Source: Alteribacillus sp. YIM 98480
GTDB taxonomy: Bacteria > Bacillota > Bacilli > Bacillales > Marinococcaceae
Length of the DNA stretch: 64,000 nt
Assembly: GCF_009765375.1 (NCBI RefSeq)
Contig: NZ_VTOK01000014.1
Span: 1 to 64,000, forward strand
Direction: 5' to 3'
The notes below the pieces were generated by a model. That model searched no databases and had not been told where the DNA came from. It saw only the letters and a program-made list of their open reading frames with translations. This document shows positions 1 through 64,000 of the stretch, in pieces (the stretch's first letter is position 1; every line of letters begins with the position of its first letter). The position numbers and the translations under genes are program-made.

Positions 1-288
1 ATGAATGCAACGAAAAAGGAAAACTTGCCGCCGTTGTCTTTACCGAAAAAAGAGTATATGGAACGGGCTAAAGAACTGTGGGAAGAACTTGAACTACCAT
101 CAATCCGTCCGGAATGGCCTTGGCACGGTTTTTCAATGGGAGATTGGGATGAGTTCAATGACGAAATGGCTCAGCGTGCCGTGAAAGGCGACTACTTCAA
201 AACGGGAGAAGAGCAAATAAACGAACGAGTAGGCCCTGAATGGATCAACAAAGATACCAAATGGTTCTATAATAAAAATAAAAGATGA
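1..288 (+). CDS. Small protein resembling the C-terminal tail of UbiD-family decarboxylases (possibly 5'-partial)
   Basis: 95 codons are visible from the first base of the window. The true start may lie upstream, because no ribosome site can be seen. The residues PWHGFSMGDWDEF near positions 40-52, preceded by an amphipathic helix rich in E, W and L, resemble the short tail or small subunit that accompanies some UbiD-like decarboxylases; this is recalled family knowledge, not a search result. Two UbiD genes lie 4.5-7.8 kb downstream on the opposite strand and neither carries this tail. It could be a stand-alone subunit or the end of another decarboxylase gene. A long hairpin follows the stop. 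The function is not certain. Confidence 0.5.
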   Translation: MNATKKENLPPLSLPKKEYMERAKELWEELELPSIRPEWPWHGFSMGDWDEFNDEMAQRAVKGDYFKTGEEQINERVGPEWINKDTKWFYNKNKR

Positions 289-312
289 GATAGCAGTAAG
301 GAATAAAATGTA

Positions 313-371
313 TAAACGGCAGGGTGTTTTCCTCTTCATAACATTTTAAGAAGAGACACTCTGGCCGTTTA
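313..371 (+). terminator. Long stem-loop after the first gene
   Basis: TAAACGGC pairs with GGCCGTTTA, and the stem continues through AGGGTGTT / GACACTCT and CTCTTC / GAAGAG. Only a weak T-rich tail (TTTATCATT) follows, so this is a probable rather than clear terminator. Confidence 0.45.
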
Positions 372-1112
372 TCATTATGAATCTCCCCCAATTACTTACC
401 TACTCTACTAAATACATGAAAGTCTTTTATATTAAATGGCTTAGGGCAATTGCTTCTACCAGGGAAGTTGATCCCATAAAGGACCAAAAACCACTTCTCC
501 CCCCCCCCACTATCCTGTTCGTAATAAAAGTATTCGAAAATCCCTTTCCTTAATAAAACATTGCAGTCTCTTTATATGGACATTATCTGATAACTCAGAG
601 TGAATGACATCCTCTACCATTTAAGATAGAAAGAAGCTCCTATTTGATATATTGTTTAGAAGACTGTTATCGTAAAACAGTTTTACCCTATCTACAGAGC
701 ACAAATAAATGAATAAAATACAGTATTACTACAATCATATGAAAACGACCGACTTGTTTAAGTCGGCCGTATGAAGAGGGTAACATCAAACGAGAACAAT
801 ATTAGAATTTCTGATCTTTTCAGTAATGGAATTGCTTCACTTAGAATATGGATGAAGTTTGTTATGCATTTTGCAAATAGTAACATGAATGTCCAGCTAA
901 AAAACAAATACTACATAAAGGGCCTTCATATCTAGATTAGATCTAGATAGTAGATAATAGCATTTATTTAAATATTAGTCTTCTGTATAAATATTTAAAT
1001 ATTCTTAAAATTATGGTTTTTATTATTGACTCTACTCCTTGGTAATAATTGATTCGGCGCATTCGATCCTTTAGAAATATACAGAAACTCTAAAAGAGAT
1101 AAATAGACGCTT
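372..1112. other. AT-rich intergenic region without a supported gene
   Basis: Between the first gene and the convergent tctA gene there is no ORF with a ribosome site. A run of nine to ten C lies near 500-509. A short hairpin (CCGACTT loop AAGTCGG) sits near 750-767 without a T run. AT-rich near-palindromes (ATTTAAATATT and ATAAATATTTAAAT) lie around 965-1005 and may act as a weak end for the tct operon. Confidence 0.5.
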
Positions 1113-2612
1113 TTACATATTAAGACTCGAATCCACATTATTATCTTTTTTTCTGCTTCTTATTACTCCATAAAGAATCATTAAAACCACAAGCACAAAT
1201 AGAACGAGAGAAATTGGACGAGTAAAAAAAATACTATACGATCCACCTGATACAACAAGGGCTCTTTGAAAACCCGTTTCAATAATTGGTCCTAGAAGAA
1301 AGGCTAATACAAAACAAACTATGTTAAAATTTGTTTTGATAAAAATATAACCAATTACCCCAAAGGTTAGGCACACTATAACATCCATTAAACTATTTCT
1401 AATCGCAAACGAGCCAGCTGTTGCCAGAATTAGAATTCCCGAAAGAAGTATTTCATTTGGGAGAGTGACAATTTTAGATATAGGTCTAGCAAATAGTAAT
1501 CCCATTAGTAAAAATGCTATTTGAGCAAACAACATAGCAACAAAGAAAGTTCCTACCATACCAGCTTGCTCTGTAAACAATTTAGATCCAGGAGTAATAC
1601 CTACAATAATGAGACCACCTAGCAATACAGCTGTTGCTGCACTCCCTGGAATACCTAAGGCTAATGTAGGGATTAATGAGCCTCCAACTACCGCGTTGTT
1701 TGCAGCTTCAGGCGCTACTACAGCTCTATGTAAGCCTTTCCCAAAAGATTTTGCTTCCTTCTTAGCAGACCGTTTTTCCGTTATATATGCAAAAAAGGCA
1801 GCTGCATCTAATCCTAATGCAGGCACTGTACCGAACATAACACCTATTAAAGCCGAACGTATAAGCGTAATTCGATATTTTAAAGCAGATAATGCTCCTT
1901 TTAAAAAACCACCTGATACATGACCTGGTCCAGAAATCGTTCCTTTCATTTGCGCAAGTGTTAACACTTGTGTAATAGCAAAAAGTCCTACCATCAGTGG
2001 AATAAACTGTAACCCATCATAAAGGTAATCCCAACCAAAAGTGAACCTTTCTTCTCCTGTTACTAAATCAAATCCTACCATACTTAACATCAGTCCAAGG
2101 CCTGCACTAATCCAGCCTTTTAGAAAGTCATTATCTGCTGCTAACGAAACAACACTTAATCCTAGAAGTCCAAGCATACATTGTTCAGCAGCACCAAAGT
2201 GAACAGCAATATTAGCCAATAATGGAGAAAAAAAGCTTAATACTAATATACTAATAATACCTCCAATAGCCGAAGACATAGCTGATATTCCTAATGCAAT
2301 ACCTCCTTCTCCTTTACGGGTCATTGGATAACCATCAAAACTAGTAGCTGCATTTCCAGGGGTTCCAGGAGTATTTATAAGTATTGCAGATATCGACCCA
2401 CCATATACTGAACCACTAAATATTGAACCGAGCAAAATTAAAGATGTTTCTGGTGCCATCCCAAAAGTGAACGGTAATGTTAATGCAATCGCTAAAGCCG
2501 GTCCAACCCCCGGAAGTGCCCCCATTATAATGCCTATTAACGTGCCTATTAATACTGCTAACAAACTCTCAAAAGTAAATACATTCGAAAGCCCAGCTAC
2601 TAAAAAGTCCAC
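1113..2612 (-). CDS. tctA: Tripartite tricarboxylate transporter permease TctA
   Basis: A 499-residue, highly hydrophobic protein of the TctA family, the large membrane subunit of TTT-type secondary carriers that import carboxylates with a periplasmic-type binding protein. The N-terminal glycine/proline-rich GALPGVGPALAIALTLPFTF and the repeated GSIFSGSVYGGSISAILINTPG segment are typical of the family, and the length is normal. It starts at GTG, 7 nt after a strong GGAGGTG. It is the last gene of the minus-strand operon after tctC and tctB. The substrate cannot be read from the sequence; the UbiD and CoA-ligase neighbours suggest an aromatic or related carboxylate. Confidence 0.93.
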   Translation of the reverse strand: MDFLVAGLSNVFTFESLLAVLIGTLIGIIMGALPGVGPALAIALTLPFTFGMAPETSLILLGSIFSGSVYGGSISAILINTPGTPGNAATSFDGYPMTRKGEGGIALGISAMSSAIGGIISILVLSFFSPLLANIAVHFGAAEQCMLGLLGLSVVSLAADNDFLKGWISAGLGLMLSMVGFDLVTGEERFTFGWDYLYDGLQFIPLMVGLFAITQVLTLAQMKGTISGPGHVSGGFLKGALSALKYRITLIRSALIGVMFGTVPALGLDAAAFFAYITEKRSAKKEAKSFGKGLHRAVVAPEAANNAVVGGSLIPTLALGIPGSAATAVLLGGLIIVGITPGSKLFTEQAGMVGTFFVAMLFAQIAFLLMGLLFARPISKIVTLPNEILLSGILILATAGSFAIRNSLMDVIVCLTFGVIGYIFIKTNFNIVCFVLAFLLGPIIETGFQRALVVSGGSYSIFFTRPISLVLFVLVVLMILYGVIRSRKKDNNVDSSLNM

Positions 2613-2649
2613 GACTTTTCACCTCCATATCCAATTAAATTAATGACAT

Positions 2650-2805
2650 AAGAAAAGCGCAAGCGCCTTGCTCACGAACGACAAGTCCTGGAGGGGCGGC
2701 ATATGGAAAGCTGATCTTTGCTTTCCATTGACGAACAGAAGGAATCTCGAGCGAGGAGGCGCTGGAGCTAGACATGTAAAACGCCAAATATTTATAATTT
2801 CTTAC
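2650..2805. repeat. Dispersed non-coding repeat, family A, copy 1
   Basis: The element begins AAGAAAAGCGCAAGCGCC and ends GGAGCTAGACAT, AAAACGCCAAATATTTATAA, TTTCTTAC. The same ends recur at 12311, 30769 (3' part) and 35714. It sits between tctB and tctA, so it is transcribed within the operon. Its interior (GGCATATGGAAAGCTGATC) matches the copy at 30769 closely. The AAGAAA/TTTCTTA ends are inverted. Confidence 0.8.
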
Positions 2806-2821
2806 CTTTAAACAAAAAATA

Positions 2822-3268
2822 TTAACCTAATATTCCTTGTGGAAACGGGACATTTAAAATAACGTCGAACATTACAAATACTACAACCCATATAATGGAA
2901 CCCAAAACGATAATTGGTGTTTTCTCTCTTTTACCTAGCCATACAGGTAAACCGAAAATTAAAATTGCACTTGCTAATAAAAAACCTAATATTGAAACTA
3001 ATACTATATATACAGGCATGGCTATTAATACCTTTTCAAAACCAGGATGTAAAACTGTCTTAGACTTTTGCGTTTCACCTTTCTTCGTAGCCTTCATCTG
3101 TTTGACAATATCTACTAGTAATAATATGCTTAAAGTTCCACCTACCAATTGAGGCAACAATCTAGCTTCACTATTGTATTGAGTTGTCATGAAAACCATA
3201 CTAACGACGCTAATAAATAAAATAATAGAAAACATCAATGGGCTATTTTTAGGAATAGATATATGCAC
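2822..3268 (-). CDS. tctB: Tripartite tricarboxylate transporter TctB family protein
   Basis: A 148-residue protein with four predicted membrane spans, the small membrane subunit of a TTT carrier; TctB is poorly conserved but of this size and hydrophobicity. I choose the GTG at 3268, because AGGGGAG lies 8 nt before it; the GTG three codons earlier overlaps that ribosome site. It ends with NVPFPQGILG. It lies between tctC and tctA, with a 209-nt gap to tctA that holds a dispersed repeat. The assignment rests on topology and position as much as on motifs. Confidence 0.85.
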   Translation of the reverse strand: MHISIPKNSPLMFSIILFISVVSMVFMTTQYNSEARLLPQLVGGTLSILLLVDIVKQMKATKKGETQKSKTVLHPGFEKVLIAMPVYIVLVSILGFLLASAILIFGLPVWLGKREKTPIIVLGSIIWVVVFVMFDVILNVPFPQGILG

Positions 3269-3350
3269 ACCTAACACTCCCCTCTTATAAATTCAGTTAA
3301 TCCTTGGTTTAACCCAAGGACTAACTAATTTTATTACTTTAAAATTATGA

Positions 3351-4367
3351 CTAATTTAATAACTCTGAAAATTCTTCTACAGTGTCGTATAACCGTTGCG
3401 TTTCATCCGCAAATTCAGATGATCCCATTTTCTCTATTCCAAAATCTGCGTTCTCTGCCCATTCAATAAACTCAGGTTCGTTAACTGCCTTTTCAAAGGC
3501 TTCTTCTAGAATTTCAACCCGTTCTTCTGGAACACCAGGTGGTCCAAAAGCTCCTCCTAACGATGGAACGATAGCTCCTTCATAACCAAGTTCTTCAAGG
3601 GTAGGTGTATCAGGTAAAATAGACAATCTTTCAGAAGACAAGCTTGCTAATATTTTTAGTCCATCTTGGTTCAATGCATTAGCCCCTGGTGTTACTACCG
3701 CATCTGTCTCTCCTCCTAATACTCCTTTTGCAGCTTCAGCGCCACTATCATAAGGTACATAAGTGTGCTCAATTCCTCCTGTTTCCTGGACAACTAGAGA
3801 AGACAAGTGTCCTGCAGACCCATTCCCAGCTCCACCAATAGCAATATCGTTTTCTTTTGATTCATTTAATAAATCTTCATAAGATTCATATGGTGCGTCC
3901 TCATGAACAGCTACAACAAAGGCATCATCTCCATGCCAGTTATAAATAGGTGTCATCTCTAGTGTATTGAAGTTTCCATCTTCCACAATTTCTCCCATTT
4001 GTATAGAAGGAGAAAGAGTGACTAAAAGTGTGTATCCATCTGGATCTTCCTTAAATACTTCTTGTCTAGCAATGTTTCCTCCAGCCCCCTCACGATTTTC
4101 CACAACTACTGAAACACCCAGATGCTCTTGTAAGTAAGGTTGAATAGATCTTGCAACGTTATCCACAGATCCTCCAGCACTATGAGTAACGACTAATGTG
4201 ACATCTTTTTCCGGAAAACTCTCGGTATCTGCATCACTTTCAACTTCATTATCCTCCGGTCCATCTGCTTCAGAATTTTCTGCTTGGTCATTACCACAAG
4301 CAGTTGTAAACGCTACCATAAAAAGGATCAACATTAAAAAGAAAAGTAATCTGGTTTTTGATTTCAT
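3351..4367 (-). CDS. tctC: Tripartite tricarboxylate transporter solute-binding lipoprotein TctC
   Basis: A 338-residue extracytoplasmic receptor of the TctC/Bug family. It has a lipoprotein signal peptide: a charged start, a hydrophobic run and the lipobox TTAC with Cys24. An acidic D/E-rich linker follows, then the mature domain with VVTHSAGGSVDNVARSI, the first ligand-binding loop of the family, and a later YVPYDSGAEA loop. The start follows GGGGGAGCCG. It lies 386 nt downstream of the second ubiD and is the first of the three transporter genes. The acidic linker is common in salt-adapted Bacillaceae. The ligand is unknown. Confidence 0.93.
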   Translation of the reverse strand: MKSKTRLLFFLMLILFMVAFTTACGNDQAENSEADGPEDNEVESDADTESFPEKDVTLVVTHSAGGSVDNVARSIQPYLQEHLGVSVVVENREGAGGNIARQEVFKEDPDGYTLLVTLSPSIQMGEIVEDGNFNTLEMTPIYNWHGDDAFVVAVHEDAPYESYEDLLNESKENDIAIGGAGNGSAGHLSSLVVQETGGIEHTYVPYDSGAEAAKGVLGGETDAVVTPGANALNQDGLKILASLSSERLSILPDTPTLEELGYEGAIVPSLGGAFGPPGVPEERVEILEEAFEKAVNEPEFIEWAENADFGIEKMGSSEFADETQRLYDTVEEFSELLN

Positions 4368-4442
4368 CGGCTCCCCCTCATTTTTTAAGGCTGTTTTTTA
4401 AAAGATTGTTGCTTATGATAAGATGATTGATCAAATCCGTTA

Positions 4443-4600
4443 GAAGCGGACGCTTTCCACAGACACACTTCAGCATCCTTTTACTAAAACTTCTGCTCTC
4501 TGCGGGATTTTCAGATGCTGCTTTAAGGAACTGGACGTTCTAATATCTGCGTTAGTCACAGAACGTCTGCGGTTTTATTAGAAGTTTCTTTTTCTTAGCC
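4443..4600. repeat. Degenerate dispersed repeat (family B 5' part plus a family A-like unit)
   Basis: AGCGGACGCTTTCC, TTCAGC and TGCGGGATTTTCAG match the better-preserved family B element at 9909-10141. The following GGACGTTC, GTCACAGAACG and GCGGTTTTATTAGAAGTTTC resemble units inside the family A copy at 35714. It lies in the gap between ubiD and tctC and appears to be decayed. Confidence 0.5.
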
Positions 4601-4753
4601 GCCGACCACTGAGTTCATCGTCCTTAGGTTCTTCGATGTAGCAATAAAAACAACAATCTATACGAAAAGAACGATTTCTAAAATTCCCCTTTATGTTTGG
4701 TTACTAGTTTGATTAGGTAGAATGCTGGAATATCAACCCATTTGAATAAAACT

Positions 4754-6133
4754 TTATTTATTGTCAAGTTCAGGGAAATCATAGTCTTTCCAACCTTCAA
4801 CATCTGCAACCTCAGCAAAATCTTCTCCAAACGCTCTTGTGGCATCTATACCCATCGCTGACATTTTTCTATTTTGTAATTCCTCTTTCTCTCCTACTGC
4901 AGGATCAAGCGGTCCCGCAGGGAGATCATCGATGATGACCACGTCGCGATGTGGTAAAACTCTAAAACTAAGAGCCCATTCTACATCTGTTGAATTATTT
5001 ATATCAATATCAGGGTCAACTACAATAATATACTTTGGTCTGATATTACTTGCCATAGCTGAAAGAATAGCGTGACGAGCTTCGCCTGCATACCTCGGCT
5101 TCATTGCTATTACAACGTAAAACGACACACCGCCTGAAGGAGGAATAGATATCTTTTCAATTGTAGGAAATCTCTCTTTCATCATTTGAAAGAATGTTGC
5201 CTCAAATGGTATTTGCTTTAATATGTGATTTTCCGTTGTAGGCTTGCCAGTAAGAAGGCCTTGCACATAAGCATCTTTACGGTGTGTAATTGCTGAAATG
5301 AACGCAACTGGTTTTTCTGATGCCGGTGTGTAATAACCGGTATACTCACCAAGTGGTCCTTCCATAACAGTTTCATTAAAGTCAATCTTTAATTCAATTA
5401 CCATTTCAGCCGTGGCAGGTACTTCAACATCAATTGTTTTACATTTAACCAATTCTACTGGTTCTCCTCGGAGCCCCCCTGCAACAGAAAAATCGTTCGT
5501 TGTATCCGAAACTTGAGCCTGACAAGTATATGCTAATATTGGATCTGTTCCAATAACTATGGCAGCTTCATACTGATTAAAGCCCATTTCTCTTGCTTTG
5601 TTTAAATTTTTACCGAATCGATGAAAAGGTTGTGCTAAAAATGATAAAGTATCCTTTCCCATCACCTGAAAGCGATAATGCCCCATATCAGGCACTCCGG
5701 TTTCTGGGTCTTTACTCACTACAATACCTGGTGTAATGAACGGCCCCCCGTCCTTTTCACTATAGGTTGGCACAGGTATTTCATTCATATTAATATCATC
5801 TTTTAGTATAACTTCCTCATGAACGGGAGCTTTATTACTTTCAAGGTTTAAAGGCTCAATTGGATTATTAAGGCCATTTAATACTTTATCAAATATCTCC
5901 TCTTCCGTACTTTCAAAGGCTAATAATGCTTTCTTTCTAGTAGAGTACAATCCAGCTATTAAAGGGAATTTTGTTCCGTTTTGATTAAAGATTATTGCTG
6001 GACCTTCTTTTGCATATGATTTTTTTAACGCCTTACTAACTTCTAAATACAAATTTACTGGTCGGTCGACCTCTAATAACTCATTATTCTCTTGTAATGT
6101 TTTCAAGAATTCTCTCATGTCACGGTAAGCCAA
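4754..6133 (-). CDS. UbiD-family (prenylated-FMN) decarboxylase
   Basis: A 459-residue protein of the UbiD family, which performs reversible decarboxylation of aromatic or alpha,beta-unsaturated acids with prenylated FMN. Expected catalytic residues are present: Arg154 in GHYRFQV, and Glu258 and Glu263 in EGPLGEYTGYY, spaced five apart as E277/E282 are in fungal Fdc1. The N-terminus MAYRDMREFLKTL is canonical and fixes a TTG start at 6133. It is 85 nt downstream of a second, longer UbiD paralogue and upstream of tctC. No UbiX-type prenyl-FMN synthase gene is in the window. The substrate is unknown. Confidence 0.92.
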   Translation of the reverse strand: MAYRDMREFLKTLQENNELLEVDRPVNLYLEVSKALKKSYAKEGPAIIFNQNGTKFPLIAGLYSTRKKALLAFESTEEEIFDKVLNGLNNPIEPLNLESNKAPVHEEVILKDDINMNEIPVPTYSEKDGGPFITPGIVVSKDPETGVPDMGHYRFQVMGKDTLSFLAQPFHRFGKNLNKAREMGFNQYEAAIVIGTDPILAYTCQAQVSDTTNDFSVAGGLRGEPVELVKCKTIDVEVPATAEMVIELKIDFNETVMEGPLGEYTGYYTPASEKPVAFISAITHRKDAYVQGLLTGKPTTENHILKQIPFEATFFQMMKERFPTIEKISIPPSGGVSFYVVIAMKPRYAGEARHAILSAMASNIRPKYIIVVDPDIDINNSTDVEWALSFRVLPHRDVVIIDDLPAGPLDPAVGEKEELQNRKMSAMGIDATRAFGEDFAEVADVEGWKDYDFPELDNK

Positions 6134-6218
6134 AATAAATCCCGCCTTATTCTTTTTATTTGCCTAATCAATAAAAATGTGTGAATTACATATTCTCCCT
6201 TAAAACTTTTATTTGTTT

Positions 6219-7814
6219 TTACCATCCTGTTTGGGAAAGCATTTTAATCCAGCCCTCTTGTTCGGAATCTACCTTTTTAATAACTTCATCGGAAAACCAA
6301 TGACTCATATCAACTCGGTGTATAGGATATTTTGGACGTTCATAGTGTTCTGACATTCCATATGGCACGGTTGCATCAATTGCCATTCCACCTTCAAAAC
6401 GTGTAGTAGAACCTTTATGTTCTTTAGCTCCTGCAATCAATCCTTCACTCGGTTGAAAGGCTTGTCCTGCTGCCCCTGGGAGTGGATTAAGCATGTCAGA
6501 TTGAGGACTAACTCTCGTAGTTAGAGCCCACATCAAATCATCCATACTGTAAATGTTTATATCTGTATCCACTGCAATGGCCATTCTCATACCCCGGGAT
6601 GTACCAAGTGCTGAAACCAATATATTTCTCTGGTAACCTTCATCTACAGCGTTTCGTTTGTTGACTTGATAAACTGCTCCGCCCCAATCCGTCATACTAA
6701 AAGGTATATGAACATCTTCAGTAAAACCTGGCATGATACGATCTGCTAGTTCATACAATGCCCCTTCACGAGTAGTAGTTTGGATCGTATTTTCTTCTGC
6801 ACCATGTACAATCATCGGTTGAATGATTGGACGAGATTCTAAACGACGATGGGTAACAGCTGTAACATGAAATGTGGGAGCTCGATATGCCTTACCCATG
6901 TACCCTGCCCATTCAGGATGAAATGGATGTTCTCCTTGTTGTTTTGTTTTCTCAGCCATTTCAGTCTCAAAGCGTCTATCTGTTGGGTCAAGGTACCCTT
7001 CAATAACATATTCTGCACCTGCAATTGAATAAGCTCCATCAACAGTAGCTGCTGGAACAAGTTCAATCGGAGAACCTTGAATAGCTCCAGCAATCCCCAA
7101 TTCGTCACACCCATATGGCAACATAACATAGTCAAACCCTCCACCAGCAGCAATCGTAGCAGCAGGCGGGATTCCAAAGTTCATTGTTATAGGAATACGT
7201 TCCTTTTTATAAAATTTATTCATGGACATCCAAATGTGGCTGCCTGGCGCGACTTGAAACGTTGCGACATCATCCCAACGAAAATTCATTCGGTTATAAC
7301 CGACATGGGTTCCCCCATCAAAAAATCTTCCACTCAGCACACTTACACCGCTTCCGATCGTCGGTTCTTCTTCCTTTTCTGTATGACGAATCGGTACAAT
7401 TAAATCATTCACATTTAAATCTTTTCCTGTCTTAACAACTTCTTGTACGGGAGCATTTTCACGATCCACTATGACCGGCTTAAGCGGGCTTCGTACTGCT
7501 TGAGCAAGTTTTTTTGTTCGATCTTTGGCATCTTTAAAGCCAAATAACTCATCAACTCGTTCCCTTTTTGCAAACAAATTCATCACAAAACGGGCATGAT
7601 CATAACCTTTAACATGATTAAATAGAGTTGTTGGACCACCATCCATCCTTTTTTGTAATGCTGCAAACTCTAGATCCGGATCAACAGGTTGATCTGTTTC
7701 AACCAATTCTCCTTGCTTTTTCAAATCTTCAATTGTTGTACGCAAGCTGTATACATTAATGGCATTAGGTTTTACTACCTTGTCTGCCATCTTTTCTTTC
7801 ATTTTATTTTCCAT
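6219..7814 (-). CDS. UbiD-family decarboxylase, long divergent form
   Basis: A 531-residue UbiD-family protein, about 70 residues longer than its neighbour. Family signs are the VETDQPVDPDLEFAAL N-terminus, VGYNRMNFRW (about 171-180) and GYMGKAYRAP before a FHVTAVTHRR segment. The catalytic loop reads EHPFHPEWAGYMG (about 295-307) in place of the usual EGPxGExTGYY, so the two acidic residues are six apart and the leading EGP is lost. It starts at ATG after GGGAGG. It is cotranscribed with the CoA ligase (34-nt gap) and the second UbiD. It could be a second enzyme with a different substrate or half of a hetero-oligomer. Confidence 0.88.
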   Translation of the reverse strand: MENKMKEKMADKVVKPNAINVYSLRTTIEDLKKQGELVETDQPVDPDLEFAALQKRMDGGPTTLFNHVKGYDHARFVMNLFAKRERVDELFGFKDAKDRTKKLAQAVRSPLKPVIVDRENAPVQEVVKTGKDLNVNDLIVPIRHTEKEEEPTIGSGVSVLSGRFFDGGTHVGYNRMNFRWDDVATFQVAPGSHIWMSMNKFYKKERIPITMNFGIPPAATIAAGGGFDYVMLPYGCDELGIAGAIQGSPIELVPAATVDGAYSIAGAEYVIEGYLDPTDRRFETEMAEKTKQQGEHPFHPEWAGYMGKAYRAPTFHVTAVTHRRLESRPIIQPMIVHGAEENTIQTTTREGALYELADRIMPGFTEDVHIPFSMTDWGGAVYQVNKRNAVDEGYQRNILVSALGTSRGMRMAIAVDTDINIYSMDDLMWALTTRVSPQSDMLNPLPGAAGQAFQPSEGLIAGAKEHKGSTTRFEGGMAIDATVPYGMSEHYERPKYPIHRVDMSHWFSDEVIKKVDSEQEGWIKMLSQTGW

Positions 7815-7848
7815 TTTAATGCCTCCCTACATGTTCACAGTCTTACAA

Positions 7849-9414
7849 TTAATTTTCTTGTACAACTTGTGCTAAATTTTTATACTCTTCAGTTAATTTT
7901 TTACGAGGAACGGAACCAGTAGGTGTTTTTGGCAAAGAATCTCTAAAAAAGATCCGCTTTGGTACCTCATAACGAGCCAACCTACCTGTCGTTTTACAAT
8001 ATTGGATCACTTCTTCTTCATTTAGAGTAGAAATCTGTTTGGTTACAACTGCCAAGCAAACCTCTTGCCCCCAACGCTCATGAGGAAGGGCGAACACGGC
8101 TGCTTCAAGAACATCTTCGTGTTTTAACACTGCGTTTTCAATGGCTCGTGGGCTTACATTTTCTCCTCCACTAATTATAATCTCATCTTTTCTTCTAACG
8201 TGATATACGTGTCTGTCTTCCTCAATCCTAATAATATCTCCCGTTCGATACCATCCATCATCCGTAAACGAATTTTTAGTTAATTCAGGCAAATTCCAAT
8301 ATCCTTTAAATAAAGAGTCACCTTTTAACTGAAGCTCACCTTCTCCAGTCTCCTTAACTTCACCGGTTTCAAGATCTATTAGACGAAAATTAATTTGGTT
8401 ATACAATGGTTTACCACAAGAACCATCAATTCGATACGGTAATTCTTCACGTGGATTATATCTCCCTGGCTTTCCTACCGGATAAACAAATATAATTCCA
8501 GCTTCTGTCATCCCTAAACGTTCAGTGAATTGGAAATCATACCTATTAATAATTTTATTAAAGGCTGTTTCATTCATCGGGGCTCCGCCACCGCATACGA
8601 ATTTTAACGAACTTAAATCCCATTTTTCAGGGTGTTCATAATTAGCTATATCTACCATCATTGAACCAGCTACATAAACGGCATCTGGTTTATACTTGTG
8701 GACATGTTCAAAAAATTTATCAACATGCCACTTAATTGATATAACAGTTCCACCACTTGCTAAAACTGGTAATGAGGAAGATTCTAATCCTGAAGTGTGG
8801 TAAACAGGACCCGCACAGAGCCATTTACTATGAGGACCCAACTTCCATACATGTGCTAAGTTATCTATATGAACACTCATATTACGATGACTCTTAATTA
8901 CACCTTTAGGACGGCCTGTTGTCCCACTTGTATACGTAATATTAAACATGTCATCATCATTTTTTGGAAGCGAGGAAAAGGTTTCTTCATTTGCAGCTAA
9001 AATCTCATTAAGAGTAATATCCGCATAAGGTGATTCTCCCACCGTAATAATATACTTTATAGAGGTATCTTTTGCAGCAGAAGCAACTAATTCTGCATTC
9101 TCACTATGGACGAGAATTGCTTCCGATCCTGAGTCTTTTAATACATATTCAATAATATCCTCAGCAAACATGTAGTTAACGGGAACACCAGATGCCCCTG
9201 CTTTCAATGTGCCAAATTGTGCAATATAAAATTCATAACAGTTTGGGACATACATAGCAATCCTTTTAAGGTTATTGTTATACACCCAATTTGCAAATGA
9301 ACTTGCCTGCCTATTTAATTGATCATATGTTTTAGACTGGCCATTGTAAATAATGGCAATTTCGTGTCCCCGATTATGAACTTGTCTCTCAAACTCGTAG
9401 ATCCAATTTGCCAT
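7849..9414 (-). CDS. Acyl/aryl-CoA ligase (class I adenylate-forming)
   Basis: A 521-residue AMP-binding enzyme. It has the ATP-binding loop YTSGTTGRPKG at about 161-171, the ERLGMTEAG motif, WYRTGDI, the hinge RRKDEIIISGGENVSPRAIE, and the C-terminal catalytic lysine region PKTPTGSVPRKKL. It should activate a carboxylic acid to its CoA thioester via an acyl-adenylate. The start follows AGAAGGAG. It is the first gene of the operon and precedes two UbiD genes and the TTT transporter, which suggests that the imported acid, or its product, is activated. The acid cannot be told from the sequence: benzoate-like, cinnamate-like and carnitine-like ligases share these motifs. Confidence 0.9.
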   Translation of the reverse strand: MANWIYEFERQVHNRGHEIAIIYNGQSKTYDQLNRQASSFANWVYNNNLKRIAMYVPNCYEFYIAQFGTLKAGASGVPVNYMFAEDIIEYVLKDSGSEAILVHSENAELVASAAKDTSIKYIITVGESPYADITLNEILAANEETFSSLPKNDDDMFNITYTSGTTGRPKGVIKSHRNMSVHIDNLAHVWKLGPHSKWLCAGPVYHTSGLESSSLPVLASGGTVISIKWHVDKFFEHVHKYKPDAVYVAGSMMVDIANYEHPEKWDLSSLKFVCGGGAPMNETAFNKIINRYDFQFTERLGMTEAGIIFVYPVGKPGRYNPREELPYRIDGSCGKPLYNQINFRLIDLETGEVKETGEGELQLKGDSLFKGYWNLPELTKNSFTDDGWYRTGDIIRIEEDRHVYHVRRKDEIIISGGENVSPRAIENAVLKHEDVLEAAVFALPHERWGQEVCLAVVTKQISTLNEEEVIQYCKTTGRLARYEVPKRIFFRDSLPKTPTGSVPRKKLTEEYKNLAQVVQEN

Positions 9415-9908
9415 TTAAATTCTCCTTCTCACTTTAATGAATGTACTCTCGTTAAGTAAAAATTTCTAATTTTTAGTGGAATTCATTTATGCCCTAGATA
9501 ATTTTCCTTACTATCCACTAAATATGATTTTTATAGTTATGAATTATTAATAGTTCTTTATTACCCTTCCATATTTAGACACCTCCACGTATAATAATTA
9601 AATTTATATATACTTATCCTTTTACCACCCCCATTTAATAACAGTGTTTAGAGACAAGAAAAAATATTAATTGTAGTCCGGAAATCCATTCTGTAATTTC
9701 ATAAATTTTCGGCAAATTATAAAAATAATTTATTTTCAGTTTATTTTTAGTGGTTTTTCCCATTTTAAATAACAAGAGGGAAAAACCTTAATTAACTTTG
9801 TTCATATTAAGGAAAAATTGCTATGAAATATTCTTAGGTGGAGATCGTGTATATGGAATGATCGTTAAGGATTGATATATTTTTATTAAGATCTGGAATT
9901 AATATAAA
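9415..9908. other. AT-rich leader region upstream of the ligase-ubiD-tct operon
   Basis: No gene is supported here. The stretch is very AT-rich and must contain the promoter of the minus-strand operon, but no single -35/-10 pair stands out. No clear GntR operator palindrome was seen immediately upstream of the ligase gene. Confidence 0.4.
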
Positions 9909-10141
9909 CGAACTTTATATAAAATCCCCTCGCTATCATTCGATTTTCGCTTCGGGCGGACGCTTTCACCCTCGGGACACAAGTGCGACATCTACTTCAA
10001 CTTCCTTTGGTCGTTATCGTAGTGTCTTCTTTGCCGAGGGCTTGGCTTCAGCCTCCTTGGCAGCAAGCTGCCTGCGGGGTCTTCAGCTCAAGCTTATCCC
10101 ACAGGAGTCGTCGTCTTCCGCTCCAATCGATATAATGTTCG
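9909..10141. repeat. Dispersed repeat family B with terminal inverted repeats
   Basis: The interior reads GGGCGGACGCTTTC, GGCTTCAGCCTCCTTGG, CTGCGGGGTCTTCAGCTC and CTTCCGCTCCAATC, an interspersed pattern seen in many Bacillaceae genomes (from memory). It is bounded by imperfect 12-nt inverted ends, CGAACTTTATAT at 9909-9920 and ATATAATGTTCG at 10130-10141, with one mismatch. It has no coding capacity and is GC-richer than its surroundings. A degenerate relative lies at 4443-4600. Confidence 0.7.
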
Positions 10142-10242
10142 TTTTTGATAATCAAAATAGCATTTATGAAATGGATTCAATTTAAAACCTTATGGCAATT
10201 ATCGAATTTGTTTCTTGTTTCCCAAATCATAAACACGCTTTT

Positions 10243-10881
10243 TTATACATGTCCAATCACGTAACTAATACTCTTCCTTATGTTTTGGATATGTTTCTTC
10301 ATCATTTTTTCTGCCATATCAGGATTTTCTTCTAAAATGGCATCAATTATTTCAATGTGTTCACGTGAGGATTCCTGAAGTCTTCCATTACCTTCACTAG
10401 AAACTTCCCTAATTCTAGAGACTTGTTCAGTAAATTGTTTTAGTAAAAACTGTAAATGTTTGTTTTTAGCTCCTTCCGCTATTAGAAGGTGGAGTTTGTT
10501 AGCAGCTTCAAGAACCTTTCTCGTGTCATCATTTGAATTTTCAAGGTAATCCATAAACACTTCCCTTAAATCAATCAATTCCATATGACTTACAAAACCC
10601 ACTGCCTTACGGGCTGCTAAGGCTTCTAAAACTTCCCGAACTTCATAGATCTCAAGAACGATATTCGTAGAGGAAGGTGCTACAAAGGCTCCTTTCCCCC
10701 TGATAATAGTAACTAACCCGTCTCGCTCTAGGGCTGCTAAGGCTTCTCGAATAGGTGTTCTGCTAATTCCAAATTCATTTGCTACTTCTGTCTCTGGTAT
10801 CGGGGAAAGAGGTTTTAATTCCAAAGAAAGTATACGTTCTCGTAGTGTCTCATAAGCTAACTGCCTTCGTGAAACTGACAT
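10243..10881 (-). CDS. GntR-family transcriptional regulator with FCD domain
   Basis: A 212-residue regulator. It has an N-terminal winged helix (about 1-70) with EVANEFGISRTPIREALAAL, the FadR-subfamily recognition helix, and then an all-helical FCD ligand-binding domain containing conserved Asp/His metal-site residues. The ATG at 10881 sits 5 nt after GGAGGAAAAC and is preferred to the TTG four codons earlier. It is transcribed in the same direction as the downstream ligase-ubiD-tct operon but 0.8 kb apart, and is the obvious candidate to control it. FCD regulators usually bind carboxylate effectors, which fits the operon's content. Confidence 0.92.
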   Translation of the reverse strand: MSVSRRQLAYETLRERILSLELKPLSPIPETEVANEFGISRTPIREALAALERDGLVTIIRGKGAFVAPSSTNIVLEIYEVREVLEALAARKAVGFVSHMELIDLREVFMDYLENSNDDTRKVLEAANKLHLLIAEGAKNKHLQFLLKQFTEQVSRIREVSSEGNGRLQESSREHIEIIDAILEENPDMAEKMMKKHIQNIRKSISYVIGHV

Positions 10882-11494
10882 GTTTTCCTCCAAACTATTT
10901 TTTAAGATTTTTTGGATTTGACTTGGGTTAATAGTGATATTCTATGAACCAATAAATACTTTACTGTAATTAATGAGAAATTTCTATAAAATTTTGTTAA
11001 CAATTCATCCATTTCAACTATTTTAAAGTTCTATTGCAATTGATGATGAATCTATAAGGCAAACATCATGTTGGGAGATATTCTAAAAAAATGTGAGTTA
11101 GTTTTCTTGGATTCACTCCATTTATTTATACATTTGGAGCTGCTAGTGTGCAATGAACTAGCCAATTTTCTTTACAATGTGGGTCAATTACGGGGATCTA
11201 GATTACTTTCCCCCTTGTAACAGTGGCGTGACTCTTTGTGGAACAAGATGGAACTCTTACGCATATCAAAACAAATCAATTCGTTAAAAATAATTTTAAC
11301 TTTTCTTATTTAAGATTTAGATAATGTAGCCTTACTCTAAAATCTTTCCCAATACTCATTAATTCATTTCTAACGTTAACTAAACTACTAATAATTATTT
11401 AGATTAAAATTGAGCTTTTTTTGTATACACTTTGTATATTATCATTGTAGTGAATATTGTGTCAATAAATTTATTTAATTTATTAATTGAATCA
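10882..11494. other. AT-rich gap between gntR and the transposase remnant
   Basis: No supported gene. One frame at about 11095-11340 reads like coding sequence but is cut by three stop codons. A TTGTATAC-N4-TGTATATTA site lies at 11421-11441. Confidence 0.4.
11421..11441. promoter_or_regulatory. TTGTATAC-type dyad site (copy 1)
   Basis: TTGTATAC-N4-TGTATATTA. A nearly identical 21-nt site occurs at 17156-17176. TTGTATAC(A) cores are common in operators of FCD-type GntR regulators, and such a regulator lies 0.5 kb away. No direct evidence of binding is possible here. Confidence 0.35.
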
Positions 11495-12240
11495 ATAAGC
11501 ATGAATCGTCTTATGTATGAATGTTTCTCCGATATGATAGAAGAAATGTTTACGTTTCTGGATCGTAAAGAAAAGCAGGTAGAAGGTTGGCTGGTCAAAC
11601 GTGAAGATAAAAAGACGATTCAATTTATGTTTGAACCGACCCGTTACCGCCGTACGTTGATGATTGACCCTCAGAGCGACTATCATTATCCCCTTGATGA
11701 ATGGCTGTGGAAACAAAAAAATCAAAGACAAAGTCCTTTGGTCAAGTAAAAGGGCAGAAATGGCTAGTGAATCGATGTATAGGGAGAACAACGCGCTTAT
11801 TAATGAAATGGACAGTTGTAGACATCAGTCATCAGAGGGCAGGGAATATTGTGAAGCAGGTAGGAACGGCGCAAGTTCAGGAGGATAAATACTTGGTAAC
11901 GGAACTAGAGGAAGCAGCTGTTCAGCCAGAAGTGAAATATGTCGACTATTTATATACGGAATCAGACGTCAGACGGCATATTTATTCGCGGAACAGAGAA
12001 AAAGAAATGCACTCGAAGTCAGCGCGCGGTGGTGTTTTAAGGTTGGGAAACTAATCAAAAACATCTCTCTTCACCCCAAAGTGATATTGACAACACAGCC
12101 GCTCTCGGACCTTTGGAAGGAAGTGCAGGACCTTACCGCCAATCGCTATTCTTATGAGAAAACCTAAGTGTCTTGTGACTTTGGAATCCAACCAGCATCG
12201 CAAGTGTTCCGAAAAAGTGAAGGCCACCAAGCGAAGCACG
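11495..12240 (+). pseudogene. Decayed ISLre2-family transposase
   Basis: The remains of a transposase are spread over several frames. One frame has GWLVKREDKKTIQ, RYRRTLMIDPQ and HYPLDEWL (about 11585-11710). A second frame continues with TVVDISHQRAGNIVKQVGTA and ELEEAAVQPEVKYVDYLYTE (about 11810-11965). A further shifted piece, QPLSDLWKEVQDLTANRYSYE, is followed by LESNQHRKCSEKVKATKRS near 12180-12235. The order and motifs match ISLre2-type transposases. The frameshifts, stops and a missing middle show it is inactive. No clear terminal inverted repeats were found. A family A repeat lies immediately downstream. Confidence 0.75.
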
Positions 12241-12310
12241 GCAGCCGGTTTTTAAAGTGTTCAAAAATAGAAAAAATAGAGTGTTAAAAATAGTGGGGTT
12301 TTACCCTTGT

Positions 12311-12592
12311 TAAGAAAAGCGTAAGCGCCTTAAAAGAAGGAAGTTCGGCTACGAGCGTCACGTCCTGTGACAACGCCGAACTGACACTGACTCCCATCCT
12401 GGGAGCCCGCGACAGGTTCTGGAGCTTTCTCGCAGGGTCGCCTGCGGCCCGGAGTCGAAAGGGAAGACATAAGACGTTCAGCTAAAACCGTCACGTCCTG
12501 TGACAACGTTGAACTGACCCACATCGTGTGCGCCTGAGCGGCTGGGCGCTGAAGCTAGACATCAAAAACGCCACATATTTATAATTTCTTAC
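12311..12592. repeat. Dispersed non-coding repeat, family A, copy 2 (long form)
   Basis: It begins TAAGAAAAGCGTAAGCGCC and ends GAAGCTAGACATC, AAAACGCC, TTATAATTTCTTACC. The interior holds two copies of the 15-nt hairpin GTCACGTCCTGTGAC, at 12357-12371 and 12490-12504; the first is nested in AAGTTCGGC / GCCGAACT. It is nearly identical in parts to the copy at 35714. A 64-codon ORF through it is incidental. Confidence 0.85.
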
Positions 12593-12751
12593 CTGTCGAG
12601 AAAAACTTGACGTATACTTTTAGGTTTACCCTGGCATTTTTTATACATTTATTCGTTATGATTTCCATAGCGTTTGAATAGTATTACTGTTTAAACGGCT
12701 GCTGCAGAAAAACACGTCAACAAATTGCAGATCTCGTCTTGGTTGTTGCTA

Positions 12752-14158
12752 TTAAACTATTACGCCCACATCATTCCTCCATTGGTGATATCCACCAGAA
12801 AGATTAATTACATTCTTAATTCCTTTCGCTTGTAATACACTAGCGCCAATTGCTGAGCGTATTCCGGTACGACAGTGGAGAACAATTGGCTTGTCTATTG
12901 GAATCTCCTTCAATCGGTATGGAATGGTTCCTAGCATAATATGACGGGCTCCTGGAATCGATCCTTCCTCCCACTCACTCTGATTTCGAACATCAATGAG
13001 ATGAACTTTGTTTTCCTTAACTTCTTGATTAATTTTTGAGGGTTCTTCATTCTTATAACTTTCAAATAAGAAATCACCATTAAGTGCCGACTTTATATCC
13101 ACATATCCCTCTAATTGATCAATTCCAATTGAACGGAGGGAATGAACGATATTTTCAATATGATTTGGATCTGCTAAGAGGTACAAAGGTTTATCATAAT
13201 CTATTAGCCACCCGGCCCAGGTAAGGAATTGTTTGTAGGCATATGGAATATTAATTGTTCCCTGTATATGTTTATCTGCAAATTTTTTATAAGAACTCGT
13301 ATCGAGAATCTGAGCCTCTTCATTCAACAATTCTTGCAATTGTTCCGTTGGTATCTCTTTAGGAAACCCAAGGTCATCTAAAAGAATTGGACCTTCTTTA
13401 TTTATTTTTTTCATAATTCCGAAATATTTTGGTGGTTCGGGCTGTCCTTTCAGAAGAGCTTGAACAAAATCTTCTTCGTTGTTATATGATAAAGCTTTAT
13501 TAAATAATTTTTCATAACCAACTGTAGATGAAGGAACGGATCCTAGAGCCTTTCCACATGCACTGCCTGCGCCATGTGCAGGCCAAACCTGGAGATGGTC
13601 TGGTAGTTCTTTAAATTTTTTAAGTGAATGGTACATGGTCCTGGCCCCCTCATCAGCAGCACCCACTTCATCCGCTGCCTTTTCCAATAAATCAGGTCTT
13701 CCCACGTCCCCTACGAATACAAAATCCCCAGTAAAAATACCCATCGGTTGAGTAGCACCGTCTCCCTTATCAGTCAAAATAAAAGAGAGACTTTCAGGGG
13801 TATGCCCCGGTGAATGCATAACTTCAAAGAAGATGTTACCAATATTAAATTCGTCACCGTCTTTTAGATAACGAGTTTTATTGTTTTGATTTTTATAACT
13901 CCACCCATCACCACCTTCATCTGAAAGAAATAGTTCAGCCTGACAATCATTAGCCAATTCTCTTGATCCTGAAACAAAGTCGGCGTGAATATGGGTTTCC
14001 GCTCCAGCAATAATATTTAAACCTTCTGCCTTTGCCGCTTTTAAATAAGGAGTGATGTCTCTAGACGGGTCTATGATAATCGCCTCTCCAGTAGCTTGAC
14101 ACCCTACCATGTATGAAGCATGAGCTAAATTTTCATCAAAAAAATATCGAAGCAGCAT
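12752..14158 (-). CDS. CstB-like MBL-fold persulfide dioxygenase with two rhodanese domains
   Basis: A 468-residue fusion. The metallo-beta-lactamase domain (about 1-245) has THIHADF (His56, His58, Asp60), SPGHTPES and GDFVFVGDVGRPDL, as in ETHE1/CstB-type persulfide dioxygenases. A second region (about 270-360) looks like a rhodanese fold without an active cysteine. The C-terminal rhodanese (about 375-468) has the active loop HCRTGIRS with Cys429. This layout matches staphylococcal CstB, which oxidises persulfide and forms thiosulfate. The start is set by GGGAGG 8 nt upstream. It ends a minus-strand block with tauE, sqr and DUF1641, so it should take persulfide made by SQR. Confidence 0.88.
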   Translation of the reverse strand: MLLRYFFDENLAHASYMVGCQATGEAIIIDPSRDITPYLKAAKAEGLNIIAGAETHIHADFVSGSRELANDCQAELFLSDEGGDGWSYKNQNNKTRYLKDGDEFNIGNIFFEVMHSPGHTPESLSFILTDKGDGATQPMGIFTGDFVFVGDVGRPDLLEKAADEVGAADEGARTMYHSLKKFKELPDHLQVWPAHGAGSACGKALGSVPSSTVGYEKLFNKALSYNNEEDFVQALLKGQPEPPKYFGIMKKINKEGPILLDDLGFPKEIPTEQLQELLNEEAQILDTSSYKKFADKHIQGTINIPYAYKQFLTWAGWLIDYDKPLYLLADPNHIENIVHSLRSIGIDQLEGYVDIKSALNGDFLFESYKNEEPSKINQEVKENKVHLIDVRNQSEWEEGSIPGARHIMLGTIPYRLKEIPIDKPIVLHCRTGIRSAIGASVLQAKGIKNVINLSGGYHQWRNDVGVIV

Positions 14159-14183
14159 CCATTTGTCCTCCCTTTGGAAAAGT

Positions 14184-14744
14184 TTATTTCTTATGTTTTT
14201 CAGAGTAAACTTCTAGTAAAGCATGTACGTATTTCAACCCTTTTTGAACTTGGGGTTCTTTCAACCACTTTAATAATGTAAAAATAGATACCTGTTGATT
14301 ATCTTGTTCTGTTCTTTCCTTAGCCTCTTTAAGAGGACTAAAAATTGGAGTCGCCATTTCTTCCATTCCTTCTTTTATATAATCAAGAGAGTCGTCGTCT
14401 TGAAGAACATTCTTACCAAACTCCAATAAATCCTCTAATACAGAAACCACTTTTATTATATTCGGTAATTTCTTTATAAGGGTTGTCAATGAACGTAATG
14501 ATTCCTCATTTAGATGATAAGCCGATAATTCTTTACCTGCATTTCCGATAAATTTTTGTAAAGTTTCCTCGTCCTGAGAAACTGCTGCAACAAAATCAAT
14601 GGCCCGTTCTGAGAATAGAACAGCTTCTTTTATTCGCGGGAGCTTTTGGAGAAGTATAGTTAGGGATTCTTGTATTTCAGGATCAGACAGTTGTAATTCC
14701 CAATCAGATCTACTTTCATCTTTAAATGATTTAGTAACCGCCAT
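14184..14744 (-). CDS. DUF1641 domain protein
   Basis: A 186-residue soluble helical protein of the DUF1641 family (relatives YrhD and YjgD in B. subtilis), found beside sulfide:quinone reductases or formate dehydrogenases. It has repeated helical segments with LPRIKEAVLFSERAIDFVAA and LPNIIKVVSVLEDLLEFGKN, the duplicated family core. The ATG at 14744 follows TAAGGAGGAGAAAG and is preferred to an earlier in-frame start. It lies between sqr and the CstB-like gene with short gaps. The biochemical role is unknown. The conserved neighbourhood suggests an accessory function for the quinone reductase. Confidence 0.8.
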   Translation of the reverse strand: MAVTKSFKDESRSDWELQLSDPEIQESLTILLQKLPRIKEAVLFSERAIDFVAAVSQDEETLQKFIGNAGKELSAYHLNEESLRSLTTLIKKLPNIIKVVSVLEDLLEFGKNVLQDDDSLDYIKEGMEEMATPIFSPLKEAKERTEQDNQQVSIFTLLKWLKEPQVQKGLKYVHALLEVYSEKHKK

Positions 14745-14781
14745 CTTTCTCCTCCTTATCAAATTAGTAATAAGAATTTCC

Positions 14782-15978
14782 TTACATTACGCCTTTTAGC
14801 ATTCCATTCCAATAAATAAGAGGTAATAATTCTTTCTTGACAAGATACATGCTTCTGCGTTCTATTCCTTGGTCAACCGGAAAAGATTCTTGCGGTTCCA
14901 AATTATAGTCGAATTCAGCCATAATTAATCGATTATACCCAGTGACTAGTGGACAAGAAGTATAGCCATTATATTTTGCTTCTAATTCTTTTTCCTGCAT
15001 TAGCATTAAGAGGTTTTTTTCCACAACTGGAGCTTGTTTGCGAATAGCAGCACCTGTTTTAGACGTGGGTAAATTACTGCAATCTCCAATCCCAAATACA
15101 TTGGAATAACGCTTATGTTGTAATGTGTACTGATCTACATCCACCCAGCCGCTCTTATCTGCTAATGAACTATTTTTAATAAAATCGGGTGATTCCATCG
15201 GGGGAGTAACATGAATCATGTCATACTTTAAAACTTCTGTCTCTTTCGTTTCCATGTGTTCAAACACTGCTTCTTTCTGGTCAGGAAGGATTTCAACAAG
15301 ATTTTTCAAATAATTTACCTTGATATTTTTGCGATCAATGACTTTGTTGAGAGCATTTGCATACTTTTCAACTGCAAATATAGCTCCTCCCGCATGACGG
15401 AAAATAATTTCAGATTTATCTCTAACTCCAGATTTACGAAAATAGTCATCGGCTAAATACATTATTTTTTGAGGTGCCCCTCCACATTTGATTGGTGTAC
15501 TTGGGTGAGTAAAAATAGCGTTTCCACCCTTGAATTTACGGATAGCTTCCCACGTATACTCAACATGTTCAGCAGAATAATTACTACAAACTCCATTTTT
15601 GCCAAGTGACTCTTCAAGGCCTTTTATGCCCTTCCAATTAATTTGCAACCCTGCTCCCATTACTAGATAATCATACTTAATTTGTCTCCCGTCATCTGTA
15701 ACTACCCTATTTTCTTCTGGTCTCACTTCTGCCACAGCGTTCTGTATCCAATCTACTCCCTTTGGAATTAAAGACTCCATAGAGCGCACGGAATCCTCTT
15801 TTTTAGCTGCACCTCCACCAACTAGAGTCCACAACGGTTGGTAATAATGTTTTTTTGCAGGATCAATAATTACCGTTTGATCTTTCAATGCTTTAGAAGC
15901 TCTGACTAATCTTGAAGCAACAGATATGCCTGCGGTTCCTCCTCCTACAATAACTACTTTGTACTCTTTTTGATCCAT
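14782..15978 (-). CDS. sqr: Sulfide:quinone oxidoreductase
   Basis: A 398-residue FAD flavoprotein that oxidises sulfide to persulfide/polysulfide and reduces membrane quinone. The dinucleotide fold VVIVGGGTAGIS is at about 8-19, with a second GAG loop near 108-111. Cys131, Cys165 (HPSTPIKCGGAPQK) and Cys342 correspond in order to the catalytic cysteines of SQR. NVFGIGDCSNLPTSKTGAA near 294-311 is the FAD-binding segment. The ATG at 15978 follows GAGGAGGTAAAAGTA; an in-frame ATG 25 codons upstream has no comparable site. It acts at the inner face of the membrane, feeding electrons to menaquinone and persulfide to the downstream dioxygenase. Confidence 0.9.
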   Translation of the reverse strand: MDQKEYKVVIVGGGTAGISVASRLVRASKALKDQTVIIDPAKKHYYQPLWTLVGGGAAKKEDSVRSMESLIPKGVDWIQNAVAEVRPEENRVVTDDGRQIKYDYLVMGAGLQINWKGIKGLEESLGKNGVCSNYSAEHVEYTWEAIRKFKGGNAIFTHPSTPIKCGGAPQKIMYLADDYFRKSGVRDKSEIIFRHAGGAIFAVEKYANALNKVIDRKNIKVNYLKNLVEILPDQKEAVFEHMETKETEVLKYDMIHVTPPMESPDFIKNSSLADKSGWVDVDQYTLQHKRYSNVFGIGDCSNLPTSKTGAAIRKQAPVVEKNLLMLMQEKELEAKYNGYTSCPLVTGYNRLIMAEFDYNLEPQESFPVDQGIERRSMYLVKKELLPLIYWNGMLKGVM

Positions 15979-16109
15979 TACTTTTACCTCCTCAATTTTT
16001 ACTCTTGAACTGTAAATCGTATTACTAAAGGACTGACCTTGTTTATCATTCAAACCATAAAAACTTTAAAATATCATGGTTCCAATTGCTGATATTTGCT
16101 CTTTAAACT

Positions 16110-16889
16110 TTAGCTAATAATATCAAACCAAATTTTAATAGCTGTACCGAGAATTAAAATTGCTAACATTCCCCGTAATACCATACTATCTACTTTTTTG
16201 CTTAGATTAGCTCCTAATGGTGATGCTAGAATGCTAGCAACAATCATAATCAACGCTGGTATATATAGAACTTGATTTGTCATGACTTTTCCAACTGTTG
16301 TTCCTATAGAAGATATAAATGTAATCGCTAATGAGGTTGCAATGGTCATTTTAGTAGGAATTTTCAACACTACTAACAGAACGGGAACGAGAATGAAAGC
16401 TCCTGCAGCTCCAACAATTCCAGCAGAAGCTCCTATGATGAGAGCGAGAATGGAAGCTAGTATTTTGTTATAAGTCACTGGTTCATGAGGAATATGATCT
16501 AACCCTTTTTTAGGAAATAACATCATTACAGCTGCGATCGTTGCTAATATGGCATATGTAAAATTAATTTTTTCTACCGTTAAATACTTAGAACCATATC
16601 CTCCGATAAAGCTCCCAATGAGTATGTTTGTACCCATAATAAGTATTAAGCTTTTATTTAAGTAATTTTCTTTTCTAAAAGCCCATACCCCTGCGATTGA
16701 AGCAAATAACACTTGAACCGCACTAATTCCAGAGACCTCGTGAGCATTAAAAGCTATAAAACCTAGAAAAGAAGGAATATATAAAAGCATTGGGTATTTA
16801 ATTATAGATCCACCAATCCCCAGCATTCCTGAAATAAAAGAACCTACAAATCCAATAGCAAATATAAGTATTACAAATGAAAGGTCAAT
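16110..16889 (-). CDS. TauE/SafE-family sulfite/sulfur-anion exporter, probable ATT start
   Basis: A membrane permease of the TauE/SafE (DUF81) family, related to YrkJ. From 16889 it is 259 residues, the normal length, with about eight spans and duplicated GxIGxxxSGxLGIGG-type motifs. The first ATG (16826) would begin at MLGIGGSIIKYP and remove most of the first helix. The frame stays open upstream and encodes LIDLSFVILIFAIGFVGSF. The codon matching the usual Met is ATT (16889), with GGTGTGAT about 9 nt before it and an in-frame TGA three codons upstream. Either ATT initiates, or the start codon was lost by mutation. The probable role is export of sulfite or thiosulfate from sulfide oxidation. 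Confidence 0.8.
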   Translation of the reverse strand: MDLSFVILIFAIGFVGSFISGMLGIGGSIIKYPMLLYIPSFLGFIAFNAHEVSGISAVQVLFASIAGVWAFRKENYLNKSLILIMGTNILIGSFIGGYGSKYLTVEKINFTYAILATIAAVMMLFPKKGLDHIPHEPVTYNKILASILALIIGASAGIVGAAGAFILVPVLLVVLKIPTKMTIATSLAITFISSIGTTVGKVMTNQVLYIPALIMIVASILASPLGANLSKKVDSMVLRGMLAILILGTAIKIWFDIIS

Positions 16890-17155
16890 TAGTAATCACA
16901 CCATTCAAACTAAAGTAATAGTCACTACAGCAACGAACTGGGCTCAATGGTTTTCTAATTCCTCTGTATCACGATAATGCTTATATATTGTTGGTTATGG
17001 TTTCCATATGTTCACCATTCCCTCTAGAACTTCCTACTGGCAGTTTCTTAAAACGATTTTTTCACCTCCTGTAGAACTTCTCCTCTCTATTAACATAATC
17101 AGCAAACGGACAAGCGGCTATTAAAAACTCATTGTGCACATTTCATGAATTCCTA

Positions 17156-17176
17156 TTGTATACGATGTGTATATTA
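17156..17176. promoter_or_regulatory. TTGTATAC-type dyad site (copy 2)
   Basis: TTGTATAC-N4-TGTATATTA, differing from the site at 11421-11441 only in the central bases. It lies about 270 nt upstream of the tauE-sqr block. The identity of the binding protein is inference only. Confidence 0.35.
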
Positions 17177-17291
17177 CTATTTTGAGAATTTTTTGTCAAC
17201 AACGAACATTTGAATCATTCATAATTTACTAAAAATAATGCAGAGGAGTTTAAGACTATTTTATTCGATAAATATACAACTCTTTAAAAAT

Positions 17292-17335
17292 AAAAAAAAA
17301 GCTCCGTACTAATGCAAATTCCTTTTGCAGCGAGG
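17292..17335 (-). terminator. Possible intrinsic terminator
   Basis: On the minus strand TGCAAA pairs with TTTGCA and outer CTC with GAG, followed by CTTTTTTTTT. The stem is imperfect. It would separate the TusA block from tauE. Confidence 0.35.
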
Positions 17336-17451
17336 AATTAAGTAGAAATAAAATTTACTTGAATGAATTTCATAGAAATATAAGAACCAATGAATCATAT
17401 AGGAAAAGAACGACAATAAATAAAAACGCTATAATAATTTATCTCCTTCAT

Positions 17452-17475
17452 GAAAAGAGACCCATCAAATGGGCC
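17452..17475 (-). terminator. Intrinsic terminator of the yrk-like block
   Basis: On the minus strand GGCCCAT-TTG-ATGGGTC is followed by TCTTTTC, just after the tusA stop codon. The opposite strand also has a T6 run. Confidence 0.55.
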
Positions 17476-17479
17476 TTTT

Positions 17480-17707
17480 TTATGCTTTTCTAATCCAGAA
17501 TTTTAGTACATCATCTTCCTCTGTGTCTTTCAACAGCTCGTGTCCACTGGATTTCGTCCAAGCAGAGAGGTCACTTTTTGCTCCTTTATCTGTGGCATGG
17601 ACTTCCAGGATGTCCCCTAAATTCAGCTCTTCCATTGCTTTTTTTGTTCTTACAATCGGCATTGGACATGCCAGCCCTTTTGCATCTAATAATTTTGTTG
17701 CTTCCAT
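17480..17707 (-). CDS. yrkI: TusA-family sulfur carrier protein
   Basis: A 75-residue single-domain TusA/SirA-like protein with the family signature LDAKGLACPMPIVRTKKAM. Cys14 in the ACPMP loop carries the persulfide sulfur. Length and fold are typical, and it is close to B. subtilis YrkI. It starts at ATG after GAGGAGG. It is the last gene of the yrk-like block, 25 nt after the rhodanese-MBL gene. A second TusA domain is fused to a rhodanese two genes upstream, so this block carries two sulfur-relay carriers, probably passing persulfide sulfur between rhodaneses and the dioxygenase. Confidence 0.9.
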   Translation of the reverse strand: MEATKLLDAKGLACPMPIVRTKKAMEELNLGDILEVHATDKGAKSDLSAWTKSSGHELLKDTEEDDVLKFWIRKA

Positions 17708-17732
17708 GATAATTCCTCCTCTTTAACATTTA

Positions 17733-18863
17733 TTATCCTTCTACCGCACAGCGGTTTGGACCTGTTTCCATTACTTTTTGATCTTCTGGTTCCGGGGTGA
17801 TTTTACCCATGTTTGTTTTACGGATATCTTCATATGCATTAGGCTGCGGCGGAAGGTTTTCGGTCACCATCTTTCTAAATTCATTTTCATTTTCCACCTG
17901 CAGCCCGGAATTTCTTAGATAAAGATCTCCTAGACGGGCAGAGACGCTTCCGCCTTTGCCCAGCTCGTCAGCGAAAGAATAGTGAGCTGGCATAACAATA
18001 AGATCGTCGGAAAGGTTTTTATAACGACTGTAAAGCGTGTGACGCAGATCTTCTACCCAGTCTTCTGCTTTTCCTGAAAGATCTGGCCGTCCGATTGATT
18101 TCACAAATAAAATGTCACCAGTCAGTAAATATTTGTCATCTACAATGAAGGAAGTACTCCCAACCGTATGACCTGGAGAATAAAACGGCTGAACTTTAAT
18201 TGCTGTATTGCCTACTATAATATCGTTACCTTCTTCCAAAGCCGCATAATCAAACGTTACCTCTGTGGCATCTTTTTCTGGAAGATAATACGTTCCCCCA
18301 GTTTTTTCAGCCAGCTGAAGACCGCCTGAAATATGATCCGCATGCAGGTGAGTATCGATCGTATATTTGATCTTGACGCCTTTTTCTTCTGCAAATCTTT
18401 CATACACATCAATCATCCGGTTTGCATCGACAACAGCTGCCTCCCCGTTGGATTCAATGAAATAGGACAAGCAACCTTTACCTAAACGGACAAACTGATA
18501 AATACTTCCACCGTCACTCAAATCACTGATTTTAACAGGCTCTAGATGTTCACTCCATGCTTTCATGCCGCCTTCAAGACTGTAGACGTTTGAGAAGCCT
18601 TCTTCTTCGAGCATATCTGCTATCATTTTGGAAGAACCGCCTTTGGCACAAACCACGATGATTTCCTGGCTCTTTTGGATTTTTCCTACAACAGCATCGA
18701 CACCATCTAGTAAGTTGAAATAAGGTTCGTTTACGACTTCAACGTTTCCGCCTTCAATTTTCCAATTATCAAATTCATCCGTGTTTCGAACATCTAAAAT
18801 AAGTGTGTCTTCATGATTGACGATTTTTTTCGCCAAATCTTTTGTGCTCAATATTTTTGTCAT
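17733..18863 (-). CDS. yrkH: Rhodanese / MBL-fold persulfide dioxygenase fusion
   Basis: A 376-residue protein with the reverse domain order of the CstB-like gene at 12752. The N-terminal rhodanese (about 1-108) has the active loop [10 protein letters not shown] with Cys72. The MBL domain (about 120-376) has [11 protein letters not shown] (His172, His174, Asp176, His177), SPGHTVGS and [15 protein letters not shown], which are ETHE1-like metal ligands. It resembles B. subtilis YrkH. It is predicted to oxidise protein or low-molecular-weight persulfides, with sulfur delivered by the fused rhodanese or neighbouring TusA. The start follows GGGAGGG. The cell thus has two MBL-rhodanese fusions in 6 kb. 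Confidence 0.88.
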
Positions 18864-18928
18864 TCTGGTTACCCTCCCAAATTTAAATGTTAGGCTGTTA
18901 TCTGCTTCTTTGGCATAATGCTCCTAAG

Positions 18929-19501
18929 TTAGTTGTTTTTCTCCGTTGGACCGTCCCATTCTGTCATACCTGGGACGACATTTTTTACCTTTTGAAACCC
19001 TTTTTCGGCTAGCTTTTGAGAGGCCAAATCACTGCGGCTTCCTGTCCGGCAGATCACGTGAACATCTTTTTCTTTATCCATTTCATTGATGCTCTCTTCA
19101 AGTTCATTAAGCGGAATATTGACTGCACCTGGAATATGACCAAACGCATATTCAGCTGGCTCCCGTACATCCAGAATAGTGATTTCTTCATTGTTTTCTA
19201 TTTTGCTGTGCAGTTCTGTCAAATCGATTACATCTTCATATTTGGTTTCTTCTTTGGTTTCCTCTTCACTCGCTTTCCGCACGTAATGTTTGAGGACATC
19301 TCCCTCTTCAACAGTTCCGAGATATTGATGGCCGGTGCTTTCCACCCAGGCTTTTAAATCTGCTGTGGATCCTTTATCTGTAGCCTGCACTTCCATCACC
19401 TGACCAGGTTTTAAATCTGTCATAGCTTTTTTTGTACGGACAATTGGCATCGGACATGCCAAACCTTTCGCATCTAATATTTCATTTGCGGTAATGTTCA
19501 T
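18929..19501 (-). CDS. yrkF: TusA-rhodanese fusion sulfurtransferase
   Basis: A 190-residue two-domain protein. The N-terminal TusA domain (1-75) has LDAKGLACPMPIVRTKKAM with Cys16. A short acidic linker, EETKEETKYED, leads to a rhodanese (about 90-190) with IPGAVNIPLNEL and active loop VICRTGSRS, Cys151. It matches B. subtilis YrkF and the TusA-rhodanese part of staphylococcal CstA. It probably relays sulfane sulfur between a persulfide donor and downstream enzymes. It starts at ATG after TAGGAGGG. It lies between the single-domain rhodanese and the rhodanese-MBL gene in one transcription unit. Confidence 0.9.
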   Translation of the reverse strand: MNITANEILDAKGLACPMPIVRTKKAMTDLKPGQVMEVQATDKGSTADLKAWVESTGHQYLGTVEEGDVLKHYVRKASEEETKEETKYEDVIDLTELHSKIENNEEITILDVREPAEYAFGHIPGAVNIPLNELEESINEMDKEKDVHVICRTGSRSDLASQKLAEKGFQKVKNVVPGMTEWDGPTEKNN

Positions 19502-19529
19502 GAAAAACCCTCCTATTTCTCTACTTCAT

Positions 19530-19853
19530 CTACCCAATGAGCTTGCCGCCATTTACATTTGTGACGATATATTCTTTTTCTGTTAAAAATTCACCGGCCT
19601 TTCCGTATCTTCCACCTGAACGGCATACGATATAATAATGCTGGTTTCTATCGATTTCACCTAAACGATCAAGAATCTCAGCAAGCGGTATATGACGTGC
19701 TCCAGGAATTTTCCCATGCACTACTTCATTATTTCCACCGACATCGATGACATGGACATCTTCTCCATTTTTTATTTTTTCAGCTAATTCATTTGTTTTA
19801 GCCTCTTTCGTAATTCTCTCTTCTCCTATTTTTTGATATAATTCCTCAGTCAT
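19530..19853 (-). CDS. Single-domain rhodanese-like sulfurtransferase
   Basis: A 107-residue rhodanese with the fold signature VIDVGGNNEV, HGKIPGARHIPLAEI and the active loop YIVCRSGGRYGKAG (Cys77). The first half (EELYQKIGEERITKEAKT) is a helical lead-in. The ATG at 19853 is chosen over the GTG just before it; the ribosome site GGAAAG is weak. It has its own promoter and a CstR-like operator 20-40 nt upstream, in addition to the promoter of the gene before it. It probably works with the TusA proteins in persulfide sulfur transfer. No substrate can be inferred. Confidence 0.85.
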   Translation of the reverse strand: MTEELYQKIGEERITKEAKTNELAEKIKNGEDVHVIDVGGNNEVVHGKIPGARHIPLAEILDRLGEIDRNQHYYIVCRSGGRYGKAGEFLTEKEYIVTNVNGGKLIG

Positions 19854-19870
19854 CACTTTCCATCATAGGA

Positions 19871-19916
19871 ATACCTGTATAGGTATTTTATAATGCAAAA
19901 ATTTTTAGATAAACAA
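19871..19916 (-). promoter_or_regulatory. Promoter with CstR/CsoR-like operator upstream of the rhodanese gene
   Basis: On the minus strand a -35 TTGTTT (19911-19916) and -10 TATAAA (19887-19892) are 18 nt apart. They are followed directly by the operator at 19871-19886, ATACC-TATACA-GGTAT on this strand, with perfect 6-nt arms. The same ATAC-N8-GTAT layout occurs at 20415 and 20768. This is typical of CsoR-clade persulfide sensors (CstR). Confidence 0.6.
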
Positions 19917-20384
19917 TGTTATATTTCCATCTTCTGATTCTCCAATATAGGCGGCTACTCCACCGTAATCTATCCCATCTATCAGTTCATCTTTTTGAAG
20001 ACCGAGTAAATCCATCGTCATGGTACATGCCAGCAATTTAATATCCTGCTCGTGCGCCATATCCACTAATTGAGGAAGAGGCATTGCATTATGCTTTTTG
20101 ATTACATTTTTTATCATTTTAGGACCGATTCCCAAATAATTCATTTTGGAAAGCCCCATTTTATCCGCGCCTCTTGGCATCATTTTCCCAAACAGTTTTT
20201 CCAAAAGACCTTTTTTGACAGGGACCTGATTATCTTTTCGAAGCGCATTTAATCCCCAGAAAGTATGAAAAATGGTCACCTCATGATCATAGGCGGCCGC
20301 CCCATTTGCGATAATATAAGCAGCCATCGTTTTATCATAATCACCACTAAACAAAATAATTGTCGTTTTCTTTTTCTCCGTCAT
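19905..20384 (-). CDS. yrkE: DsrE/DrsE2-family sulfur relay protein
   Basis: A 159-residue protein of the DsrE/DsrF-like (DrsE2) family, with TTIILFSGDYDKTMAAYIIA at the start, a Rossmann-like core, and a conserved cysteine in the LLACTMTMDLLGL segment that should carry sulfur. It is close to B. subtilis YrkE. The ATG at 20384 follows TAGGAGGG and is preferred to ATGs 7-8 codons upstream. It is the first intact gene of the yrk-like block and follows a CstR-like operator at 20415-20430 and the broken repressor gene. It probably exchanges persulfide sulfur with TusA and rhodanese partners. Confidence 0.88.
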   Translation of the reverse strand: MTEKKKTTIILFSGDYDKTMAAYIIANGAAAYDHEVTIFHTFWGLNALRKDNQVPVKKGLLEKLFGKMMPRGADKMGLSKMNYLGIGPKMIKNVIKKHNAMPLPQLVDMAHEQDIKLLACTMTMDLLGLQKDELIDGIDYGGVAAYIGESEDGNITLFI

Positions 20385-20414
20385 AAAAATTTCCCTCCTA
20401 CACATCATTTACAT

Positions 20415-20430
20415 ATACTTGTATGGGTAT
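20415..20430 (-). promoter_or_regulatory. CstR/CsoR-like operator upstream of yrkE
   Basis: ATACTTGTATGGGTAT read on the plus strand, a 16-nt imperfect dyad with ATAC and GTAT ends separated by 8 nt, 31 nt upstream of the yrkE start. It lies between the broken cstR-like gene and yrkE. Confidence 0.55.
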
Positions 20431-20450
20431 TTAATATGCTAAAAAAAATA

Positions 20451-20685
20451 CTAATTACTTGCTTTTACCAAAAGATCAACTGCTTCTCTTATAAGTTTTT
20501 CGGATCTTTCTCCATTTTCCTTCTCTTCACAAATACAGTGTTCAAGATTCTTGCTGACAATTATTGTAGCTGTACGATCTAAAGCACTTCTTACTGATGT
20601 TACCTGGGTGATACGTCTCGGCAATCTTTTTCTTCTTCCATCCTTTTTAACAAACCTCTAACTTGTCTTTCACTTCTTTATCAAA
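20451..20685 (-). pseudogene. cstR: Broken CstR-like (CsoR/RcnR family) persulfide-sensing repressor
   Basis: Reading the minus strand in pieces gives FDKEVKDKL, then RGLLKRMEEEKDCRDV, then TQVTSVRSALDRTATIIVSK and NLEHCICEEKENGERSEKLI up to LLVKASN and a stop. Together these are a CstR protein with both sensing cysteines (KDCRDV and NLEHC). About 20-26 nt coding KRIEGQV are missing between two ACAAGTTA-like words, and one base is missing after CRDV, so no frame runs through. A good ribosome site (TAGGAGGAA), promoter and operators remain upstream. The repressor is therefore predicted to be inactive unless another copy exists in the genome. Confidence 0.8.
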
Positions 20686-20693
20686 TTCCTCCT

Positions 20694-20711
20694 ATACCCC
20701 CCCCTTTGTAT
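20694..20711 (-). promoter_or_regulatory. CstR-like operator overlapping the cstR ribosome-site region
   Basis: ATAC ends and GTAT ends separated by ten bases including a run of eight C. It has the same half sites as the 16-nt operators but a longer centre, possibly a C-run expansion. Confidence 0.4.
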
Positions 20712-20762
20712 ATTTTTTATTTATAGCGGCGTGATGAATGGTTGTTTTTAAATACAGCATTC

Positions 20763-20791
20763 ATAATATACCCCCTCGTGTATTTTGTCAA
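20763..20791 (-). promoter_or_regulatory. Promoter of the broken cstR-like gene with operator in its spacer
   Basis: On the minus strand TTGACA (20786-20791) and TATTAT (20763-20768) are exactly 17 nt apart. The spacer contains ATACACGAGGGGGTAT (20768-20783), an ATAC-N8-GTAT operator. A repressor bound there would block RNA polymerase, as for autoregulated CsoR-family genes. Confidence 0.7.
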
Positions 20792-20968
20792 CCTATAAAG
20801 GAAACGACACCAGCCAAAAAACTAGAATAACAATAACGCCAAAATCTGGAGCATTTTTGTAAACTGCTATAATCAAGAAATTTCCAATAATTACAAAGCT
20901 AATAAATCCACTTCGAAATAACATCTCATTTTCTAAGAAGTTTTTAACACTTGCTGCTGCATCCTCTT
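20792..20968 (-). pseudogene. Gene fragment encoding a membrane-protein tail
   Basis: A minus-strand frame reads DAAASVKNFLENEMLFRSGF, then ISFVIIGNFLIIAVYKNAPD and GVIVILVFWLVSFPL before a stop. The AxxxNxLxNExLFRxG pattern resembles the start of DUF4386 proteins. There is no start codon or ribosome site, and the frame is cut at its 5' side by a family C repeat. It is interpreted as a remnant. Confidence 0.35.
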
Positions 20969-21037
20969 ATAGCGGAATCCGTAGTTTTGCTTTATACTTT
21001 AAACCTTTAATAAAATTAAACATTCTTTAAAGGGTAA
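20969..21037 (+). repeat. Family C two-hairpin repeat, 5'-truncated copy
   Basis: It contains AGCGGAATCCGTAGTTTTG, CTTTATACTTTAAACCTTTAA and TAAAATTAAACATTCTTTAA, matching the right half of the element seen complete at 39621 and 43274. Confidence 0.6.
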
Positions 21038-21072
21038 AAAAGTACTCATCAATCATTTATTGATGAGCACTT
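21035..21072 (-). terminator. Strong intrinsic terminator
   Basis: On the minus strand AAGTGCTCATCAAT pairs with ATTGATGAGTACTT (one G-U), followed by TTTTTACCC. It lies 190 nt downstream of the nitroreductase gene; the sequence between (21073-21250) reads as decayed coding fragments. Confidence 0.7.
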
Positions 21073-21260
21073 ATCCATTTCTTGATATCTTTTGCATCTA
21101 AATTTCCACCTGATACCTCTAGTCCATAAACAATTTTTTAAATCATGTAAAGGTATAACCAATGGTCTTTTTGATTTTTTGCTTTTAAGAGACTTTGAGC
21201 TCCTTCTACTTCCATTTTATACACGGATTTTTCTTATCTTATATTAAGGGATTTACAATA

Positions 21261-21827
21261 CTAAAGCCATACTGTTTTTTCTTTAAAGGAAGTTCTTTTT
21301 TTCTCATTTTTGTCTTTCAATTCCTTTTCATCTGGATAACCTAAGCAAATGGTTCCAATCACCTTCTTACCTTCAGGAGCCCCTATAAACTCATGTGACC
21401 GATTATCATGGACAAGTCCTACTCCTCTCGTTCTCCATACAAAGCCAAGATCCAGTTCCTGGGCAGCTAACCACATGGAGTGAATAGCACAGCACACAGC
21501 ATATTCATTGTCCTTTGTGTCAGCTTCCGTTGAAGCAATATCAGAAGTCACTATAATCATAACCGGAGTTTTTTTTACTACTGCCAAAGAACTTTCTACT
21601 AATTTCGGTTTCGTTGGAAAACGCTCTTGTAAGTACTCATAGGTTACTTCTTCATATCTTTTTTTTGCTTCTCCTTGTATAACAAAGAAACTCCAAGGCT
21701 CTCTCATACGATCATTGGGAGCAAGCGTCGCTGCTTTCAGCAATTGTTCTATTTTTTCTTGTTCGATTTCCCGAAGTTCGAAGCTCCGAATAGCTCTTCT
21801 AGTATGCAGTGCCTCTATGATACTCAT
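21261..21827 (-). CDS. Nitroreductase-family FMN oxidoreductase
   Basis: A 188-residue NfsB/YdgI-type nitroreductase. The N-terminal EALHTRRAIRSFELREI contains the FMN-phosphate-binding arginines; LAPNDRMREPWSFFVIQG follows, and GTICLGYPDE near the C-terminus is the other FMN contact. It reduces nitro, quinone or similar acceptors with NAD(P)H. It starts at ATG after AAAGGAG. It lies 99 nt downstream of the metal importer genes with no clear terminator between, so it may share the riboswitch-controlled transcript. It lacks the PSVGFMQPW-type motif of BluB, so a role in dimethylbenzimidazole synthesis is not supported. Confidence 0.85.
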   Translation of the reverse strand: MSIIEALHTRRAIRSFELREIEQEKIEQLLKAATLAPNDRMREPWSFFVIQGEAKKRYEEVTYEYLQERFPTKPKLVESSLAVVKKTPVMIIVTSDIASTEADTKDNEYAVCCAIHSMWLAAQELDLGFVWRTRGVGLVHDNRSHEFIGAPEGKKVIGTICLGYPDEKELKDKNEKKRTSFKEKTVWL

Positions 21828-21926
21828 TTCATATCTCTCCTTTTTTTATACCATATCAATCATCATCTTCTTTATTTTTCGTTAGTTTAGCTCTGTTTTT
21901 TTATCACGGCCGCGGGTTAAAGTTGT

Positions 21927-22727
21927 TTAACTTTCTTGGGCAAATTCGATTTCTGTTTCCTCTGACGTTTCTAACAATAAGCGTGAGTATGGGTGAGTCA
22001 GATGATTAACTTTCCATTCTTCAAAGATGTCTATGATTTCCCCTTTATACATAACCGCGACCCGTTGACAAAATTCTCTCAATGTATCTATATCATGTGT
22101 GATGAATAAATAAGCCACTTTCTCTTTTGATTGAATGTACTTTAACCGTTTAAGGATAGATTGCTGAGCCTCTTGATCGATACTAGCAATCGATTCATCA
22201 AAAATGATAACTTCCGGCTTAACGGCAAGAGCTCGAGCGATACAAACTCGCTGCTTTTGCCCGCCACTTAGCTGATAGGGTCGTCGTTCTAACAGACTAT
22301 TATCTATACCTGCCATTTCCATTAGCTGCAAGCATCTTGCTTCCCGTTTTATGTTTTCACCGGGAAAAAAATTATGAAGCGGCTCTTGGATAATATCTCG
22401 TACGTTCATTTTCGGGTGAAGCGCTGAATGGGAGTCTTGCAGCACAAGCTGCATTCGTTTAAAAATTTCCAAGTCTTTCATTTGTCTAATGGAGCATCCG
22501 TTCAGAAGAATATCCCCTTTAGTAACAGGCTCTAGGTTCATGATAAGTTTTGCGAGCGTGCTTTTACCACTGCCGCTTTCCCCGACAAGTCCGAGACACT
22601 CTCCTCGTTTCAATTGAAGTGACACCTGCTTCACTGCCTGAAACTGTTCTGCTTTTTTCCACCATAAGCGCTTTCTTGACCTAAGTGGATATTCCTTTGT
22701 CACTTGATCGAGCTCTAGCAGGCTCAT
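21927..22727 (-). CDS. NikE-like ABC transporter ATPase
   Basis: A 266-residue nucleotide-binding subunit of the peptide/nickel importer family. Walker A is GLVGESGSGKSTLAKLI (about 46-62), the signature is YQLSGGQKQRVCIARAL, and Walker B is PEVIIFDES followed by the His switch ITHD. The C-terminal LTHPYSRLLLETSEE is the typical oligopeptide/nickel ATPase tail. It overlaps the upstream ATPase gene by 4 nt (ATGA), so translation is coupled. It is the second of two different ATPases that energise the NikB/NikC-like permeases. Confidence 0.9.
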   Translation of the reverse strand: MSLLELDQVTKEYPLRSRKRLWWKKAEQFQAVKQVSLQLKRGECLGLVGESGSGKSTLAKLIMNLEPVTKGDILLNGCSIRQMKDLEIFKRMQLVLQDSHSALHPKMNVRDIIQEPLHNFFPGENIKREARCLQLMEMAGIDNSLLERRPYQLSGGQKQRVCIARALAVKPEVIIFDESIASIDQEAQQSILKRLKYIQSKEKVAYLFITHDIDTLREFCQRVAVMYKGEIIDIFEEWKVNHLTHPYSRLLLETSEETEIEFAQES

Positions 22728-23440
22728 GATGTCACCCCTTCTATACGCATTTTTAGTATGCGGTCTGCAAACTTCCTCACGCTCTTTTTATCATGGGAAA
22801 TGAGCAAAACAGTCAGTGAATAGTCGTACTGAAGCTTCTTCAATAGCGATAATACCCTTTCCCGGTTAATAATATCTAGAGCGGCAGTTGGTTCGTCAGC
22901 AATAATGACTTTTGGTTCAAGGCTCAGCATAATGGCCAGTAGTACCCGCTGTCTCATTCCTCCGCTTAATTCAAACGGATAGGCTCGTAAAATATCGGCT
23001 GGATCGGCAAATCCCACTTCATTAAGAAGGGTATGAAGCTGTAATAGAATGTCTTTTCGCTTCCATTTTCGGTTTTGGCCGATCGTTTCTACCATTTGTT
23101 TTTTAATCGTGCGGATCGGATTTAAGCCATTCAGCGAATCTTGAATTAAAAGCGCAATATGGTGACGGCGAAGCTGCTTCCACTGTCTATCATTAAACGG
23201 AACTACATTTTGCTGCTGATATATAATCCGCCCGCCCGTCACGTCCAGCCTTTTTCCGAGCAGACCAACGATCGCCTGTGCTGTTAAGCTTTTTCCGCAT
23301 CCGCTTGGTCCGGTGAGCGCAACCATCTCACCAGCCTGAACGTGAAATGAAACATCGCGCACCAGTGGTTCAAACACACCATCTTTGTAATGAGAAATCT
23401 CCAGCTGATCTACTTGCAGTAATCGATGGAGGCGAGACAT
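22724..23440 (-). CDS. NikD-like ABC transporter ATPase
   Basis: A 238-residue ATPase. Walker A is ALTGPSGCGKSLTAQAI (about 38-54), the Q-loop LLIQDSLNGLNPIRTI is of the Dpp/Nik kind, the signature is PFELSGGMRQRVLLAIML, and Walker B is PKVIIADEPTAALD with the LISHDKKS His switch. It is shorter than most DppD/OppD (about 320) but normal for NikD (about 250). The ribosome site is AGAGGGG. It sits between the NikC-like permease and the NikE-like ATPase in the riboswitch-led operon. Confidence 0.9.
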   Translation of the reverse strand: MSRLHRLLQVDQLEISHYKDGVFEPLVRDVSFHVQAGEMVALTGPSGCGKSLTAQAIVGLLGKRLDVTGGRIIYQQQNVVPFNDRQWKQLRRHHIALLIQDSLNGLNPIRTIKKQMVETIGQNRKWKRKDILLQLHTLLNEVGFADPADILRAYPFELSGGMRQRVLLAIMLSLEPKVIIADEPTAALDIINRERVLSLLKKLQYDYSLTVLLISHDKKSVRKFADRILKMRIEGVTS

Positions 23441-23447
23441 ATTTTAA

Positions 23448-24275
23448 CTACCCCTCTTTCGTAACCGGTTCATTGAATTGGTCGCTTACAAGCTGGCAGA
23501 CAAGTACAAACAAAACGACAGCTATTCCTGGAAAAACCATGACGTGAGGCGCTACCTGAAAGTACCCGGTCGCATCCTGCAGCATCACACCCCACTCCGG
23601 GGTCGGCGGTTGCACACCTACGCCTAAAAAAGAAAGTCCTGCAATCAATAGTACGATTCTGCCTAAGTCAAGAGCTGCAAACACCAAAACCCTCGACAAT
23701 ATTTGCGGCAGTATGTAACGAGAAAGAATGCGAATATGAGAATTCCCCGTCATTCTCGCATACAAGATATAGTCTTCCTGTCCCTCTTTTATCACTAGGC
23801 TCCGAATAAATCGAACATAGTCTGCCCAGCGTACCATTACAATGGCAATAATCGTGTTTATAAAACTTGGTCCAAGCATTCCGACAATCGCAATGGTCAG
23901 CACAAAATCCGGTACTGCTAACATACCATCGATCATTCGCATAATAATATTATCGGTATTTCCCCGAATATATCCCGCCAAAAGAGCTATTGGAATACTG
24001 ATGGCCACCGTGATAAGCATAATACAAAAAGCCGATATAACCGTGACACGAATCCCGTAAATGATGCGGGAGAGTACACAACGTCCAAGGTGATCTGTAC
24101 CAAACGGATAGACAAGGCCGGGGGATGCCAACCGGTTAGACGCATCCACTGCAAGCGGATCATGAGGGGCAATCCAAGGGGCAAAGATGCCTGTCAACAC
24201 AATGAAGAGAATCCCTGCTGTTCCTAGCCACAGGCTGCTGCCCTCAAGCTTTGAGGTTTGTTTTTTGCAAAACAT
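23448..24275 (-). CDS. NikC-like ABC transporter permease
   Basis: A 275-residue inner-membrane permease of the DppC/NikC type. It has an N-terminal extended segment, DPLAVDASNRLASPGLVYPF near residues 40-60 followed by GTDHLGRCVLSRIIYGIR, five to six spans, and the EAA-like loop ARMTGNSHIRILSRYILPQI. The ATG at 24275 follows ACGAGGGGGAT and is preferred to an earlier in-frame start overlapping the previous gene. It pairs with the NikB-like permease to form the channel. The start overlaps the end of the preceding gene region closely, as usual in these operons. Confidence 0.9.
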   Translation of the reverse strand: MFCKKQTSKLEGSSLWLGTAGILFIVLTGIFAPWIAPHDPLAVDASNRLASPGLVYPFGTDHLGRCVLSRIIYGIRVTVISAFCIMLITVAISIPIALLAGYIRGNTDNIIMRMIDGMLAVPDFVLTIAIVGMLGPSFINTIIAIVMVRWADYVRFIRSLVIKEGQEDYILYARMTGNSHIRILSRYILPQILSRVLVFAALDLGRIVLLIAGLSFLGVGVQPPTPEWGVMLQDATGYFQVAPHVMVFPGIAVVLFVLVCQLVSDQFNEPVTKEG

Positions 24276-24291
24276 TTCGAAATCCCCCTCG

Positions 24292-25224
24292 TTACCTTCG
24301 CAAACGTGGATCAATCATATAAAATATCACATCGACCAGAATATGAATCTTAACAAATACAATCGAGGCAAAAATCACGTATCCTTGAATGACCGGATAA
24401 TCTCTGGCGTTAATGGATTGAATGATATAGCTTCCAAGACCTGGCCAGGCAAAAATCGTCTCAACGATGATGCTTCCCCCTAGCATGAAGGCAAAACTAG
24501 TACCAAGCATAGTCACAATCGGCATACTCGCATGTTTAAACACTTGAAACACGAGAATACGTCCATTCGACAACCCGCGGGCCTTTGAAGCTTTAATGAA
24601 GTTTTGGTTAAACATTTCCAGCATGTTTTTTCGCAAAACCCGGGCGTAAACCGCACCTATTCCTAGACCAAGTGTCAAGGACGGCAAGACGAGATGGCTC
24701 CATTCCCCCCGCCCCATTGTCGGAAACCATCCCTCTTTAACGGAAAAAAAATAAATCATCAATAAAGCAAGCCAGAATGAAGGCACAGCTGCCCCGATAA
24801 TAGCTAGAACTCTTCCAGTTCGATCCATCCACCCGTTTGAAAAAACAGCTGTTAACACCCCGAGCCCCACTGTAACCGTCAGCATAACCAGCAGTCCCGC
24901 TGCCGCTAGTTCAACCGTGGCGGGAAACCGGCTGAGTAACTCTGTGACGACCGGTTCATTTGACACATAAGAGTCACCCCATTGCCATGTAAAAACGTTC
25001 ATAAGCCACTGACCGTATTGTACCCATAGTGGTGCTGTCAGCCCCAGTTCTTCTCTAAGTGCTTCTATTGCAGTTTCGGAAACGGGCATATCATTGGCAT
25101 GGAGCAAAATATAAGCAGGATCACCAGGTGTGAGACGCAGCAAAAGAAACGTAAGCGTTGATACCGTAAACACTACAATCAAAAGTTGTAAAAACCGATC
25201 TCCTAAAAAGTATATAAGTCTCAT
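24292..25224 (-). CDS. NikB-like ABC transporter permease
   Basis: A 310-residue permease of the DppB/NikB type. RFLQLLIVVFTVSTLTFLLL is the first span, followed by the family motif RLTPGDPAYILL; a large loop with LREELGLTAPLWVQYGQWL and the cytoplasmic KASKARGLSNGRILVFQVFK EAA loop follow. The C-terminal KIHILVDVIFYMIDPRLR is canonical. It begins 12 nt after the substrate-binding gene ends; its ribosome site is weak, so coupling to the upstream gene is likely. Confidence 0.9.
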   Translation of the reverse strand: MRLIYFLGDRFLQLLIVVFTVSTLTFLLLRLTPGDPAYILLHANDMPVSETAIEALREELGLTAPLWVQYGQWLMNVFTWQWGDSYVSNEPVVTELLSRFPATVELAAAGLLVMLTVTVGLGVLTAVFSNGWMDRTGRVLAIIGAAVPSFWLALLMIYFFSVKEGWFPTMGRGEWSHLVLPSLTLGLGIGAVYARVLRKNMLEMFNQNFIKASKARGLSNGRILVFQVFKHASMPIVTMLGTSFAFMLGGSIIVETIFAWPGLGSYIIQSINARDYPVIQGYVIFASIVFVKIHILVDVIFYMIDPRLRR

Positions 25225-25236
25225 TGCACTTAGTCA

Positions 25237-26781
25237 TTACTCCATGTCAATCAAAGGATGAATGTAATAGTATTCAATAGGATGAGGGGTAAATTCTTTC
25301 ACTTCACTTCTAGCCGCAAAGACTGTGTTCGGATAAACAATAAACGACTGTGGCAGATCCTCATTTAACTGCTCCTGCATTCTTACAGCCAAATCATTAC
25401 GCTTTTCATCGTCTGTCGTTCGGTTGATTTCCTCAATCATCCTATCCATATCCTCTGATTTGTAACTGCTCACATTTGATGAGCTTGACGAATGGTAAAA
25501 GATGTTCTGGAAATATTGAGGATCACCGGTGTGAGCAGTTAACATGCTGTACATGGCAATGTCCCACTTTTCTGAAGAAAGAGCCTCATCAATGTTTTCC
25601 ACTTGCCTTAAATCGACGGATATACCTTCATCCAATAGTTCGCTTTGAATGATTTCTCCCATAACCGTCAGCTCTGGTCGCTGCGGAAAGGTAAGCATAG
25701 TCAATTCAACGATCTCTCCTTCTTTTTCCCACATACCTGATTTGTTTTTATTCCAACCAGATTTTTTCATGATTTCTTCTATGGATTGTGTTTCTTCTTC
25801 TGGCATCTCACCAAACGGCAGAATGTCAGCAAACGGGCTATTAGCCGCTGTCCCTTCCCCCATCATGACTGACTGCACAATATCCTCTTTTGGAATCGAA
25901 GCATCGACCGCCTTTCGATGAGTCAAATCCTCAAAAAACGGTGACTCCAGATTATACAGCATCATATGGGTACGAAGCGATGGCGTGGTTAACACTTCCA
26001 AATCATCGTCGTTTTCTAATACCGGGAGGTTATCAATCGGAACATCCGTGGCTGCATGCACCTCACCGGATTGCAAAGCCATTAACCGAGTTTCTCCCTC
26101 TGAAATAAAACGTATTTCAATTTCCGATAACAGTGCCTGCTCTCCCCAGTATTCGTCAAATCGCTCGACAATCAGTGACTCATCCTTATGAAACTCTTTT
26201 ACCTGGAAAGCACCAGTAAGCGATGGAGAGGCAGTTTCGTCTTCCACCGTAGCAACATCAACAATGATGGTGGAGGGATCAGCCAGGTGCGGGATTAACG
26301 CAGCATTCGGCTCTTTTGTCACCATCTTCAGCGTATTATCGTCCACCACTTCGATCGATTCTAACTGAAGCAAATCGACCGTTTTTTGGTTGATGTCTAA
26401 CGAGCGTTCCAGGGAAGCCTTCACGTTTTCTGCGTTCATTTCTTTTCCGTTATGGAAGGAAACGTTTTCTTGCAATTCGAAAATCCACGTGTTTTCATCT
26501 TCCTGTTCCCAATCTTTTGCCAGCCACGGCGACGGCTCAAGATTTTCATCTAAGCGTACAAGGGTTTCAGCAATACCAGCCCTCATGACTTCCCAGCTTT
26601 CCGTTCCGTGAGGGTCCAAGTTTGCCGGGCTCCATGTAAAGGCAACAGTAAACCTTTCGTCATTTGCTGTTGAATTTTCATTAGAACCATTTTGTTCCTC
26701 TGAAACAGAATCGTTTTGACAAGAAGTCATAAACAGAAGGCTAATCACAATAAAAATAAAATTCCATACATTTTTCTTCAT
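25237..26781 (-). CDS. NikA-like metal-binding lipoprotein of an ABC importer
   Basis: A 514-residue extracytoplasmic binding protein of SBP family 5. The lipoprotein signal ends at the lipobox MTSC, followed by an acidic Ser/Asn/Glu linker. FTWSPANLDPHGTESWEVMR, NVSFHNGKEMNAENVKASLE and SLRTHMMLYNLESP are closest to NikA/CntA-type nickel-cobalt binding proteins. The ATG at 26781 follows AAGGAGAAAATG; a longer frame runs back through the attenuator terminator and is not used. It is the first gene after a cobalamin riboswitch, so cobalt, nickel-like metal chelates or a corrinoid precursor are possible ligands; cobalt is the best guess by regulation. Confidence 0.88.
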   Translation of the reverse strand: MKKNVWNFIFIVISLLFMTSCQNDSVSEEQNGSNENSTANDERFTVAFTWSPANLDPHGTESWEVMRAGIAETLVRLDENLEPSPWLAKDWEQEDENTWIFELQENVSFHNGKEMNAENVKASLERSLDINQKTVDLLQLESIEVVDDNTLKMVTKEPNAALIPHLADPSTIIVDVATVEDETASPSLTGAFQVKEFHKDESLIVERFDEYWGEQALLSEIEIRFISEGETRLMALQSGEVHAATDVPIDNLPVLENDDDLEVLTTPSLRTHMMLYNLESPFFEDLTHRKAVDASIPKEDIVQSVMMGEGTAANSPFADILPFGEMPEEETQSIEEIMKKSGWNKNKSGMWEKEGEIVELTMLTFPQRPELTVMGEIIQSELLDEGISVDLRQVENIDEALSSEKWDIAMYSMLTAHTGDPQYFQNIFYHSSSSSNVSSYKSEDMDRMIEEINRTTDDEKRNDLAVRMQEQLNEDLPQSFIVYPNTVFAARSEVKEFTPHPIEYYYIHPLIDME

Positions 26782-26802
26782 CATTTTCTCCTTTTTGATC
26801 AA

Positions 26803-26846
26803 TAAAAAAAGCATTTCCACCGTCGCTAAAGAGGTCAGAAATGCTT
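26803..26846 (-). terminator. Attenuator terminator between riboswitch and importer genes
   Basis: On the minus strand AAGCATTTC pairs with GAAATGCTT around a 20-nt loop and is followed by seven T. It sits about 110 nt after the riboswitch and 22 nt before the first gene, as expected for transcriptional control. Confidence 0.65.
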
Positions 26847-26897
26847 GTCTTTAAAATAGGCACAAATCCGTTGCGGATCACTCGTTTCCCTGCAAAC

Positions 26898-26912
26898 TCA
26901 GTGCTGTCGCAT
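26898..26912 (-). other. Five-codon leader ORF (MRQH-stop) with strong ribosome site
   Basis: GGGAGGTGGTTAGG precedes ATG CGA CAG CAC TGA on the minus strand, between the riboswitch and the attenuator. The ribosome site is as good as that of any gene here, but the ORF is only four sense codons. It may be translated as a leader or be a relic. Confidence 0.35.
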
Positions 26913-26955
26913 CCTAACCACCTCCCTATTGTCCCGTAGGTCTAACAGTGATGTT

Positions 26956-27143
26956 AAAATAGGCAGATCTCCTGACTTAGGGCATTTCCTTTCAAACCTT
27001 CCCAGGCAGCACGCCCAGTGGTGTTATGAAAGGAATCAGCATCTGTGGCTGACACCCAATACAGTGGCGGGTCCGTGTCGGATTCTAACCGACTTCCCTT
27101 TTAAGTAGATTCAGCGAGTTTCGCATTCTCTAACACCTATTTT
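26956..27143 (-). promoter_or_regulatory. Cobalamin riboswitch
   Basis: The minus strand has the hallmarks in order: closing stem AAAATAGG / CCTATTTT, AAAAGGGAAGTCGG, a hairpin, ACCCGCCACTGTA, CCACTGGG, TGGGAAGG and the B12 box AAGTCAGGAGATCTGCC. Adenosylcobalamin binding should lower expression of the downstream NikABCDE-like importer, most likely through the terminator at 26803-26846. Confidence 0.92.
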
Positions 27144-27254
27144 CATTCACTATTCAATTGAAAACTATGAATCTGAAATTTACCTTAACCTAAGAATAGC
27201 TTCTCTCGTATTTAATGTCAATCTATTCAAAAAACAGCAATATTGTGGTAGTAA

Positions 27255-27467
27255 TTACTTATCATCACTTCTGTATTCTAAAATATCACCGGGTTGACAT
27301 TCTAAAGCCTGGCAAATCGCCTCTAAAGTCGATAATCGAATCGCCTTTGCTTTTCCATTTTTCAATATAGACAGGTTAGCCATTGTTATTCCAACTCTCT
27401 CCGAAAGTTCTGTCACGCTCATTTTCCTTTTAGCTAACATCACCTCAATATTGATAATAATCGCCAT
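27255..27467 (-). CDS. Cro/CI-type helix-turn-helix regulator (YozG-like)
   Basis: A 70-residue protein that is essentially one HTH_3 domain: INIEVMLAKRKMSVTELSER, VGITMANLSILKNGKAKAIR and LSTLEAICQALECQPGDILE. The ATG at 27467 lies 7 nt after GAGGTG. The stop of the DUF2975 gene is 10 nt upstream, so the two are cotranscribed. The pairing of a DUF2975 membrane protein with this small regulator is conserved in Firmicutes (YoaS/YozG in B. subtilis). The regulator may respond to its membrane partner; the targets are unknown. Confidence 0.88.
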   Translation of the reverse strand: MAIIINIEVMLAKRKMSVTELSERVGITMANLSILKNGKAKAIRLSTLEAICQALECQPGDILEYRSDDK

Positions 27468-27477
27468 TTTTTTCACC

Positions 27478-27954
27478 TCAGACTATTAAGTCATTTTCCG
27501 ACTTTATATCAATCGCTTCTTGTAAAAGCTTTTGAAGAATAGCAGCAAAGACAGCAATAACCATCGATGCAAAAATGGGAATCATTCCGATTATAACAAG
27601 CCCCGGGGCATCGTCTAGCTCTGCAAAGATATAGAAAAAAGGCAAACCTGCCACATACAAACCGCTGATTGTGTTTGCACAGTATTTTATATTCTTTAAA
27701 GCCCTTACAGAAATGCTTGAGAAAGCTTTGTTCTTGTCAATATAGCTTAGAAGTCGGAACGCCTGATACAACGCAACGATAAACGGTATTACTGATACAT
27801 ACATAATGACTGTAATGGGATATAGTATATGGGCATAATCTGGATTTATTGGGTTATTCGCTAACCAAGGTAAGCCAAATATACATAAAGCAAGAACTGG
27901 AGTTCCAATTAGAAAAACAGCCAATCTTAAAAAGAGTGTGGACCCTCGTTTCAT
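27478..27954 (-). CDS. DUF2975 membrane protein (YoaS-like)
   Basis: A 158-residue integral membrane protein with four predicted spans: an N-terminal LFLRLAVFLIGTPVLAL helix, an HILYPITVIMYVSVIPFIVA helix, IKYCANTISGLYVAGLPFFY and a C-terminal IPIFASMVIAVFAAILQKLL helix ending in a short charged tail. This matches DUF2975. The ATG at 27954 follows GAGGTGC with 5 nt spacing. It is upstream of, and probably cotranscribed with, the HTH gene. The function is unknown. Confidence 0.85.
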   Translation of the reverse strand: MKRGSTLFLRLAVFLIGTPVLALCIFGLPWLANNPINPDYAHILYPITVIMYVSVIPFIVALYQAFRLLSYIDKNKAFSSISVRALKNIKYCANTISGLYVAGLPFFYIFAELDDAPGLVIIGMIPIFASMVIAVFAAILQKLLQEAIDIKSENDLIV

Positions 27955-28520
27955 AAAAAGCACCTCACTTAAATAGTTTCACTTAATTTTATGTTTAAAT
28001 TTATCGTTTAACAATAAAAATTTATTCCATTTAATTATATTATTATCGTTATAGAATTATTCTTTTAATGTAGATTAGAAAAAATAGGCTTGCCGACAGT
28101 CCAAATGGCAATATACTTTGATCCTTTAACAAAATTCCGTCTAGTGACATTGAGTCACCTCGTACAGCTCTTTTCGATTGCTTAAAAGCTCTTCTTTTAT
28201 TTAACAAAATGACCAAATGTAATGGGTTCCTATTATTTCAAATTATTATCCAGATGTCTTACTACTAAAGGAACACGCAGCCAATACAACATCTATTAAG
28301 TTTATCTATACCTGGCGAGATACGGTTTGTTGATATAAGACCTTTGGATAGGTATTTTATACCGTCCTGACCAAATATTTTAATATTACTTGACAGGAAT
28401 ATTCCTTAAATGGAATAATCAATTTAACAACAAGGTGCGACATAGGTGAAGTGAAAAACCCGGAGGTGATATTCTTAATGTAACAACAAGAAAAATACAC
28501 ATGTTAGGAGCGAATTCACC
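27955..28520. other. Gap holding a family C repeat and the arsR leader
   Basis: AT-rich. It contains a family C copy at 28076-28140. Just before arsR, a strong GGAGGTGAT is followed by ATG TAA, a start-stop pair at 28479-28484, and then the real TAGGAG site for arsR. No gene is seen. Confidence 0.5.
28076..28140 (+). repeat. Family C repeat, degenerate copy
   Basis: GGCTTGCCGACAGTCC and ATATACTTTGATCCTTTAAC match the element at 39621, but the central TGGCGGAAGTC part is shortened to ATGGCA. Confidence 0.55.
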
Positions 28521-28847
28521 ATGAACGTACAAACATTTAGTGCACTGGCAGAACCCAACCGTCTTGCTATCGTCGATCTTCTTCTTAACGAACCACTTCC
28601 AGTCGGGGAAATTGCGGAGAAGCTAAACCTAAACCAGCCCCAAACGTCAAAGCATCTTCGCGTTTTGAGCGAAGCTGGTCTTGTCGAGGTTCAGCCGATA
28701 ACTAATCGCCGAATATATAAGCTAAGACCAGAACCGTTTCAAGAGTTGGATAAGTGGCTTGACTCCTACCGCCGAGTGTGGGAAGCGCGGATGAATCGGC
28801 TGGACGATTATCTCAATGTATTACAACGAAAAAAACCACTTAATTAA
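28521..28847 (+). CDS. ArsR-family winged-helix regulator
   Basis: A 108-residue ArsR-type regulator that is mostly the winged helix: FSALAEPNRLAIVDLLLNEP, LPVGEIAEKLNLNQPQTSKH and RVLSEAGLVEVQPITNRRIY. It lacks the metal-binding ELCVCDL box, so it belongs to the non-metal group that is paired with SRPBCC (AHSA1) proteins. It ends with a YRRVWEARMNRLDDYL helix typical of that group. The ribosome site TAGGAG precedes ATG. It lies upstream of the SRPBCC and VOC genes and probably controls them. Confidence 0.9.
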   Translation: MNVQTFSALAEPNRLAIVDLLLNEPLPVGEIAEKLNLNQPQTSKHLRVLSEAGLVEVQPITNRRIYKLRPEPFQELDKWLDSYRRVWEARMNRLDDYLNVLQRKKPLN

Positions 28848-29046
28848 TGATTAGATAGCGAAAACCTACAGCAAAGTTGCTTCTTTTAATTGTATGCGGC
28901 TAATTAAAACATCAAGTTCAAAGACATAATAGCCTCCTTCCCCTAAGAGTCTTCAACTTTGCGATAGTGAAGATAACACTTTGCTGATCTGGAAAAAAGT
29001 ACATGATAAACGGAAAAGATTATAAAAATGGGATGGAGGAGTTAAA

Positions 29047-29562
29047 ATGTCAATCAACGAATTAAAATCTAGAGTAGAGAACGATCAGGTGCTGGTACTG
29101 GAGCGTATTTTCGATGCACCGCGCGATCTCGTTTTCAAAATGTTTAAAGAACCTGAGCATCTCATGCATTGGTGGGGGCCTATTGGCTGGGAACTTCCAG
29201 TTTGCCACATTGATTTTCGACCGGGCGGTACATGGCATTTCTGTATGAAGTGTATGGACCGGAATCAAGGAGAATATTACGGTATGGAGTCTTGGGGAAA
29301 AGTCGTTTACAAGGATATTATCGAGCCAGAAATGATTATTTACACCGATTACTTCTCGGATGCCGATGGTAATATCGATGAAAATATGCCATCCTCTGAG
29401 ATCACGTTAGAATTCATCGATCTGGGCGGCAAGACGAAACTAGTTAACCGTGCTGAATATGTGTCTGCAGAAGCTCTCAAGTCGGTCATGGACATGGGCA
29501 TGTTACAAGGCATCACCGAAACTTGGAACCGTCTGGAAGAGCATCTGAACGAGGTCAAATAA
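29047..29562 (+). CDS. SRPBCC / AHSA1-domain protein
   Basis: A 171-residue START-like protein. VLERIFDAPRDLVFKMFKEP, HLMHWWGPIGWELPV and RPGGTWHFCM are the typical strand-helix start of activator-of-Hsp90 (AHSA1)-like proteins, ending TETWNRLEEHL. These bind hydrophobic ligands in a deep pocket; no ligand is known here. It lies 199 nt after arsR, further than the near-overlap often seen for this pair, and is followed by a VOC-family gene. The ribosome site GGATGGAGG lies 7 nt before ATG. Confidence 0.88.
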   Translation: MSINELKSRVENDQVLVLERIFDAPRDLVFKMFKEPEHLMHWWGPIGWELPVCHIDFRPGGTWHFCMKCMDRNQGEYYGMESWGKVVYKDIIEPEMIIYTDYFSDADGNIDENMPSSEITLEFIDLGGKTKLVNRAEYVSAEALKSVMDMGMLQGITETWNRLEEHLNEVK

Positions 29563-29594
29563 GGTATAAATTCATAATTAAAAGGAGGGTGTTA

Positions 29595-30506
29595 ATGATA
29601 GAACAAAAAATTGTTCCGCACTTATGGTTTAATCATGAAGCAAAAGAAGCTGCACAATTTTATGCATCCATTTTTCCAGATTCAAAAGTCACCGATATCG
29701 CAACCATTCACGACACACCATCTGGCGAAAGCAATGTCGTTTCTTTTAATCTCGCAGGACATTCATTCATGGCCATAAATGGAGGCCCGCATTTTCAGTT
29801 CAATCCTTCGATTTCTTTTTTTGTCAATTTTGATCCTTCTAGAGATGAGAACGCGTGGGAAAATTTAGATCAGCTTTGGGAAAAGCTGTCCCAAGACGGT
29901 ACACCACTTATGCCGCTTCAAGAATCTCCATTCAGTAAGCACTACGGATGGATACAGGATAAGTATGGCCTGTCATGGCAGCTGATCCTAACGAACCCCG
30001 CTGGTGAAGAACGACCATTTATCGTACCTTCATTGATGTATGTTCAAGATGTATACGGTAAGGCAGAAGCAGCCAGTGACTATTATCTTTCTGTTTTCAA
30101 TGATTCAAAACGAGGGGAAATCGCACGCTATCCAGCAGACATGGAGCCAGACAAGGAAGGAACTTTAATGTTTACAGATTTTATGCTAGAGAAGCAATGG
30201 TTTGCTGCTATGGACAGTGCACACCCACATAACTTCAAATTTAATGAAGCCATTTCACTTTTAGTTCAGTGCGAAAATCAAGCAGAGATTGATTACTACT
30301 GGGAAAAGCTTTCCTCAGATCCAAAAGCAGAACAATGCGGCTGGTTGAAAGATGAGTACGGTGTCTCTTGGCAAATTTGGCCAAAAGTTATGGGAGAAAT
30401 GATGGCAAACGGGACAAACGAACAAATGGATCGATTAACAAAAACATTTCTTCAAATGAAAAAATTTGACATAGAAAAATTAAAAGAAGCATACCAAGGT
30501 AAGTAA
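29595..30506 (+). CDS. Tandem VOC-superfamily (PhnB/3-demethylubiquinone-like) protein
   Basis: A 303-residue protein with two copies of the PhnB-like glyoxalase/bleomycin fold. Repeat 1 (about 1-135) has IVPHLWFNHEAKEAAQFYAS, IFPDSKVTDI, HSFMAINGG and GWIQDKYGLSWQL. Repeat 2 (about 140-285) has VYGKAEAASDYYLSVF, QWFAAMDS and GWLKDEYGVSWQIWP. The ATG at 29595 follows AAAGGAGGGTG. The function of this family is uncertain: possible resistance or metabolite-binding proteins. The context with ArsR and SRPBCC genes is recurrent in Bacillaceae. Confidence 0.88.
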   Translation: MIEQKIVPHLWFNHEAKEAAQFYASIFPDSKVTDIATIHDTPSGESNVVSFNLAGHSFMAINGGPHFQFNPSISFFVNFDPSRDENAWENLDQLWEKLSQDGTPLMPLQESPFSKHYGWIQDKYGLSWQLILTNPAGEERPFIVPSLMYVQDVYGKAEAASDYYLSVFNDSKRGEIARYPADMEPDKEGTLMFTDFMLEKQWFAAMDSAHPHNFKFNEAISLLVQCENQAEIDYYWEKLSSDPKAEQCGWLKDEYGVSWQIWPKVMGEMMANGTNEQMDRLTKTFLQMKKFDIEKLKEAYQGK

Positions 30507-30544
30507 TAATAATGTTGCTCCGAAATAAAAATAAATGTTTTTAC

Positions 30545-30568
30545 AGCTGGTTACTGCCAGCTTTTTTT
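30545..30568 (+). terminator. Intrinsic terminator of the arsR-SRPBCC-VOC set
   Basis: AGCTGG-TTACTG-CCAGCT followed by a run of T, 39 nt after the VOC stop. Confidence 0.7.
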
Positions 30569-30884
30569 ATTACACATAAGGGCGCAGCTATGCGACAAAA
30601 AGATGCTAATACCCTTCTTCATACTGCTTCGTTCGTATTATAAGGCAGCCGGGTAAAATATTTCTGGTTGACCATAGTTTTATTAGAACGGTACAAATGA
30701 ATATTCAAATTGTTATCGTTTTGATTTATTACATGCAATTGCTCCAATATCGTCTAGTTCAGATTAAGGTCGGCATATGGAAAGCTGATCTTTGCTTTCC
30801 ATTGACGAACCGAAGGAATCTCGAGCGAGTAGTCGCTTGCGCTAGACATGTAAAACGCCAAATATTTATCATTTCTTACCTTTT
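30569..30884. other. Gap holding a family A fragment
   Basis: No gene. The right half of a family A repeat lies at 30769-30880; the preceding 200 nt are AT-rich and featureless. Confidence 0.5.
30769..30880. repeat. Dispersed repeat family A, copy 3 (5'-truncated)
   Basis: GTCGGCATATGGAAAGCTGA, CTTTGCTTTCCATTGACGAA, GGAATCTCGAGCGAG, CTAGACATG and AAAACGCCAAATATTTAT match copy 1 at 2650 nearly base for base. The AAGAAAAGCG start is absent. Confidence 0.8.
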
Positions 30885-30940
30885 GAAAAAATGCCTGACC
30901 CCTATCGGCTAAAACGTCAGCAGATTTGAGGGTCAGGCAC
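30885..30940 (-). terminator. Intrinsic terminator of fda
   Basis: On the minus strand TGCCTGACCC pairs with GGGGTCAGGCA, followed by six T, just downstream of the aldolase stop. Confidence 0.75.
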
Positions 30941-30953
30941 CATTGTGTTTCCT

Positions 30954-31844
30954 CTATTTTTTGTTCACTGAAGCATCGTAAATTGTATCGACAGCCTGTT
31001 GTAACGTCTCGTTGAATTCTTCGTCCGACTGATTGACATTCAAGTCAGCGGTGAGTGCGCGGGAGAAGCTTGCAATGAGGCCATCATTCTTTTTCAATTT
31101 TTCATTGGCTTCCTCACGGGCATAGCCACCGGATAGAGCGACAACACGAACGACACGCGGATGTTCGATCAATTCTTTATACAAATTAGCTTTCGTTGGA
31201 ATAGTTAGTTTGAGCATCACATTTTCTTCTTCAGTTAGATCGTCCAGATGCTTAAGGATTTCCTCCTTTAGCATTTCTTCTGATTGTTCTTTGCTTTCAC
31301 TGTGAATGTTCACTTCTGGTTCAATGATCGGTATCAGATCGGCAGCGATGATGCGTTTTCCGATGTCAAATTGCTGATCAACGACAGCCTTGATGCCTTC
31401 TTGGTTCAGTTCATGGATGACAGAGCGCATTTTGGTACCGAAAATGTTTCGTTCGTTAGCACGGCGCAAGGTTTCATCCAGATCATGGATCGGTTTCATG
31501 AGCTGGACACCATTTTCCTGTTCGGCGAGTCCTTTATCGACCTTCAGAAATGGCACAATTCCTTTATCGGCAAGGTAGTCGGCAGTGTATTGGCCTTCGA
31601 TGTCACGATCCATCGTCTGTTCGAACAGAATGGCGCCGAGAATGGAGTCGGAACGGAAGGCAGGGGAAGTAATAATTCTTGTTCTCATCTCATGGACCAG
31701 GTCAAACATTTCATCTTTCCCGGCGTAGGAATCTTCCGGTACACCGTATGCGGCCAATGCTTTCGGAGTACTGCCCCCGCTTTGGTCGAGCGCTGCGATA
31801 AATCCTTTTCCGTTTTTGATTTTGTCAAACTGGTTATTGTTCAT
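30954..31844 (-). CDS. fda: Fructose-bisphosphate aldolase, class I
   Basis: A 296-residue Schiff-base aldolase of the bacterial class I (Fda) type. [20 protein letters not shown] at the start, [33 protein letters not shown] with the catalytic Glu, [12 protein letters not shown] containing the Schiff-base Lys, and [17 protein letters not shown] are characteristic. It cleaves fructose 1,6-bisphosphate to the triose phosphates in glycolysis and gluconeogenesis. The ATG at 31844 follows AGAAGGTGG. B. subtilis relies on a class II enzyme, so this gene is of the staphylococcal kind. It is monocistronic, with a terminator directly after it. Confidence 0.93.
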
Positions 31845-32286
31845 ATCTTCCACCTTCTTTTCGCATTAAAAATATCCTTCAATAATCTTCCCATTACTGC
31901 CATCTTTACAACAGGTTACTTTCACATCGTACCTGTTTCTACGTGCGGCCAAGCTATCGTATGTCAATTATTGTACATGATAATGAAGAAGTTGTCTTTA
32001 TCCTTGTATATAGATAGCAGCTCTTCATCAAAATATTTTGACTCTTGTACCTCCGTAATGTTGACTGTAGTTGAGTTTATGCCCATCTATTCCGATAGGC
32101 AAAGTTCCAAACGGGATTATATGTAATTCATTATCCAGCCACTTCATTGTTGCAAAAGTTCTCTGTTACTATTTAACGTACTAAATTCAAATTGCTTTTC
32201 TGGGAAACACATACCAATCAAAAACGAGATTAAAAAACGACACTACTCCTCGTTCAAACGAAAAGTAATGTCGTTAGTACTATGTA
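31845..32286. other. Intergenic region between fda and tRNA-Ala
   Basis: No supported gene. A 40-codon minus-strand ORF at 31964-32086 has no good ribosome site. The fda promoter should be here. Confidence 0.4.
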
Positions 32287-32361
32287 TGGTGGAGCTAGGG
32301 GGATTTGAACCCCCGACCTCTACACTGCCAGTGTAGCATTCTCCCGCTGAACTATAGCCCC
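32287..32361 (-). tRNA. tRNA-Ala (anticodon GGC)
   Basis: A complete cloverleaf on the minus strand. The acceptor GGGGCTA / TAGCTCC carries the G3-U70 wobble that defines alanine tRNA. The anticodon stem CTACA / TGTAG encloses CTGGCAG with anticodon GGC. The T arm is GGGGG-TTCAAAT-CCCCC, and CCA is encoded at the 3' end. It reads GCC/GCU alanine codons. Rho-independent signals are not obvious. Confidence 0.93.
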
Positions 32362-32367
32362 GTCATA

Positions 32368-32438
32368 ACTGTATGGTCTATCGATTCTACGACAAGGGCA
32401 GTACAATCAGCAACGTCTCCCTGCTGAGCTAATACCCC
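32368..32438 (-). pseudogene. Decayed tRNA gene upstream of tRNA-Ala
   Basis: The minus strand begins GGGGTATTAGCTCAGCAGGG, a perfect tRNA 5' end with D arm, and 71 nt later ends in ATACAGT, which can still pair with part of the acceptor. The anticodon and T arms no longer fold (TAGAATC in place of TTCAAATC). It is likely the relic of a second tRNA of the same operon; its former identity cannot be read. Confidence 0.55.
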
Positions 32439-32494
32439 GTTTCTCCTAAAAACGACAATTTTTATTATAAGCTTTTTTGTTTATTCTGTCAAAT

Positions 32495-32653
32495 TTAAAA
32501 TACTAATTCTAAGAGAAGCCAGCCAACAGCTCCTGCTGCCCCTGCCAGAAATGATTCTAGTATGCTCACTTTCCGCCACTTTTTTTCTTTTGAATAATCT
32601 AATATAATCCACCCTGCAAATACAGCTGCACCAAAAATAATGGCTTCTCCCAT
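32495..32653 (-). CDS. Small membrane protein, 52 residues, unknown function
   Basis: A short gene with two predicted membrane helices separated by a basic loop: MGEAIIFGAAVFAGWIILDY, then SKEKKWRKVS, then ILESFLAGAAGAVGWLLLEL. The ATG at 32653 follows AGGGGGACGCAAAA. It is downstream of yugN on the same strand, 52 nt away, and has the size and glycine/alanine-rich helices of a conserved Bacillaceae small membrane protein, though I do not recognise a family. Other frames through this region are not plausible genes. Confidence 0.6.
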   Translation of the reverse strand: MGEAIIFGAAVFAGWIILDYSKEKKWRKVSILESFLAGAAGAVGWLLLELVF

Positions 32654-32705
32654 TTTTGCGTCCCCCTGACAACATCTACTCTTTTACGTTACCAGAGGAA
32701 CTTGA

Positions 32706-33104
32706 TTATGACAATAAAACTTCTTCTAATTCTGTATTTAACCGCTTCGCCATGTCAACAGAAGACTGCGGTACTTCTGCGTCATGCTCAACGGGTTCTG
32801 AAAATTGATTAAGTACAGCATTGTAGGGTTCAGAAACATTGTCTACATGCTCCTGGTATTTGTGTGTTAATACAAAAGGAGTGCCAATCTGCACTACTAC
32901 GCCTTTTTGTTCTAACTCCCCGTCAACGGCTGTGAATGGCACACGAAAAAATTGGTATCCATTCTCATTTGAAATTTTATAATCAAAACTGCCATGGTCA
33001 TAATCCCAATTTCCACCAATTTCATATCCAATCGGCTTTAATTTCTTTTCCAGGTCATATAGTACAAATTTATGGTTTTCAATCTTAGAGGACACCTCAA
33101 TCAT
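32706..33104 (-). CDS. yugN: YugN-like family protein
   Basis: A 132-residue soluble protein of the YugN family, known from the gene beside pgi in B. subtilis. IENHKFVLYDLEKKLKPIGY, GGNWDYDHGSFDYKI, YQFFRVPFTAVDGELEQKG and IGTPFVLTHKYQEHV form the conserved core. The function is unknown. The start follows AAAAGGAGCGGG. It lies 147 nt downstream of pgi on the same strand, matching the known synteny, with a terminator between the two genes. Confidence 0.9.
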   Translation of the reverse strand: MIEVSSKIENHKFVLYDLEKKLKPIGYEIGGNWDYDHGSFDYKISNENGYQFFRVPFTAVDGELEQKGVVVQIGTPFVLTHKYQEHVDNVSEPYNAVLNQFSEPVEHDAEVPQSSVDMAKRLNTELEEVLLS

Positions 33105-33210
33105 TTTTCCCGCTCCTTTTAAAAAAGTTTTCTGTTAGTATGTTTCCACTCCTTTTTTATTTCATGCTACTTCGCAGAAAAATTAGAAAAACACGGCTTG
33201 TGAAAAACGC

Positions 33211-33247
33211 AATAAAAATGCCCTCAGCATGTGCACTGAGGGGCATT
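33211..33247 (-). terminator. Intrinsic terminator of pgi
   Basis: On the minus strand ATGCCCCTCAG pairs with CTGAGGGCAT, followed by TTTTATT. Confidence 0.75.
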
Positions 33248-33251
33248 CCTG

Positions 33252-34610
33252 TTAGGATTGGTTTAATCTGTTTTGCAATGCTTCTTTTCTTTCTTCAAAA
33301 CCAGGCTTCCCGAGAAGGGCAAACATATTTTTCTTATATGCTTCCACACCAGGCTGATCAAACGGATTAACTCCGAGTAAATATCCGCTTATAGCACAAG
33401 CTTTCTCAAAGAAATAGACAAGGTAGCCAAAATAATATTCATTTAATTCAGGGATTTGTAAAACGAGATTTGGTACATCTCCGTCTGTATGCGCAAGAAG
33501 TGTTCCTTCGAATGCTTTCTTATTGACAAAGTCCATTGATTCCCCAGCAAGATAGTTTAAGCCGTCGAGATCATCTTCCGTTTCTTCTATGGTTACATTC
33601 TTACCTGTTTCTTCGATTTGAAGAACGGTTTCAAACAGATGGCGGCGGCCTTCTTGGACATATTGACCCATGGAGTGGAGATCAGTAGAAAAGTCAACAG
33701 AAGCTGGGAACAGCCCTTTTCCATCTTTGCCTTCACTTTCTCCAAATAACTGCTTCCACCACTCGGAAACATAATGAAGCTGAGGCTCATAATTAACCAA
33801 TAATTCAATGGCTTTTCCTTTTTGATAAAAAATATGACGAAGCGCAGCATATTGATAAGCATAATTTTTATGCAAGTCCTCTTCAAAAAGGTCCTTTCGT
33901 GCATCATTTGCTCCAGTCATCATACTAGTTATATCAAGTCCAGCGGCTGCGATCGGCAAAAGTCCCACTGCCGTTAAAACGGAATAACGCCCGCCTACAT
34001 CATCCGGGACAACAAACGTTTCATACCCTTGTTCATCTGCCAGTGTTTTTAAGGCTCCTTTTTCTTTATCTGTTGTAGCATAAATACGTTTGGCCGCCTC
34101 TTCTTTTCCATATTTTTTTTCTAAATAATTACGGAAAATCCGAAATGCAATTGCGGGTTCTGTGGTCGTACCAGATTTAGAAATAACATTAATAGACACA
34201 TCTTTGCCTTCTAACATGTCTAATAAATCTTGAGTATAGGATTGACTGATTTGGTGGCCGGCAAAATATATTTCAGGCCCGCTGCGATCTTTGCTGCCAA
34301 GCTGATTGCGGAAAGAATGACTTAAACTTTCAATTGCGGCCTTCGCCCCTAGATAAGAGCCGCCAATTCCAATAACTAACAAAACATCACTGTCTTTTTG
34401 GATTTTTTCTGCTGCTTTTTGAATGCGAGAAAATTCATCCTTATCGTAGTTTTCCGGAAGGTCAACCCAGCCCAAAAAATCATTTCCTGCTCCCGTTTTC
34501 TCATGGACTGCTTGATGAGCATTGGCAACAGCACTTTTTAAATGCTCCATCTCCTCTTCTTTTACAAAAGACAATACATTACTGTAATCTATGGTGATTC
34601 CTTTCGCCAT
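33252..34610 (-). CDS. pgi: Glucose-6-phosphate isomerase
   Basis: A 452-residue phosphoglucose isomerase of the Firmicute length class. Signatures are [16 protein letters not shown] (phosphosugar loop, about 82-97), [35 protein letters not shown] and [20 protein letters not shown], followed by [14 protein letters not shown] with the catalytic Glu/Lys region. It interconverts glucose 6-phosphate and fructose 6-phosphate. The start follows GGAGGAG. A strong terminator follows the stop. Downstream yugN and convergent yuzA/yugI reproduce the B. subtilis order. Confidence 0.97.
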
Positions 34611-34810
34611 GAAAAATCTCCTCCATTTTTAACGTATATTCTCAATGTAAAGAAGCTCGTTTTGCAAATCAAGCACTTTACTATATGTAAACGGCTACAT
34701 GAGAAAAATTTTGGTTTCATGCATAATCTTACAAAATATATATCATCCTAATAAATACAAACAAGTGAGAAAAACTGTTGAAGAGCAAGTCGTGAAGGGA
34801 GGTGAATAGG

Positions 34811-35038
34811 ATGAGCGGATTACAGCGCACTGCTCTCGTACTGGCTATCATTGGAGCAATTAACTGGGGATTGATTGGCTTTTTTGGCTTTGACTTGATT
34901 GCATCTATTTTTGGAAGCCAGGCAGCCGCCTTATCTCGTGTCATCTACTCATTAGTGGGGATTGCCGGACTCTATTGTATTTCTCTGCTTTTAAAGCCCG
35001 ATGAAGAATTAGAAAAAAGTCCAGAACCGCAGCGGTAA
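34811..35038 (+). CDS. yuzA: DUF378 membrane protein (YuzA-like)
   Basis: A 75-residue protein with two membrane helices and the DUF378 signature: LVLAIIGAINWGLIGFFGFD, LIASIFGSQAAALSRVIYS and LVGIAGLYCISLL, followed by a short charged tail. The ATG at 34811 follows GGGAGGTGAATAG; the GTG nine bases earlier is inside the ribosome site. It resembles YuzA, found beside yugI in B. subtilis, the next gene here. The function is unknown. Confidence 0.88.
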   Translation: MSGLQRTALVLAIIGAINWGLIGFFGFDLIASIFGSQAAALSRVIYSLVGIAGLYCISLLLKPDEELEKSPEPQR

Positions 35039-35078
35039 TGCTGAACAAGTTTATTTCTGCCTTCATTAAAAACATTCA

Positions 35079-35150
35079 TTAAAACTTGACTTACCGCCAA
35101 GTCTTTATGGGGAGAGTCGTGATTTTGCTTATACTTTGATTCTTTTTGCA
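35079..35150 (+). repeat. Family C repeat copy
   Basis: AAAACTTGACTTACCGCCAA, GTCTTTATGGGGAGAGTCG and TTATACTTTGATTC. The first hairpin is partly degraded and the right end has merged into the yugI terminator. Confidence 0.6.
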
Positions 35151-35201
35151 AAAAAAGAAGGGGTTATAACGGAAAATATGTTCCGTCTATAATCCCTTCT
35201 A
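35150..35201 (-). terminator. Intrinsic terminator of yugI
   Basis: On the minus strand AGAAGGGATTATAGACGGAA pairs with TTCCGTTATAACCCCTTCT, followed by TTTTTTT. Confidence 0.75.
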
Positions 35202-35211
35202 TCTACATGAA

Positions 35212-35631
35212 CTATTTGCGCATTCTTTTGTTTAAATCAGCTTGTATTTCATTGGATTGTTTTAGCCAATCTTTTAGTTTATCTTCAAGCGTATTAAAAC
35301 CTTGATTTTTTTGGCTGTTATTTTTGCTGCCGCCTCTAGGACCGCTTCGCTGGCTGCGCGTTTCATTTGCTTTTCCTTCAGGAGCTGGCTCCGTATCACG
35401 AATGGAAAGTGAAATTTTCCCTGACTCTTCATCAATGGACTTAATTTTAACCTTTACTTGATCACCAACAGATAATGCTTCGTGTATATCTTTAACGTAT
35501 CCATGAGCGACCTCTGATATATGCACAAGTCCTTGTTTGTTGTCATCAAGTGCTACAAACGCTCCGAAGGGCTTTATGCCTGTAACTTTACCTTCTACAA
35601 TACTACCAACTTCATACTGCTTAACCGACAT
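35212..35631 (-). CDS. yugI: S1-domain RNA-binding protein YugI (general stress protein 13)
   Basis: A 139-residue protein with a single S1 domain (about 3-75): YEVGSIVEGKVTGIKPFGAF, VALDDNKQGLVHISEVAHGY, VKVKIKSIDEESGKISLSIR. A basic, low-complexity R/S/G/N/Q linker follows (about 85-110), then a helical tail ending NKRMRK. This matches B. subtilis YugI/GSP13, a ribosome-associated stress protein. The ATG at 35631 follows TTAGGAGATG and is preferred to a start 11 codons upstream. It is monocistronic with its own terminator. Confidence 0.92.
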   Translation of the reverse strand: MSVKQYEVGSIVEGKVTGIKPFGAFVALDDNKQGLVHISEVAHGYVKDIHEALSVGDQVKVKIKSIDEESGKISLSIRDTEPAPEGKANETRSQRSGPRGGSKNNSQKNQGFNTLEDKLKDWLKQSNEIQADLNKRMRK

Positions 35632-35713
35632 GCAAACATCTCCTAACAATTTATTAGCCAACAAATTGTAACATAAATTTCAGCATTCGGCAATTTCAAT
35701 ACATATGAACAAC

Positions 35714-36072
35714 TAAGAAAAGCGCAAGCGCCTTAAAAGAAGGAAGTTCGGCTACGAGCGTCACGTCCTGTGACAACGCCGAACTGACTCCCATCCTGGG
35801 AGCCCGCGACAGGTTCTGGAGCTTTCACGCAGGGTCGCCTGCGGCCCGGAGTCGAAGGGAAGACATAAGACGTTCTGCTCATTTTAATGAACTTCTACTA
35901 AGATCGCACACGTCCTGTGACAACGCTGAACTGGCTTACACAGGAGGTGTTGACTTTTGCATTGCGACAGGACGTTCGCGGTTTTAGCAAAAGTTCCTCT
36001 TTATCGTGTGCGCCTGAGCGGCTGGGCGCTGGAGCTAGACATCAAAAACGCCAAATATTTATTATTTCTTAC
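35714..36072. repeat. Dispersed non-coding repeat, family A, copy 4 (longest)
   Basis: It begins TAAGAAAAGCGCAAGCGCC and ends GGAGCTAGACATC, AAAACGCCAAATATTTATTA, TTTCTTAC. The first 170 nt are almost identical to copy 2 at 12311. The hairpin GTCACGTCCTGTGAC is at 35760-35774, a variant at 35906-35922, and a reversed unit GACAGGACGTTCGCGG near 35966. It fills the gap upstream of the NSS transporter. Confidence 0.85.
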
Positions 36073-36163
36073 TTGTTTAAAAAATTGGCTGTGAACTTGA
36101 CAATGATGGGATTTATCAGCTAATGTGATTTAATGTCAAATGATAAGGAGAGAGGAGACACCT

Positions 36164-37510
36164 ATGAGTAACGCAGGAGATCAGTGGAAGTCGAAAATAG
36201 GTTTTATATTGGCAGCAGCCGGGTCTGCAATTGGGCTTGGAGCTGTATGGAAACTTCCATACGTAGCAGGAACAAGTGGAGGCGGCGCCTTTTTTATTAT
36301 ATTTTTAGCTTTTACATTAATATTAGGGACTTCCCTTTTACTTGCAGAGTTTGTCATTGGAAGAAAAACACAAAAATCGCCCATTCAAGCATATAAAGAG
36401 CTGGCCCCTGGGACGCCATGGTACTGGGTCGGAATTCTTGGTATTATTTCTTCTTGCTTAATTTTATCTTTTTATGCTGTGGTCGGCGGATGGATTCTTA
36501 CTTATTTTGTTCGCAGCTTAACTGGCGGCATGACAAATCCACCCACCGGTGACTACGGTATGCTGTTTGGTTCCATTATTTCGAACCATTGGGAAGTCGG
36601 GATTGCTCACCTTGCCTTTATCATTATAACGATTCTCGTCGTACAAGGAGGCATTCAAAAAGGAATTGAACGAGCGAGCGGCATTATGATGCCTGCACTT
36701 TTTGTCATTTTTATTATTTTAGTAATACGTTCACTTACTCTTGACGGCGCAATGGAAGGTGTCAGATTTTTCTTGCAGCCAGATTTTAGCAAAGTTGGCG
36801 GTGACACTATTCTTTTCGCTCTCGGGCAAGCTTTCTTTTCCCTTAGCCTTGGCGTTTCCATTATGGTGACCTACAGCTCTTATCTCGATAAGAAAGAGAG
36901 CCTTGTCCGCTCAGCTTCTTCCATTGTCGGTCTAAGCATATTAATTGCCTTTTTATCAGGCTTAGCCATCTTTCCAGGGGTATTTGCTTTTGGCTTAGAA
37001 CCTAACGAAGGACCTAGTTTAATATTCACCGTTTTACCGGCCGTTTTTAGTGAAATGGCATTTGGCGGTGTGTTTTTATCATTATTTTTGCTTTTATTGT
37101 TATTTGCTACCTTAACTTCTGCTTTTTCTTTACTTGAGATTGTCGTATCTTCTACGGCTAGAAATCAGCCAGAGCGCAGAATGGCAGCCGCATGGATTGG
37201 CGGACTTGGCATTTTTGTACTTGGTATTCCGTCCAACTTGTCTTATGGGGTACTTTCTGAGTGGTTTGTTTTCGGAAATACCTTTTTCGATAATATAGAT
37301 TTTCTTGTTAGTAATATTTTACTGCCATTAGGGGCTCTTCTTATTGCGCTTTTTGTTCCATTAAAAATGAAGCATCAAGACTTGAAGGAAGAGCTGCTTC
37401 GAGGTTCTGGATTAGGAGAAGGGTTTTTCCGCAGCTGGATGATTATGATTCGTTATATCACACCTATAGCTATTTTATTTGCATTTTTAGATGTGCTAGG
37501 AGTTTGGTAA
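36164..37510 (+). CDS. Sodium-dependent transporter, NSS/SNF family
   Basis: A 448-residue secondary transporter with about 11 membrane spans. The N-terminal KIGFILAAAGSAIGLGAVWK, followed by LPYVAGTSGGGAFFIIF, is the Na+/substrate site of neurotransmitter:sodium symporters; helix 6 has LGQAFFSLSLGVSIMVTYSS. The closest recalled relatives are B. subtilis YocR/YhdH. It probably imports an amino acid with Na+; the substrate is unknown. The ATG at 36164 follows AAGGAGAGAGGAG; an upstream in-frame start lacks a site. It is monocistronic with a terminator at 37578. Confidence 0.92.
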   Translation: MSNAGDQWKSKIGFILAAAGSAIGLGAVWKLPYVAGTSGGGAFFIIFLAFTLILGTSLLLAEFVIGRKTQKSPIQAYKELAPGTPWYWVGILGIISSCLILSFYAVVGGWILTYFVRSLTGGMTNPPTGDYGMLFGSIISNHWEVGIAHLAFIIITILVVQGGIQKGIERASGIMMPALFVIFIILVIRSLTLDGAMEGVRFFLQPDFSKVGGDTILFALGQAFFSLSLGVSIMVTYSSYLDKKESLVRSASSIVGLSILIAFLSGLAIFPGVFAFGLEPNEGPSLIFTVLPAVFSEMAFGGVFLSLFLLLLLFATLTSAFSLLEIVVSSTARNQPERRMAAAWIGGLGIFVLGIPSNLSYGVLSEWFVFGNTFFDNIDFLVSNILLPLGALLIALFVPLKMKHQDLKEELLRGSGLGEGFFRSWMIMIRYITPIAILFAFLDVLGVW

Positions 37511-37577
37511 TAAATTTCAAATCCAGGGATTAAAAAGTAAAAATGTGGGAAAATAATAGTATATTCCCCCTCTTTAA

Positions 37578-37607
37578 AGGCAAAGCATACTTCGCTTTGT
37601 CTTTTTT
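37578..37607 (+). terminator. Intrinsic terminator of the NSS transporter gene
   Basis: GGCAAAGC pairs with GCTTTGTC (one G-U), followed by seven T. Confidence 0.65.
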
Positions 37608-37632
37608 TCATTAAAAACCTCCTAGTCCTAGA

Positions 37633-37706
37633 ACAGGAAGTTCGCCATTTTAGCAAAGATCCTTATTATCGTGTGCACCTGAGCTGCTATGCGCTTAAGC
37701 TAGACT
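37633..37706. repeat. Dispersed repeat family A, copy 5 (degenerate right part)
   Basis: ACAGGAAGTTCGCCATTTTA, GCAAAGATCC, ATTATCGTGTGCACCTGAGC and GCGCTTAAGCTAGAC parallel the right third of copy 4 (GTTCGCGGTTTTAGCAAAAG, CGTGTGCGCCTGAGCGGC). Confidence 0.6.
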
Positions 37707-37765
37707 TAGATCAAATAAAATGGTGATAGTTATCAGAATAGAAAATATATAATTTTTTAGAAAGC

Positions 37766-37801
37766 AAAAAACCTGTACCTTATTTTTTGGGTACAGGTTT
37801 A
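37766..37801 (-). terminator. Intrinsic terminator of alaT
   Basis: On the minus strand AAACCTGTACC pairs with GGTACAGGTTT, followed by TTT. Confidence 0.7.
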
Positions 37802-37816
37802 CAAATATCAAAATCT

Positions 37817-38998
37817 TTATCGATGTTTTTTCAGGAAACGCCCTATCCGTTCAATAGCTGTTTGCAGGGAATCCATTGATGTCGCGTAAGAACAACGGAT
37901 ATGATTTTCCCCGCCTTCTCCAAAAACGTCACCCGGAACAACGGCGACTTTTTCTTCTTTTAAAAGAGCTTCTGCAAATGTTTCTGAACTCATCCCAGTT
38001 TGTTCTATGGAAGGGAACGCATAAAAGGCACCGCCCGGCAAGTGACATGGCAGACCAATTTCAGAAAAAGCTTTAACAATAAAATTGCGGCGCTGCCTGT
38101 AGCTTGTAACCATACGTTCTACTTGTTCCCTTCCGTTTTGCAGTGCTTCTAATGCGCCATATTGAGCAAGAGAAGAAGCACACATCATGGTATATTGATG
38201 AATTTTCAACATCGCTTGAGCGATATCTTGTGGAGCACATACAAAACCTATGCGCCAGCCCGTCATCGCAAACGCTTTAGAAAAACCTGAAATGAGAATG
38301 GTTCGATCTCGCATAGCAGGGAGATTCGCAAAACTGTAATGTTTGTTGTCATAGCTTAGTTCCGCATAAATTTCATCGGATAACACAAGCAAATTATGTT
38401 TTTCAATAACTTCTGCAATCGGCAGCAAGTCTTCTTTAGCCATTACAGCTCCCGTTGGATTATTTGGAAAACTCAACATAACAGCTTTTGTATTCGGTGT
38501 AATAGCAGCTTCCAATTCTTCTTTTGTGATTTTAAACTCATTCTCTTTTTTTGTTCCAATTGGTACCGGGACACCGCCTGCCAAAGAAACAATCGGTGCA
38601 TACGCAACAAAACCAGGCTCTATAACGATTACTTCCTCTCCTGGATTTACCGTTGCCCTTATTGCAATGTCTATCGCTTCACTTGCTCCAACTGTTACAA
38701 TAATTTCCGATTCAGGGTTATATAGGGTAGAGAATTGTTTATCTAAATAAGAAGCAATTTCTTCTCTTAATTCTATTACGCCGGGATTGGCAGTATATGC
38801 TGTAAAACCTCTTTCCATCGATGCAATGCTTGCTTCTCTTACATTCCAAGGCGTAACAAAATCAGGTTCCCCAACGCCAAGTGATATGACATCTTCCATG
38901 GTAGAGGCCATATCAAAAAAACGGCGAATTCCTGAAGGACGTATTTTTTGAACGGCCTGAGACAATCTTTCTGTTTGTTTGATAGAAGAAATCGTCAT
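37817..38998 (-). CDS. alaT: Pyridoxal-phosphate aminotransferase (AlaT/YugH-like)
   Basis: A 393-residue fold-type I aminotransferase. Landmarks are MASTMEDVISLGVGEPDFVT, the Asn of SFPNNPTGAVM, VLSDEIYAELSYD with the PLP-ring Asp, and ILISGFSKAFAMTGWRIGFV containing the Schiff-base Lys. Its start overlaps the stop of the Lrp/AsnC gene by 4 nt, as for the yugG-yugH (alaR-alaT) pair of B. subtilis, which controls alanine synthesis from pyruvate. The role as alanine transaminase is taken from that synteny; aspartate or other substrates are possible. Confidence 0.88.
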   Translation of the reverse strand: MTISSIKQTERLSQAVQKIRPSGIRRFFDMASTMEDVISLGVGEPDFVTPWNVREASIASMERGFTAYTANPGVIELREEIASYLDKQFSTLYNPESEIIVTVGASEAIDIAIRATVNPGEEVIVIEPGFVAYAPIVSLAGGVPVPIGTKKENEFKITKEELEAAITPNTKAVMLSFPNNPTGAVMAKEDLLPIAEVIEKHNLLVLSDEIYAELSYDNKHYSFANLPAMRDRTILISGFSKAFAMTGWRIGFVCAPQDIAQAMLKIHQYTMMCASSLAQYGALEALQNGREQVERMVTSYRQRRNFIVKAFSEIGLPCHLPGGAFYAFPSIEQTGMSSETFAEALLKEEKVAVVPGDVFGEGGENHIRCSYATSMDSLQTAIERIGRFLKKHR

Positions 38999-39489
38999 GG
39001 TGACACCACAATCCTTTTATCATCATCGTCTTCATCATCAAACACAACCCCATCATGTTTATATGTTTTCAGCCTAAAATGAGTGGTGGTTGAGATGACC
39101 GAATCTAATGCTGATAGTTTTTCGGATACAAAGCTGGCAATTTCCGACATCGTATTGCCGTCAATGACCACGGATAAATCATAAGCTCCAGAAACCAAAT
39201 ACAGAGCTTTTACTTCTGGAAAACGATAAATTCTTTCCGCCACTTCATCAAAACCGACACCGCGTTGAGGAGTCACCTTCACATCAATCATTGCTGTAAC
39301 ACCTTCTCGGTCGTTAACTTTACTCCAATCAACTACTGCTGCGTAGCTTAATATTATTTTTTCTTTTTCTAATTTATTTATAATGGCCTGGACGTCTTCT
39401 TCGGATTTATCTACCATTTTAGCAATGGTGGGAACATCCATGCGTCCATTTTCTTCTAACAAACGTAAAATCTCCAGCTTATCTTCCAC
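38995..39489 (-). CDS. alaR: Lrp/AsnC-family regulator (AlaR/YugG-like)
   Basis: A 164-residue Lrp-type regulator. The HTH is at about 1-55 (KLEILRLLEENGRMDVPTIA, KMVDKSEEDVQAIINKLEKE), followed by a RAM/ligand domain with VTPQRGVGFDEVAERIYRFP, VKALYLVSGAYDLSVVIDG and SEIASFVSEKLSAL. An acidic tail DDEDDDDKR ends it. The GTG at 39489 lies 8 nt after AAAGGAG and is preferred to an ATG 15 codons upstream. It overlaps alaT by 4 nt. By analogy it should activate alaT in response to alanine. Confidence 0.9.
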   Translation of the reverse strand: MEDKLEILRLLEENGRMDVPTIAKMVDKSEEDVQAIINKLEKEKIILSYAAVVDWSKVNDREGVTAMIDVKVTPQRGVGFDEVAERIYRFPEVKALYLVSGAYDLSVVIDGNTMSEIASFVSEKLSALDSVISTTTHFRLKTYKHDGVVFDDEDDDDKRIVVSP

Positions 39490-39620
39490 CTTGATGACTC
39501 CTTTCCATTGAAAAACCATTACTCTTCTTTTCATTAAAACAACAAAGTATATACATTTAACGTCTATCTTATCATATTACACTTTACTCTAGGAGTTGTA
39601 TGGTCAGATTTATAAAATTT

Positions 39621-39715
39621 TAGAAAAACTCGACTTGCCGCCAAATCCGTATGGCGGAAGTCTTAGTTTTTCTTATACTTTGATCCTTTAACAAAGTTAA
39701 ACATTCTAAAGTATT
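39621..39715 (+). repeat. Family C two-hairpin repeat, reference copy
   Basis: TAGAAAAACTCGACTTGCCG, CCAAATCCGTATGGCGGAAG and TC form hairpin 1 (GACTTgCCGCCA with TGGCGGAAGTC). TTATACTTTGATCC and TTTAACAAAGTTAAAC form hairpin 2 (ACTTTG with CAAAGT). The element ends in CATTCTAAAGTA. It is non-coding, about 95 nt. Confidence 0.8.
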
Positions 39716-39770
39716 AGAAAAACTCGACTTGCCCCGAATTTTTATGGTGAAAGCCGGTGTAAGCTTATTT
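39716..39770 (+). repeat. Family C repeat, tandem degenerate second copy
   Basis: TTAGAAAAACTCGACTTGCC, CCGAATTTTTATGGTGAAAG begins directly after the first copy and breaks down before hairpin 2. Confidence 0.65.
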
Positions 39771-39826
39771 TTCATTTTGAACATTATAAAAAAAGGGAAG
39801 AGTGCTATGGACAGGAGGGATTAGCT

Positions 39827-40447
39827 TTGGCAGAAGATCTTCCGCACATTGAAGAAAAAGCAAGTGTCGCGTTACTAATTATTGATATGATTAACGATAT
39901 GGAATTTGAGGATAGTGAAAAAATATTTCCAAAAGCACTTCAAGCGGCAGAAAATATAGCCCATTTAAAAAAAAGGGCCAAACAGCATGGCATCCCCGTT
40001 ATCTATGTCAATGACAACTATGGCCGCTGGCAGAGTGATTTCAAAGAACTAGTAGACCATTGCAAACAAGATAACGTGAAAGGAAAACCGATAACAGAAC
40101 TCGTTGAGCCTGAGGATGATGATTATTTTGTATTAAAACCACAATTCTCTGCATTTTTTGCTACACCGCTGGATTTGCTGCTTGATTATTTAGAAGTAAA
40201 AACGTTAATCATCACGGGTGTAGCTGGTAATATGTGTATTCAGTTCACCGCTAATGACGCCTACATGAGACATTACAAATTACTCATTCCATCTGATGCT
40301 ACCGCTTCTAATCAAAAAGAAGATAATGACCAGGCCCTGGATTTGATGAGCAAGGTGTTGAAAGCGGATATTTCTTCTTCTTCCACCTATAACTTTATTA
40401 ACATTATAAAAGAAGCAAGCGAATATTATTCACAAGAAAGGGGCTGA
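39827..40447 (+). CDS. Isochorismatase-like cysteine hydrolase
   Basis: A 206-residue hydrolase of the isochorismatase/nicotinamidase superfamily. The catalytic triad is visible: Asp20 in ALLIIDMINDM, Lys104 in FVLKPQFSAF and Cys137 in GVAGNMCIQFTANDAYMR. The TTG start at 39827 follows GGACAGGAGGG. It hydrolyses an amide or vinyl ether; the substrate cannot be assigned. The upstream region is the tandem family C repeat, so its promoter or leader includes that element. A hairpin with T run follows the stop. Confidence 0.88.
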   Translation: MAEDLPHIEEKASVALLIIDMINDMEFEDSEKIFPKALQAAENIAHLKKRAKQHGIPVIYVNDNYGRWQSDFKELVDHCKQDNVKGKPITELVEPEDDDYFVLKPQFSAFFATPLDLLLDYLEVKTLIITGVAGNMCIQFTANDAYMRHYKLLIPSDATASNQKEDNDQALDLMSKVLKADISSSSTYNFINIIKEASEYYSQERG

Positions 40448-40465
40448 CATAAATCAGCCCCTTTT
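40438..40465 (+). terminator. Bidirectional-type terminator between the cysteine hydrolase and luxS
   Basis: AAGGGGCTGA-CATAAA-TCAGCCCCTT followed by TTC on the plus strand; the minus strand also ends in a short T run, which suits convergent luxS. Confidence 0.7.
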
Positions 40466-40510
40466 CTCTAGCAAAGTATACTGGCATGAAAGCCAAATTT
40501 TCTGATATCG

Positions 40511-40981
40511 TTAAAAAACTTCTTTTAACGCATTTTTATCTTGTTCTAACCAGTATTTCATCCACTTTTTCGCACCCTCAAGGTTATGAAGTTTCGCTTG
40601 CCCGCACTGTTCTTCATTTGCAGCAGGTACTTCTTCTAGTTCTAGAGAATATTTCATCGTTTTTTCAAGAACATCAATTAATTCTTCGATTTTAGGCTCC
40701 CCGTTCATGATTAAATAAAAGCCGGTTTGACAACCCATAGGCGAAAGATCAATCACTTCAAAATGGTCGTATTCTTCTGCAAACCGGCGGATATTTAATG
40801 CTAACAAGTGTTCTAAAGTATGAATTACCGGAGGTTGAAGATTTTGTTTGTTTGGCTGGCAAAAACGAATATCAAATTTATTAACGACACCATCAGATCC
40901 AACTCTTTGAACTCCTGCGTGCCGAACATACGGGGCTTTTACAATGGTATGGTCTAACTCAAAACTTTCTACACGAGCCAT
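40511..40981 (-). CDS. luxS: S-ribosylhomocysteine lyase (AI-2 synthase)
   Basis: A 156-residue LuxS. The metal site is HTLEH (His54, Glu57, His58) plus Cys126 in [28 protein letters not shown], Cys84 in [11 protein letters not shown], and [20 protein letters not shown] are diagnostic. It cleaves S-ribosylhomocysteine to homocysteine and the AI-2 precursor DPD in the activated methyl cycle. The ATG at 40981 follows AAAAAGGAG and is preferred to an ATG 18 codons upstream. It appears monocistronic. Confidence 0.97.
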
Positions 40982-41055
40982 TTTAACACTCCTTTTTATA
41001 ACTCTTAGTACGATCATACAACGAGCATGCTTCATTTGGCAATAAAGATGTATCT

Positions 41056-41784
41056 TTACAACTGTTTTTGTGCTAATGCTACATTGTCTGTAAAAATGCC
41101 GTCCACCCTTGCTCCTTGCATTTTCTTCATTTTTTCAGCACTGTTTACAGTCCATACATTTACTTTGTATCCATGTTTATGCATACGATCGACAAAGGAT
41201 TTGTTTGTTAATCGATAATGAGGGCAAATGGCATCTGCTTTCGCTTGTTTTAAACGATTTTCGGGATAAAAGTCTTTCCAGTAAGAAAATGTTTTAGAGG
41301 ACGAGTTAAATAAGGACTTGCCAACGATTAAAGCCGTTTGAAATGTTTCATTCATACTTTTTATTTTTTTTATAACTTCATCTTCAAAAGAGGAAAACAA
41401 TAAATCATCTAACGGATATGAATGAGGCAGGCTCGATATCACCTGTTCTTCTAACCCATGTTCCTTTAATTCAAGATTTAACGGAATGACTCCTTTGCAA
41501 AGATGCAAAACTTCTTTTAAAAGCGGCGGGCGCCATCCTTCTTTTGCCTCTGTATTCTTTTTCCAGTGTTCATAAGTCATCTCTTTTAGTATAATCCCAT
41601 TCCAATCTGGGTTATGTGCACATACTAATTCTCCATCCTTTGTTTGTCTTACGTCTGTTTCAATCATATCAGCTTGCACGTCAATTGCGTGTTGAAATGC
41701 CTCTATTGTATTTTCTTTAATACTTTCAGTCGTTGCACCGCGGTGAGAAATAATTTGTAAACGCGCTGATGACGATAAGCTCAT
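41056..41784 (-). CDS. Glycerophosphodiester phosphodiesterase
   Basis: A 242-residue GDPD TIM-barrel enzyme. [19 protein letters not shown] supplies His14/Arg15 and Glu24/Asn25, and [20 protein letters not shown] has the metal-binding Glu/Asp and the second catalytic His. It ends in [20 protein letters not shown], then DGIFTDN, as family members do. There is no signal peptide, so it is cytoplasmic; it hydrolyses glycerophosphodiesters to glycerol 3-phosphate. The ribosome site is AGGAGCC. It is UgpQ-like rather than the secreted GlpQ type. Confidence 0.92.
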
Positions 41785-41966
41785 GGCTCCTGCATGCCTC
41801 CGTTTGCTGTTCTTTTCTCTTTTTGTGTCTTCGTACCCATTATACGTTTCCCTTTTATGTATTCCAAATAAGAACGTAGATGTACCCTACCCTTTTCAAT
41901 CCTTTTCAACGCTCTCTATTTATTCTATACTATTTAGAGTGACGAAATATTTGAGGATGATGACTT

Positions 41967-43211
41967 ATTTCTACTGAAAACAGGAATTTGCTGATTATGT
42001 GGATTGCTAATTTCTTCGTGGCAGCAAGCGCAACCATGGTACTTCCATTTATCTCCTTATATATTGAAACATTTGGCGATTTCTCTGATTCATACGTTCA
42101 GCGCTGGGCTGGCTACATTTTCGGGATCACCTTTTTAGTAGCCTTTTTTGCAGCGCCTTTATGGGGAAAAATTGGGGACCGTTATGGACGTAAAATCATT
42201 TTAATTCTGACTGGATACGGAATCGCAGTATGTATTTTATGTATGGGATTTGCTCAATCCGTTGAAAGTTTATTTGTCATAAGATTGCTAATGGGTATTG
42301 TAACAGGGTTTATTCCTACTGCAACGGCTCTTATTTCTGCCCAAAGTGCCAAAAAAAATGCAGGAGACAAACTCGGAACATTGCAGACAGGTACTGTTTC
42401 CGGTGGATTATTAGGTCCAGTGCTTGGGGGTCTGCTCGCAGATACAACCGGCTATTTTCTTACGTTTATTATAACATCAGGCGTAATTACTGCAGCTGCT
42501 ACACTTGTATGGGTCGGTTTAAAAGAAGTCGTGTACACTGATAAAAACGAAACAACTCAAACTTTTTCTAGTAAAGAAATAGTATCATTTATCTGGAAAC
42601 GCCCCGTACTCATATTGGTTATTGGGATGTCCATGATTATTCAAACAGCCAATTTCAGCATTCAACCTTTGCTTGCATTGTATGTTAATAACCTGCATCA
42701 TTCTGAAAATATTGCTTTTCTGGCAGGGATTGCCTTTTCCGTTACAGGTCTTGGAAATTTGGTCGCAACAAGAAAATGGGGACGTTTTGGCGATCGGGTT
42801 GGTCACGAAAAAATAATCGTAGTACTTCTAATCCTTTCAGCATGTTTCTTTATCCCTCAAGCATTTGTCACTAGTATTTGGCAATTAATTGTTCTTCGTT
42901 TTTTATTTGGTATGCAGATTGGTGGATTAATTCCTTGTATGACAGCCTACATACGGCAGATCTGTCCGATTTCAATGCAAGGCGAAGTACTAGGTTATCA
43001 TATCAGTTTCCGCTTTCTCGGAAATGTCTTTGGTCCCATCATAGGTGGAATAATAGCAGGACTACTTAATATATCCTATGTTTTTATCCTTTCAGGAAGC
43101 CTCTTTATTATAAGCGCATGTATTTTATGGATTGTACTTCAAAGAGAACGACAATATTCACACCAGCGAACAAACGAAACCAACGTAAAACACCATACTA
43201 CTTTGGATTAA
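41967..43211 (+). CDS. MFS multidrug-type efflux protein, probable ATT start
   Basis: A transporter of about 414 residues with 12 spans of the DHA1 drug:proton antiporter type: PLWGKIGDRYGRKIILILTG (motif A), IRLLMGIVTGFIPTATALIS, and the motif C-like GLLGPVLGGLLADTTGYFL. Relatives begin about TENRNLLIMW. The frame upstream of the TTG at 41988 encodes STENRN, reaching an ATT at 41967, 10-14 nt after TTGAGGATG; an in-frame TGA lies just above. TTG at 41988 has no usable site. So ATT is the likely start, or the ATG has mutated. The exported substrate is unknown. Confidence 0.85.
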   Translation: MSTENRNLLIMWIANFFVAASATMVLPFISLYIETFGDFSDSYVQRWAGYIFGITFLVAFFAAPLWGKIGDRYGRKIILILTGYGIAVCILCMGFAQSVESLFVIRLLMGIVTGFIPTATALISAQSAKKNAGDKLGTLQTGTVSGGLLGPVLGGLLADTTGYFLTFIITSGVITAAATLVWVGLKEVVYTDKNETTQTFSSKEIVSFIWKRPVLILVIGMSMIIQTANFSIQPLLALYVNNLHHSENIAFLAGIAFSVTGLGNLVATRKWGRFGDRVGHEKIIVVLLILSACFFIPQAFVTSIWQLIVLRFLFGMQIGGLIPCMTAYIRQICPISMQGEVLGYHISFRFLGNVFGPIIGGIIAGLLNISYVFILSGSLFIISACILWIVLQRERQYSHQRTNETNVKHHTTLD

Positions 43212-43217
43212 TCTTTT

Positions 43218-43270
43218 TTGTTAACCTATATAAAATATAAGTTGACATATTACCCCCTTACCTTTAATAT
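43218..43270 (+). promoter_or_regulatory. BirA-type operator and sigma-A promoter of bioY
   Basis: TTGTTAACC (43218-43226), 13 nt, then AGTTGACAT (43240-43248), matches the BirA box TTGTTAACC-N13-GGTTAACAA at both arms, the right arm being degenerate. The right arm overlaps a -35 TTGACA (43242-43247), with TAATAT (43265-43270) exactly 17 nt on. Biotinyl-AMP-BirA should repress here. Confidence 0.7.
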
Positions 43271-43273
43271 GAT

Positions 43274-43370
43274 TAGTAAAATTCGACTTGCCGCCAAGTC
43301 CTTATGGCGGAAGTCATCGTTTTATTTATACTTTGATCCTTTAAACAAAGTTAAACTTTCCCAAAGGTAT
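43274..43370 (+). repeat. Family C repeat lying in the bioY 5' leader
   Basis: AGTAAAATTCGACTTGCCGC, CAAGTCCTTATGGCGGAAGT and TTATACTTTGATCC, TTTAAACAAAGTTAAAC. Both hairpins are intact. It begins at the expected transcription start of bioY and would form the first 100 nt of its mRNA. Confidence 0.75.
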
Positions 43371-43471
43371 AAAGAAAATTTGGCTAGCACTCGCTGATTC
43401 ATCCATGCTAAAATTTTATGCTTTCCTATCAATGTAAAAAAATATATCCACATAAAAAGGCAGGGATGTTT

Positions 43472-44053
43472 ATGAAGTTAAAATCTCTTGATATAGTCTC
43501 CGCTGCTCTGTTTGCTGCTTTAATGGGAATAGGAGCTAACATTACCGCTTATTTAGTGATTGGCGGTGTGCCCATTACTCTCCAGCCTATTATTGCGATA
43601 CTAGCAGGTGCTCTTCTTGGCAGCAGATTAGGAGCTCTTTCTATGATTATTTACATGCTGATTGGCTTAGTAGGTATGCCTGTATTCGCTGAATTTTCAG
43701 GAGGATTTCGAGCGCTCGTCAGCCCAACATTCGGCTTTATTTTATCTTTTATTTTATCAGCATATGTGACAGGAAAAATAATAGAAAGAAAACAGAATCC
43801 TTCTATGGCAGTATTTTTTATAGCTGCATTTACTGGACTAGCTATTAATTATTTGTTAGGTACAAATTATATGTACTATGCGTATCTTTGGATTGCTGAA
43901 GCTCCAGAGGGCTTTTCTTATTCGATGGTCTGGGCATGGATGATACTCCCGCTTATTAAAGACACCATTTTCACTGCGTTAGCAGCAGCTTCTGTGCCGA
44001 AGCTTCATCGGTTACGAAACAAAAGGTTAAAACTCTCTCAGCGAATTGCTTAA
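43472..44053 (+). CDS. bioY: Biotin transporter BioY
   Basis: A 193-residue S component with about six spans. ALFAALMGIGANITAYLVIG, GGVPITLQPIIAILAGALLG and SRLGALSMIIYMLIGLVGMP are the biotin-binding N-terminal motifs; FSGGFRALVSPTFGFILSF follows. The ATG at 43472 follows AGGCAGGG; an upstream in-frame start lacks a site. It works alone or with the ECF module. A BirA-type operator 220 nt upstream supports biotin repression. The leader between contains a family C repeat. Confidence 0.95.
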   Translation: MKLKSLDIVSAALFAALMGIGANITAYLVIGGVPITLQPIIAILAGALLGSRLGALSMIIYMLIGLVGMPVFAEFSGGFRALVSPTFGFILSFILSAYVTGKIIERKQNPSMAVFFIAAFTGLAINYLLGTNYMYYAYLWIAEAPEGFSYSMVWAWMILPLIKDTIFTALAAASVPKLHRLRNKRLKLSQRIA

Positions 44054-44136
44054 ATATTTAGCAAAGTGGAAAAAAATTCCGAACAGCAACGGCTGGTTAG
44101 TTCAAAAACGCAATAACTTTACTTTCTTACCTATTG

Positions 44137-44168
44137 CAAAAGGAACCCCATTGGACGGGGTTCCTTTT
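44137..44168 (-). terminator. Intrinsic terminator of the TRAP operon
   Basis: On the minus strand AAAGGAACCCC pairs with GGGGTTCCTTT after a GTCCAAT loop; the stop of dctP lies just upstream. Confidence 0.65.
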
Positions 44169-44174
44169 GTACGT

Positions 44175-45266
44175 TTATTCTCCTTGTATTTCTTCAATTT
44201 CAGATTCTAATTTATCCAGAATCTCTCCTGCTTGATCCCCAGCATTTTCTCTATAAAAATCACGTTGTGGAATCGCAAGTTCACGGAATGCATCACGCTG
44301 ATCTTCCGTTAGTTCAGTAACTTCAGTTGGATTTTCTTCGTTATCTTCAATTTCAGATAACAATTCGTTGTTTAAGTCATCCTGTAGTTCAAAACCAACA
44401 TCGCGCATTTCTTCTACTGTTTCATCAATGATGCCTTTAATGTCATCTGGCAGACCATCATAGAAAGATGGATTAACTGTTGTCATTGCAACATAAGTAT
44501 TGTGGTTGGAAATCGTCATATAATCCTGTACTTCATGGAAAGAAGCATCAGCAATAAAGAAAATTGGATTTTCTTGGCCATCTACCGTACCAGTCTGAAG
44601 TCCAGAGTAAAGCTCTCCCCAGCTCATTACGGAAGGGTCTGCACCATAAGCTTTATAGGATTCTTGGATCAAAGGAGAATCCTGGGTTCTCATTTTGAAT
44701 CCTTCAAAATCTGCAGGCTCAGTCAACTCACTATTACCTGTCCATTGCATTGCACCTTCTGTCCAGAAAGATAGCGGCTTAATATTGTTTTCTTCATAAA
44801 GAGCGGCCAAATCGTCATTTAGTGCTTCACTTGTATTTAATAATTCATGTGTTACTTCTTGATCATCCGGAAGCAAAAACTGCAGTGCGAAAATCTGTCC
44901 TTCTTCCACCATTGTTCCTGTGAAACCTGGGGAAACGATCGCAAATTCAACAGCACCGCTTTGCAGCTGTTCGACCTGGTCTACTTCGCTTCCTAACCCG
45001 CCAAATTCATATACATCCATTGTAATCTGCCCGTCTGATTTTTCTTCAAGACGATTCGCAAATTCTTCTGCATATTCGTATTGTACTTGTCCATCATTTT
45101 CTTCTGTTACAAAACGCCATTCATATGTTTCTCCGTTTCCTTCTGCTGATTCACCATTATCAGTGTCTCCGCCTCCGTCATCAGATTCTCCGCCGCCGCA
45201 AGCAGCCAGCATTAGTGATGATAGCAAAGCCGTGCTGACCAGCCATCTAAATTTGTTTTTTTTCAT
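44175..45266 (-). CDS. dctP: TRAP transporter solute-binding lipoprotein (DctP family)
   Basis: A 363-residue DctP-type receptor. The signal peptide ends in a LAAC lipobox (Cys23), followed by a Gly/Asp/Glu linker. The binding domain has YEWRFVTEENDGQVQYEYAE, GGLGSEVDQVEQLQSGAVEF and the sugar/carboxylate-acid arginine region FKMRTQDSPLIQESYKAYGA, then YSGLQTGTVDGQENP. It binds a C4-dicarboxylate or similar acid; the ligand is unknown. The start follows AAGGGGGTAATG. Unusually it is the last gene of the set, after dctQ and dctM; dctP is commonly first. Confidence 0.92.
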   Translation of the reverse strand: MKKNKFRWLVSTALLSSLMLAACGGGESDDGGGDTDNGESAEGNGETYEWRFVTEENDGQVQYEYAEEFANRLEEKSDGQITMDVYEFGGLGSEVDQVEQLQSGAVEFAIVSPGFTGTMVEEGQIFALQFLLPDDQEVTHELLNTSEALNDDLAALYEENNIKPLSFWTEGAMQWTGNSELTEPADFEGFKMRTQDSPLIQESYKAYGADPSVMSWGELYSGLQTGTVDGQENPIFFIADASFHEVQDYMTISNHNTYVAMTTVNPSFYDGLPDDIKGIIDETVEEMRDVGFELQDDLNNELLSEIEDNEENPTEVTELTEDQRDAFRELAIPQRDFYRENAGDQAGEILDKLESEIEEIQGE

Positions 45267-45329
45267 TGTTACATTACCCCCTTAAATTTTCTTAAATCTA
45301 TCTCAATCCTGCATTAAGCTATTTTTAAT

Positions 45330-46595
45330 TTACAGCAGGAATAGAGAAATCTGTGGAAACATAATAAGCAGCACACATACTATAATCATCATAACAATAA
45401 ATGGAGGTGTCCCTCTTATCGTGTCTAAGTATGATCGGTTAAACACTGCACTGGCTGTAAATATATCTACACCAAAAGGCGGTGTTGCTGATCCCAGGGC
45501 AGCCTGGAACGTCACAATAACACCAAGATGAACAGGATCAATACCAGCCTGCTGTGCTGCGGGTGCAAATATTGGCGTTAAAATTAATATAACAACGATT
45601 GGATCTACAAACATGCACCCTATAAAAAAGAATATAGAAACAATAATCAATACATAAATTGGCCCCGGATTTCCCGATAAAAATACTTCAGAGATCATCT
45701 GGGGAATTCTTGCAAATTGTATAATATAAGCAAATGCCTGACCCCCAGCAACGAGAATAAAAACAGCTGAAGTGACAAGACCGGTTGAGAGCGCTATTTT
45801 TGGTATTTTTTTCAAGCTAAATGACCTGAAAATCACAAGTTCGAGCAATAACGCGTATAAAACAGAGATCCCAGCAGCTTCTGTCGGAGTAAAAAATCCT
45901 GTATAAATCCCTCCGATGATAATAACCGGAAACATCAGAGGAAAAATTGCTTTCCATGTAAAACGAAAACGTTCCGACCAGGTTGCCTTCTCCGCTAATG
46001 GGATGTTAAACAACCGAGCGTGTATATATGCATAAACAGCAAAAAATAAAAATATTAACACTCCTGGACCGATACCTGCAATAAACAAGTCTCCAATTGA
46101 AGTATTGGATATAATACCATAAATAATCATTCCGATACTAGGTGGAACTAAAAGCGCCACGTCACTGGAATTAATAATAAAAGCAATAGCTGTAGAATCT
46201 TTATAGCCAACCTTTAATAGTCTTTCTCGCATTGGTTTTCCGATAGCTACAACTGTACCTTGTGTCGAACCGGAAATAGACCCAAACAATGTACAAGCTG
46301 CAGCAGTAGTGATCGCATACCCTCCGCGCAAGTGCCCTACAAATGACCCTACAAAATCAAGGAGCCGATTGGAAGTTCTTCCCATAGACATAATATCTGC
46401 TGCGAAAATAAACAGCGGTACAGCTAATAGTGCATAATTAGAGATCCCTTCGAGCATCTGCTGCACCATAAAAAATGGTTCTAGATTTGGAAAGTATATA
46501 AGTACAACGACCAATGGCGCCAAAGTTAATGGAATCATCATTGGAAAACCTAAAAGTAAAAAGACAACCATAATAAGTAAGAGTGTTGTCACCAT
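45330..46595 (-). CDS. dctM: TRAP transporter large permease (DctM family)
   Basis: A 421-residue ion-transporter-superfamily permease with 11-12 spans, starting VTTLLLIMVVFLLLGFPMMI. Family marks are AVPLFIFAADIMSMG, AACTLFGSISGSTQGTVVAI, NSSDVALLVPPSIGMIIYG and FTPTEAAGISVLYALLLEL. It uses a Na+ gradient with DctQ and DctP to import an organic acid. It begins 32 nt after dctQ. Length is normal and no disruption is seen. Confidence 0.93.
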   Translation of the reverse strand: MVTTLLLIMVVFLLLGFPMMIPLTLAPLVVVLIYFPNLEPFFMVQQMLEGISNYALLAVPLFIFAADIMSMGRTSNRLLDFVGSFVGHLRGGYAITTAAACTLFGSISGSTQGTVVAIGKPMRERLLKVGYKDSTAIAFIINSSDVALLVPPSIGMIIYGIISNTSIGDLFIAGIGPGVLIFLFFAVYAYIHARLFNIPLAEKATWSERFRFTWKAIFPLMFPVIIIGGIYTGFFTPTEAAGISVLYALLLELVIFRSFSLKKIPKIALSTGLVTSAVFILVAGGQAFAYIIQFARIPQMISEVFLSGNPGPIYVLIIVSIFFFIGCMFVDPIVVILILTPIFAPAAQQAGIDPVHLGVIVTFQAALGSATPPFGVDIFTASAVFNRSYLDTIRGTPPFIVMMIIVCVLLIMFPQISLFLL

Positions 46596-46627
46596 TTGCT
46601 TTTCCCCGCCATTCTACAAAAGAAATT

Positions 46628-47176
46628 TTATATTGAACCAGATTGTTCTATATCTTCTTCCTTGTCATAATCTTTTCTTTCAGCTGCAAGATAAACATCT
46701 TTATTTTTCACGTTTACCCAGAAATTTCGGAAAAATTGCATCGCCCCTAATACAAACCCTATCGGCGCCCACATGATCATCAAATAATATGGTAAGCGTA
46801 ATGCCGATGTTACACGATTTGCATCAATTACCGATTGTACATATCCATAAGAATAATAAGCAAAAACAAGCATGATTACCCCTGTTATGAAGGGAATGAG
46901 AAGAGCAAGTGTTTTCCGCAGCTTAAAAGGCACATTATCAAATATGGCTGACATACTAATATGCCGGCCTTTCCGTGCAACGTAACTAATTCCCATAAAT
47001 GTTGCCATAAATAGTGCCAGCTGGCTGATCTCTTCTGCAAAAGCCCAGCTTCTTCCTGCAAAATTCCGGCTGATGGCATTTCCTGCAACCATTACAGTAA
47101 TCGTAATAATAGAAAGACTCAAAATAAATTCTTCAAGTCTTCTTAATTGGTTATCTAACCACTTTACCATTTTCAT
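46628..47176 (-). CDS. dctQ: TRAP transporter small permease (DctQ family)
   Basis: A 182-residue protein with four spans typical of DctQ: LEEFILSLSIITITVMVAGN, the AISRNFAGRSWAFAEEISQL loop, FMGISYVARKGRHISMSAIF, and the C-terminal IMWAPIGFVLGAMQFFRNFW helix. It partners DctM. The ATG at 47176 is preferred to a TTG four codons earlier, but neither has a strong ribosome site (GGATG only). It is the first gene of a dctQ-dctM-dctP minus-strand operon. Confidence 0.88.
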   Translation of the reverse strand: MKMVKWLDNQLRRLEEFILSLSIITITVMVAGNAISRNFAGRSWAFAEEISQLALFMATFMGISYVARKGRHISMSAIFDNVPFKLRKTLALLIPFITGVIMLVFAYYSYGYVQSVIDANRVTSALRLPYYLMIMWAPIGFVLGAMQFFRNFWVNVKNKDVYLAAERKDYDKEEDIEQSGSI

Positions 47177-47926
47177 GTTAATCAACATCCATTCTAACGT
47201 TTAGGTGGTTTTTTTATTATACTTATTTTTCGAAAAATATTAAAAAAATCAGCATAGCGCCTTGTAAAGAAAGCAGCCTGAACCGTATCTCAGTTGGTAG
47301 AGGCATTTAACGTCCATTACGCTGACAGCCGTTTCTTATTTGCATTTTTTAACATATAACAACATTTTTTATCATAACTGAAAGGACTTTCCCTGTTCAA
47401 ATTGCATAAACAATCATATCACCTTAAATTTCACTGATAATGAACCTGAGCATAAATGAGAACACTATATTTGTAGCATACCTGTTACAATACACCCCCT
47501 TGTTAATTATATCTTTTAGTTCTATTGTACTTCTTTTTAATAAACATATAGTTCTAAAAGAGTAATACAGTAATACATCAGGAAGGTGCACAGTTTGTCA
47601 CCGAAATCGGAAAACGGTAGCTTGTTTTTCTGTGATATAATTAGATTAAGATATAAAATAATAATATAGTAATTGTCTAAAATATTCGAAAACTCAAGGT
47701 ATATATTAGTATAACAGCAGTTGGAAAATTATAAAAGAGGCAGTTCTTCGAAACTAGGATTAGAAATAATAAATAATGAAAAGTTATCTTACTTGAGTGA
47801 ATTTCATCACTCATTTCTATATCATTATAATCGAACATTATATAAATTTTCCTCGTAATCAAAATAGCGCTTATGAAGTTGATTCACTTATATAAAAGCA
47901 TATATACCGAAAGGACGTTCTAATGA
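47177..47926. other. 750-nt gap without a supported gene
   Basis: AT-rich. A tRNA D-arm-like word (TCTCAGTTGGTAGAG near 47288-47302) lies without a surrounding cloverleaf. The promoter of dctQ (-) and of yuiD (+) should lie here. No repeat of families A-C was found. Confidence 0.4.
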
Positions 47927-48406
47927 ATGGAACTATTGAATAATTTCCCTTTGTGGATTGCTCTTATTTCTATCTTATTTGCTCAAGGAATTAAAATTCC
48001 TCTTGCCTACATTGCATCAAAAAAATGGGATATCACTCTAGTTACTAGTACAGGCGGTATGCCTAGTTCTCATTCGGCAGCTGTCACTTCCGTTTCAACT
48101 GCTATTGGCATGGACCACGGTTTTGATTCCGCACTTTTTGCGATATGTACTGTTTTTGGAGTCATCGTTATGTTCGATGCAACGGGTGTTAGACGCCACG
48201 CTGGTTATCACGCTACCGTTTTAAACCAGCTGGTTGTAGATTTTAATAAGTTTGTTACAGAAGCAAAATCATGGCAGCAGAAAGAAGAAACAGAAAAAAG
48301 AGAAGAACTGAAAGAACTTCTTGGCCATCAGCCAATCGAAGTATTTTTTGGAGCTCTCTTTGGCATTCTTATTGCTGTTATTGGTCATTTTGTGATGTTT
48401 GGATAA
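47927..48406 (+). CDS. yuiD: Divergent PAP2-family membrane protein (YuiD-like)
   Basis: A 159-residue protein of the divergent PAP2 (acid phosphatase/vanadium peroxidase-related) family. NFPLWIALISILFAQGIKIP is the first span; TGGMPSSHSAAVTSVSTAIG is the signature with the catalytic-type SxxHSA; DATGVRRHAGYHATVLNQLV follows; the C-terminal GHQPIEVFFGALFGILIAV span closes it. It is close to B. subtilis YuiD. Its place next to yuiC, yuiB and ndh is the B. subtilis order. The substrate is unknown, a lipid phosphate being plausible. Confidence 0.9.
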   Translation: MELLNNFPLWIALISILFAQGIKIPLAYIASKKWDITLVTSTGGMPSSHSAAVTSVSTAIGMDHGFDSALFAICTVFGVIVMFDATGVRRHAGYHATVLNQLVVDFNKFVTEAKSWQQKEETEKREELKELLGHQPIEVFFGALFGILIAVIGHFVMFG

Positions 48407-48422
48407 TGGAGGGAGAAGATTT

Positions 48423-49235
48423 ATGCGCATCGTTTCACTATGTCCCAGTAATACCGAAATCGCTGCTTACCTTGGCCTAACAGAGCAATTGATCGGCGTT
48501 GATGACTATTCGGATTGGCCGAACACTGTAAATACTTTGCCTCGGCTTGGTCCTGACCTTTCTATTGATATGGATAAAGCAGCAGATCTGAATCCTGATC
48601 TGGTCCTTGCCTCGTTAAGTGTCCCAGGAATGGAAAAAAACATAGAGAAATTAAAAGAAAAAAATTTACCGTACATTGTATCAAAACCAAATTCTCTTGA
48701 AGATGTAAGGAGCGATCTTCTTCTTATTGGAGAAGCTACCGGTACTTATAAAAAAGCTCAAACATTGGTGAGTCGAATGGATGATATACTGGCTGATTAT
48801 GAAAGAAAAGCATCAGAATGCAACCCAGTTCGTCTTTATTGGGAGTGGTGGCCTAAACCGGCTTTCAGTCCAGGAGGCGGGAATTGGCTGTCTTCTATAA
48901 GCAGATTAGCCGGTGCAAGAAATATATTAGAAGACAGAACCGAAGCAAGCTGCCAAGTAAGCTGGGAAGAGATTAAAAATTTGGAACCTGATCATATTTG
49001 TATGGCATGGGTTGGGGTGCAAACGGAAAAGGTCAAACCTGAAATATTGTATAAAAGAGAAGGCTGGTCCTCTATGAAAGCACTAAAAACGAATAACGTA
49101 CATGTTTTAGAAGAACCTTTGTACTGCCGGCCATCTCCAAGACTGTTGATAGGGTTGCAAAAACTTGCTCACCTTTTACACCCGGAAGTATTTCAAAAAC
49201 CTACCAACTTAGATCCCCTTTTAGAAGAATCCTAA
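48423..49235 (+). CDS. Cobalamin-binding-type protein without a signal peptide
   Basis: A 270-residue BtuF/FecB-like type III periplasmic-binding domain: MRIVSLCPSNTEIAAYLGLT, GVDDYSDWPNTVNTLPRLGP, DKAADLNPDLVLASLSVPG and VRLYWEWWPKPAFSPGGGNW. These features match proteins called cobalamin-binding. Unlike BtuF lipoproteins it begins directly with the first beta strand, with no signal peptide or lipobox, so it should be cytoplasmic. The ATG at 48423 follows AATGGAGGGAG. It overlaps no transporter genes; the inserted position between yuiD and yuiC differs from B. subtilis. Confidence 0.85.
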   Translation: MRIVSLCPSNTEIAAYLGLTEQLIGVDDYSDWPNTVNTLPRLGPDLSIDMDKAADLNPDLVLASLSVPGMEKNIEKLKEKNLPYIVSKPNSLEDVRSDLLLIGEATGTYKKAQTLVSRMDDILADYERKASECNPVRLYWEWWPKPAFSPGGGNWLSSISRLAGARNILEDRTEASCQVSWEEIKNLEPDHICMAWVGVQTEKVKPEILYKREGWSSMKALKTNNVHVLEEPLYCRPSPRLLIGLQKLAHLLHPEVFQKPTNLDPLLEES

Positions 49236-49236
49236 T

Positions 49237-49908
49237 TTAAAAAGATGGGCTTTGCTGAACCACCGGTAAAGCTCCTTCTTTGTTTAATGCCATTAATTCT
49301 TCTTCTCGCAGCGTGCCATCTCCTTTTTTCAGCACATACACTTCTACATTGCGTTTCCCCCATTTGTCGTAAACGTCTTCTACAGAATCATAATATAAGT
49401 CGAGTTTTTTTCCTTTTATTGCTGAGCCGGTGTCTGCTACAATGCCATAGCCGTACTCCGGAATATATAAAACCGTTCCTATTGGAAAATACGCAGGATC
49501 AGCTGCAATAGTAGAAACCTGATCACGTCTAACTTTAACCCCTGAATACGTAATTCCGTAGGCGGGATCTTCTTTTGTTTTTCCCGTAGACTCATAGCCT
49601 GCTGTATATCCTGTCGCAGTTACCATTTCTGTCGGTCCTTCTGTTTCAAATAATATCTCTGCTTCTTCATTAAAAGCAGGTTCCGGCCACTCTTCATCTA
49701 TACCGCGCTTATAGTTGTTCGTTCCTCGTTTTTCAGGGACATCCGAAATCTTTTTATCCTGTATATATTCGGTTTTTATATAATCATAAAAATACCCTGG
49801 CAGCTCTTGTGCTTTTACATTTGTTACATAAGATAAGGTGGTAGTTACTGCGACGACGAAAAATAAAGTCATTGACATCCTTCTGTAAAATGTTATTTTT
49901 TTATCCAT
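49237..49908 (-). CDS. yuiC: 3D-domain (MltA-like) cell-wall protein YuiC
   Basis: A 223-residue secreted or membrane-anchored protein. An N-terminal hydrophobic segment [19 protein letters not shown] follows a basic KKITFYRR start. The C-terminal 3D domain (about 95-205) has [40 protein letters not shown] and [17 protein letters not shown], with the DTGS/DLY aspartates of lytic transglycosylase-like 3D proteins. It matches YuiC, linked to stationary-phase/spore muralytic functions. The start follows GGAGTG. It is transcribed with yuiB, 206 nt away with a family C repeat between. Confidence 0.9.
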
Positions 49909-49993
49909 TAAAAATCACTCCTCTCACAGAAACAGCATCTCCAAAAAAAGAGAATTTATTCCTGTGAAGAAAAGTGTTCCGTTTTTTCATATT

Positions 49994-50084
49994 ATAAAAA
50001 CTCGGCTTGTCGCCGAGTCCTATCGCGGAAGTCATAGTTTTCTTATACTTTGATCTTTTAACAAACTTAAACCTCCTAAAGTAA
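49994..50084 (+). repeat. Family C repeat between yuiB and yuiC
   Basis: TATAAAAACTCGGCTTGTCG, CCGAGTCCTATCGCGGAAGT and TTATACTTTGATCTTTTAAC. The first stem has paired changes (GGCTTG with CGAGTC) compared with GACTTG/CAAGTC in other copies, which keep pairing possible. Confidence 0.75.
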
Positions 50085-50115
50085 AAAAAGAGCTGCTCTA
50101 CTACAGAACAACCCT
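50084..50115 (-). terminator. Possible terminator after yuiB
   Basis: On the minus strand GTTGTTCT pairs through G-U pairs with AGAGCAGC, followed by TCTTTTTTT. Confidence 0.45.
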
Positions 50116-50444
50116 TAAAACATTTGATAGCCGCGTACGCGCAGCATTCTTATTGCAATACCCGCTATAATCGCTCCTATCAATCCGCTTGATAAAATGA
50201 CTATATCTACGAGTTTTAACGAAATTAAATCATTACCTAAAGCACTAAAAGATGCTCCCGGCGATAAAATATAATCAAAAAAACGTACATTATCTATTAT
50301 GGCAATAACAATAAGCGGATAAACAACCGCCATTATCCACGTAGACCGCAATATCATATTTAAAAGAAATCCAATACCAAAAAATAAAAGTAAAAACAAC
50401 GCCATTGAAATAATCAATTGAGGAAGGCTTCCTATGCCGCTCAT
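50115..50444 (-). CDS. yuiB: YuiB-like membrane protein
   Basis: A 109-residue protein with three predicted helices: LPQLIISMALFLLLFFGIGF, LRSTWIMAVVYPLIVIAIID, and VDIVILSSGLIGAIIAGIAI followed by RMLRVRGYQMF. This size, topology and the C-terminal basic RxLRxxGYxMF ending match YuiB of Bacillus. The ribosome site GGGGGTGAAAG precedes ATG. It lies between yuiC and the NADH dehydrogenase on the same strand. The function is unknown. Confidence 0.85.
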   Translation of the reverse strand: MSGIGSLPQLIISMALFLLLFFGIGFLLNMILRSTWIMAVVYPLIVIAIIDNVRFFDYILSPGASFSALGNDLISLKLVDIVILSSGLIGAIIAGIAIRMLRVRGYQMF

Positions 50445-50705
50445 TCTCTTTCACCCCCAAATCATTGTAAGTGTACCGAAAGATGAAATCCGTCGTCAAC
50501 TTTTCACACTTTTTCATTATACACAATAGATATGACTAAAGTGTGAAGCAGCTTTAATTGTATCGAAAATACCTGATTCAATGCTTACTCTAACATTGAT
50601 GTTTTTGAGGACATCTTTCAAAAACGAGGCCCATGCGCTTTTTTGCGTCCTTTACGTAAAATGGCATCGTTATTTAAATATTTTAATACCAGTATAGTAA
50701 CGCAT
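50445..50705. other. Short gap upstream of yuiB
   Basis: AT-rich with no supported ORF. A homologue of the small yuiA gene expected here from B. subtilis synteny was not found. Confidence 0.4.
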
Positions 50706-50743
50706 AAAAAGGCTCTGCAACATCTAATCATTTGCAGAGCCTT
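50706..50743 (-). terminator. Intrinsic terminator of ndh
   Basis: On the minus strand AGGCTCTGCAA pairs with TTGCAGAGCCT, followed by TTTTATG. Confidence 0.75.
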
Positions 50744-50752
50744 GTTTCTTTT

Positions 50753-51958
50753 TTAAAATGGGTTTTTCCCTTTTTTCAGCGTTAGACCGACTCCGCCCAA
50801 AATCCAAAGGTAGCGGTTGTCAATCATTTTCTTCATAAAGTTAGCAGATGTTCCAAAGAGTTTTTTATTACCGACAACCCCGATTGCTTCTTTTCCACCT
50901 AGAGAAGCAACAGTCCCTTTAATGTCCGGCTTAAATTCTTTTAACTCTTCCCCTTTTACAAGAGCTTTTAAGTTAGCTGCTACTGTTTCAGCTTGCTGCA
51001 TGGCAATCTGGGCTGTAGGAGGGAAAGGACGCTCTGTTTCTTCATTAATCATTAAGGAGCAATCTCCGATAATAAAAATGTTTTCATGTCCTGGAGCGCG
51101 CAGATCAGGGTCTACTTTCACTCGGCCTCTCATGTTCTCAAATCCAGACTTTTCAATAACTGGATTACCTCGAACACCAGTTGCCCAAACTACAGTGGAA
51201 GATTTTATTTCTTCACCGTCTTTTAAAATGACGCCGTCTTCTTTCACTTCACTGATAGGGGTATTAATTTTAAATTCTACACCGCGATTTTCAAGAAGGT
51301 TCATGGCGTATTCTACCAGTTCAGGATCAAATCCTGGTAAAGCAGTAGGTGCTGCTTCGATAACATACATTTTCACCTTGCTTTTTGGAATATCATATTC
51401 CTTACAAAGCTCAGGCACACGTTCACTCAATTCCCCAATAAATTCGATACCAGTAAAGCCGGCACCTGCAACGACAAATGTTAACAGCTCGTCTTTTGGT
51501 TCAGGCTCATTATTATATTTTGCGAACATATATTCAATATGGTCTTTCATTTCGCGAGCACCATTTACTGTCCACTTATTAAAGGAATAATCAAACACAC
51601 CCTCTACGCCAAACGTTTCTGGAACCGCACCAAGAGCAGTGACAAGGTAGTCAAATTCTACTTGTCCGCTGTTTTTCAATGATACTTTGTTTTCTTCTCT
51701 GTGGATTTCAACCACTTCATCTTGAATGAAATTAATTTTATTGATATCAATCACATCATCAATTTTCATCCGTGTACGATCGTGATGCATTGTTCCCGCA
51801 GCCGGTTCGTGAAGCCAAGTTGTTTGGTAATGATAATCATGTTTACTAACTAAAGTTACATTTGCCTCATTGTGTCCTAGCTCTTTCGTAATTTTGGTAG
51901 CGGTTACCATTCCACCGTAACCAGCACCTAAAATTAAAATATTTGGTTTAGTAGCCAT
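50753..51958 (-). CDS. yumB: Type II NADH dehydrogenase (YumB-like)
   Basis: A 401-residue NDH-2 flavoprotein, a peripheral membrane enzyme passing electrons from NADH to menaquinone without proton pumping. The FAD fold is [18 protein letters not shown] (about 6-23), the quinone-site region is [18 protein letters not shown], and the NADH fold is [53 protein letters not shown] and the C-terminal membrane-binding [10 protein letters not shown] complete it. The ATG at 51958 matches YumB; an earlier in-frame ATG 11 codons up is less likely. A Rex-like palindrome lies about 80 nt upstream. Confidence 0.93.
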
Positions 51959-52344
51959 CGAAATCACATCCATTTTAAAGTATTTGCTCATTAATATTTT
52001 CCCCGGAACTTTAACGATTACGACAAATTAAATTCACATGTGATTAATTTCACGTATATGAACGTAAGAAAAATCCCTCTCTACGGGATAGTAAAAATGA
52101 AAACAGCAATAAAACATAATAAGATATGAACATGCTGTTTCTGTTTTTCCGTTTAATGAATAATACATTTGTATTGCAAAATAGTCACAAATCACATATA
52201 TTATGATATTTCTTTTTTTTACGTTTTTCAACCTTTTTTTCAAAACTTCTTACATAACATGTTATCTATTTGTCTTTTAAAAAATGAAGGCATATGCTTA
52301 TAATAGGAGGTAGCGTTTTATAAGTTCATATGGAGGTGGACGTG
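51959..52344. other. Divergent promoter region between ndh and yumC
   Basis: It contains a Rex-like dyad (52038-52055) and a long AAACAGCA / TGCTGTTT inverted repeat at about 52098-52141. No gene is supported. Confidence 0.5.
52034..52055. promoter_or_regulatory. Rex-like or CRP/FNR-like operator upstream of ndh
   Basis: ATGTGATTAATTTCACGT (52038-52055) fits the core of the Rex site TTGTGAA-N4-TTCACAA in ten of 14 fixed positions. It overlaps a perfect TCACATGTGA palindrome at 52034-52043. In B. subtilis ndh is Rex-controlled, so an NADH-responsive repressor is plausible here. Confidence 0.45.
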
Positions 52345-53334
52345 TTGACCCTAGAAAATGAGATATATGATATTACCATTATCGGGGGAGGTCCGACTGG
52401 TTTATTTACTGCTTTTTATGGAGGTATGCGGCAGGCGAAAGTCAAAATTATTGAAAGTATGCCTCAACTCGGCGGCCAGCTTTCGGCCCTTTACCCTGAA
52501 AAGTATATATACGATGTGGCAGGCTTTCCAAAAGTACGGGCACAAGAACTAGTGAATAACCTCATTGAACAAATGCACACGTTTGAGTCGGAGGTCGTAC
52601 TCGACCAATCGGTAAATAATGTTATCAAAACTGATAACGACTTCTTTGAACTGCATACAGATAAAGAAATCCATTATTCTAAAACCATTATTATCACTGC
52701 AGGCGTAGGTGCATTTCAACCGCGCAAGCTGAAAGTAGAAGGTGCAGAACCTTATGAAAACACCAATCTTCATTACTTTGTGAATGACTTAAAAGAATTT
52801 GCAGATCAAAAAGTTATGATATGCGGAGGCGGTGATTCAGCTGTAGATTGGGCCAATATGCTTGATCCGATTGCTGATGTAGCGCTTGTGCACCGCCGTG
52901 ATAAATTCCGTGCTCACGAGCACAGTGTAGAGCAGCTTAAACAATCAAATGTTGATATTGTCACGCCTTTCCAAGTGAAAGAACTTATCGGTGATGGAGA
53001 AAAAATTAAACAGGTAGCGATTGAAGAAGTTAAAGGAGACGCCGTTAAGACAATAGATGTTGACTCTTTAATCGTTAACTATGGTTTTATATCCTCTCTT
53101 GGCCCAATTAAGGAATGGAGTCTTGATATTGAAAAAAATATGATTCGTGTTAATTCCAAAATGGAAACAAACATTAAAGGAATTTACGCTGCAGGAGATG
53201 TCGCAACGTATGATGGAAAAGTTAAGCTTATCGCTACTGGCTTTGGTGAAGCTCCTACAGCAGTTAACAATGCGAAGGCTTATATTGATCCAAGCGCCCG
53301 TCTTCAGCCAGGCCACAGCTCTCATATGTTTTAA
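52345..53334 (+). CDS. yumC: Ferredoxin--NADP reductase, thioredoxin-reductase-like (YumC)
   Basis: A 329-residue flavoprotein closely matching YumC. The FAD loop is [20 protein letters not shown]; then [20 protein letters not shown] and [17 protein letters not shown] follow, with the NADPH loop [17 protein letters not shown] and [17 protein letters not shown]. It lacks the CxxC of thioredoxin reductase, as expected for FNR. The TTG start at 52345 is 7 nt after GGAGGT; the upstream ATG overlaps that site. It transfers electrons between NADPH and ferredoxin or flavodoxin. It is divergent from ndh and ends in a bidirectional terminator. Confidence 0.95.
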
Positions 53335-53390
53335 TATTAGAAAGCAAAAGTCTAATAAATGTCGAGCAAAAGAAAACAACCTCTTACTGA

Positions 53391-53433
53391 AAAAACCCCC
53401 TACCGTTCAATATTGAACAGTAAGGGGGTTTTC
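53391..53433 (+). terminator. Bidirectional terminator between yumC and yutM
   Basis: AAACCCCCTTACTGTTC and its complement AAACCCCCTACCGTTC form a stem around AATATT, with A runs on the left and T runs on the right, serving both convergent genes. Confidence 0.8.
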
Positions 53434-53434
53434 A

Positions 53435-53788
53435 TTAGCAATCCTCCGGTGTGCCGGCGTTTGTCGCTGTTTTGAATGAGCTTCCACATCCACAAGAAGC
53501 GATAGCGTTTGGATTGTCGATCGTAAAGCCGCCGCCCATCATATTTTCTTTATAATCAATGACTACCCCATCTAAGAGCGGGGCACTTTCTTTGTCTACA
53601 AGTATTTGCAACCCATTTTTTTCTTGTACCTTATCTGTATCTTCTATTTCTGCATCAAAACCCATTCCATAAGATAAACCGCTGCAGCCGCCGCCTTTAA
53701 CACCGACTCTAAGCTTCAGATTATCATCGTCTTCTTCTTTCATCATATGCTTTACACGCTCAATAGCAGCGTCTGTAATGTTAATCAT
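53435..53788 (-). CDS. yutM: HesB/IscA-family iron-sulfur cluster carrier (YutM, ErpA-like)
   Basis: A 117-residue A-type Fe-S carrier with all three conserved cysteines: Cys35 in VKGGGCSGLSYGM and Cys99/Cys101 in ASCGCGSSF. It delivers [2Fe-2S] or [4Fe-4S] clusters to apoproteins. The ATG at 53788 follows AAAGGAGG. It matches B. subtilis YutM in the yumC-yutM-dapF order. It is monocistronic. Confidence 0.93.
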   Translation of the reverse strand: MINITDAAIERVKHMMKEEDDDNLKLRVGVKGGGCSGLSYGMGFDAEIEDTDKVQEKNGLQILVDKESAPLLDGVVIDYKENMMGGGFTIDNPNAIASCGCGSSFKTATNAGTPEDC

Positions 53789-53864
53789 TGAAAAACCTCC
53801 TTTAAAGTTTATCAATTCGGAGATTGATTTCTTTATGGTAGTATATCGTTTTTCAAAGTACCTT

Positions 53865-54080
53865 TCAAATGATCTGGCATTTTCTTAGACTGAGGGAAGT
53901 TACAGAAGGGAAAGATTTCGTGTCCGTCCTAAGCATTTTATTGTGTTCCTGATCCACTTTTTGGCTGTAATGCAAGACTAAAGGATGCTCTAAACCATGG
54001 AGTTCAGCAGCTTCCATCATCTTTTGCCGTAGAGTTTCTAACTCTTTTTTCTCCATGACAGGGAATACATGTTTTTCCAT
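53865..54080 (-). CDS. Spo0E-like sporulation regulatory phosphatase
   Basis: A 71-residue small helical protein of the Spo0E/Sda-type aspartyl-phosphate phosphatase family. The signature helix pair is LETLRQKMMEAAELHGLEHP followed by LVLHYSQKVDQEHNKML, with the SQxxD motif that dephosphorylates Spo0A~P. The ATG at 54080 follows GGGGAGGGAAGGG. It supports an endospore former. It lies between yutM and dapF, a position with no B. subtilis counterpart, so it is probably a lineage-specific paralogue. Confidence 0.85.
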   Translation of the reverse strand: MEKHVFPVMEKKELETLRQKMMEAAELHGLEHPLVLHYSQKVDQEHNKMLRTDTKSFPSVTSLSLRKCQII

Positions 54081-54303
54081 TCCCTTCCCTCCCCTTTTTA
54101 GAGTAAATGGTTAAACGATATAATTCATTTTACCTTATTTCCCATGCAACAAACAATTTTAATCCAATCAATTGAACATTCTTTCATTTATATTTAGGTT
54201 TCTTTGGAGAGGTTATTCTGCCAAAATGGATATTAGAACAATCTGCTTGTGGTTTAGTCCCAATGGCGAATGCCAGCGCGTCAATTAAACCTTTTACTTT
54301 CTC

Positions 54304-55161
54304 TTACTCTTGCTTTATATACGTTCCTTCACATATTATCTCGGCCGGTCCTGTCATCCATATGTTGCCGTCCTCTTCCCACCTAATATGAAGATCTCCT
54401 CCAAGAAGATGAACGGTTACATCAATATCCTTTTTGGTTCGACCTGTCATTATAGCTGCTGCCACAGCAGCACAAGCTCCGGTACCGCATGCTTGTGTCA
54501 CCCCTGAACCTCTTTCCCACACACGAAAGTGCATGTTGTCATCAGCTGCCATTTCTACAAATTCAATGTTTGCTGATTCTGGAAACATGCTATGCTTTTC
54601 AAGAATAGGGCCTACTCTCTCCACTGGAGCAGTTTCGATCTCATCTACAAAAAACACTGCATGAGGGTTTCCCATTGAAAGGGCAGTCATATAAAAAGTG
54701 GTACCAGACACTTCTACGGCTTCTTCGATTGTTTTACTGTCTGGATTCCCCTCCATAGGCACGTCTTTTTTTAGTAAACGTGGAGGTCCCATATCCACAG
54801 AAATCAGCTTTACTTGCTGTCCACCTTCGCTTAACTCTACACTTGCTTTCACTGGGCCCCCAAGCGTTTCAACGGTGAACTCTTTTTTTGTCACGAGGTT
54901 TTTTTCAAAGGCCAGCTTTGCTACACAGCGCAGGCCGTTGCCGCAATTCTTTGCTTCGGAACCGTCTGCGTTAAAAACTCGCATCCGAATATCTTGATCA
55001 TTAGATGGTCCAATTAATATCATTCCATCTGAACCAATGCCTGTATTTTTATTTGAAAGATTTATTGCTAGTTCAGGTAAGTCTTCTTCTTTCAATGATT
55101 CTTCAAAAAGATTTATATAAATATAACTGTTGCCTAGACCGTGCATTTTAGTGAACTTCAT
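54304..55161 (-). CDS. dapF: Diaminopimelate epimerase
   Basis: A 285-residue DapF, a PLP-independent epimerase converting LL- to meso-diaminopimelate for lysine and peptidoglycan. The two active-site cysteines are in NCGNGLRCV (Cys73) and [33 protein letters not shown] and [12 protein letters not shown] are also diagnostic. The ATG at 55161 is the second of two adjacent ATGs after GAGGGAG and gives the usual N-terminus. Its start overlaps the stop of the zinc-ribbon gene upstream, so they are translationally coupled. Confidence 0.96.
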
Positions 55162-55412
55162 CATTTACTCCCTCGTTTCCTCAACGGCTCTGTGGTCCAA
55201 AAATAATCATTATCGGCTTGAACGATTGTCATTTTGGTGTGACAACAAGGCATTACAAGCGGTGTTTTTATTTCATCCATCGCATTTTCTAAGTCAGCTG
55301 GTTTCATATACGTAAGAACATTATCAGCACCACAATAGGGACAGTCTTCAATGTAAATATCATCACCCATTTTTTCATACGGCCACGTATTTTCAAAAGG
55401 AATCAATTTCAT
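55161..55412 (-). CDS. Small CxxC zinc-ribbon-like protein, unknown function
   Basis: An 83-residue protein with a CPYC knuckle ([13 protein letters not shown]) at about 24-27 and a second pair PCCHTK at about 55-56. Together these could bind zinc. The rest is [20 protein letters not shown] and [18 protein letters not shown]. The start follows GGGGGAAGGG. It overlaps dapF. I do not recognise the family, though the size and coupling to dapF point to a conserved Bacillaceae gene. Confidence 0.75.
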
Positions 55413-55472
55413 TATATCCCTTCCCCCTTAGTTATGTATTTTGAGCAGCCTGCTTTTCTCTATGTAAGGCGT

Positions 55473-55530
55473 AAAAAAGAAAGCTGTTTCCAAAGCGGAG
55501 CTTCGGGCTCCATGCTAAAGAAACAGCTCC
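55473..55530 (-). terminator. Probable terminator after yuzB
   Basis: On the minus strand GGAGCTGTTTC pairs with GAAACAGCTTTC with a large loop containing a second short hairpin (GGAGCCCGAAGCTCC), followed by TTTTTTAC. Confidence 0.55.
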
Positions 55531-55536
55531 TTATTT

Positions 55537-55773
55537 CTAAAACATTGGATTTTCATCCAAGTATTTATAAATATTGGAAAGCAGCTCTTCTGAAGATTCC
55601 CCTTCTACAACTTCTCCGTTTACTAGGGCATACATGCTGACAGCACACTGCCCGCAGTTACCGAGACAGCCGTATTCAATAATATCAAGGTTGGGGTCTT
55701 TTTCTAATTCTTCTTTTACTTTTTGAGTGCCGCTCGCCAGATTACTTAAACAAAATTCTATAATCGGCCTCAT
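55537..55773 (-). CDS. yuzB: DUF1450 protein YuzB
   Basis: A 78-residue protein matching Yuz[41 protein letters not shown] and [20 protein letters not shown]. The CxxxxxC and CGQC cysteines resemble a thioredoxin-like [2Fe-2S] fold, but the function is unknown. The ATG at 55773 follows AGAGGTGAGAATA and is preferred to an upstream start. It is divergent from the TetR-YutJ fusion, as yuzB is next to yutJ in B. subtilis. Confidence 0.92.
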
Positions 55774-56021
55774 TATTCTCACCTCTTTAAGGGTCTGCAA
55801 TTATCCTATCGCTGCATGTACAATAAGTCAACACGTTTTACTTATCAGGAATTTAGAGAAGAATAAACCGCTATTACATCGCGGCAATTCATAATAATTA
55901 GATTTTTCTTCAGATTGTTGTAAATTTGCCATAAAATCGTTATAATCTTAAGTGACCGAGGTCATTTTTTACATATTCTTAGTACATTAAATTTTCTCTG
56001 TTCTATTGGAGAGATAAAAAA

Positions 56022-57662
56022 ATGAAAAGATCTGAAAAAAAACAACAAACCAGGGGAAAAATATTAAGTGCTGCCGTTTCTCTTTTTCGAGAAAAAGGGT
56101 TTGAATCGACCACAGTTCAGGAAATTACAGAAACAGTAGAGGTAGCTAAAGGAACCTTTTTTAATTATTTCCCTACAAAAGAGTCCATCATGGAAACGTT
56201 AGCTGAAGACCGGCTTTATGAGGTAGATGAATATTTAAAAACATATGGACTCCAAACGATAACATTTATTTCAAAACTCCGGGCGCACTTTAGTTTTTTT
56301 CTAGGTGAATATCATTTTAACCCAGAATTAACCCGGCGCATTTGGCAGCATGTTGTTGAAAGTGACTCCCTTCTTCTTGAGAAATGGAATGAACTGCTAG
56401 AAATTGGTATACAACGTGAAGAAGTAAAAGCCGATACAGATGTCTCATTATGGGCTAACGTCATTAACAGTCACTTTTATTACACATTAGCAGCTTGCAA
56501 GGAAGATACCCGTGAAGCGTTTTTAGATGAGCTTATGTTATTATTGCATACCAGCTTAAAAGGAATTCTTACTAAAAGGGGTAATCGTGCTATGAAAAGA
56601 TTAGTTATTTTAGGAGGGGGTTATGGAGGCATGCGGATTTTACAGCGGCTGCTTCCTAACGATCTTCCAGACGATATAGAATTAGTGCTTGTAGACAAAC
56701 TTCCATATCATTGTTTTAAAACGGAGTATTATGCATTAGCTGCAGGGACGGAATCCGATCACGATGTAAGAGTGCCTTTTCCTAAGCATGACCGCCTTTC
56801 CCTGCATTTTGGCACCGTTGATTCTATCGACAGAGATAACAAACTTATTCATATGAGAGGAGAAGAGCCTCTTTCTTATGACATATTAATCATTGGCCTT
56901 GGCTGTGAAGATAAATATCACGGTGTACCCGGTGCAGAGGAAAATACGTACAGCATTCAAAGCATGGAAAAAACGAGACGAACATATGAAGCGCTTAATA
57001 ACCTGCCTGCTCAATCTGTTGTTTCTATTGTCGGTGCTGGGTTAAGTGGTGTAGAAGTGGCAAGTGAACTTAGAGAAAGCCGCTCCGACCTGCATATAAA
57101 ACTTTTTGACCGCGGCGAAACGATTTTGCCCATGTTTCCAAAACGTCTTAGCAATTATGTACAAAATTGGTTTGTAAAGCATGAAGTAGAAGTAATCAGC
57201 AATTCAAACATTACGAAAGTCGAAAAAAATGGTTTGTATAACCATGACGATTTTATAGCCTCTGACGCCATTATTTGGACAGCAGGTATACAGCCGAACA
57301 AAGTAGTACGTGATCTTGATGTAAAAAAAGATGAAAAAGGACGGGTAGTGTTGACCCCCCACCACCACCTGCCTGATGAAGAAAACACCTTTGTTGTCGG
57401 AGATTGTGCCAGCCTCCCTCACGCCCCAAGCGCACAGCTTGCAGAAGGACAGGCGGAGCAAATTGCGATGGTTCTAAAAAAACGCTGGAACAATGAAGCC
57501 CTGCCGGAAAAGCTTCCAAAAATCAAATTAAAAGGGGTTCTTGGCTCCTTAGGAAAAAAACACGGGTTTGGCGTGATGGGAGATACAGCTGTAACAGGAA
57601 GAGTAGCACGGCTCTTAAAAAGCGGTGTGTTATGGATGTATAAACATCATTCTGGTGTATAA
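56022..57662 (+). CDS. yutJ: TetR-family regulator fused to a YutJ-type NADH dehydrogenase
   Basis: 546 residues in one frame. Residues 1-188 are a complete TetR regulator: KKQQTRGKILSAAVSLFREK, GFESTTVQEITETVEVAKGT and FFNYFPTKES form the HTH; a helical effector domain ends in LLHTSLKGILTKRGN. Residues 191-546 are a complete YutJ-like NDH-2: RLVILGGGYGGMRILQRL, LPYHCFKTEYYALAAGTESD, VVSIVGAGLSGVEVASEL and NTFVVGDCASLPHAPSAQLA. No stop codon separates them. A possible internal start exists at ATG 56592 with AAAAGGGG about 10 nt upstream, so the oxidoreductase may also be made alone. B. subtilis has only the separate yutJ. Confidence 0.85.
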   Translation: MKRSEKKQQTRGKILSAAVSLFREKGFESTTVQEITETVEVAKGTFFNYFPTKESIMETLAEDRLYEVDEYLKTYGLQTITFISKLRAHFSFFLGEYHFNPELTRRIWQHVVESDSLLLEKWNELLEIGIQREEVKADTDVSLWANVINSHFYYTLAACKEDTREAFLDELMLLLHTSLKGILTKRGNRAMKRLVILGGGYGGMRILQRLLPNDLPDDIELVLVDKLPYHCFKTEYYALAAGTESDHDVRVPFPKHDRLSLHFGTVDSIDRDNKLIHMRGEEPLSYDILIIGLGCEDKYHGVPGAEENTYSIQSMEKTRRTYEALNNLPAQSVVSIVGAGLSGVEVASELRESRSDLHIKLFDRGETILPMFPKRLSNYVQNWFVKHEVEVISNSNITKVEKNGLYNHDDFIASDAIIWTAGIQPNKVVRDLDVKKDEKGRVVLTPHHHLPDEENTFVVGDCASLPHAPSAQLAEGQAEQIAMVLKKRWNNEALPEKLPKIKLKGVLGSLGKKHGFGVMGDTAVTGRVARLLKSGVLWMYKHHSGV

Positions 57663-57702
57663 AGAAAACGTGACGAGATGCAGACACCAATCCTACCAGT
57701 GA

Positions 57703-57741
57703 AAAAGGCTGCGATCGGCAATTATTGCTGATGCAGCCCTT
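57703..57741 (+). terminator. Bidirectional terminator between the fusion gene and yuzD
   Basis: GGCTGC-G-ATCGGCAAT pairs with ATTGCTGAT-GCAGCC; both strands end in T-rich tails. The stem includes the yuzD stop codon. Confidence 0.65.
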
Positions 57742-58045
57742 CTATTTTTTGATACAGCTTTTTTAAACGAGGATTCCCTTCCGCAGCAATTTCCCCTTCA
57801 ATGGTCACGAGAGGATACATTAAATCACCAGCAGAAATTTCTTCTGCGATTTGCAGGTCTTTGCCTTCTAAATGAGATTTTTCTATATCCACGTACATAA
57901 AATGAAACGTTTTGCTTGGATACTTCCGAGTAAGCGCTGCTTCTAACCATTCCTTTGTCTCAAGACTTGAAGGGAAATGAACACAACTTGGACATTTCTT
58001 TTCGGCTCCATATATTTTCACTTCAATTGATTTTGTTTCTCGCAT
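57722..58045 (-). CDS. yuzD: DUF1462 protein YuzD
   Basis: A 107-residue thioredoxin-fold protein of the YuzD family: EVKIYGAEKKCPSCVHFPSS with a CPSC pair in the redox position, FHFMYVDIEKSHLEGKDLQI, and YPLVTIEGEIAAEGNPRLKK. The fold suggests a disulfide or metal role but no function is known. The start follows GGGGGAGAGCGG. It is convergent with the fusion gene and divergent from yutI, matching the B. subtilis yutJ-yuzD-yutI order. Confidence 0.9.
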   Translation of the reverse strand: MRETKSIEVKIYGAEKKCPSCVHFPSSLETKEWLEAALTRKYPSKTFHFMYVDIEKSHLEGKDLQIAEEISAGDLMYPLVTIEGEIAAEGNPRLKKLYQKIEGLHQQ

Positions 58046-58221
58046 GAACCGCTCTCCCCCTTTTTTTCTATCTTACTATTTGATATTCTATATAAGCAAT
58101 GACGTTTTCAAATAATACGACCTCTTTGGTTGTCATTAACAAGCGTTTCATAGTAGAATATGGATTAAGCCCTAATGATTATGGAATATATCCGAAAAGG
58201 ATAATATAATAAGGGGAAAGA

Positions 58222-58485
58222 ATGAAAGGAGAGATGAAAAGCATGCCAAACACAACAGAAGACATGCACGCTCAAGTCCAGGAAGTTCTCGAAAAGCTGC
58301 GTCCGTTTTTGCTGCGTGACGGCGGAGACGTTGAATTAGTTGATGTTGAAGACGGCATTGTTAAAGTTCGTCTTATGGGAGCATGCGGCTCTTGCCCATC
58401 TTCTACAATTACATTGAAAGCAGGAATCGAGCGCGCTCTGCTTGAAGAAGTTCCTGGTGTAGTGGAGTTAGAACAAGTATTTTAA
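58222..58485 (+). CDS. yutI: NifU-like Fe-S scaffold/carrier (YutI)
   Basis: An 87-residue protein consisting of the NifU C-terminal domain: [40 protein letters not shown] (Cys-x-x-Cys cluster ligands) and [20 protein letters not shown]. It is almost identical in motif content to B. subtilis YutI and Nfu proteins that carry Fe-S clusters. The ATG at 58222 lies 5 nt after AAGGGG; ATGs at 58234 and 58243 are alternatives, the latter after AAAGGAG at a long spacing. Confidence 0.93.
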
Positions 58486-58504
58486 TGACCATTTGACGTC
58501 ATTT

Positions 58505-58539
58505 AAAAAGGGTGCCCCCAGTGCGGGACACCCTTTTTG
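58505..58539 (+). terminator. Bidirectional terminator between yutI and thrB
   Basis: AAAAAGGGTGCCCC / GGGACACCCTTTTT, with A and T runs on both sides, for convergent yutI and thrB. Confidence 0.75.
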
Positions 58540-58610
58540 TTATGGCATCAAAAGCATAAAGATTACGACGAATGGCGGATACACCAATTGGATTTGCAGC
58601 TCGCCCATGA

Positions 58611-59516
58611 CTAGCTGGTTTTTGCGGTAAGTTTTTTATATCGTACGTTCGATCCAAAAGGAGCAGGCTTAGCTGTTTGCACTTGAAACTGCGGATAATC
58701 TTTTTGCAGTTTTTCGCATACTTCTTCCCCTTTTCCTCTTGGGACAATGCACATAACAGTAGGACCTGCGCCGCTTAAAGCAGCCCCATATGCTCCGTAA
58801 TCCTGTATGTTCTCCATGATCTCTGCCAATCCTGGTACAAGTTTTTCCCTGTACGGGTGATGGAAGACATCACGCACCATCATTTTTCCTACCAATTCCC
58901 AGTTTTCTTTTAAAAGAGCAGCTACCAGGACATTGCTTACAGCACTGCCTTGAACAGCCTTATGATATTGCAGCGACTCCGGTAAAATTCCTCTTGCTTT
59001 CTTTGTCATCAATTCAGAAGATGGAACAGCCATCACTAAATCAATATCCGGTACGCCGCAATGAACCATGTCTGTTTCCTCTTCAGTGTGTGAGCCGACA
59101 ATTAAACCGCCGTATAAACAAGGTCCTACATTGTCAGGATGACCCTCCCACGCACTGGCGAACCTCATTTTTTCTTCTTTTAAAAGGGAAGCATTAGTTA
59201 GCTGATCGGTAAGCTCAATTGCAGCAATAATGGCTGCTGCACTGCTCCCTAGTCCTCTAGCAAGCGGTATATCACTAGTCATTTTGACTTCACAAGCCGG
59301 AAGTTCTTTGCCGAGCTGTCTGGCTAATTCTTCTGCAACTTGATATACCAAATTATCTTTTCCTTCAGGGATATCAGCCAACTCAGGAGAGTCAGAATAA
59401 AATCTCCACTCAAAAGCGCGTTCTGCTTCTAACGTTAAATAGCGATTAACCGCAAGACCAATAGAATCAAATCCTGGGCCTAAATTAGCGGAGCTTGCTG
59501 GGACCGTGATAACCAT
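58611..59516 (-). CDS. thrB: Homoserine kinase
   Basis: A 301-residue GHMP-family kinase. It begins MVITVPASSANLGPGFDSIG, has the ATP loop SDIPLARGLGSSAAAIIAAI, FHHPYREKLVPGLAEIM and the C-terminal GAYGAALSGAGPTVMCI. It phosphorylates homoserine for threonine synthesis. The ATG at 59516 follows GGGAGGTG. It overlaps the ThrC stop region by a few bases (the thrC gene ends at 59521), so hom-thrC-thrB is one operon, in the same order as B. subtilis. Confidence 0.96.
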   Translation of the reverse strand: MVITVPASSANLGPGFDSIGLAVNRYLTLEAERAFEWRFYSDSPELADIPEGKDNLVYQVAEELARQLGKELPACEVKMTSDIPLARGLGSSAAAIIAAIELTDQLTNASLLKEEKMRFASAWEGHPDNVGPCLYGGLIVGSHTEEETDMVHCGVPDIDLVMAVPSSELMTKKARGILPESLQYHKAVQGSAVSNVLVAALLKENWELVGKMMVRDVFHHPYREKLVPGLAEIMENIQDYGAYGAALSGAGPTVMCIVPRGKGEEVCEKLQKDYPQFQVQTAKPAPFGSNVRYKKLTAKTS

Positions 59517-59520
59517 TTTT

Positions 59521-60591
59521 TCACCTCCCACTTGTCACCCCTCCTTTGAGCTGTTCAAGAAAGGCTTCTTCTTCGTTTGGTATGACTGTAGGTTTTACGG
59601 TTACCGTATCAATAGCTGTGCTTGGATCCTTTAATCCGTTACCGGTTAATACACATACAACCTTGGAACCTTTTGGAACCGCTCCGCTTTCTATTTGTTT
59701 TTTCAATCCTGCAATGGAAGCGCAAGAAGCTGGTTCGGCAAAAACACCTTCTTTTTGAGCTAGAAGCTGATAGGCTTCTAAAATTTCTTCGTCTGTGACC
59801 ATGCCAATTTGCCCGTTTGACTCATCAGCTGCTTCTACTGCTTTTGACCAGCTGGCTGGATTTCCTATTCGAATAGCTGTAGCTACCGTTTCCGGCTCTT
59901 CAATAACTTTATCTTTCACAATAGCAGCGGCGCCTTCTGCTTCAAATCCATGCATTTGCGGAAGTCCGGTGCTTTTTTTATCGTTGTACTCTTTAAATCC
60001 TTTCCAATAAGCTGTTATATTCCCTGCATTTCCGACCGGGATGGAAAGAACATCCGGAGCTTCTCCGAGGACATCACAAATTTCAAAAGCGGATGTCTTC
60101 TGCCCCTCAATTCGATAAGGATTTACGGAGTTAACAAGCGTAATGTTTTCTTTTTTGCTCACAGAGCGGACAATGTCGAGCGCGTTATCAAAATTGCCCT
60201 GAATTTCAAACACTTCTGCTCCGTACATGACAGCCTGTGCAAGTTTACCCAGTGCAATTTTTCCTTCTGGTATAACGACAATACAGCGAAGACCTGCTCT
60301 AGCTCCATATGCCGCAGCTGCAGCAGAAGTATTACCGGTGGAGGCGCATATGATGGCTTTGCTTCCTTCTTCTTTAGCTTTTGCAACAGCCATTACCATG
60401 CCGCGGTCTTTAAAGGAACCGGTAGGATTAGCACCTTCTGTTTTTACATAAATTTCTGCTCCCCACTCTTCTGATAAACGCTCAAGCGGTATGAGCGGGG
60501 TATTTCCTTCATTTAAAGTCAAAAGCGGTGTCTCATCGTTCACCGGTAAATATTCTTTATAGGTGTGAAGCAATCCCTTCCAGCTGCTCAT
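59521..60591 (-). CDS. thrC: Threonine synthase
   Basis: A 356-residue PLP enzyme of fold type [38 protein letters not shown] with Schiff-base Lys61, [40 protein letters not shown] and [16 protein letters not shown] are diagnostic. It converts O-phosphohomoserine to threonine. The start ATG shares one base with the TAA stop of hom (TAATG), so translation is coupled. Length is normal for Bacillus. Confidence 0.97.
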
Positions 60592-61892
60592 TACGCTTGT
60601 CCTCCCTCGACGCGGTAACTGCTTTTAACATCCAGTACGACGTCCATATTTTCTAACTCTTTATAAATTCTTTCATACACTGCTCTATTGATAGTATGAG
60701 TAATAATAACCACTTCAGCCACAGGCTCTTCTTCATCCAACGGCCATTGCAGCAGCTTTTCAAAACTGACATCCTCTTTTGCAAACAAAGAGGTCAACGC
60801 ATCAAATGTGCCCGTCTCATCTCTTACTTGCAAACGCAGAAAGTATTTTGAATCTACTTCTTCATCTGTTTTGAGCTCTTTTATATGGAGCGGTGAATGA
60901 ATGGTTCTGCCGCTTACTCCTAAACGTAAGTTTTTCACAACGGTGACTAAATCAGATACTACTGCTGTAGCAGTTGGCAGCGAACCTGCACCAGGTCCGT
61001 AGAACATCGTTTCGCCTACTGCTTCTCCGTATACATAAACAGCGTTATATTCGTCTTGTACAGCTGCAAGCGGATGACTGTTTGGCAAGAGCATTGGCTG
61101 AACCGTCAGCTCCACTCGTCCTTCTGTCCGTTTTGCAAGACCAATTAGTTTTAGAGTATAACCGAGTTGTTTGCAATATTTCATGTCCTCGGTCGTAACT
61201 GTTGTAATACCTCGAACAATAACGTCTTCAAGGTCAACATTCATAGAAAAACCAAGCGTAGCCAATATCGCCATCTTACGAGCTGCATCAAGGCCTTCTA
61301 CGTCTGATGTAGGATCACTTTCGGCAAAACCGAGCTCTTGAGCTTCCTTTAGAACCTCTTCATAATCTCTGCCATCTTGTTCCATTTTAGTCAAAATATA
61401 ATTTGTTGTCCCATTTACAATACCCATCATTTGGGTAATACGGTCAGCAGATAAGCCTTCGCTCACTCCTCGAATAACGGGAATCCCCCCCGCAACGCTT
61501 GCTTCATAAAACAAGTCACAGCCGTTATCTGCTGCAACTTTCAGCAATTCTGCTCCATACAAAGCCATTAAATCTTTGTTGGCTGTCACTACATGTTTTT
61601 TATTATTAAGAGCCTGGAGAATGTACTCTCGAGCTTGCTGTACTCCCCCCATCACCTCAATAACTACATCAATATCCGGATCGTTTAAAACCTCTTCAGC
61701 ATGAACGGTTAATTGACCCTGGTCAATTTGCGATCCCCGGTATTTATCTTTATCTCTAACAAGCACCTTGCCAATCGTAATACCACACCCAACTTGGTGC
61801 TTTAGTTCTTGTTGATGCTCATTTACAATTTGGATAACTCCGCTTCCTACAGTACCCAGACCGAGTAATCCAATAACCACTCCATGTTCCAT
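60591..61892 (-). CDS. hom: Homoserine dehydrogenase
   Basis: A 433-residue enzyme: NAD(P) fold [16 protein letters not shown] (about 8-23), catalytic-domain motifs [47 protein letters not shown] and [20 protein letters not shown], and a C-terminal ACT domain from about 355 ([16 protein letters not shown]) for threonine feedback. The ATG at 61892 follows AGGGGTGGAGAG. It reduces aspartate semialdehyde to homoserine. First gene of the hom-thrC-thrB operon; a palindrome lies about 70 nt upstream. Confidence 0.97.
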
Positions 61893-61960
61893 ACTCTCCA
61901 CCCCTTGCGCCTGTTCCGAACTTTACTTGAATAGTACATATCATGGCATAAAAGCCTATA

Positions 61961-61978
61961 ATATGTCAATTGGCATAT
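61961..61978 (-). promoter_or_regulatory. Palindrome upstream of hom
   Basis: ATATGTCAATTGGCATAT, an 18-nt dyad with one mismatched pair per arm, contains TTGACA on the minus strand. It lies 70 nt before the hom start. It could be the operator of a threonine-operon regulator; the binder is unknown. Confidence 0.4.
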
Positions 61979-62131
61979 CGTCTATATTCCCACATAATGT
62001 TTTCGTATAGTAAACAAATGTCTCTGTATAATGGACATTATATAAGGAAATCGACATTATGACAAGGGGATTTCTATAAAATATTTAGAATTAAGTGTTT
62101 TGCTTACACGGTGTGCTAAGGCCTAAAATAA

Positions 62132-63157
62132 CTAGAGCTTTTGAAAAGAAGATCCGTTCAGCCATTCTGGCATTTCTCTGTCTTTTGGAAGCAGTGATGG
62201 ATAAAAGGAAGACAATTGTTCCATTCTTGTAGCTTCATTTGCCCATAACTGCTTGAGTTTATTTAAGGCTTGTTCCGTTTCTCCTGTGTCTTCGCGCAAA
62301 TAGGTTTGCTCTAATTGTTCCATATAATAATACGGAAATAACAATCGCCCAAATATAAGTTGGCGGCCAAGATGAGTTATTTGATTGGCTTCTTCGTATT
62401 CTTTTATAAAATGGAGAATCTCCCTTTCACTACTATCATTTTCCATTGCATTTCTTATCCATTCAGAGACATCTCGTGAAGGATGATCATACAACCAATC
62501 AGACGGGAGTTTAACAGGCGCCCTCTCTTGATCGAGTGTGATCCACGTAGTTGGCGTAAAACAAAAATGAGCTACACACCCCGGCTCTTCTATACCTTCT
62601 GCTTGCCAAGACGTTTCTTTCAGCCATTGAATCGCATTTTCTGTCCGTCCTATATAATAAGGAAAAGTTTGTAAAAACCATTTATCCATTTGGGAATAGC
62701 TTGTTTTTTTTCGTACGTAAGTGTACCAATTTTCAAGCTGCTCTAATCTCGTTTCCCACCACTCGCACCATCTTTCTAAAAAAGGCTGGGGTATAGAGCG
62801 GGGAAATAAATTCATCCCTTTCTTATGAAATTCTGCCAGCGCTTTTCCTTCCTTTTCGAAATTTCTTTTGTTAGCCGATGATGAAGCAGGAACATGAAAC
62901 AACAGCTGTTTCTCTCCGTCTACAGGAACGGAATAACCTCTCGTATAAGGAGAAACAAATGCTGCAATCGTTTCATCTCCGAGCCACCTTAATTGTTCTG
63001 CCCATTCTAATTTTTCTTTCCAATCATCTTGCTGCTGGGCAGTGTCTGGAACAAGCAAATACAACGAATTCCCGGCACTAAAACCAGTGTAGAGACCCGC
63101 TTTAAATGATTGGTCCATGTATAACCCATAATGGTCATATACATTGCGTTCCATCAT
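62132..63157 (-). CDS. yutH: Spore-coat-associated kinase-like protein YutH
   Basis: A 341-residue protein of the CotS/YutH kinase-like family. Marks are ERNVYDHYGLYMDQSFKAGL, EGKALAEFHKKGMNLFPRSI, WYTYVRKKTSYSQMDKWFLQ and CVAHFCFTPTTWITLDQE in place of the strict catalytic HxDxxxxN loop, so it is probably a degenerate kinase. LGRQLIFGRLLFPYYYMEQL is near the end. The ATG at 63157 (next codon also ATG) follows AGGGGGTTATAA. The position downstream of hom in a divergent pair with yutG matches B. subtilis. It supports sporulation. Confidence 0.9.
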   Translation of the reverse strand: MMERNVYDHYGLYMDQSFKAGLYTGFSAGNSLYLLVPDTAQQQDDWKEKLEWAEQLRWLGDETIAAFVSPYTRGYSVPVDGEKQLLFHVPASSSANKRNFEKEGKALAEFHKKGMNLFPRSIPQPFLERWCEWWETRLEQLENWYTYVRKKTSYSQMDKWFLQTFPYYIGRTENAIQWLKETSWQAEGIEEPGCVAHFCFTPTTWITLDQERAPVKLPSDWLYDHPSRDVSEWIRNAMENDSSEREILHFIKEYEEANQITHLGRQLIFGRLLFPYYYMEQLEQTYLREDTGETEQALNKLKQLWANEATRMEQLSSFYPSLLPKDREMPEWLNGSSFQKL

Positions 63158-63295
63158 TTTATAACCCCCTGCCATTCTGCTTACCATGATTGTATGAACA
63201 ATAGCTGCTGGTTAACCCTTTTTCTTCGGATAGTTTACCTTCAAACGGATAAACTATATAACGGAAAAATAGAAAAAGAAAGTAGGAAATCAAAG

Positions 63296-63790
63296 ATGGT
63301 TTACAAGCATCATCCATTAGAAGAGACGACAAAAACAATGCTGAAAGAACGCGGGGTTAATATTGAGGACATCGCCGAACTTGTGTATTTTTTACAAGAA
63401 GATTATATTGATGGACTTAGCCTTGAAACATGTGTTGAACATGTTTCTGGAGTATTATCAAAACGAGAAGTACAGAATGCCGTTATTACAGGAATTGAAA
63501 TAGACAAACTTGCTGAAGCAGGTCACTTATCTGAGCCGCTGCTTGAAATTGTTCAAAATGATGAAGGACTTTACGGAGTGGATGAAATCATTGCTCTTTC
63601 CATCGTGAATGTTTATGGAAGCATTGGGTTTACCAATTATGGATACGTTGATAAACAAAAACCAGGCATTTTAGAGAAGTTAAATGATAAATTAAGCGGG
63701 GAATGCCATACGTTTCTCGATGATATTGTCGGAGCCATTGCTGCTTCTGCTTCAAGCCGGCTCGCACACCGGCTTGACCACAGACAATGA
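63296..63790 (+). CDS. yutG: Phosphatidylglycerophosphatase A family protein (YutG)
   Basis: A 164-residue protein of the PgpA-type family as found in Bacillus YutG. It has VNIEDIAELVYFLQEDYIDG, VEHVSGVLSKREVQNAVITG, GLYGVDEIIALSIVNVYGSI and GFTNYGYVDKQKPGILEKL. The short, mostly soluble Bacillus form is typical. The ATG at 63296 is preferred: the frame runs 55 codons further up across the divergent yutH promoter but lacks a site; AGTAGGAAATC precedes this ATG. The enzymatic role as phosphatidylglycerophosphatase is by family name only. Confidence 0.85.
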   Translation: MVYKHHPLEETTKTMLKERGVNIEDIAELVYFLQEDYIDGLSLETCVEHVSGVLSKREVQNAVITGIEIDKLAEAGHLSEPLLEIVQNDEGLYGVDEIIALSIVNVYGSIGFTNYGYVDKQKPGILEKLNDKLSGECHTFLDDIVGAIAASASSRLAHRLDHRQ

Positions 63791-63802
63791 TAGGAATTAT
63801 TT

Positions 63803-64000
63803 TTAAACGTTCCACTCCGACAAGGAAGAAATACTGTATGTAGCTGGAATAGATTTTAGTGCCGCTTCTTTTGAAGAAGTGACTCCCGTGTCCACGTGAA
63901 TCGTATCCAGGCCGGCTTGAATGCCTGCCAGTATATCAGTATCATAATTATCACCAATCAATACTGTATGTTCAGGTGATACACCAAGCATGTTCACCGC
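63803..64000 (-). CDS. yutF: HAD-IIA family hydrolase, C-terminal part (YutF/NagD-like; runs off the window)
   Basis: The last 66 codons of a gene whose start lies beyond the window. MNMLGVSPEHTVLIGDNYDT, DILAGIQAGLDTIHVDTGV and TSSKEAALKSIPATYSISSL are the C-terminal HAD motif IV (GDNYDTDI) region of NagD/PNPase-type phosphatases of the TIGR01457 kind. The B. subtilis order yutG-yutF supports yutF. It is a partial entry only because of the window edge. Confidence 0.85.
   Translation of the reverse strand, partial: AVNMLGVSPEHTVLIGDNYDTDILAGIQAGLDTIHVDTGVTSSKEAALKSIPATYSISSLSEWNV

Follow-up and report, generated by a model that had tools for sequence, protein, structure and literature searches.

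What governs a block of sulfur genes once the repressor gene at its head has broken down? The question is raised by the draft genome of Alteribacillus sp. YIM 98480 (33 contigs, 4.58 Mb), where the window, the whole 64,000-nt stretch of DNA analysed here, forms the start of contig 6. Its minus strand carries a yrk-type block in the order cstR remnant, yrkE, small rhodanese, yrkF, yrkH, yrkI, tauE/yrkJ, SQR-like, DUF1641 and PDO-rhodanese. Two congeners (G001 and G002) and Alteribacillus iranensis (G015), of the same family as the window species, were among the genomes compared. The genes below the remnant are as follows.

19905..20408, minus strand: yrkE (DsrE family), open (ORF and comparison with relatives)
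19530..19856, minus strand: small rhodanese gene with a frameshift near its 3' end, last residues missing (comparison with relatives)
18929..19501, minus strand: yrkF (TusA and rhodanese), open (ORF, relatives, domain search)
17733..18863, minus strand: yrkH (rhodanese and metallo-beta-lactamase fold), open (ORF, relatives, domain search)
17480..17707, minus strand: yrkI (TusA), open (ORF, relatives)
16110..16877, minus strand: yrkJ (TauE) homologue (homology)
14782..16053, minus strand: sulfide:quinone reductase-like gene, open (best model SQR_III_seleno, under its cut-off)
14184..14762, minus strand: DUF1641 gene, open (ORF, domain search)
12752..14158, minus strand: open gene of CstB-like layout (Lactamase_B and Rhodanese domains), which we take from that layout to be a persulfide dioxygenase-rhodanese

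A sequence-only reading of this stretch had described a CstR-like persulfide repressor gene destroyed by two small deletions, of about 20-26 nt and of one base, with both sensing cysteines kept, and had proposed looking for an intact gene in sister strains. Comparison with relatives places intact cstR orthologues directly upstream of yrkE in G002 and A. iranensis, at the position of the window gene, and alignment with them resolves the following lesions.

20451..20691, minus strand: cstR/yrkD pseudogene remnant, three pieces in three frames (alignment with the G002 and G015 orthologues)
20667..20668, minus strand: junction of a 22-nt deletion, most parsimoniously the loss of codons 9-15 and one base of codon 16 (alignment)
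20610..20614, minus strand: single missing base, codon 35 (alignment)
20689..20691, minus strand: position of the lost start codon, reading GAG, with an in-frame TAG at 20692-20694 (alignment)
20451..20624, minus strand: residual 3' open frame of 57 aa, without the DNA-binding helix and the first cysteine (ORF)

Relative to both orthologues, 22 nt are gone at one place and 1 nt at another, so that the gene survives as EFDKEVK, QVRGLLKRMEEEKDCRDV and TQVTSVRSALDRTATIIVSKNLEHCICEEKENGERSEKLIREAVDLLVKASN followed by its stop, in three frames; the exact junction of the larger gap is ambiguous, and MAFFT divided that gap differently. The two deletions are therefore as described, and to them is added a third lesion that had been overlooked: with GAG at the start position and an in-frame stop directly before it, the start codon is lost too. 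The 3' boundary at 20451 stands, and the remnant reaches 20691 and not 20685. The identity of the gene is not in doubt. Its C-terminal piece matches Pfam PF02583 at 32.9 bits against a cut-off of 22.8, over profile positions 33-77 only, so the resemblance is not by chance. Of the loci compared, the block CstR of A. iranensis comes nearest to the 3' piece (78% over 50 aa), ahead of that of G002 (71%) and of a second copy in the window's own genome, on contig C19 (54%). Members of the CstR/YrkD family have two sensing cysteines and lack the CsoR-type His four residues before the second. Both cysteine codons (at the C31 and C60 positions) are indeed preserved in the remnant, within EKDC and NLEHC, and the CsoR-type His is absent; an extra cysteine lies two residues past the second sensing Cys, where G002 and G015 have Arg. 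The DNA-binding element of the family is the basic helix KNRxKRIEGQ, which the window gene no longer has: R10, R13 and G16 are invariant in 66/66 intact relatives (65 named and G002), and residues 9-15 are absent from the window copy. With start and frame lost, no functional repressor can come from this gene, and the alignments show the local CstR/YrkD repressor gene to be a recent pseudogene.

Could an intact gene merely look broken through an error of sequencing or assembly? The assembly is a 33-contig draft and a single-base error could account for the smaller gap. However, a 22-nt gap together with a replaced start codon is untypical of read errors, there is no homopolymer run at either gap, and the start of the contig is 20 kb away; an artefact is thus very improbable. 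As to how the larger deletion arose, slippage between ACAAGTTA-like words had been proposed. This was rejected as unproven, as 20600-20720 contains one exact ACAAGTTA (20666-20659) and the sole other word within two mismatches is AGAAGTGA at 20677-20670. The one GACAAGTTA agrees with the right-hand segment that was kept (codons G-Q-V-R, with Q17 invariant), and an origin on the left side would give D-K-L at positions 9-11, where relatives have N in 64/66 and R in 66/66. A short microhomology at the deletion is possible. An eight-G run, a possible slippage site, lies at about 20697-20704, just upstream of the lost start codon.

The remnant also bears on when the gene was lost. When 150 nt of the 3' piece are compared by codon position (1/2/3), the window and G015 differ at 8/2/24 sites, the window and G002 at 10/5/25, and G002 and G015 at 6/3/28. 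The dominance of third-position changes points to selection having acted on the window cstR through most of its history, and to a recent break. Relaxed constraint was considered as a proof of age and set aside as weak, the counts of conserved columns contributing little. Departures number 6 in 26 conserved columns of the window copy, where 66 intact copies average 0.98 and reach at most 5 of 32; two of the six departures lie at the extreme C-terminus, and F3 and T39 are seen in relatives as well, which leaves only M24R and A40S special to the window copy.

It would be natural to ask whether the upper block is itself decaying, the loss of the repressor being one step in the loss of an operon and not a change in regulation. 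The sulfide-oxidation genes downstream had been called intact, which holds for yrkE, yrkF, yrkH, yrkI, the SQR-like gene, DUF1641 and the PDO-rhodanese gene, all open, and not for three others. Compared with two relatives, the small rhodanese gene is one base short, net, close to its 3' end and ends prematurely; homology of tauE extends beyond its first ATG/GTG/TTG codon (16826), with no such codon upstream in frame, a rare start being possible; and the second, small DsrE gene that G002 and A. iranensis have is missing from the block. Moreover, the congener G001 has no yrkE, and cstR remnants occur without yrkE in two other genomes (G009 and G037). Against these signs stand the seven open frames and a YrkE that is 84-90% identical to its closest relatives among the matches listed, and decay of the block appears distinctly unlikely as the explanation. 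Between yrkI and tauE, about 600-620 bp (16826-17479) hold no long frame, where G002 has about 50 bp. No second full copy of this 620-bp stretch was found in the five genomes searched, which gave only a 76% match at the corresponding position of G002 and, at another place in the window's own genome, one of 47 bases. Further, no close homologue of the SQR-like gene turned up in the two congeners and two Alteribacillus-group genomes searched, which suggests a separate origin for the SQR-DUF1641-PDO end of the block (12752-16053).

If the frames are largely kept, so are the elements that could switch them.

20763..20791, minus strand: promoter-like site of the block, TTGACA-17 nt-TATTAT, 11/12 matches, best of 6 sites
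20768..20783, minus strand: operator-like site ATACACGAGGGGGTAT within the promoter spacer, 1 mismatch (motif search)
20410..20430, minus strand: operator-like site ATACCCATACAAGTATATGTA preceding yrkE; its own genome has no other exact match to TACCNNTACNNGTANNNGTA; 1 mismatch to ATACC-N6-GGTAT
19866..19886, minus strand: operator-like site ATACCTATACAGGTATTCCTA preceding the small rhodanese gene; its own genome has 2 exact ATACC-N6-GGTAT sites, of which this is one; against the 20-bp form it has 1 mismatch

The motif search thus shows the promoter and three candidate operator sites of the block to be retained, the number of promoter-like sites (6) being not above that in shuffles (mean 4.3, sd 2.5). 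The operator-like motif was taken as the dyad ATACC-N6-GGTAT with at most one mismatch, within 120 nt upstream of a gene. It stands before yrkE in 62/66 loci with an adjacent cstR, in 8/8 with cstR within 10 kb and in all six where CstR is only remote, against 0.27% of 4000 shuffles. The 20-bp form TACCNNTACNNGTANNNGTA is not universal, A. iranensis having none at one mismatch or fewer. In the window's own genome, three motif searches returned 2 matches against 5 for the backward-read control (forward), 6 against 12, and 5 against 6; as the motifs are not above these controls, the argument for operators rests on place and conservation and not on excess.

Operators beside a dead repressor gene do not by themselves imply lost control, and the genome holds a candidate for their reader. 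A search of the genome for another CsoR/CstR homologue, proposed in the sequence-only reading, returned two intact PF02583 genes. The first has the CsoR-type His and adjoins a gene that looks copZ-like by eye. The second, on contig C19, is of CstR type: an open frame of 86 aa with a full-length PF02583 match (91.6 bits), both cysteines, Asn at the position, four residues ahead of the second Cys, where CsoR has His, and 0 departures at 32 conserved columns. NCBIfam profiles gave no match at cut-off on the CstR-type proteins, and none of the models listed is named CstR. The C19 protein is 97% identical to its orthologues in both congeners, where its neighbours, by eye a sigma/anti-sigma pair and a rhomboid gene, are conserved, and shares no more than 64% identity with the CstR of the A. 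iranensis block. A candidate operator-like site, ATACAGCAAAAGGTAT (1 mismatch), begins 34 nt upstream of its start codon. The corresponding sites have 1 mismatch in G002 and 2 in G001, and in two genomes of other genera (G010, locus L007, and G023, locus L010) the orthologues flanked by these neighbours have best sites with 4 and 3 mismatches. Since G001 keeps the C19-type gene without any yrkE, the ancestral job of that gene is something else. An intact homologue elsewhere that binds these operators had been named as what would overturn the claim of a natural loss-of-repressor case; of its two parts, the intact homologue is present and the binding is a prediction, and of the claim itself the death of the local gene stands.

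We regard control of the block in trans by the C19 paralogue, with the local gene recently dead, as the likeliest arrangement, at about an even chance. By inference from YrkD of Bacillus licheniformis and CstR of Staphylococcus aureus, the reduced paralogue would sit on the block operators; sulfane sulfur would modify its cysteine pair, and its release would let the block be expressed. A paralogue already covering the operators may then have let the local cstR decay. In favour of C19 control we count the intact, conserved paralogue, its own upstream site, the sites kept at yrkE and two results from the survey of relatives, namely a case in Neobacillus cucumis and a count of ten genomes. Against it count the recent loss, an imperfect and non-conserved C19 site, the motif background, the 64% identity, the absence of yrkE from G001, and a precedent from Thermus taken up below.

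The survey covered the yrkE loci of the best 80 of at least 516 relatives, the window's own record possibly excluded. Among these 80 named loci, 66 have a CstR match within 3 kb upstream of yrkE, where the window gene also lies; 65 are full length and one is broken. The remaining 14 have no CstR in a 6.5-kb stretch, and each of these genomes carries one elsewhere: in 8 it lies no more than 10 kb from yrkE, and in 6 there is only a remote one (more than 70 kb away or on another contig). Neobacillus cucumis V32-6 (L132:1-305, NZ_PGVE01000071.1) resembles the window in that its cstR is broken and the adjacent yrkE intact; its promoter and operator-like site are retained, and another contig carries an intact CstR. 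Its lesions differ from those of the window, so the event is independent. The loss is not unique to the window species. A limited literature search met no natural cstR loss in print, which is no proof of absence. As separate observations, cstR remnants with stop codons lie in G009 (L258:5308-5560) and G037 (L259:4970-5200), both without a yrkE match, and at G021:C33:111342-111834 yrkE is in two overlapping pieces with stops inside the second.

By a hand count, the yrkE genomes without an intact CstR within 10 kb (the window's own, N. cucumis, the six remote-only genomes, G028 and G033) all have a remote CstR-type gene (10/10), that of G028 being less sure in type because it lies in a 171-aa frame with two matches. 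Among genomes with a local CstR, 13/34 also have a remote one (14 if the contig-end case, G020, is counted). The difference gives p ~0.0005-0.0008 by hand if genomes are independent, which they are not, and the two groups come from different surveys. A remote gene was taken as truly so when more than 10 kb from yrkE, on another contig, or in a genome without a strong yrkE match; of the 38 CstR-type genes whose surrounding stretch showed no yrkE, 12 turn out to be no more than 10 kb from it, and one (L025, G020) is probably a local gene cut off by a contig end, so that 25 qualify. Ten of these 25 have a site with at most one mismatch in the 120 nt upstream (shuffles: 0.46% of 6150), including the C19 gene, that of G002 and 4/6 in remote-only genomes, and 15 have none, including 2/6 in remote-only genomes. 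This is suggestive of remote CstR copies reading the same motif as the block.

It had been proposed earlier that the block may now be constitutive. Under a true loss of repression, no other protein would occupy the operators and the block would run constitutively from its consensus-like promoter, much as though yrkD had been deleted in nature. The retained TTGACA-17-TATTAT promoter fits such an outcome, as does the laboratory deletion of yrkD in B. licheniformis, after which the uninduced sqr transcript rose 87-fold (PMC9918477). Moreover, since the loss is recent, the operators may simply have had too little time to decay and their persistence proves little, and the C19 gene has a weak site that two syntenic orthologues do not conserve. 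Yet an intact CstR-type paralogue is present, and all ten yrkE genomes without an intact local CstR own a remote one. Constitutive expression is thus possible without being the best-supported reading, and we consider it rather unlikely beside control by the C19 paralogue.

Should the C19 paralogue control the block, a more general course of events may be imagined, in which remote CstR paralogues captured the yrk block in several Bacillota lineages, the local repressor decaying while the operators stay selected, with the window species and N. cucumis as two independent cases caught mid-way. We offer such a recurrent takeover tentatively, and would sooner doubt than trust it. Overall, the finding is an ordinary pseudogene with a modest, testable hypothesis of regulatory rewiring. 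If the remote paralogue controls the block, the locus would be a compact natural example of a paralogous repressor making the local one dispensable; if it does not, the strain would be a natural one in which the sulfur block is expressed constitutively.

Finally, the locus may be set against known systems. CstR of S. aureus, a protein with sensing cysteines C31 and C60 that represses cstA, cstB and sqr, shares this cysteine pair with the window remnant, its own gene being intact (PMC5480029). The form TACCNNTACNNGTANNNGTA resembles the site TACNNTACNNNNGTANNGTA of Thermus TTHA1953, with a different spacing; TTHA1953 and TtCsoR scarcely bind each other's site, a precedent for related regulators differing in operator (PMC10318464). 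The fullest parallel is YrkD of B. licheniformis MW3, the CstR-like repressor of an 11-gene yrkD-yrkE-...-sqr-pdo cluster (PMC9918477). Unlike there, the window repressor gene is broken, a DUF1641 gene lies between sqr and pdo, and the tauE-sqr gap of only 56 bp leaves no nreBC between them. YrkD binds at two places, ahead of its own gene and in the interval from there to yrkE (PMC9918477), and the two main operator-like positions of the window correspond to both in place. Common to both clusters are a repressor gene before yrkE and, beyond it, yrkE, yrkF, yrkH, yrkI, yrkJ, sqr and pdo.
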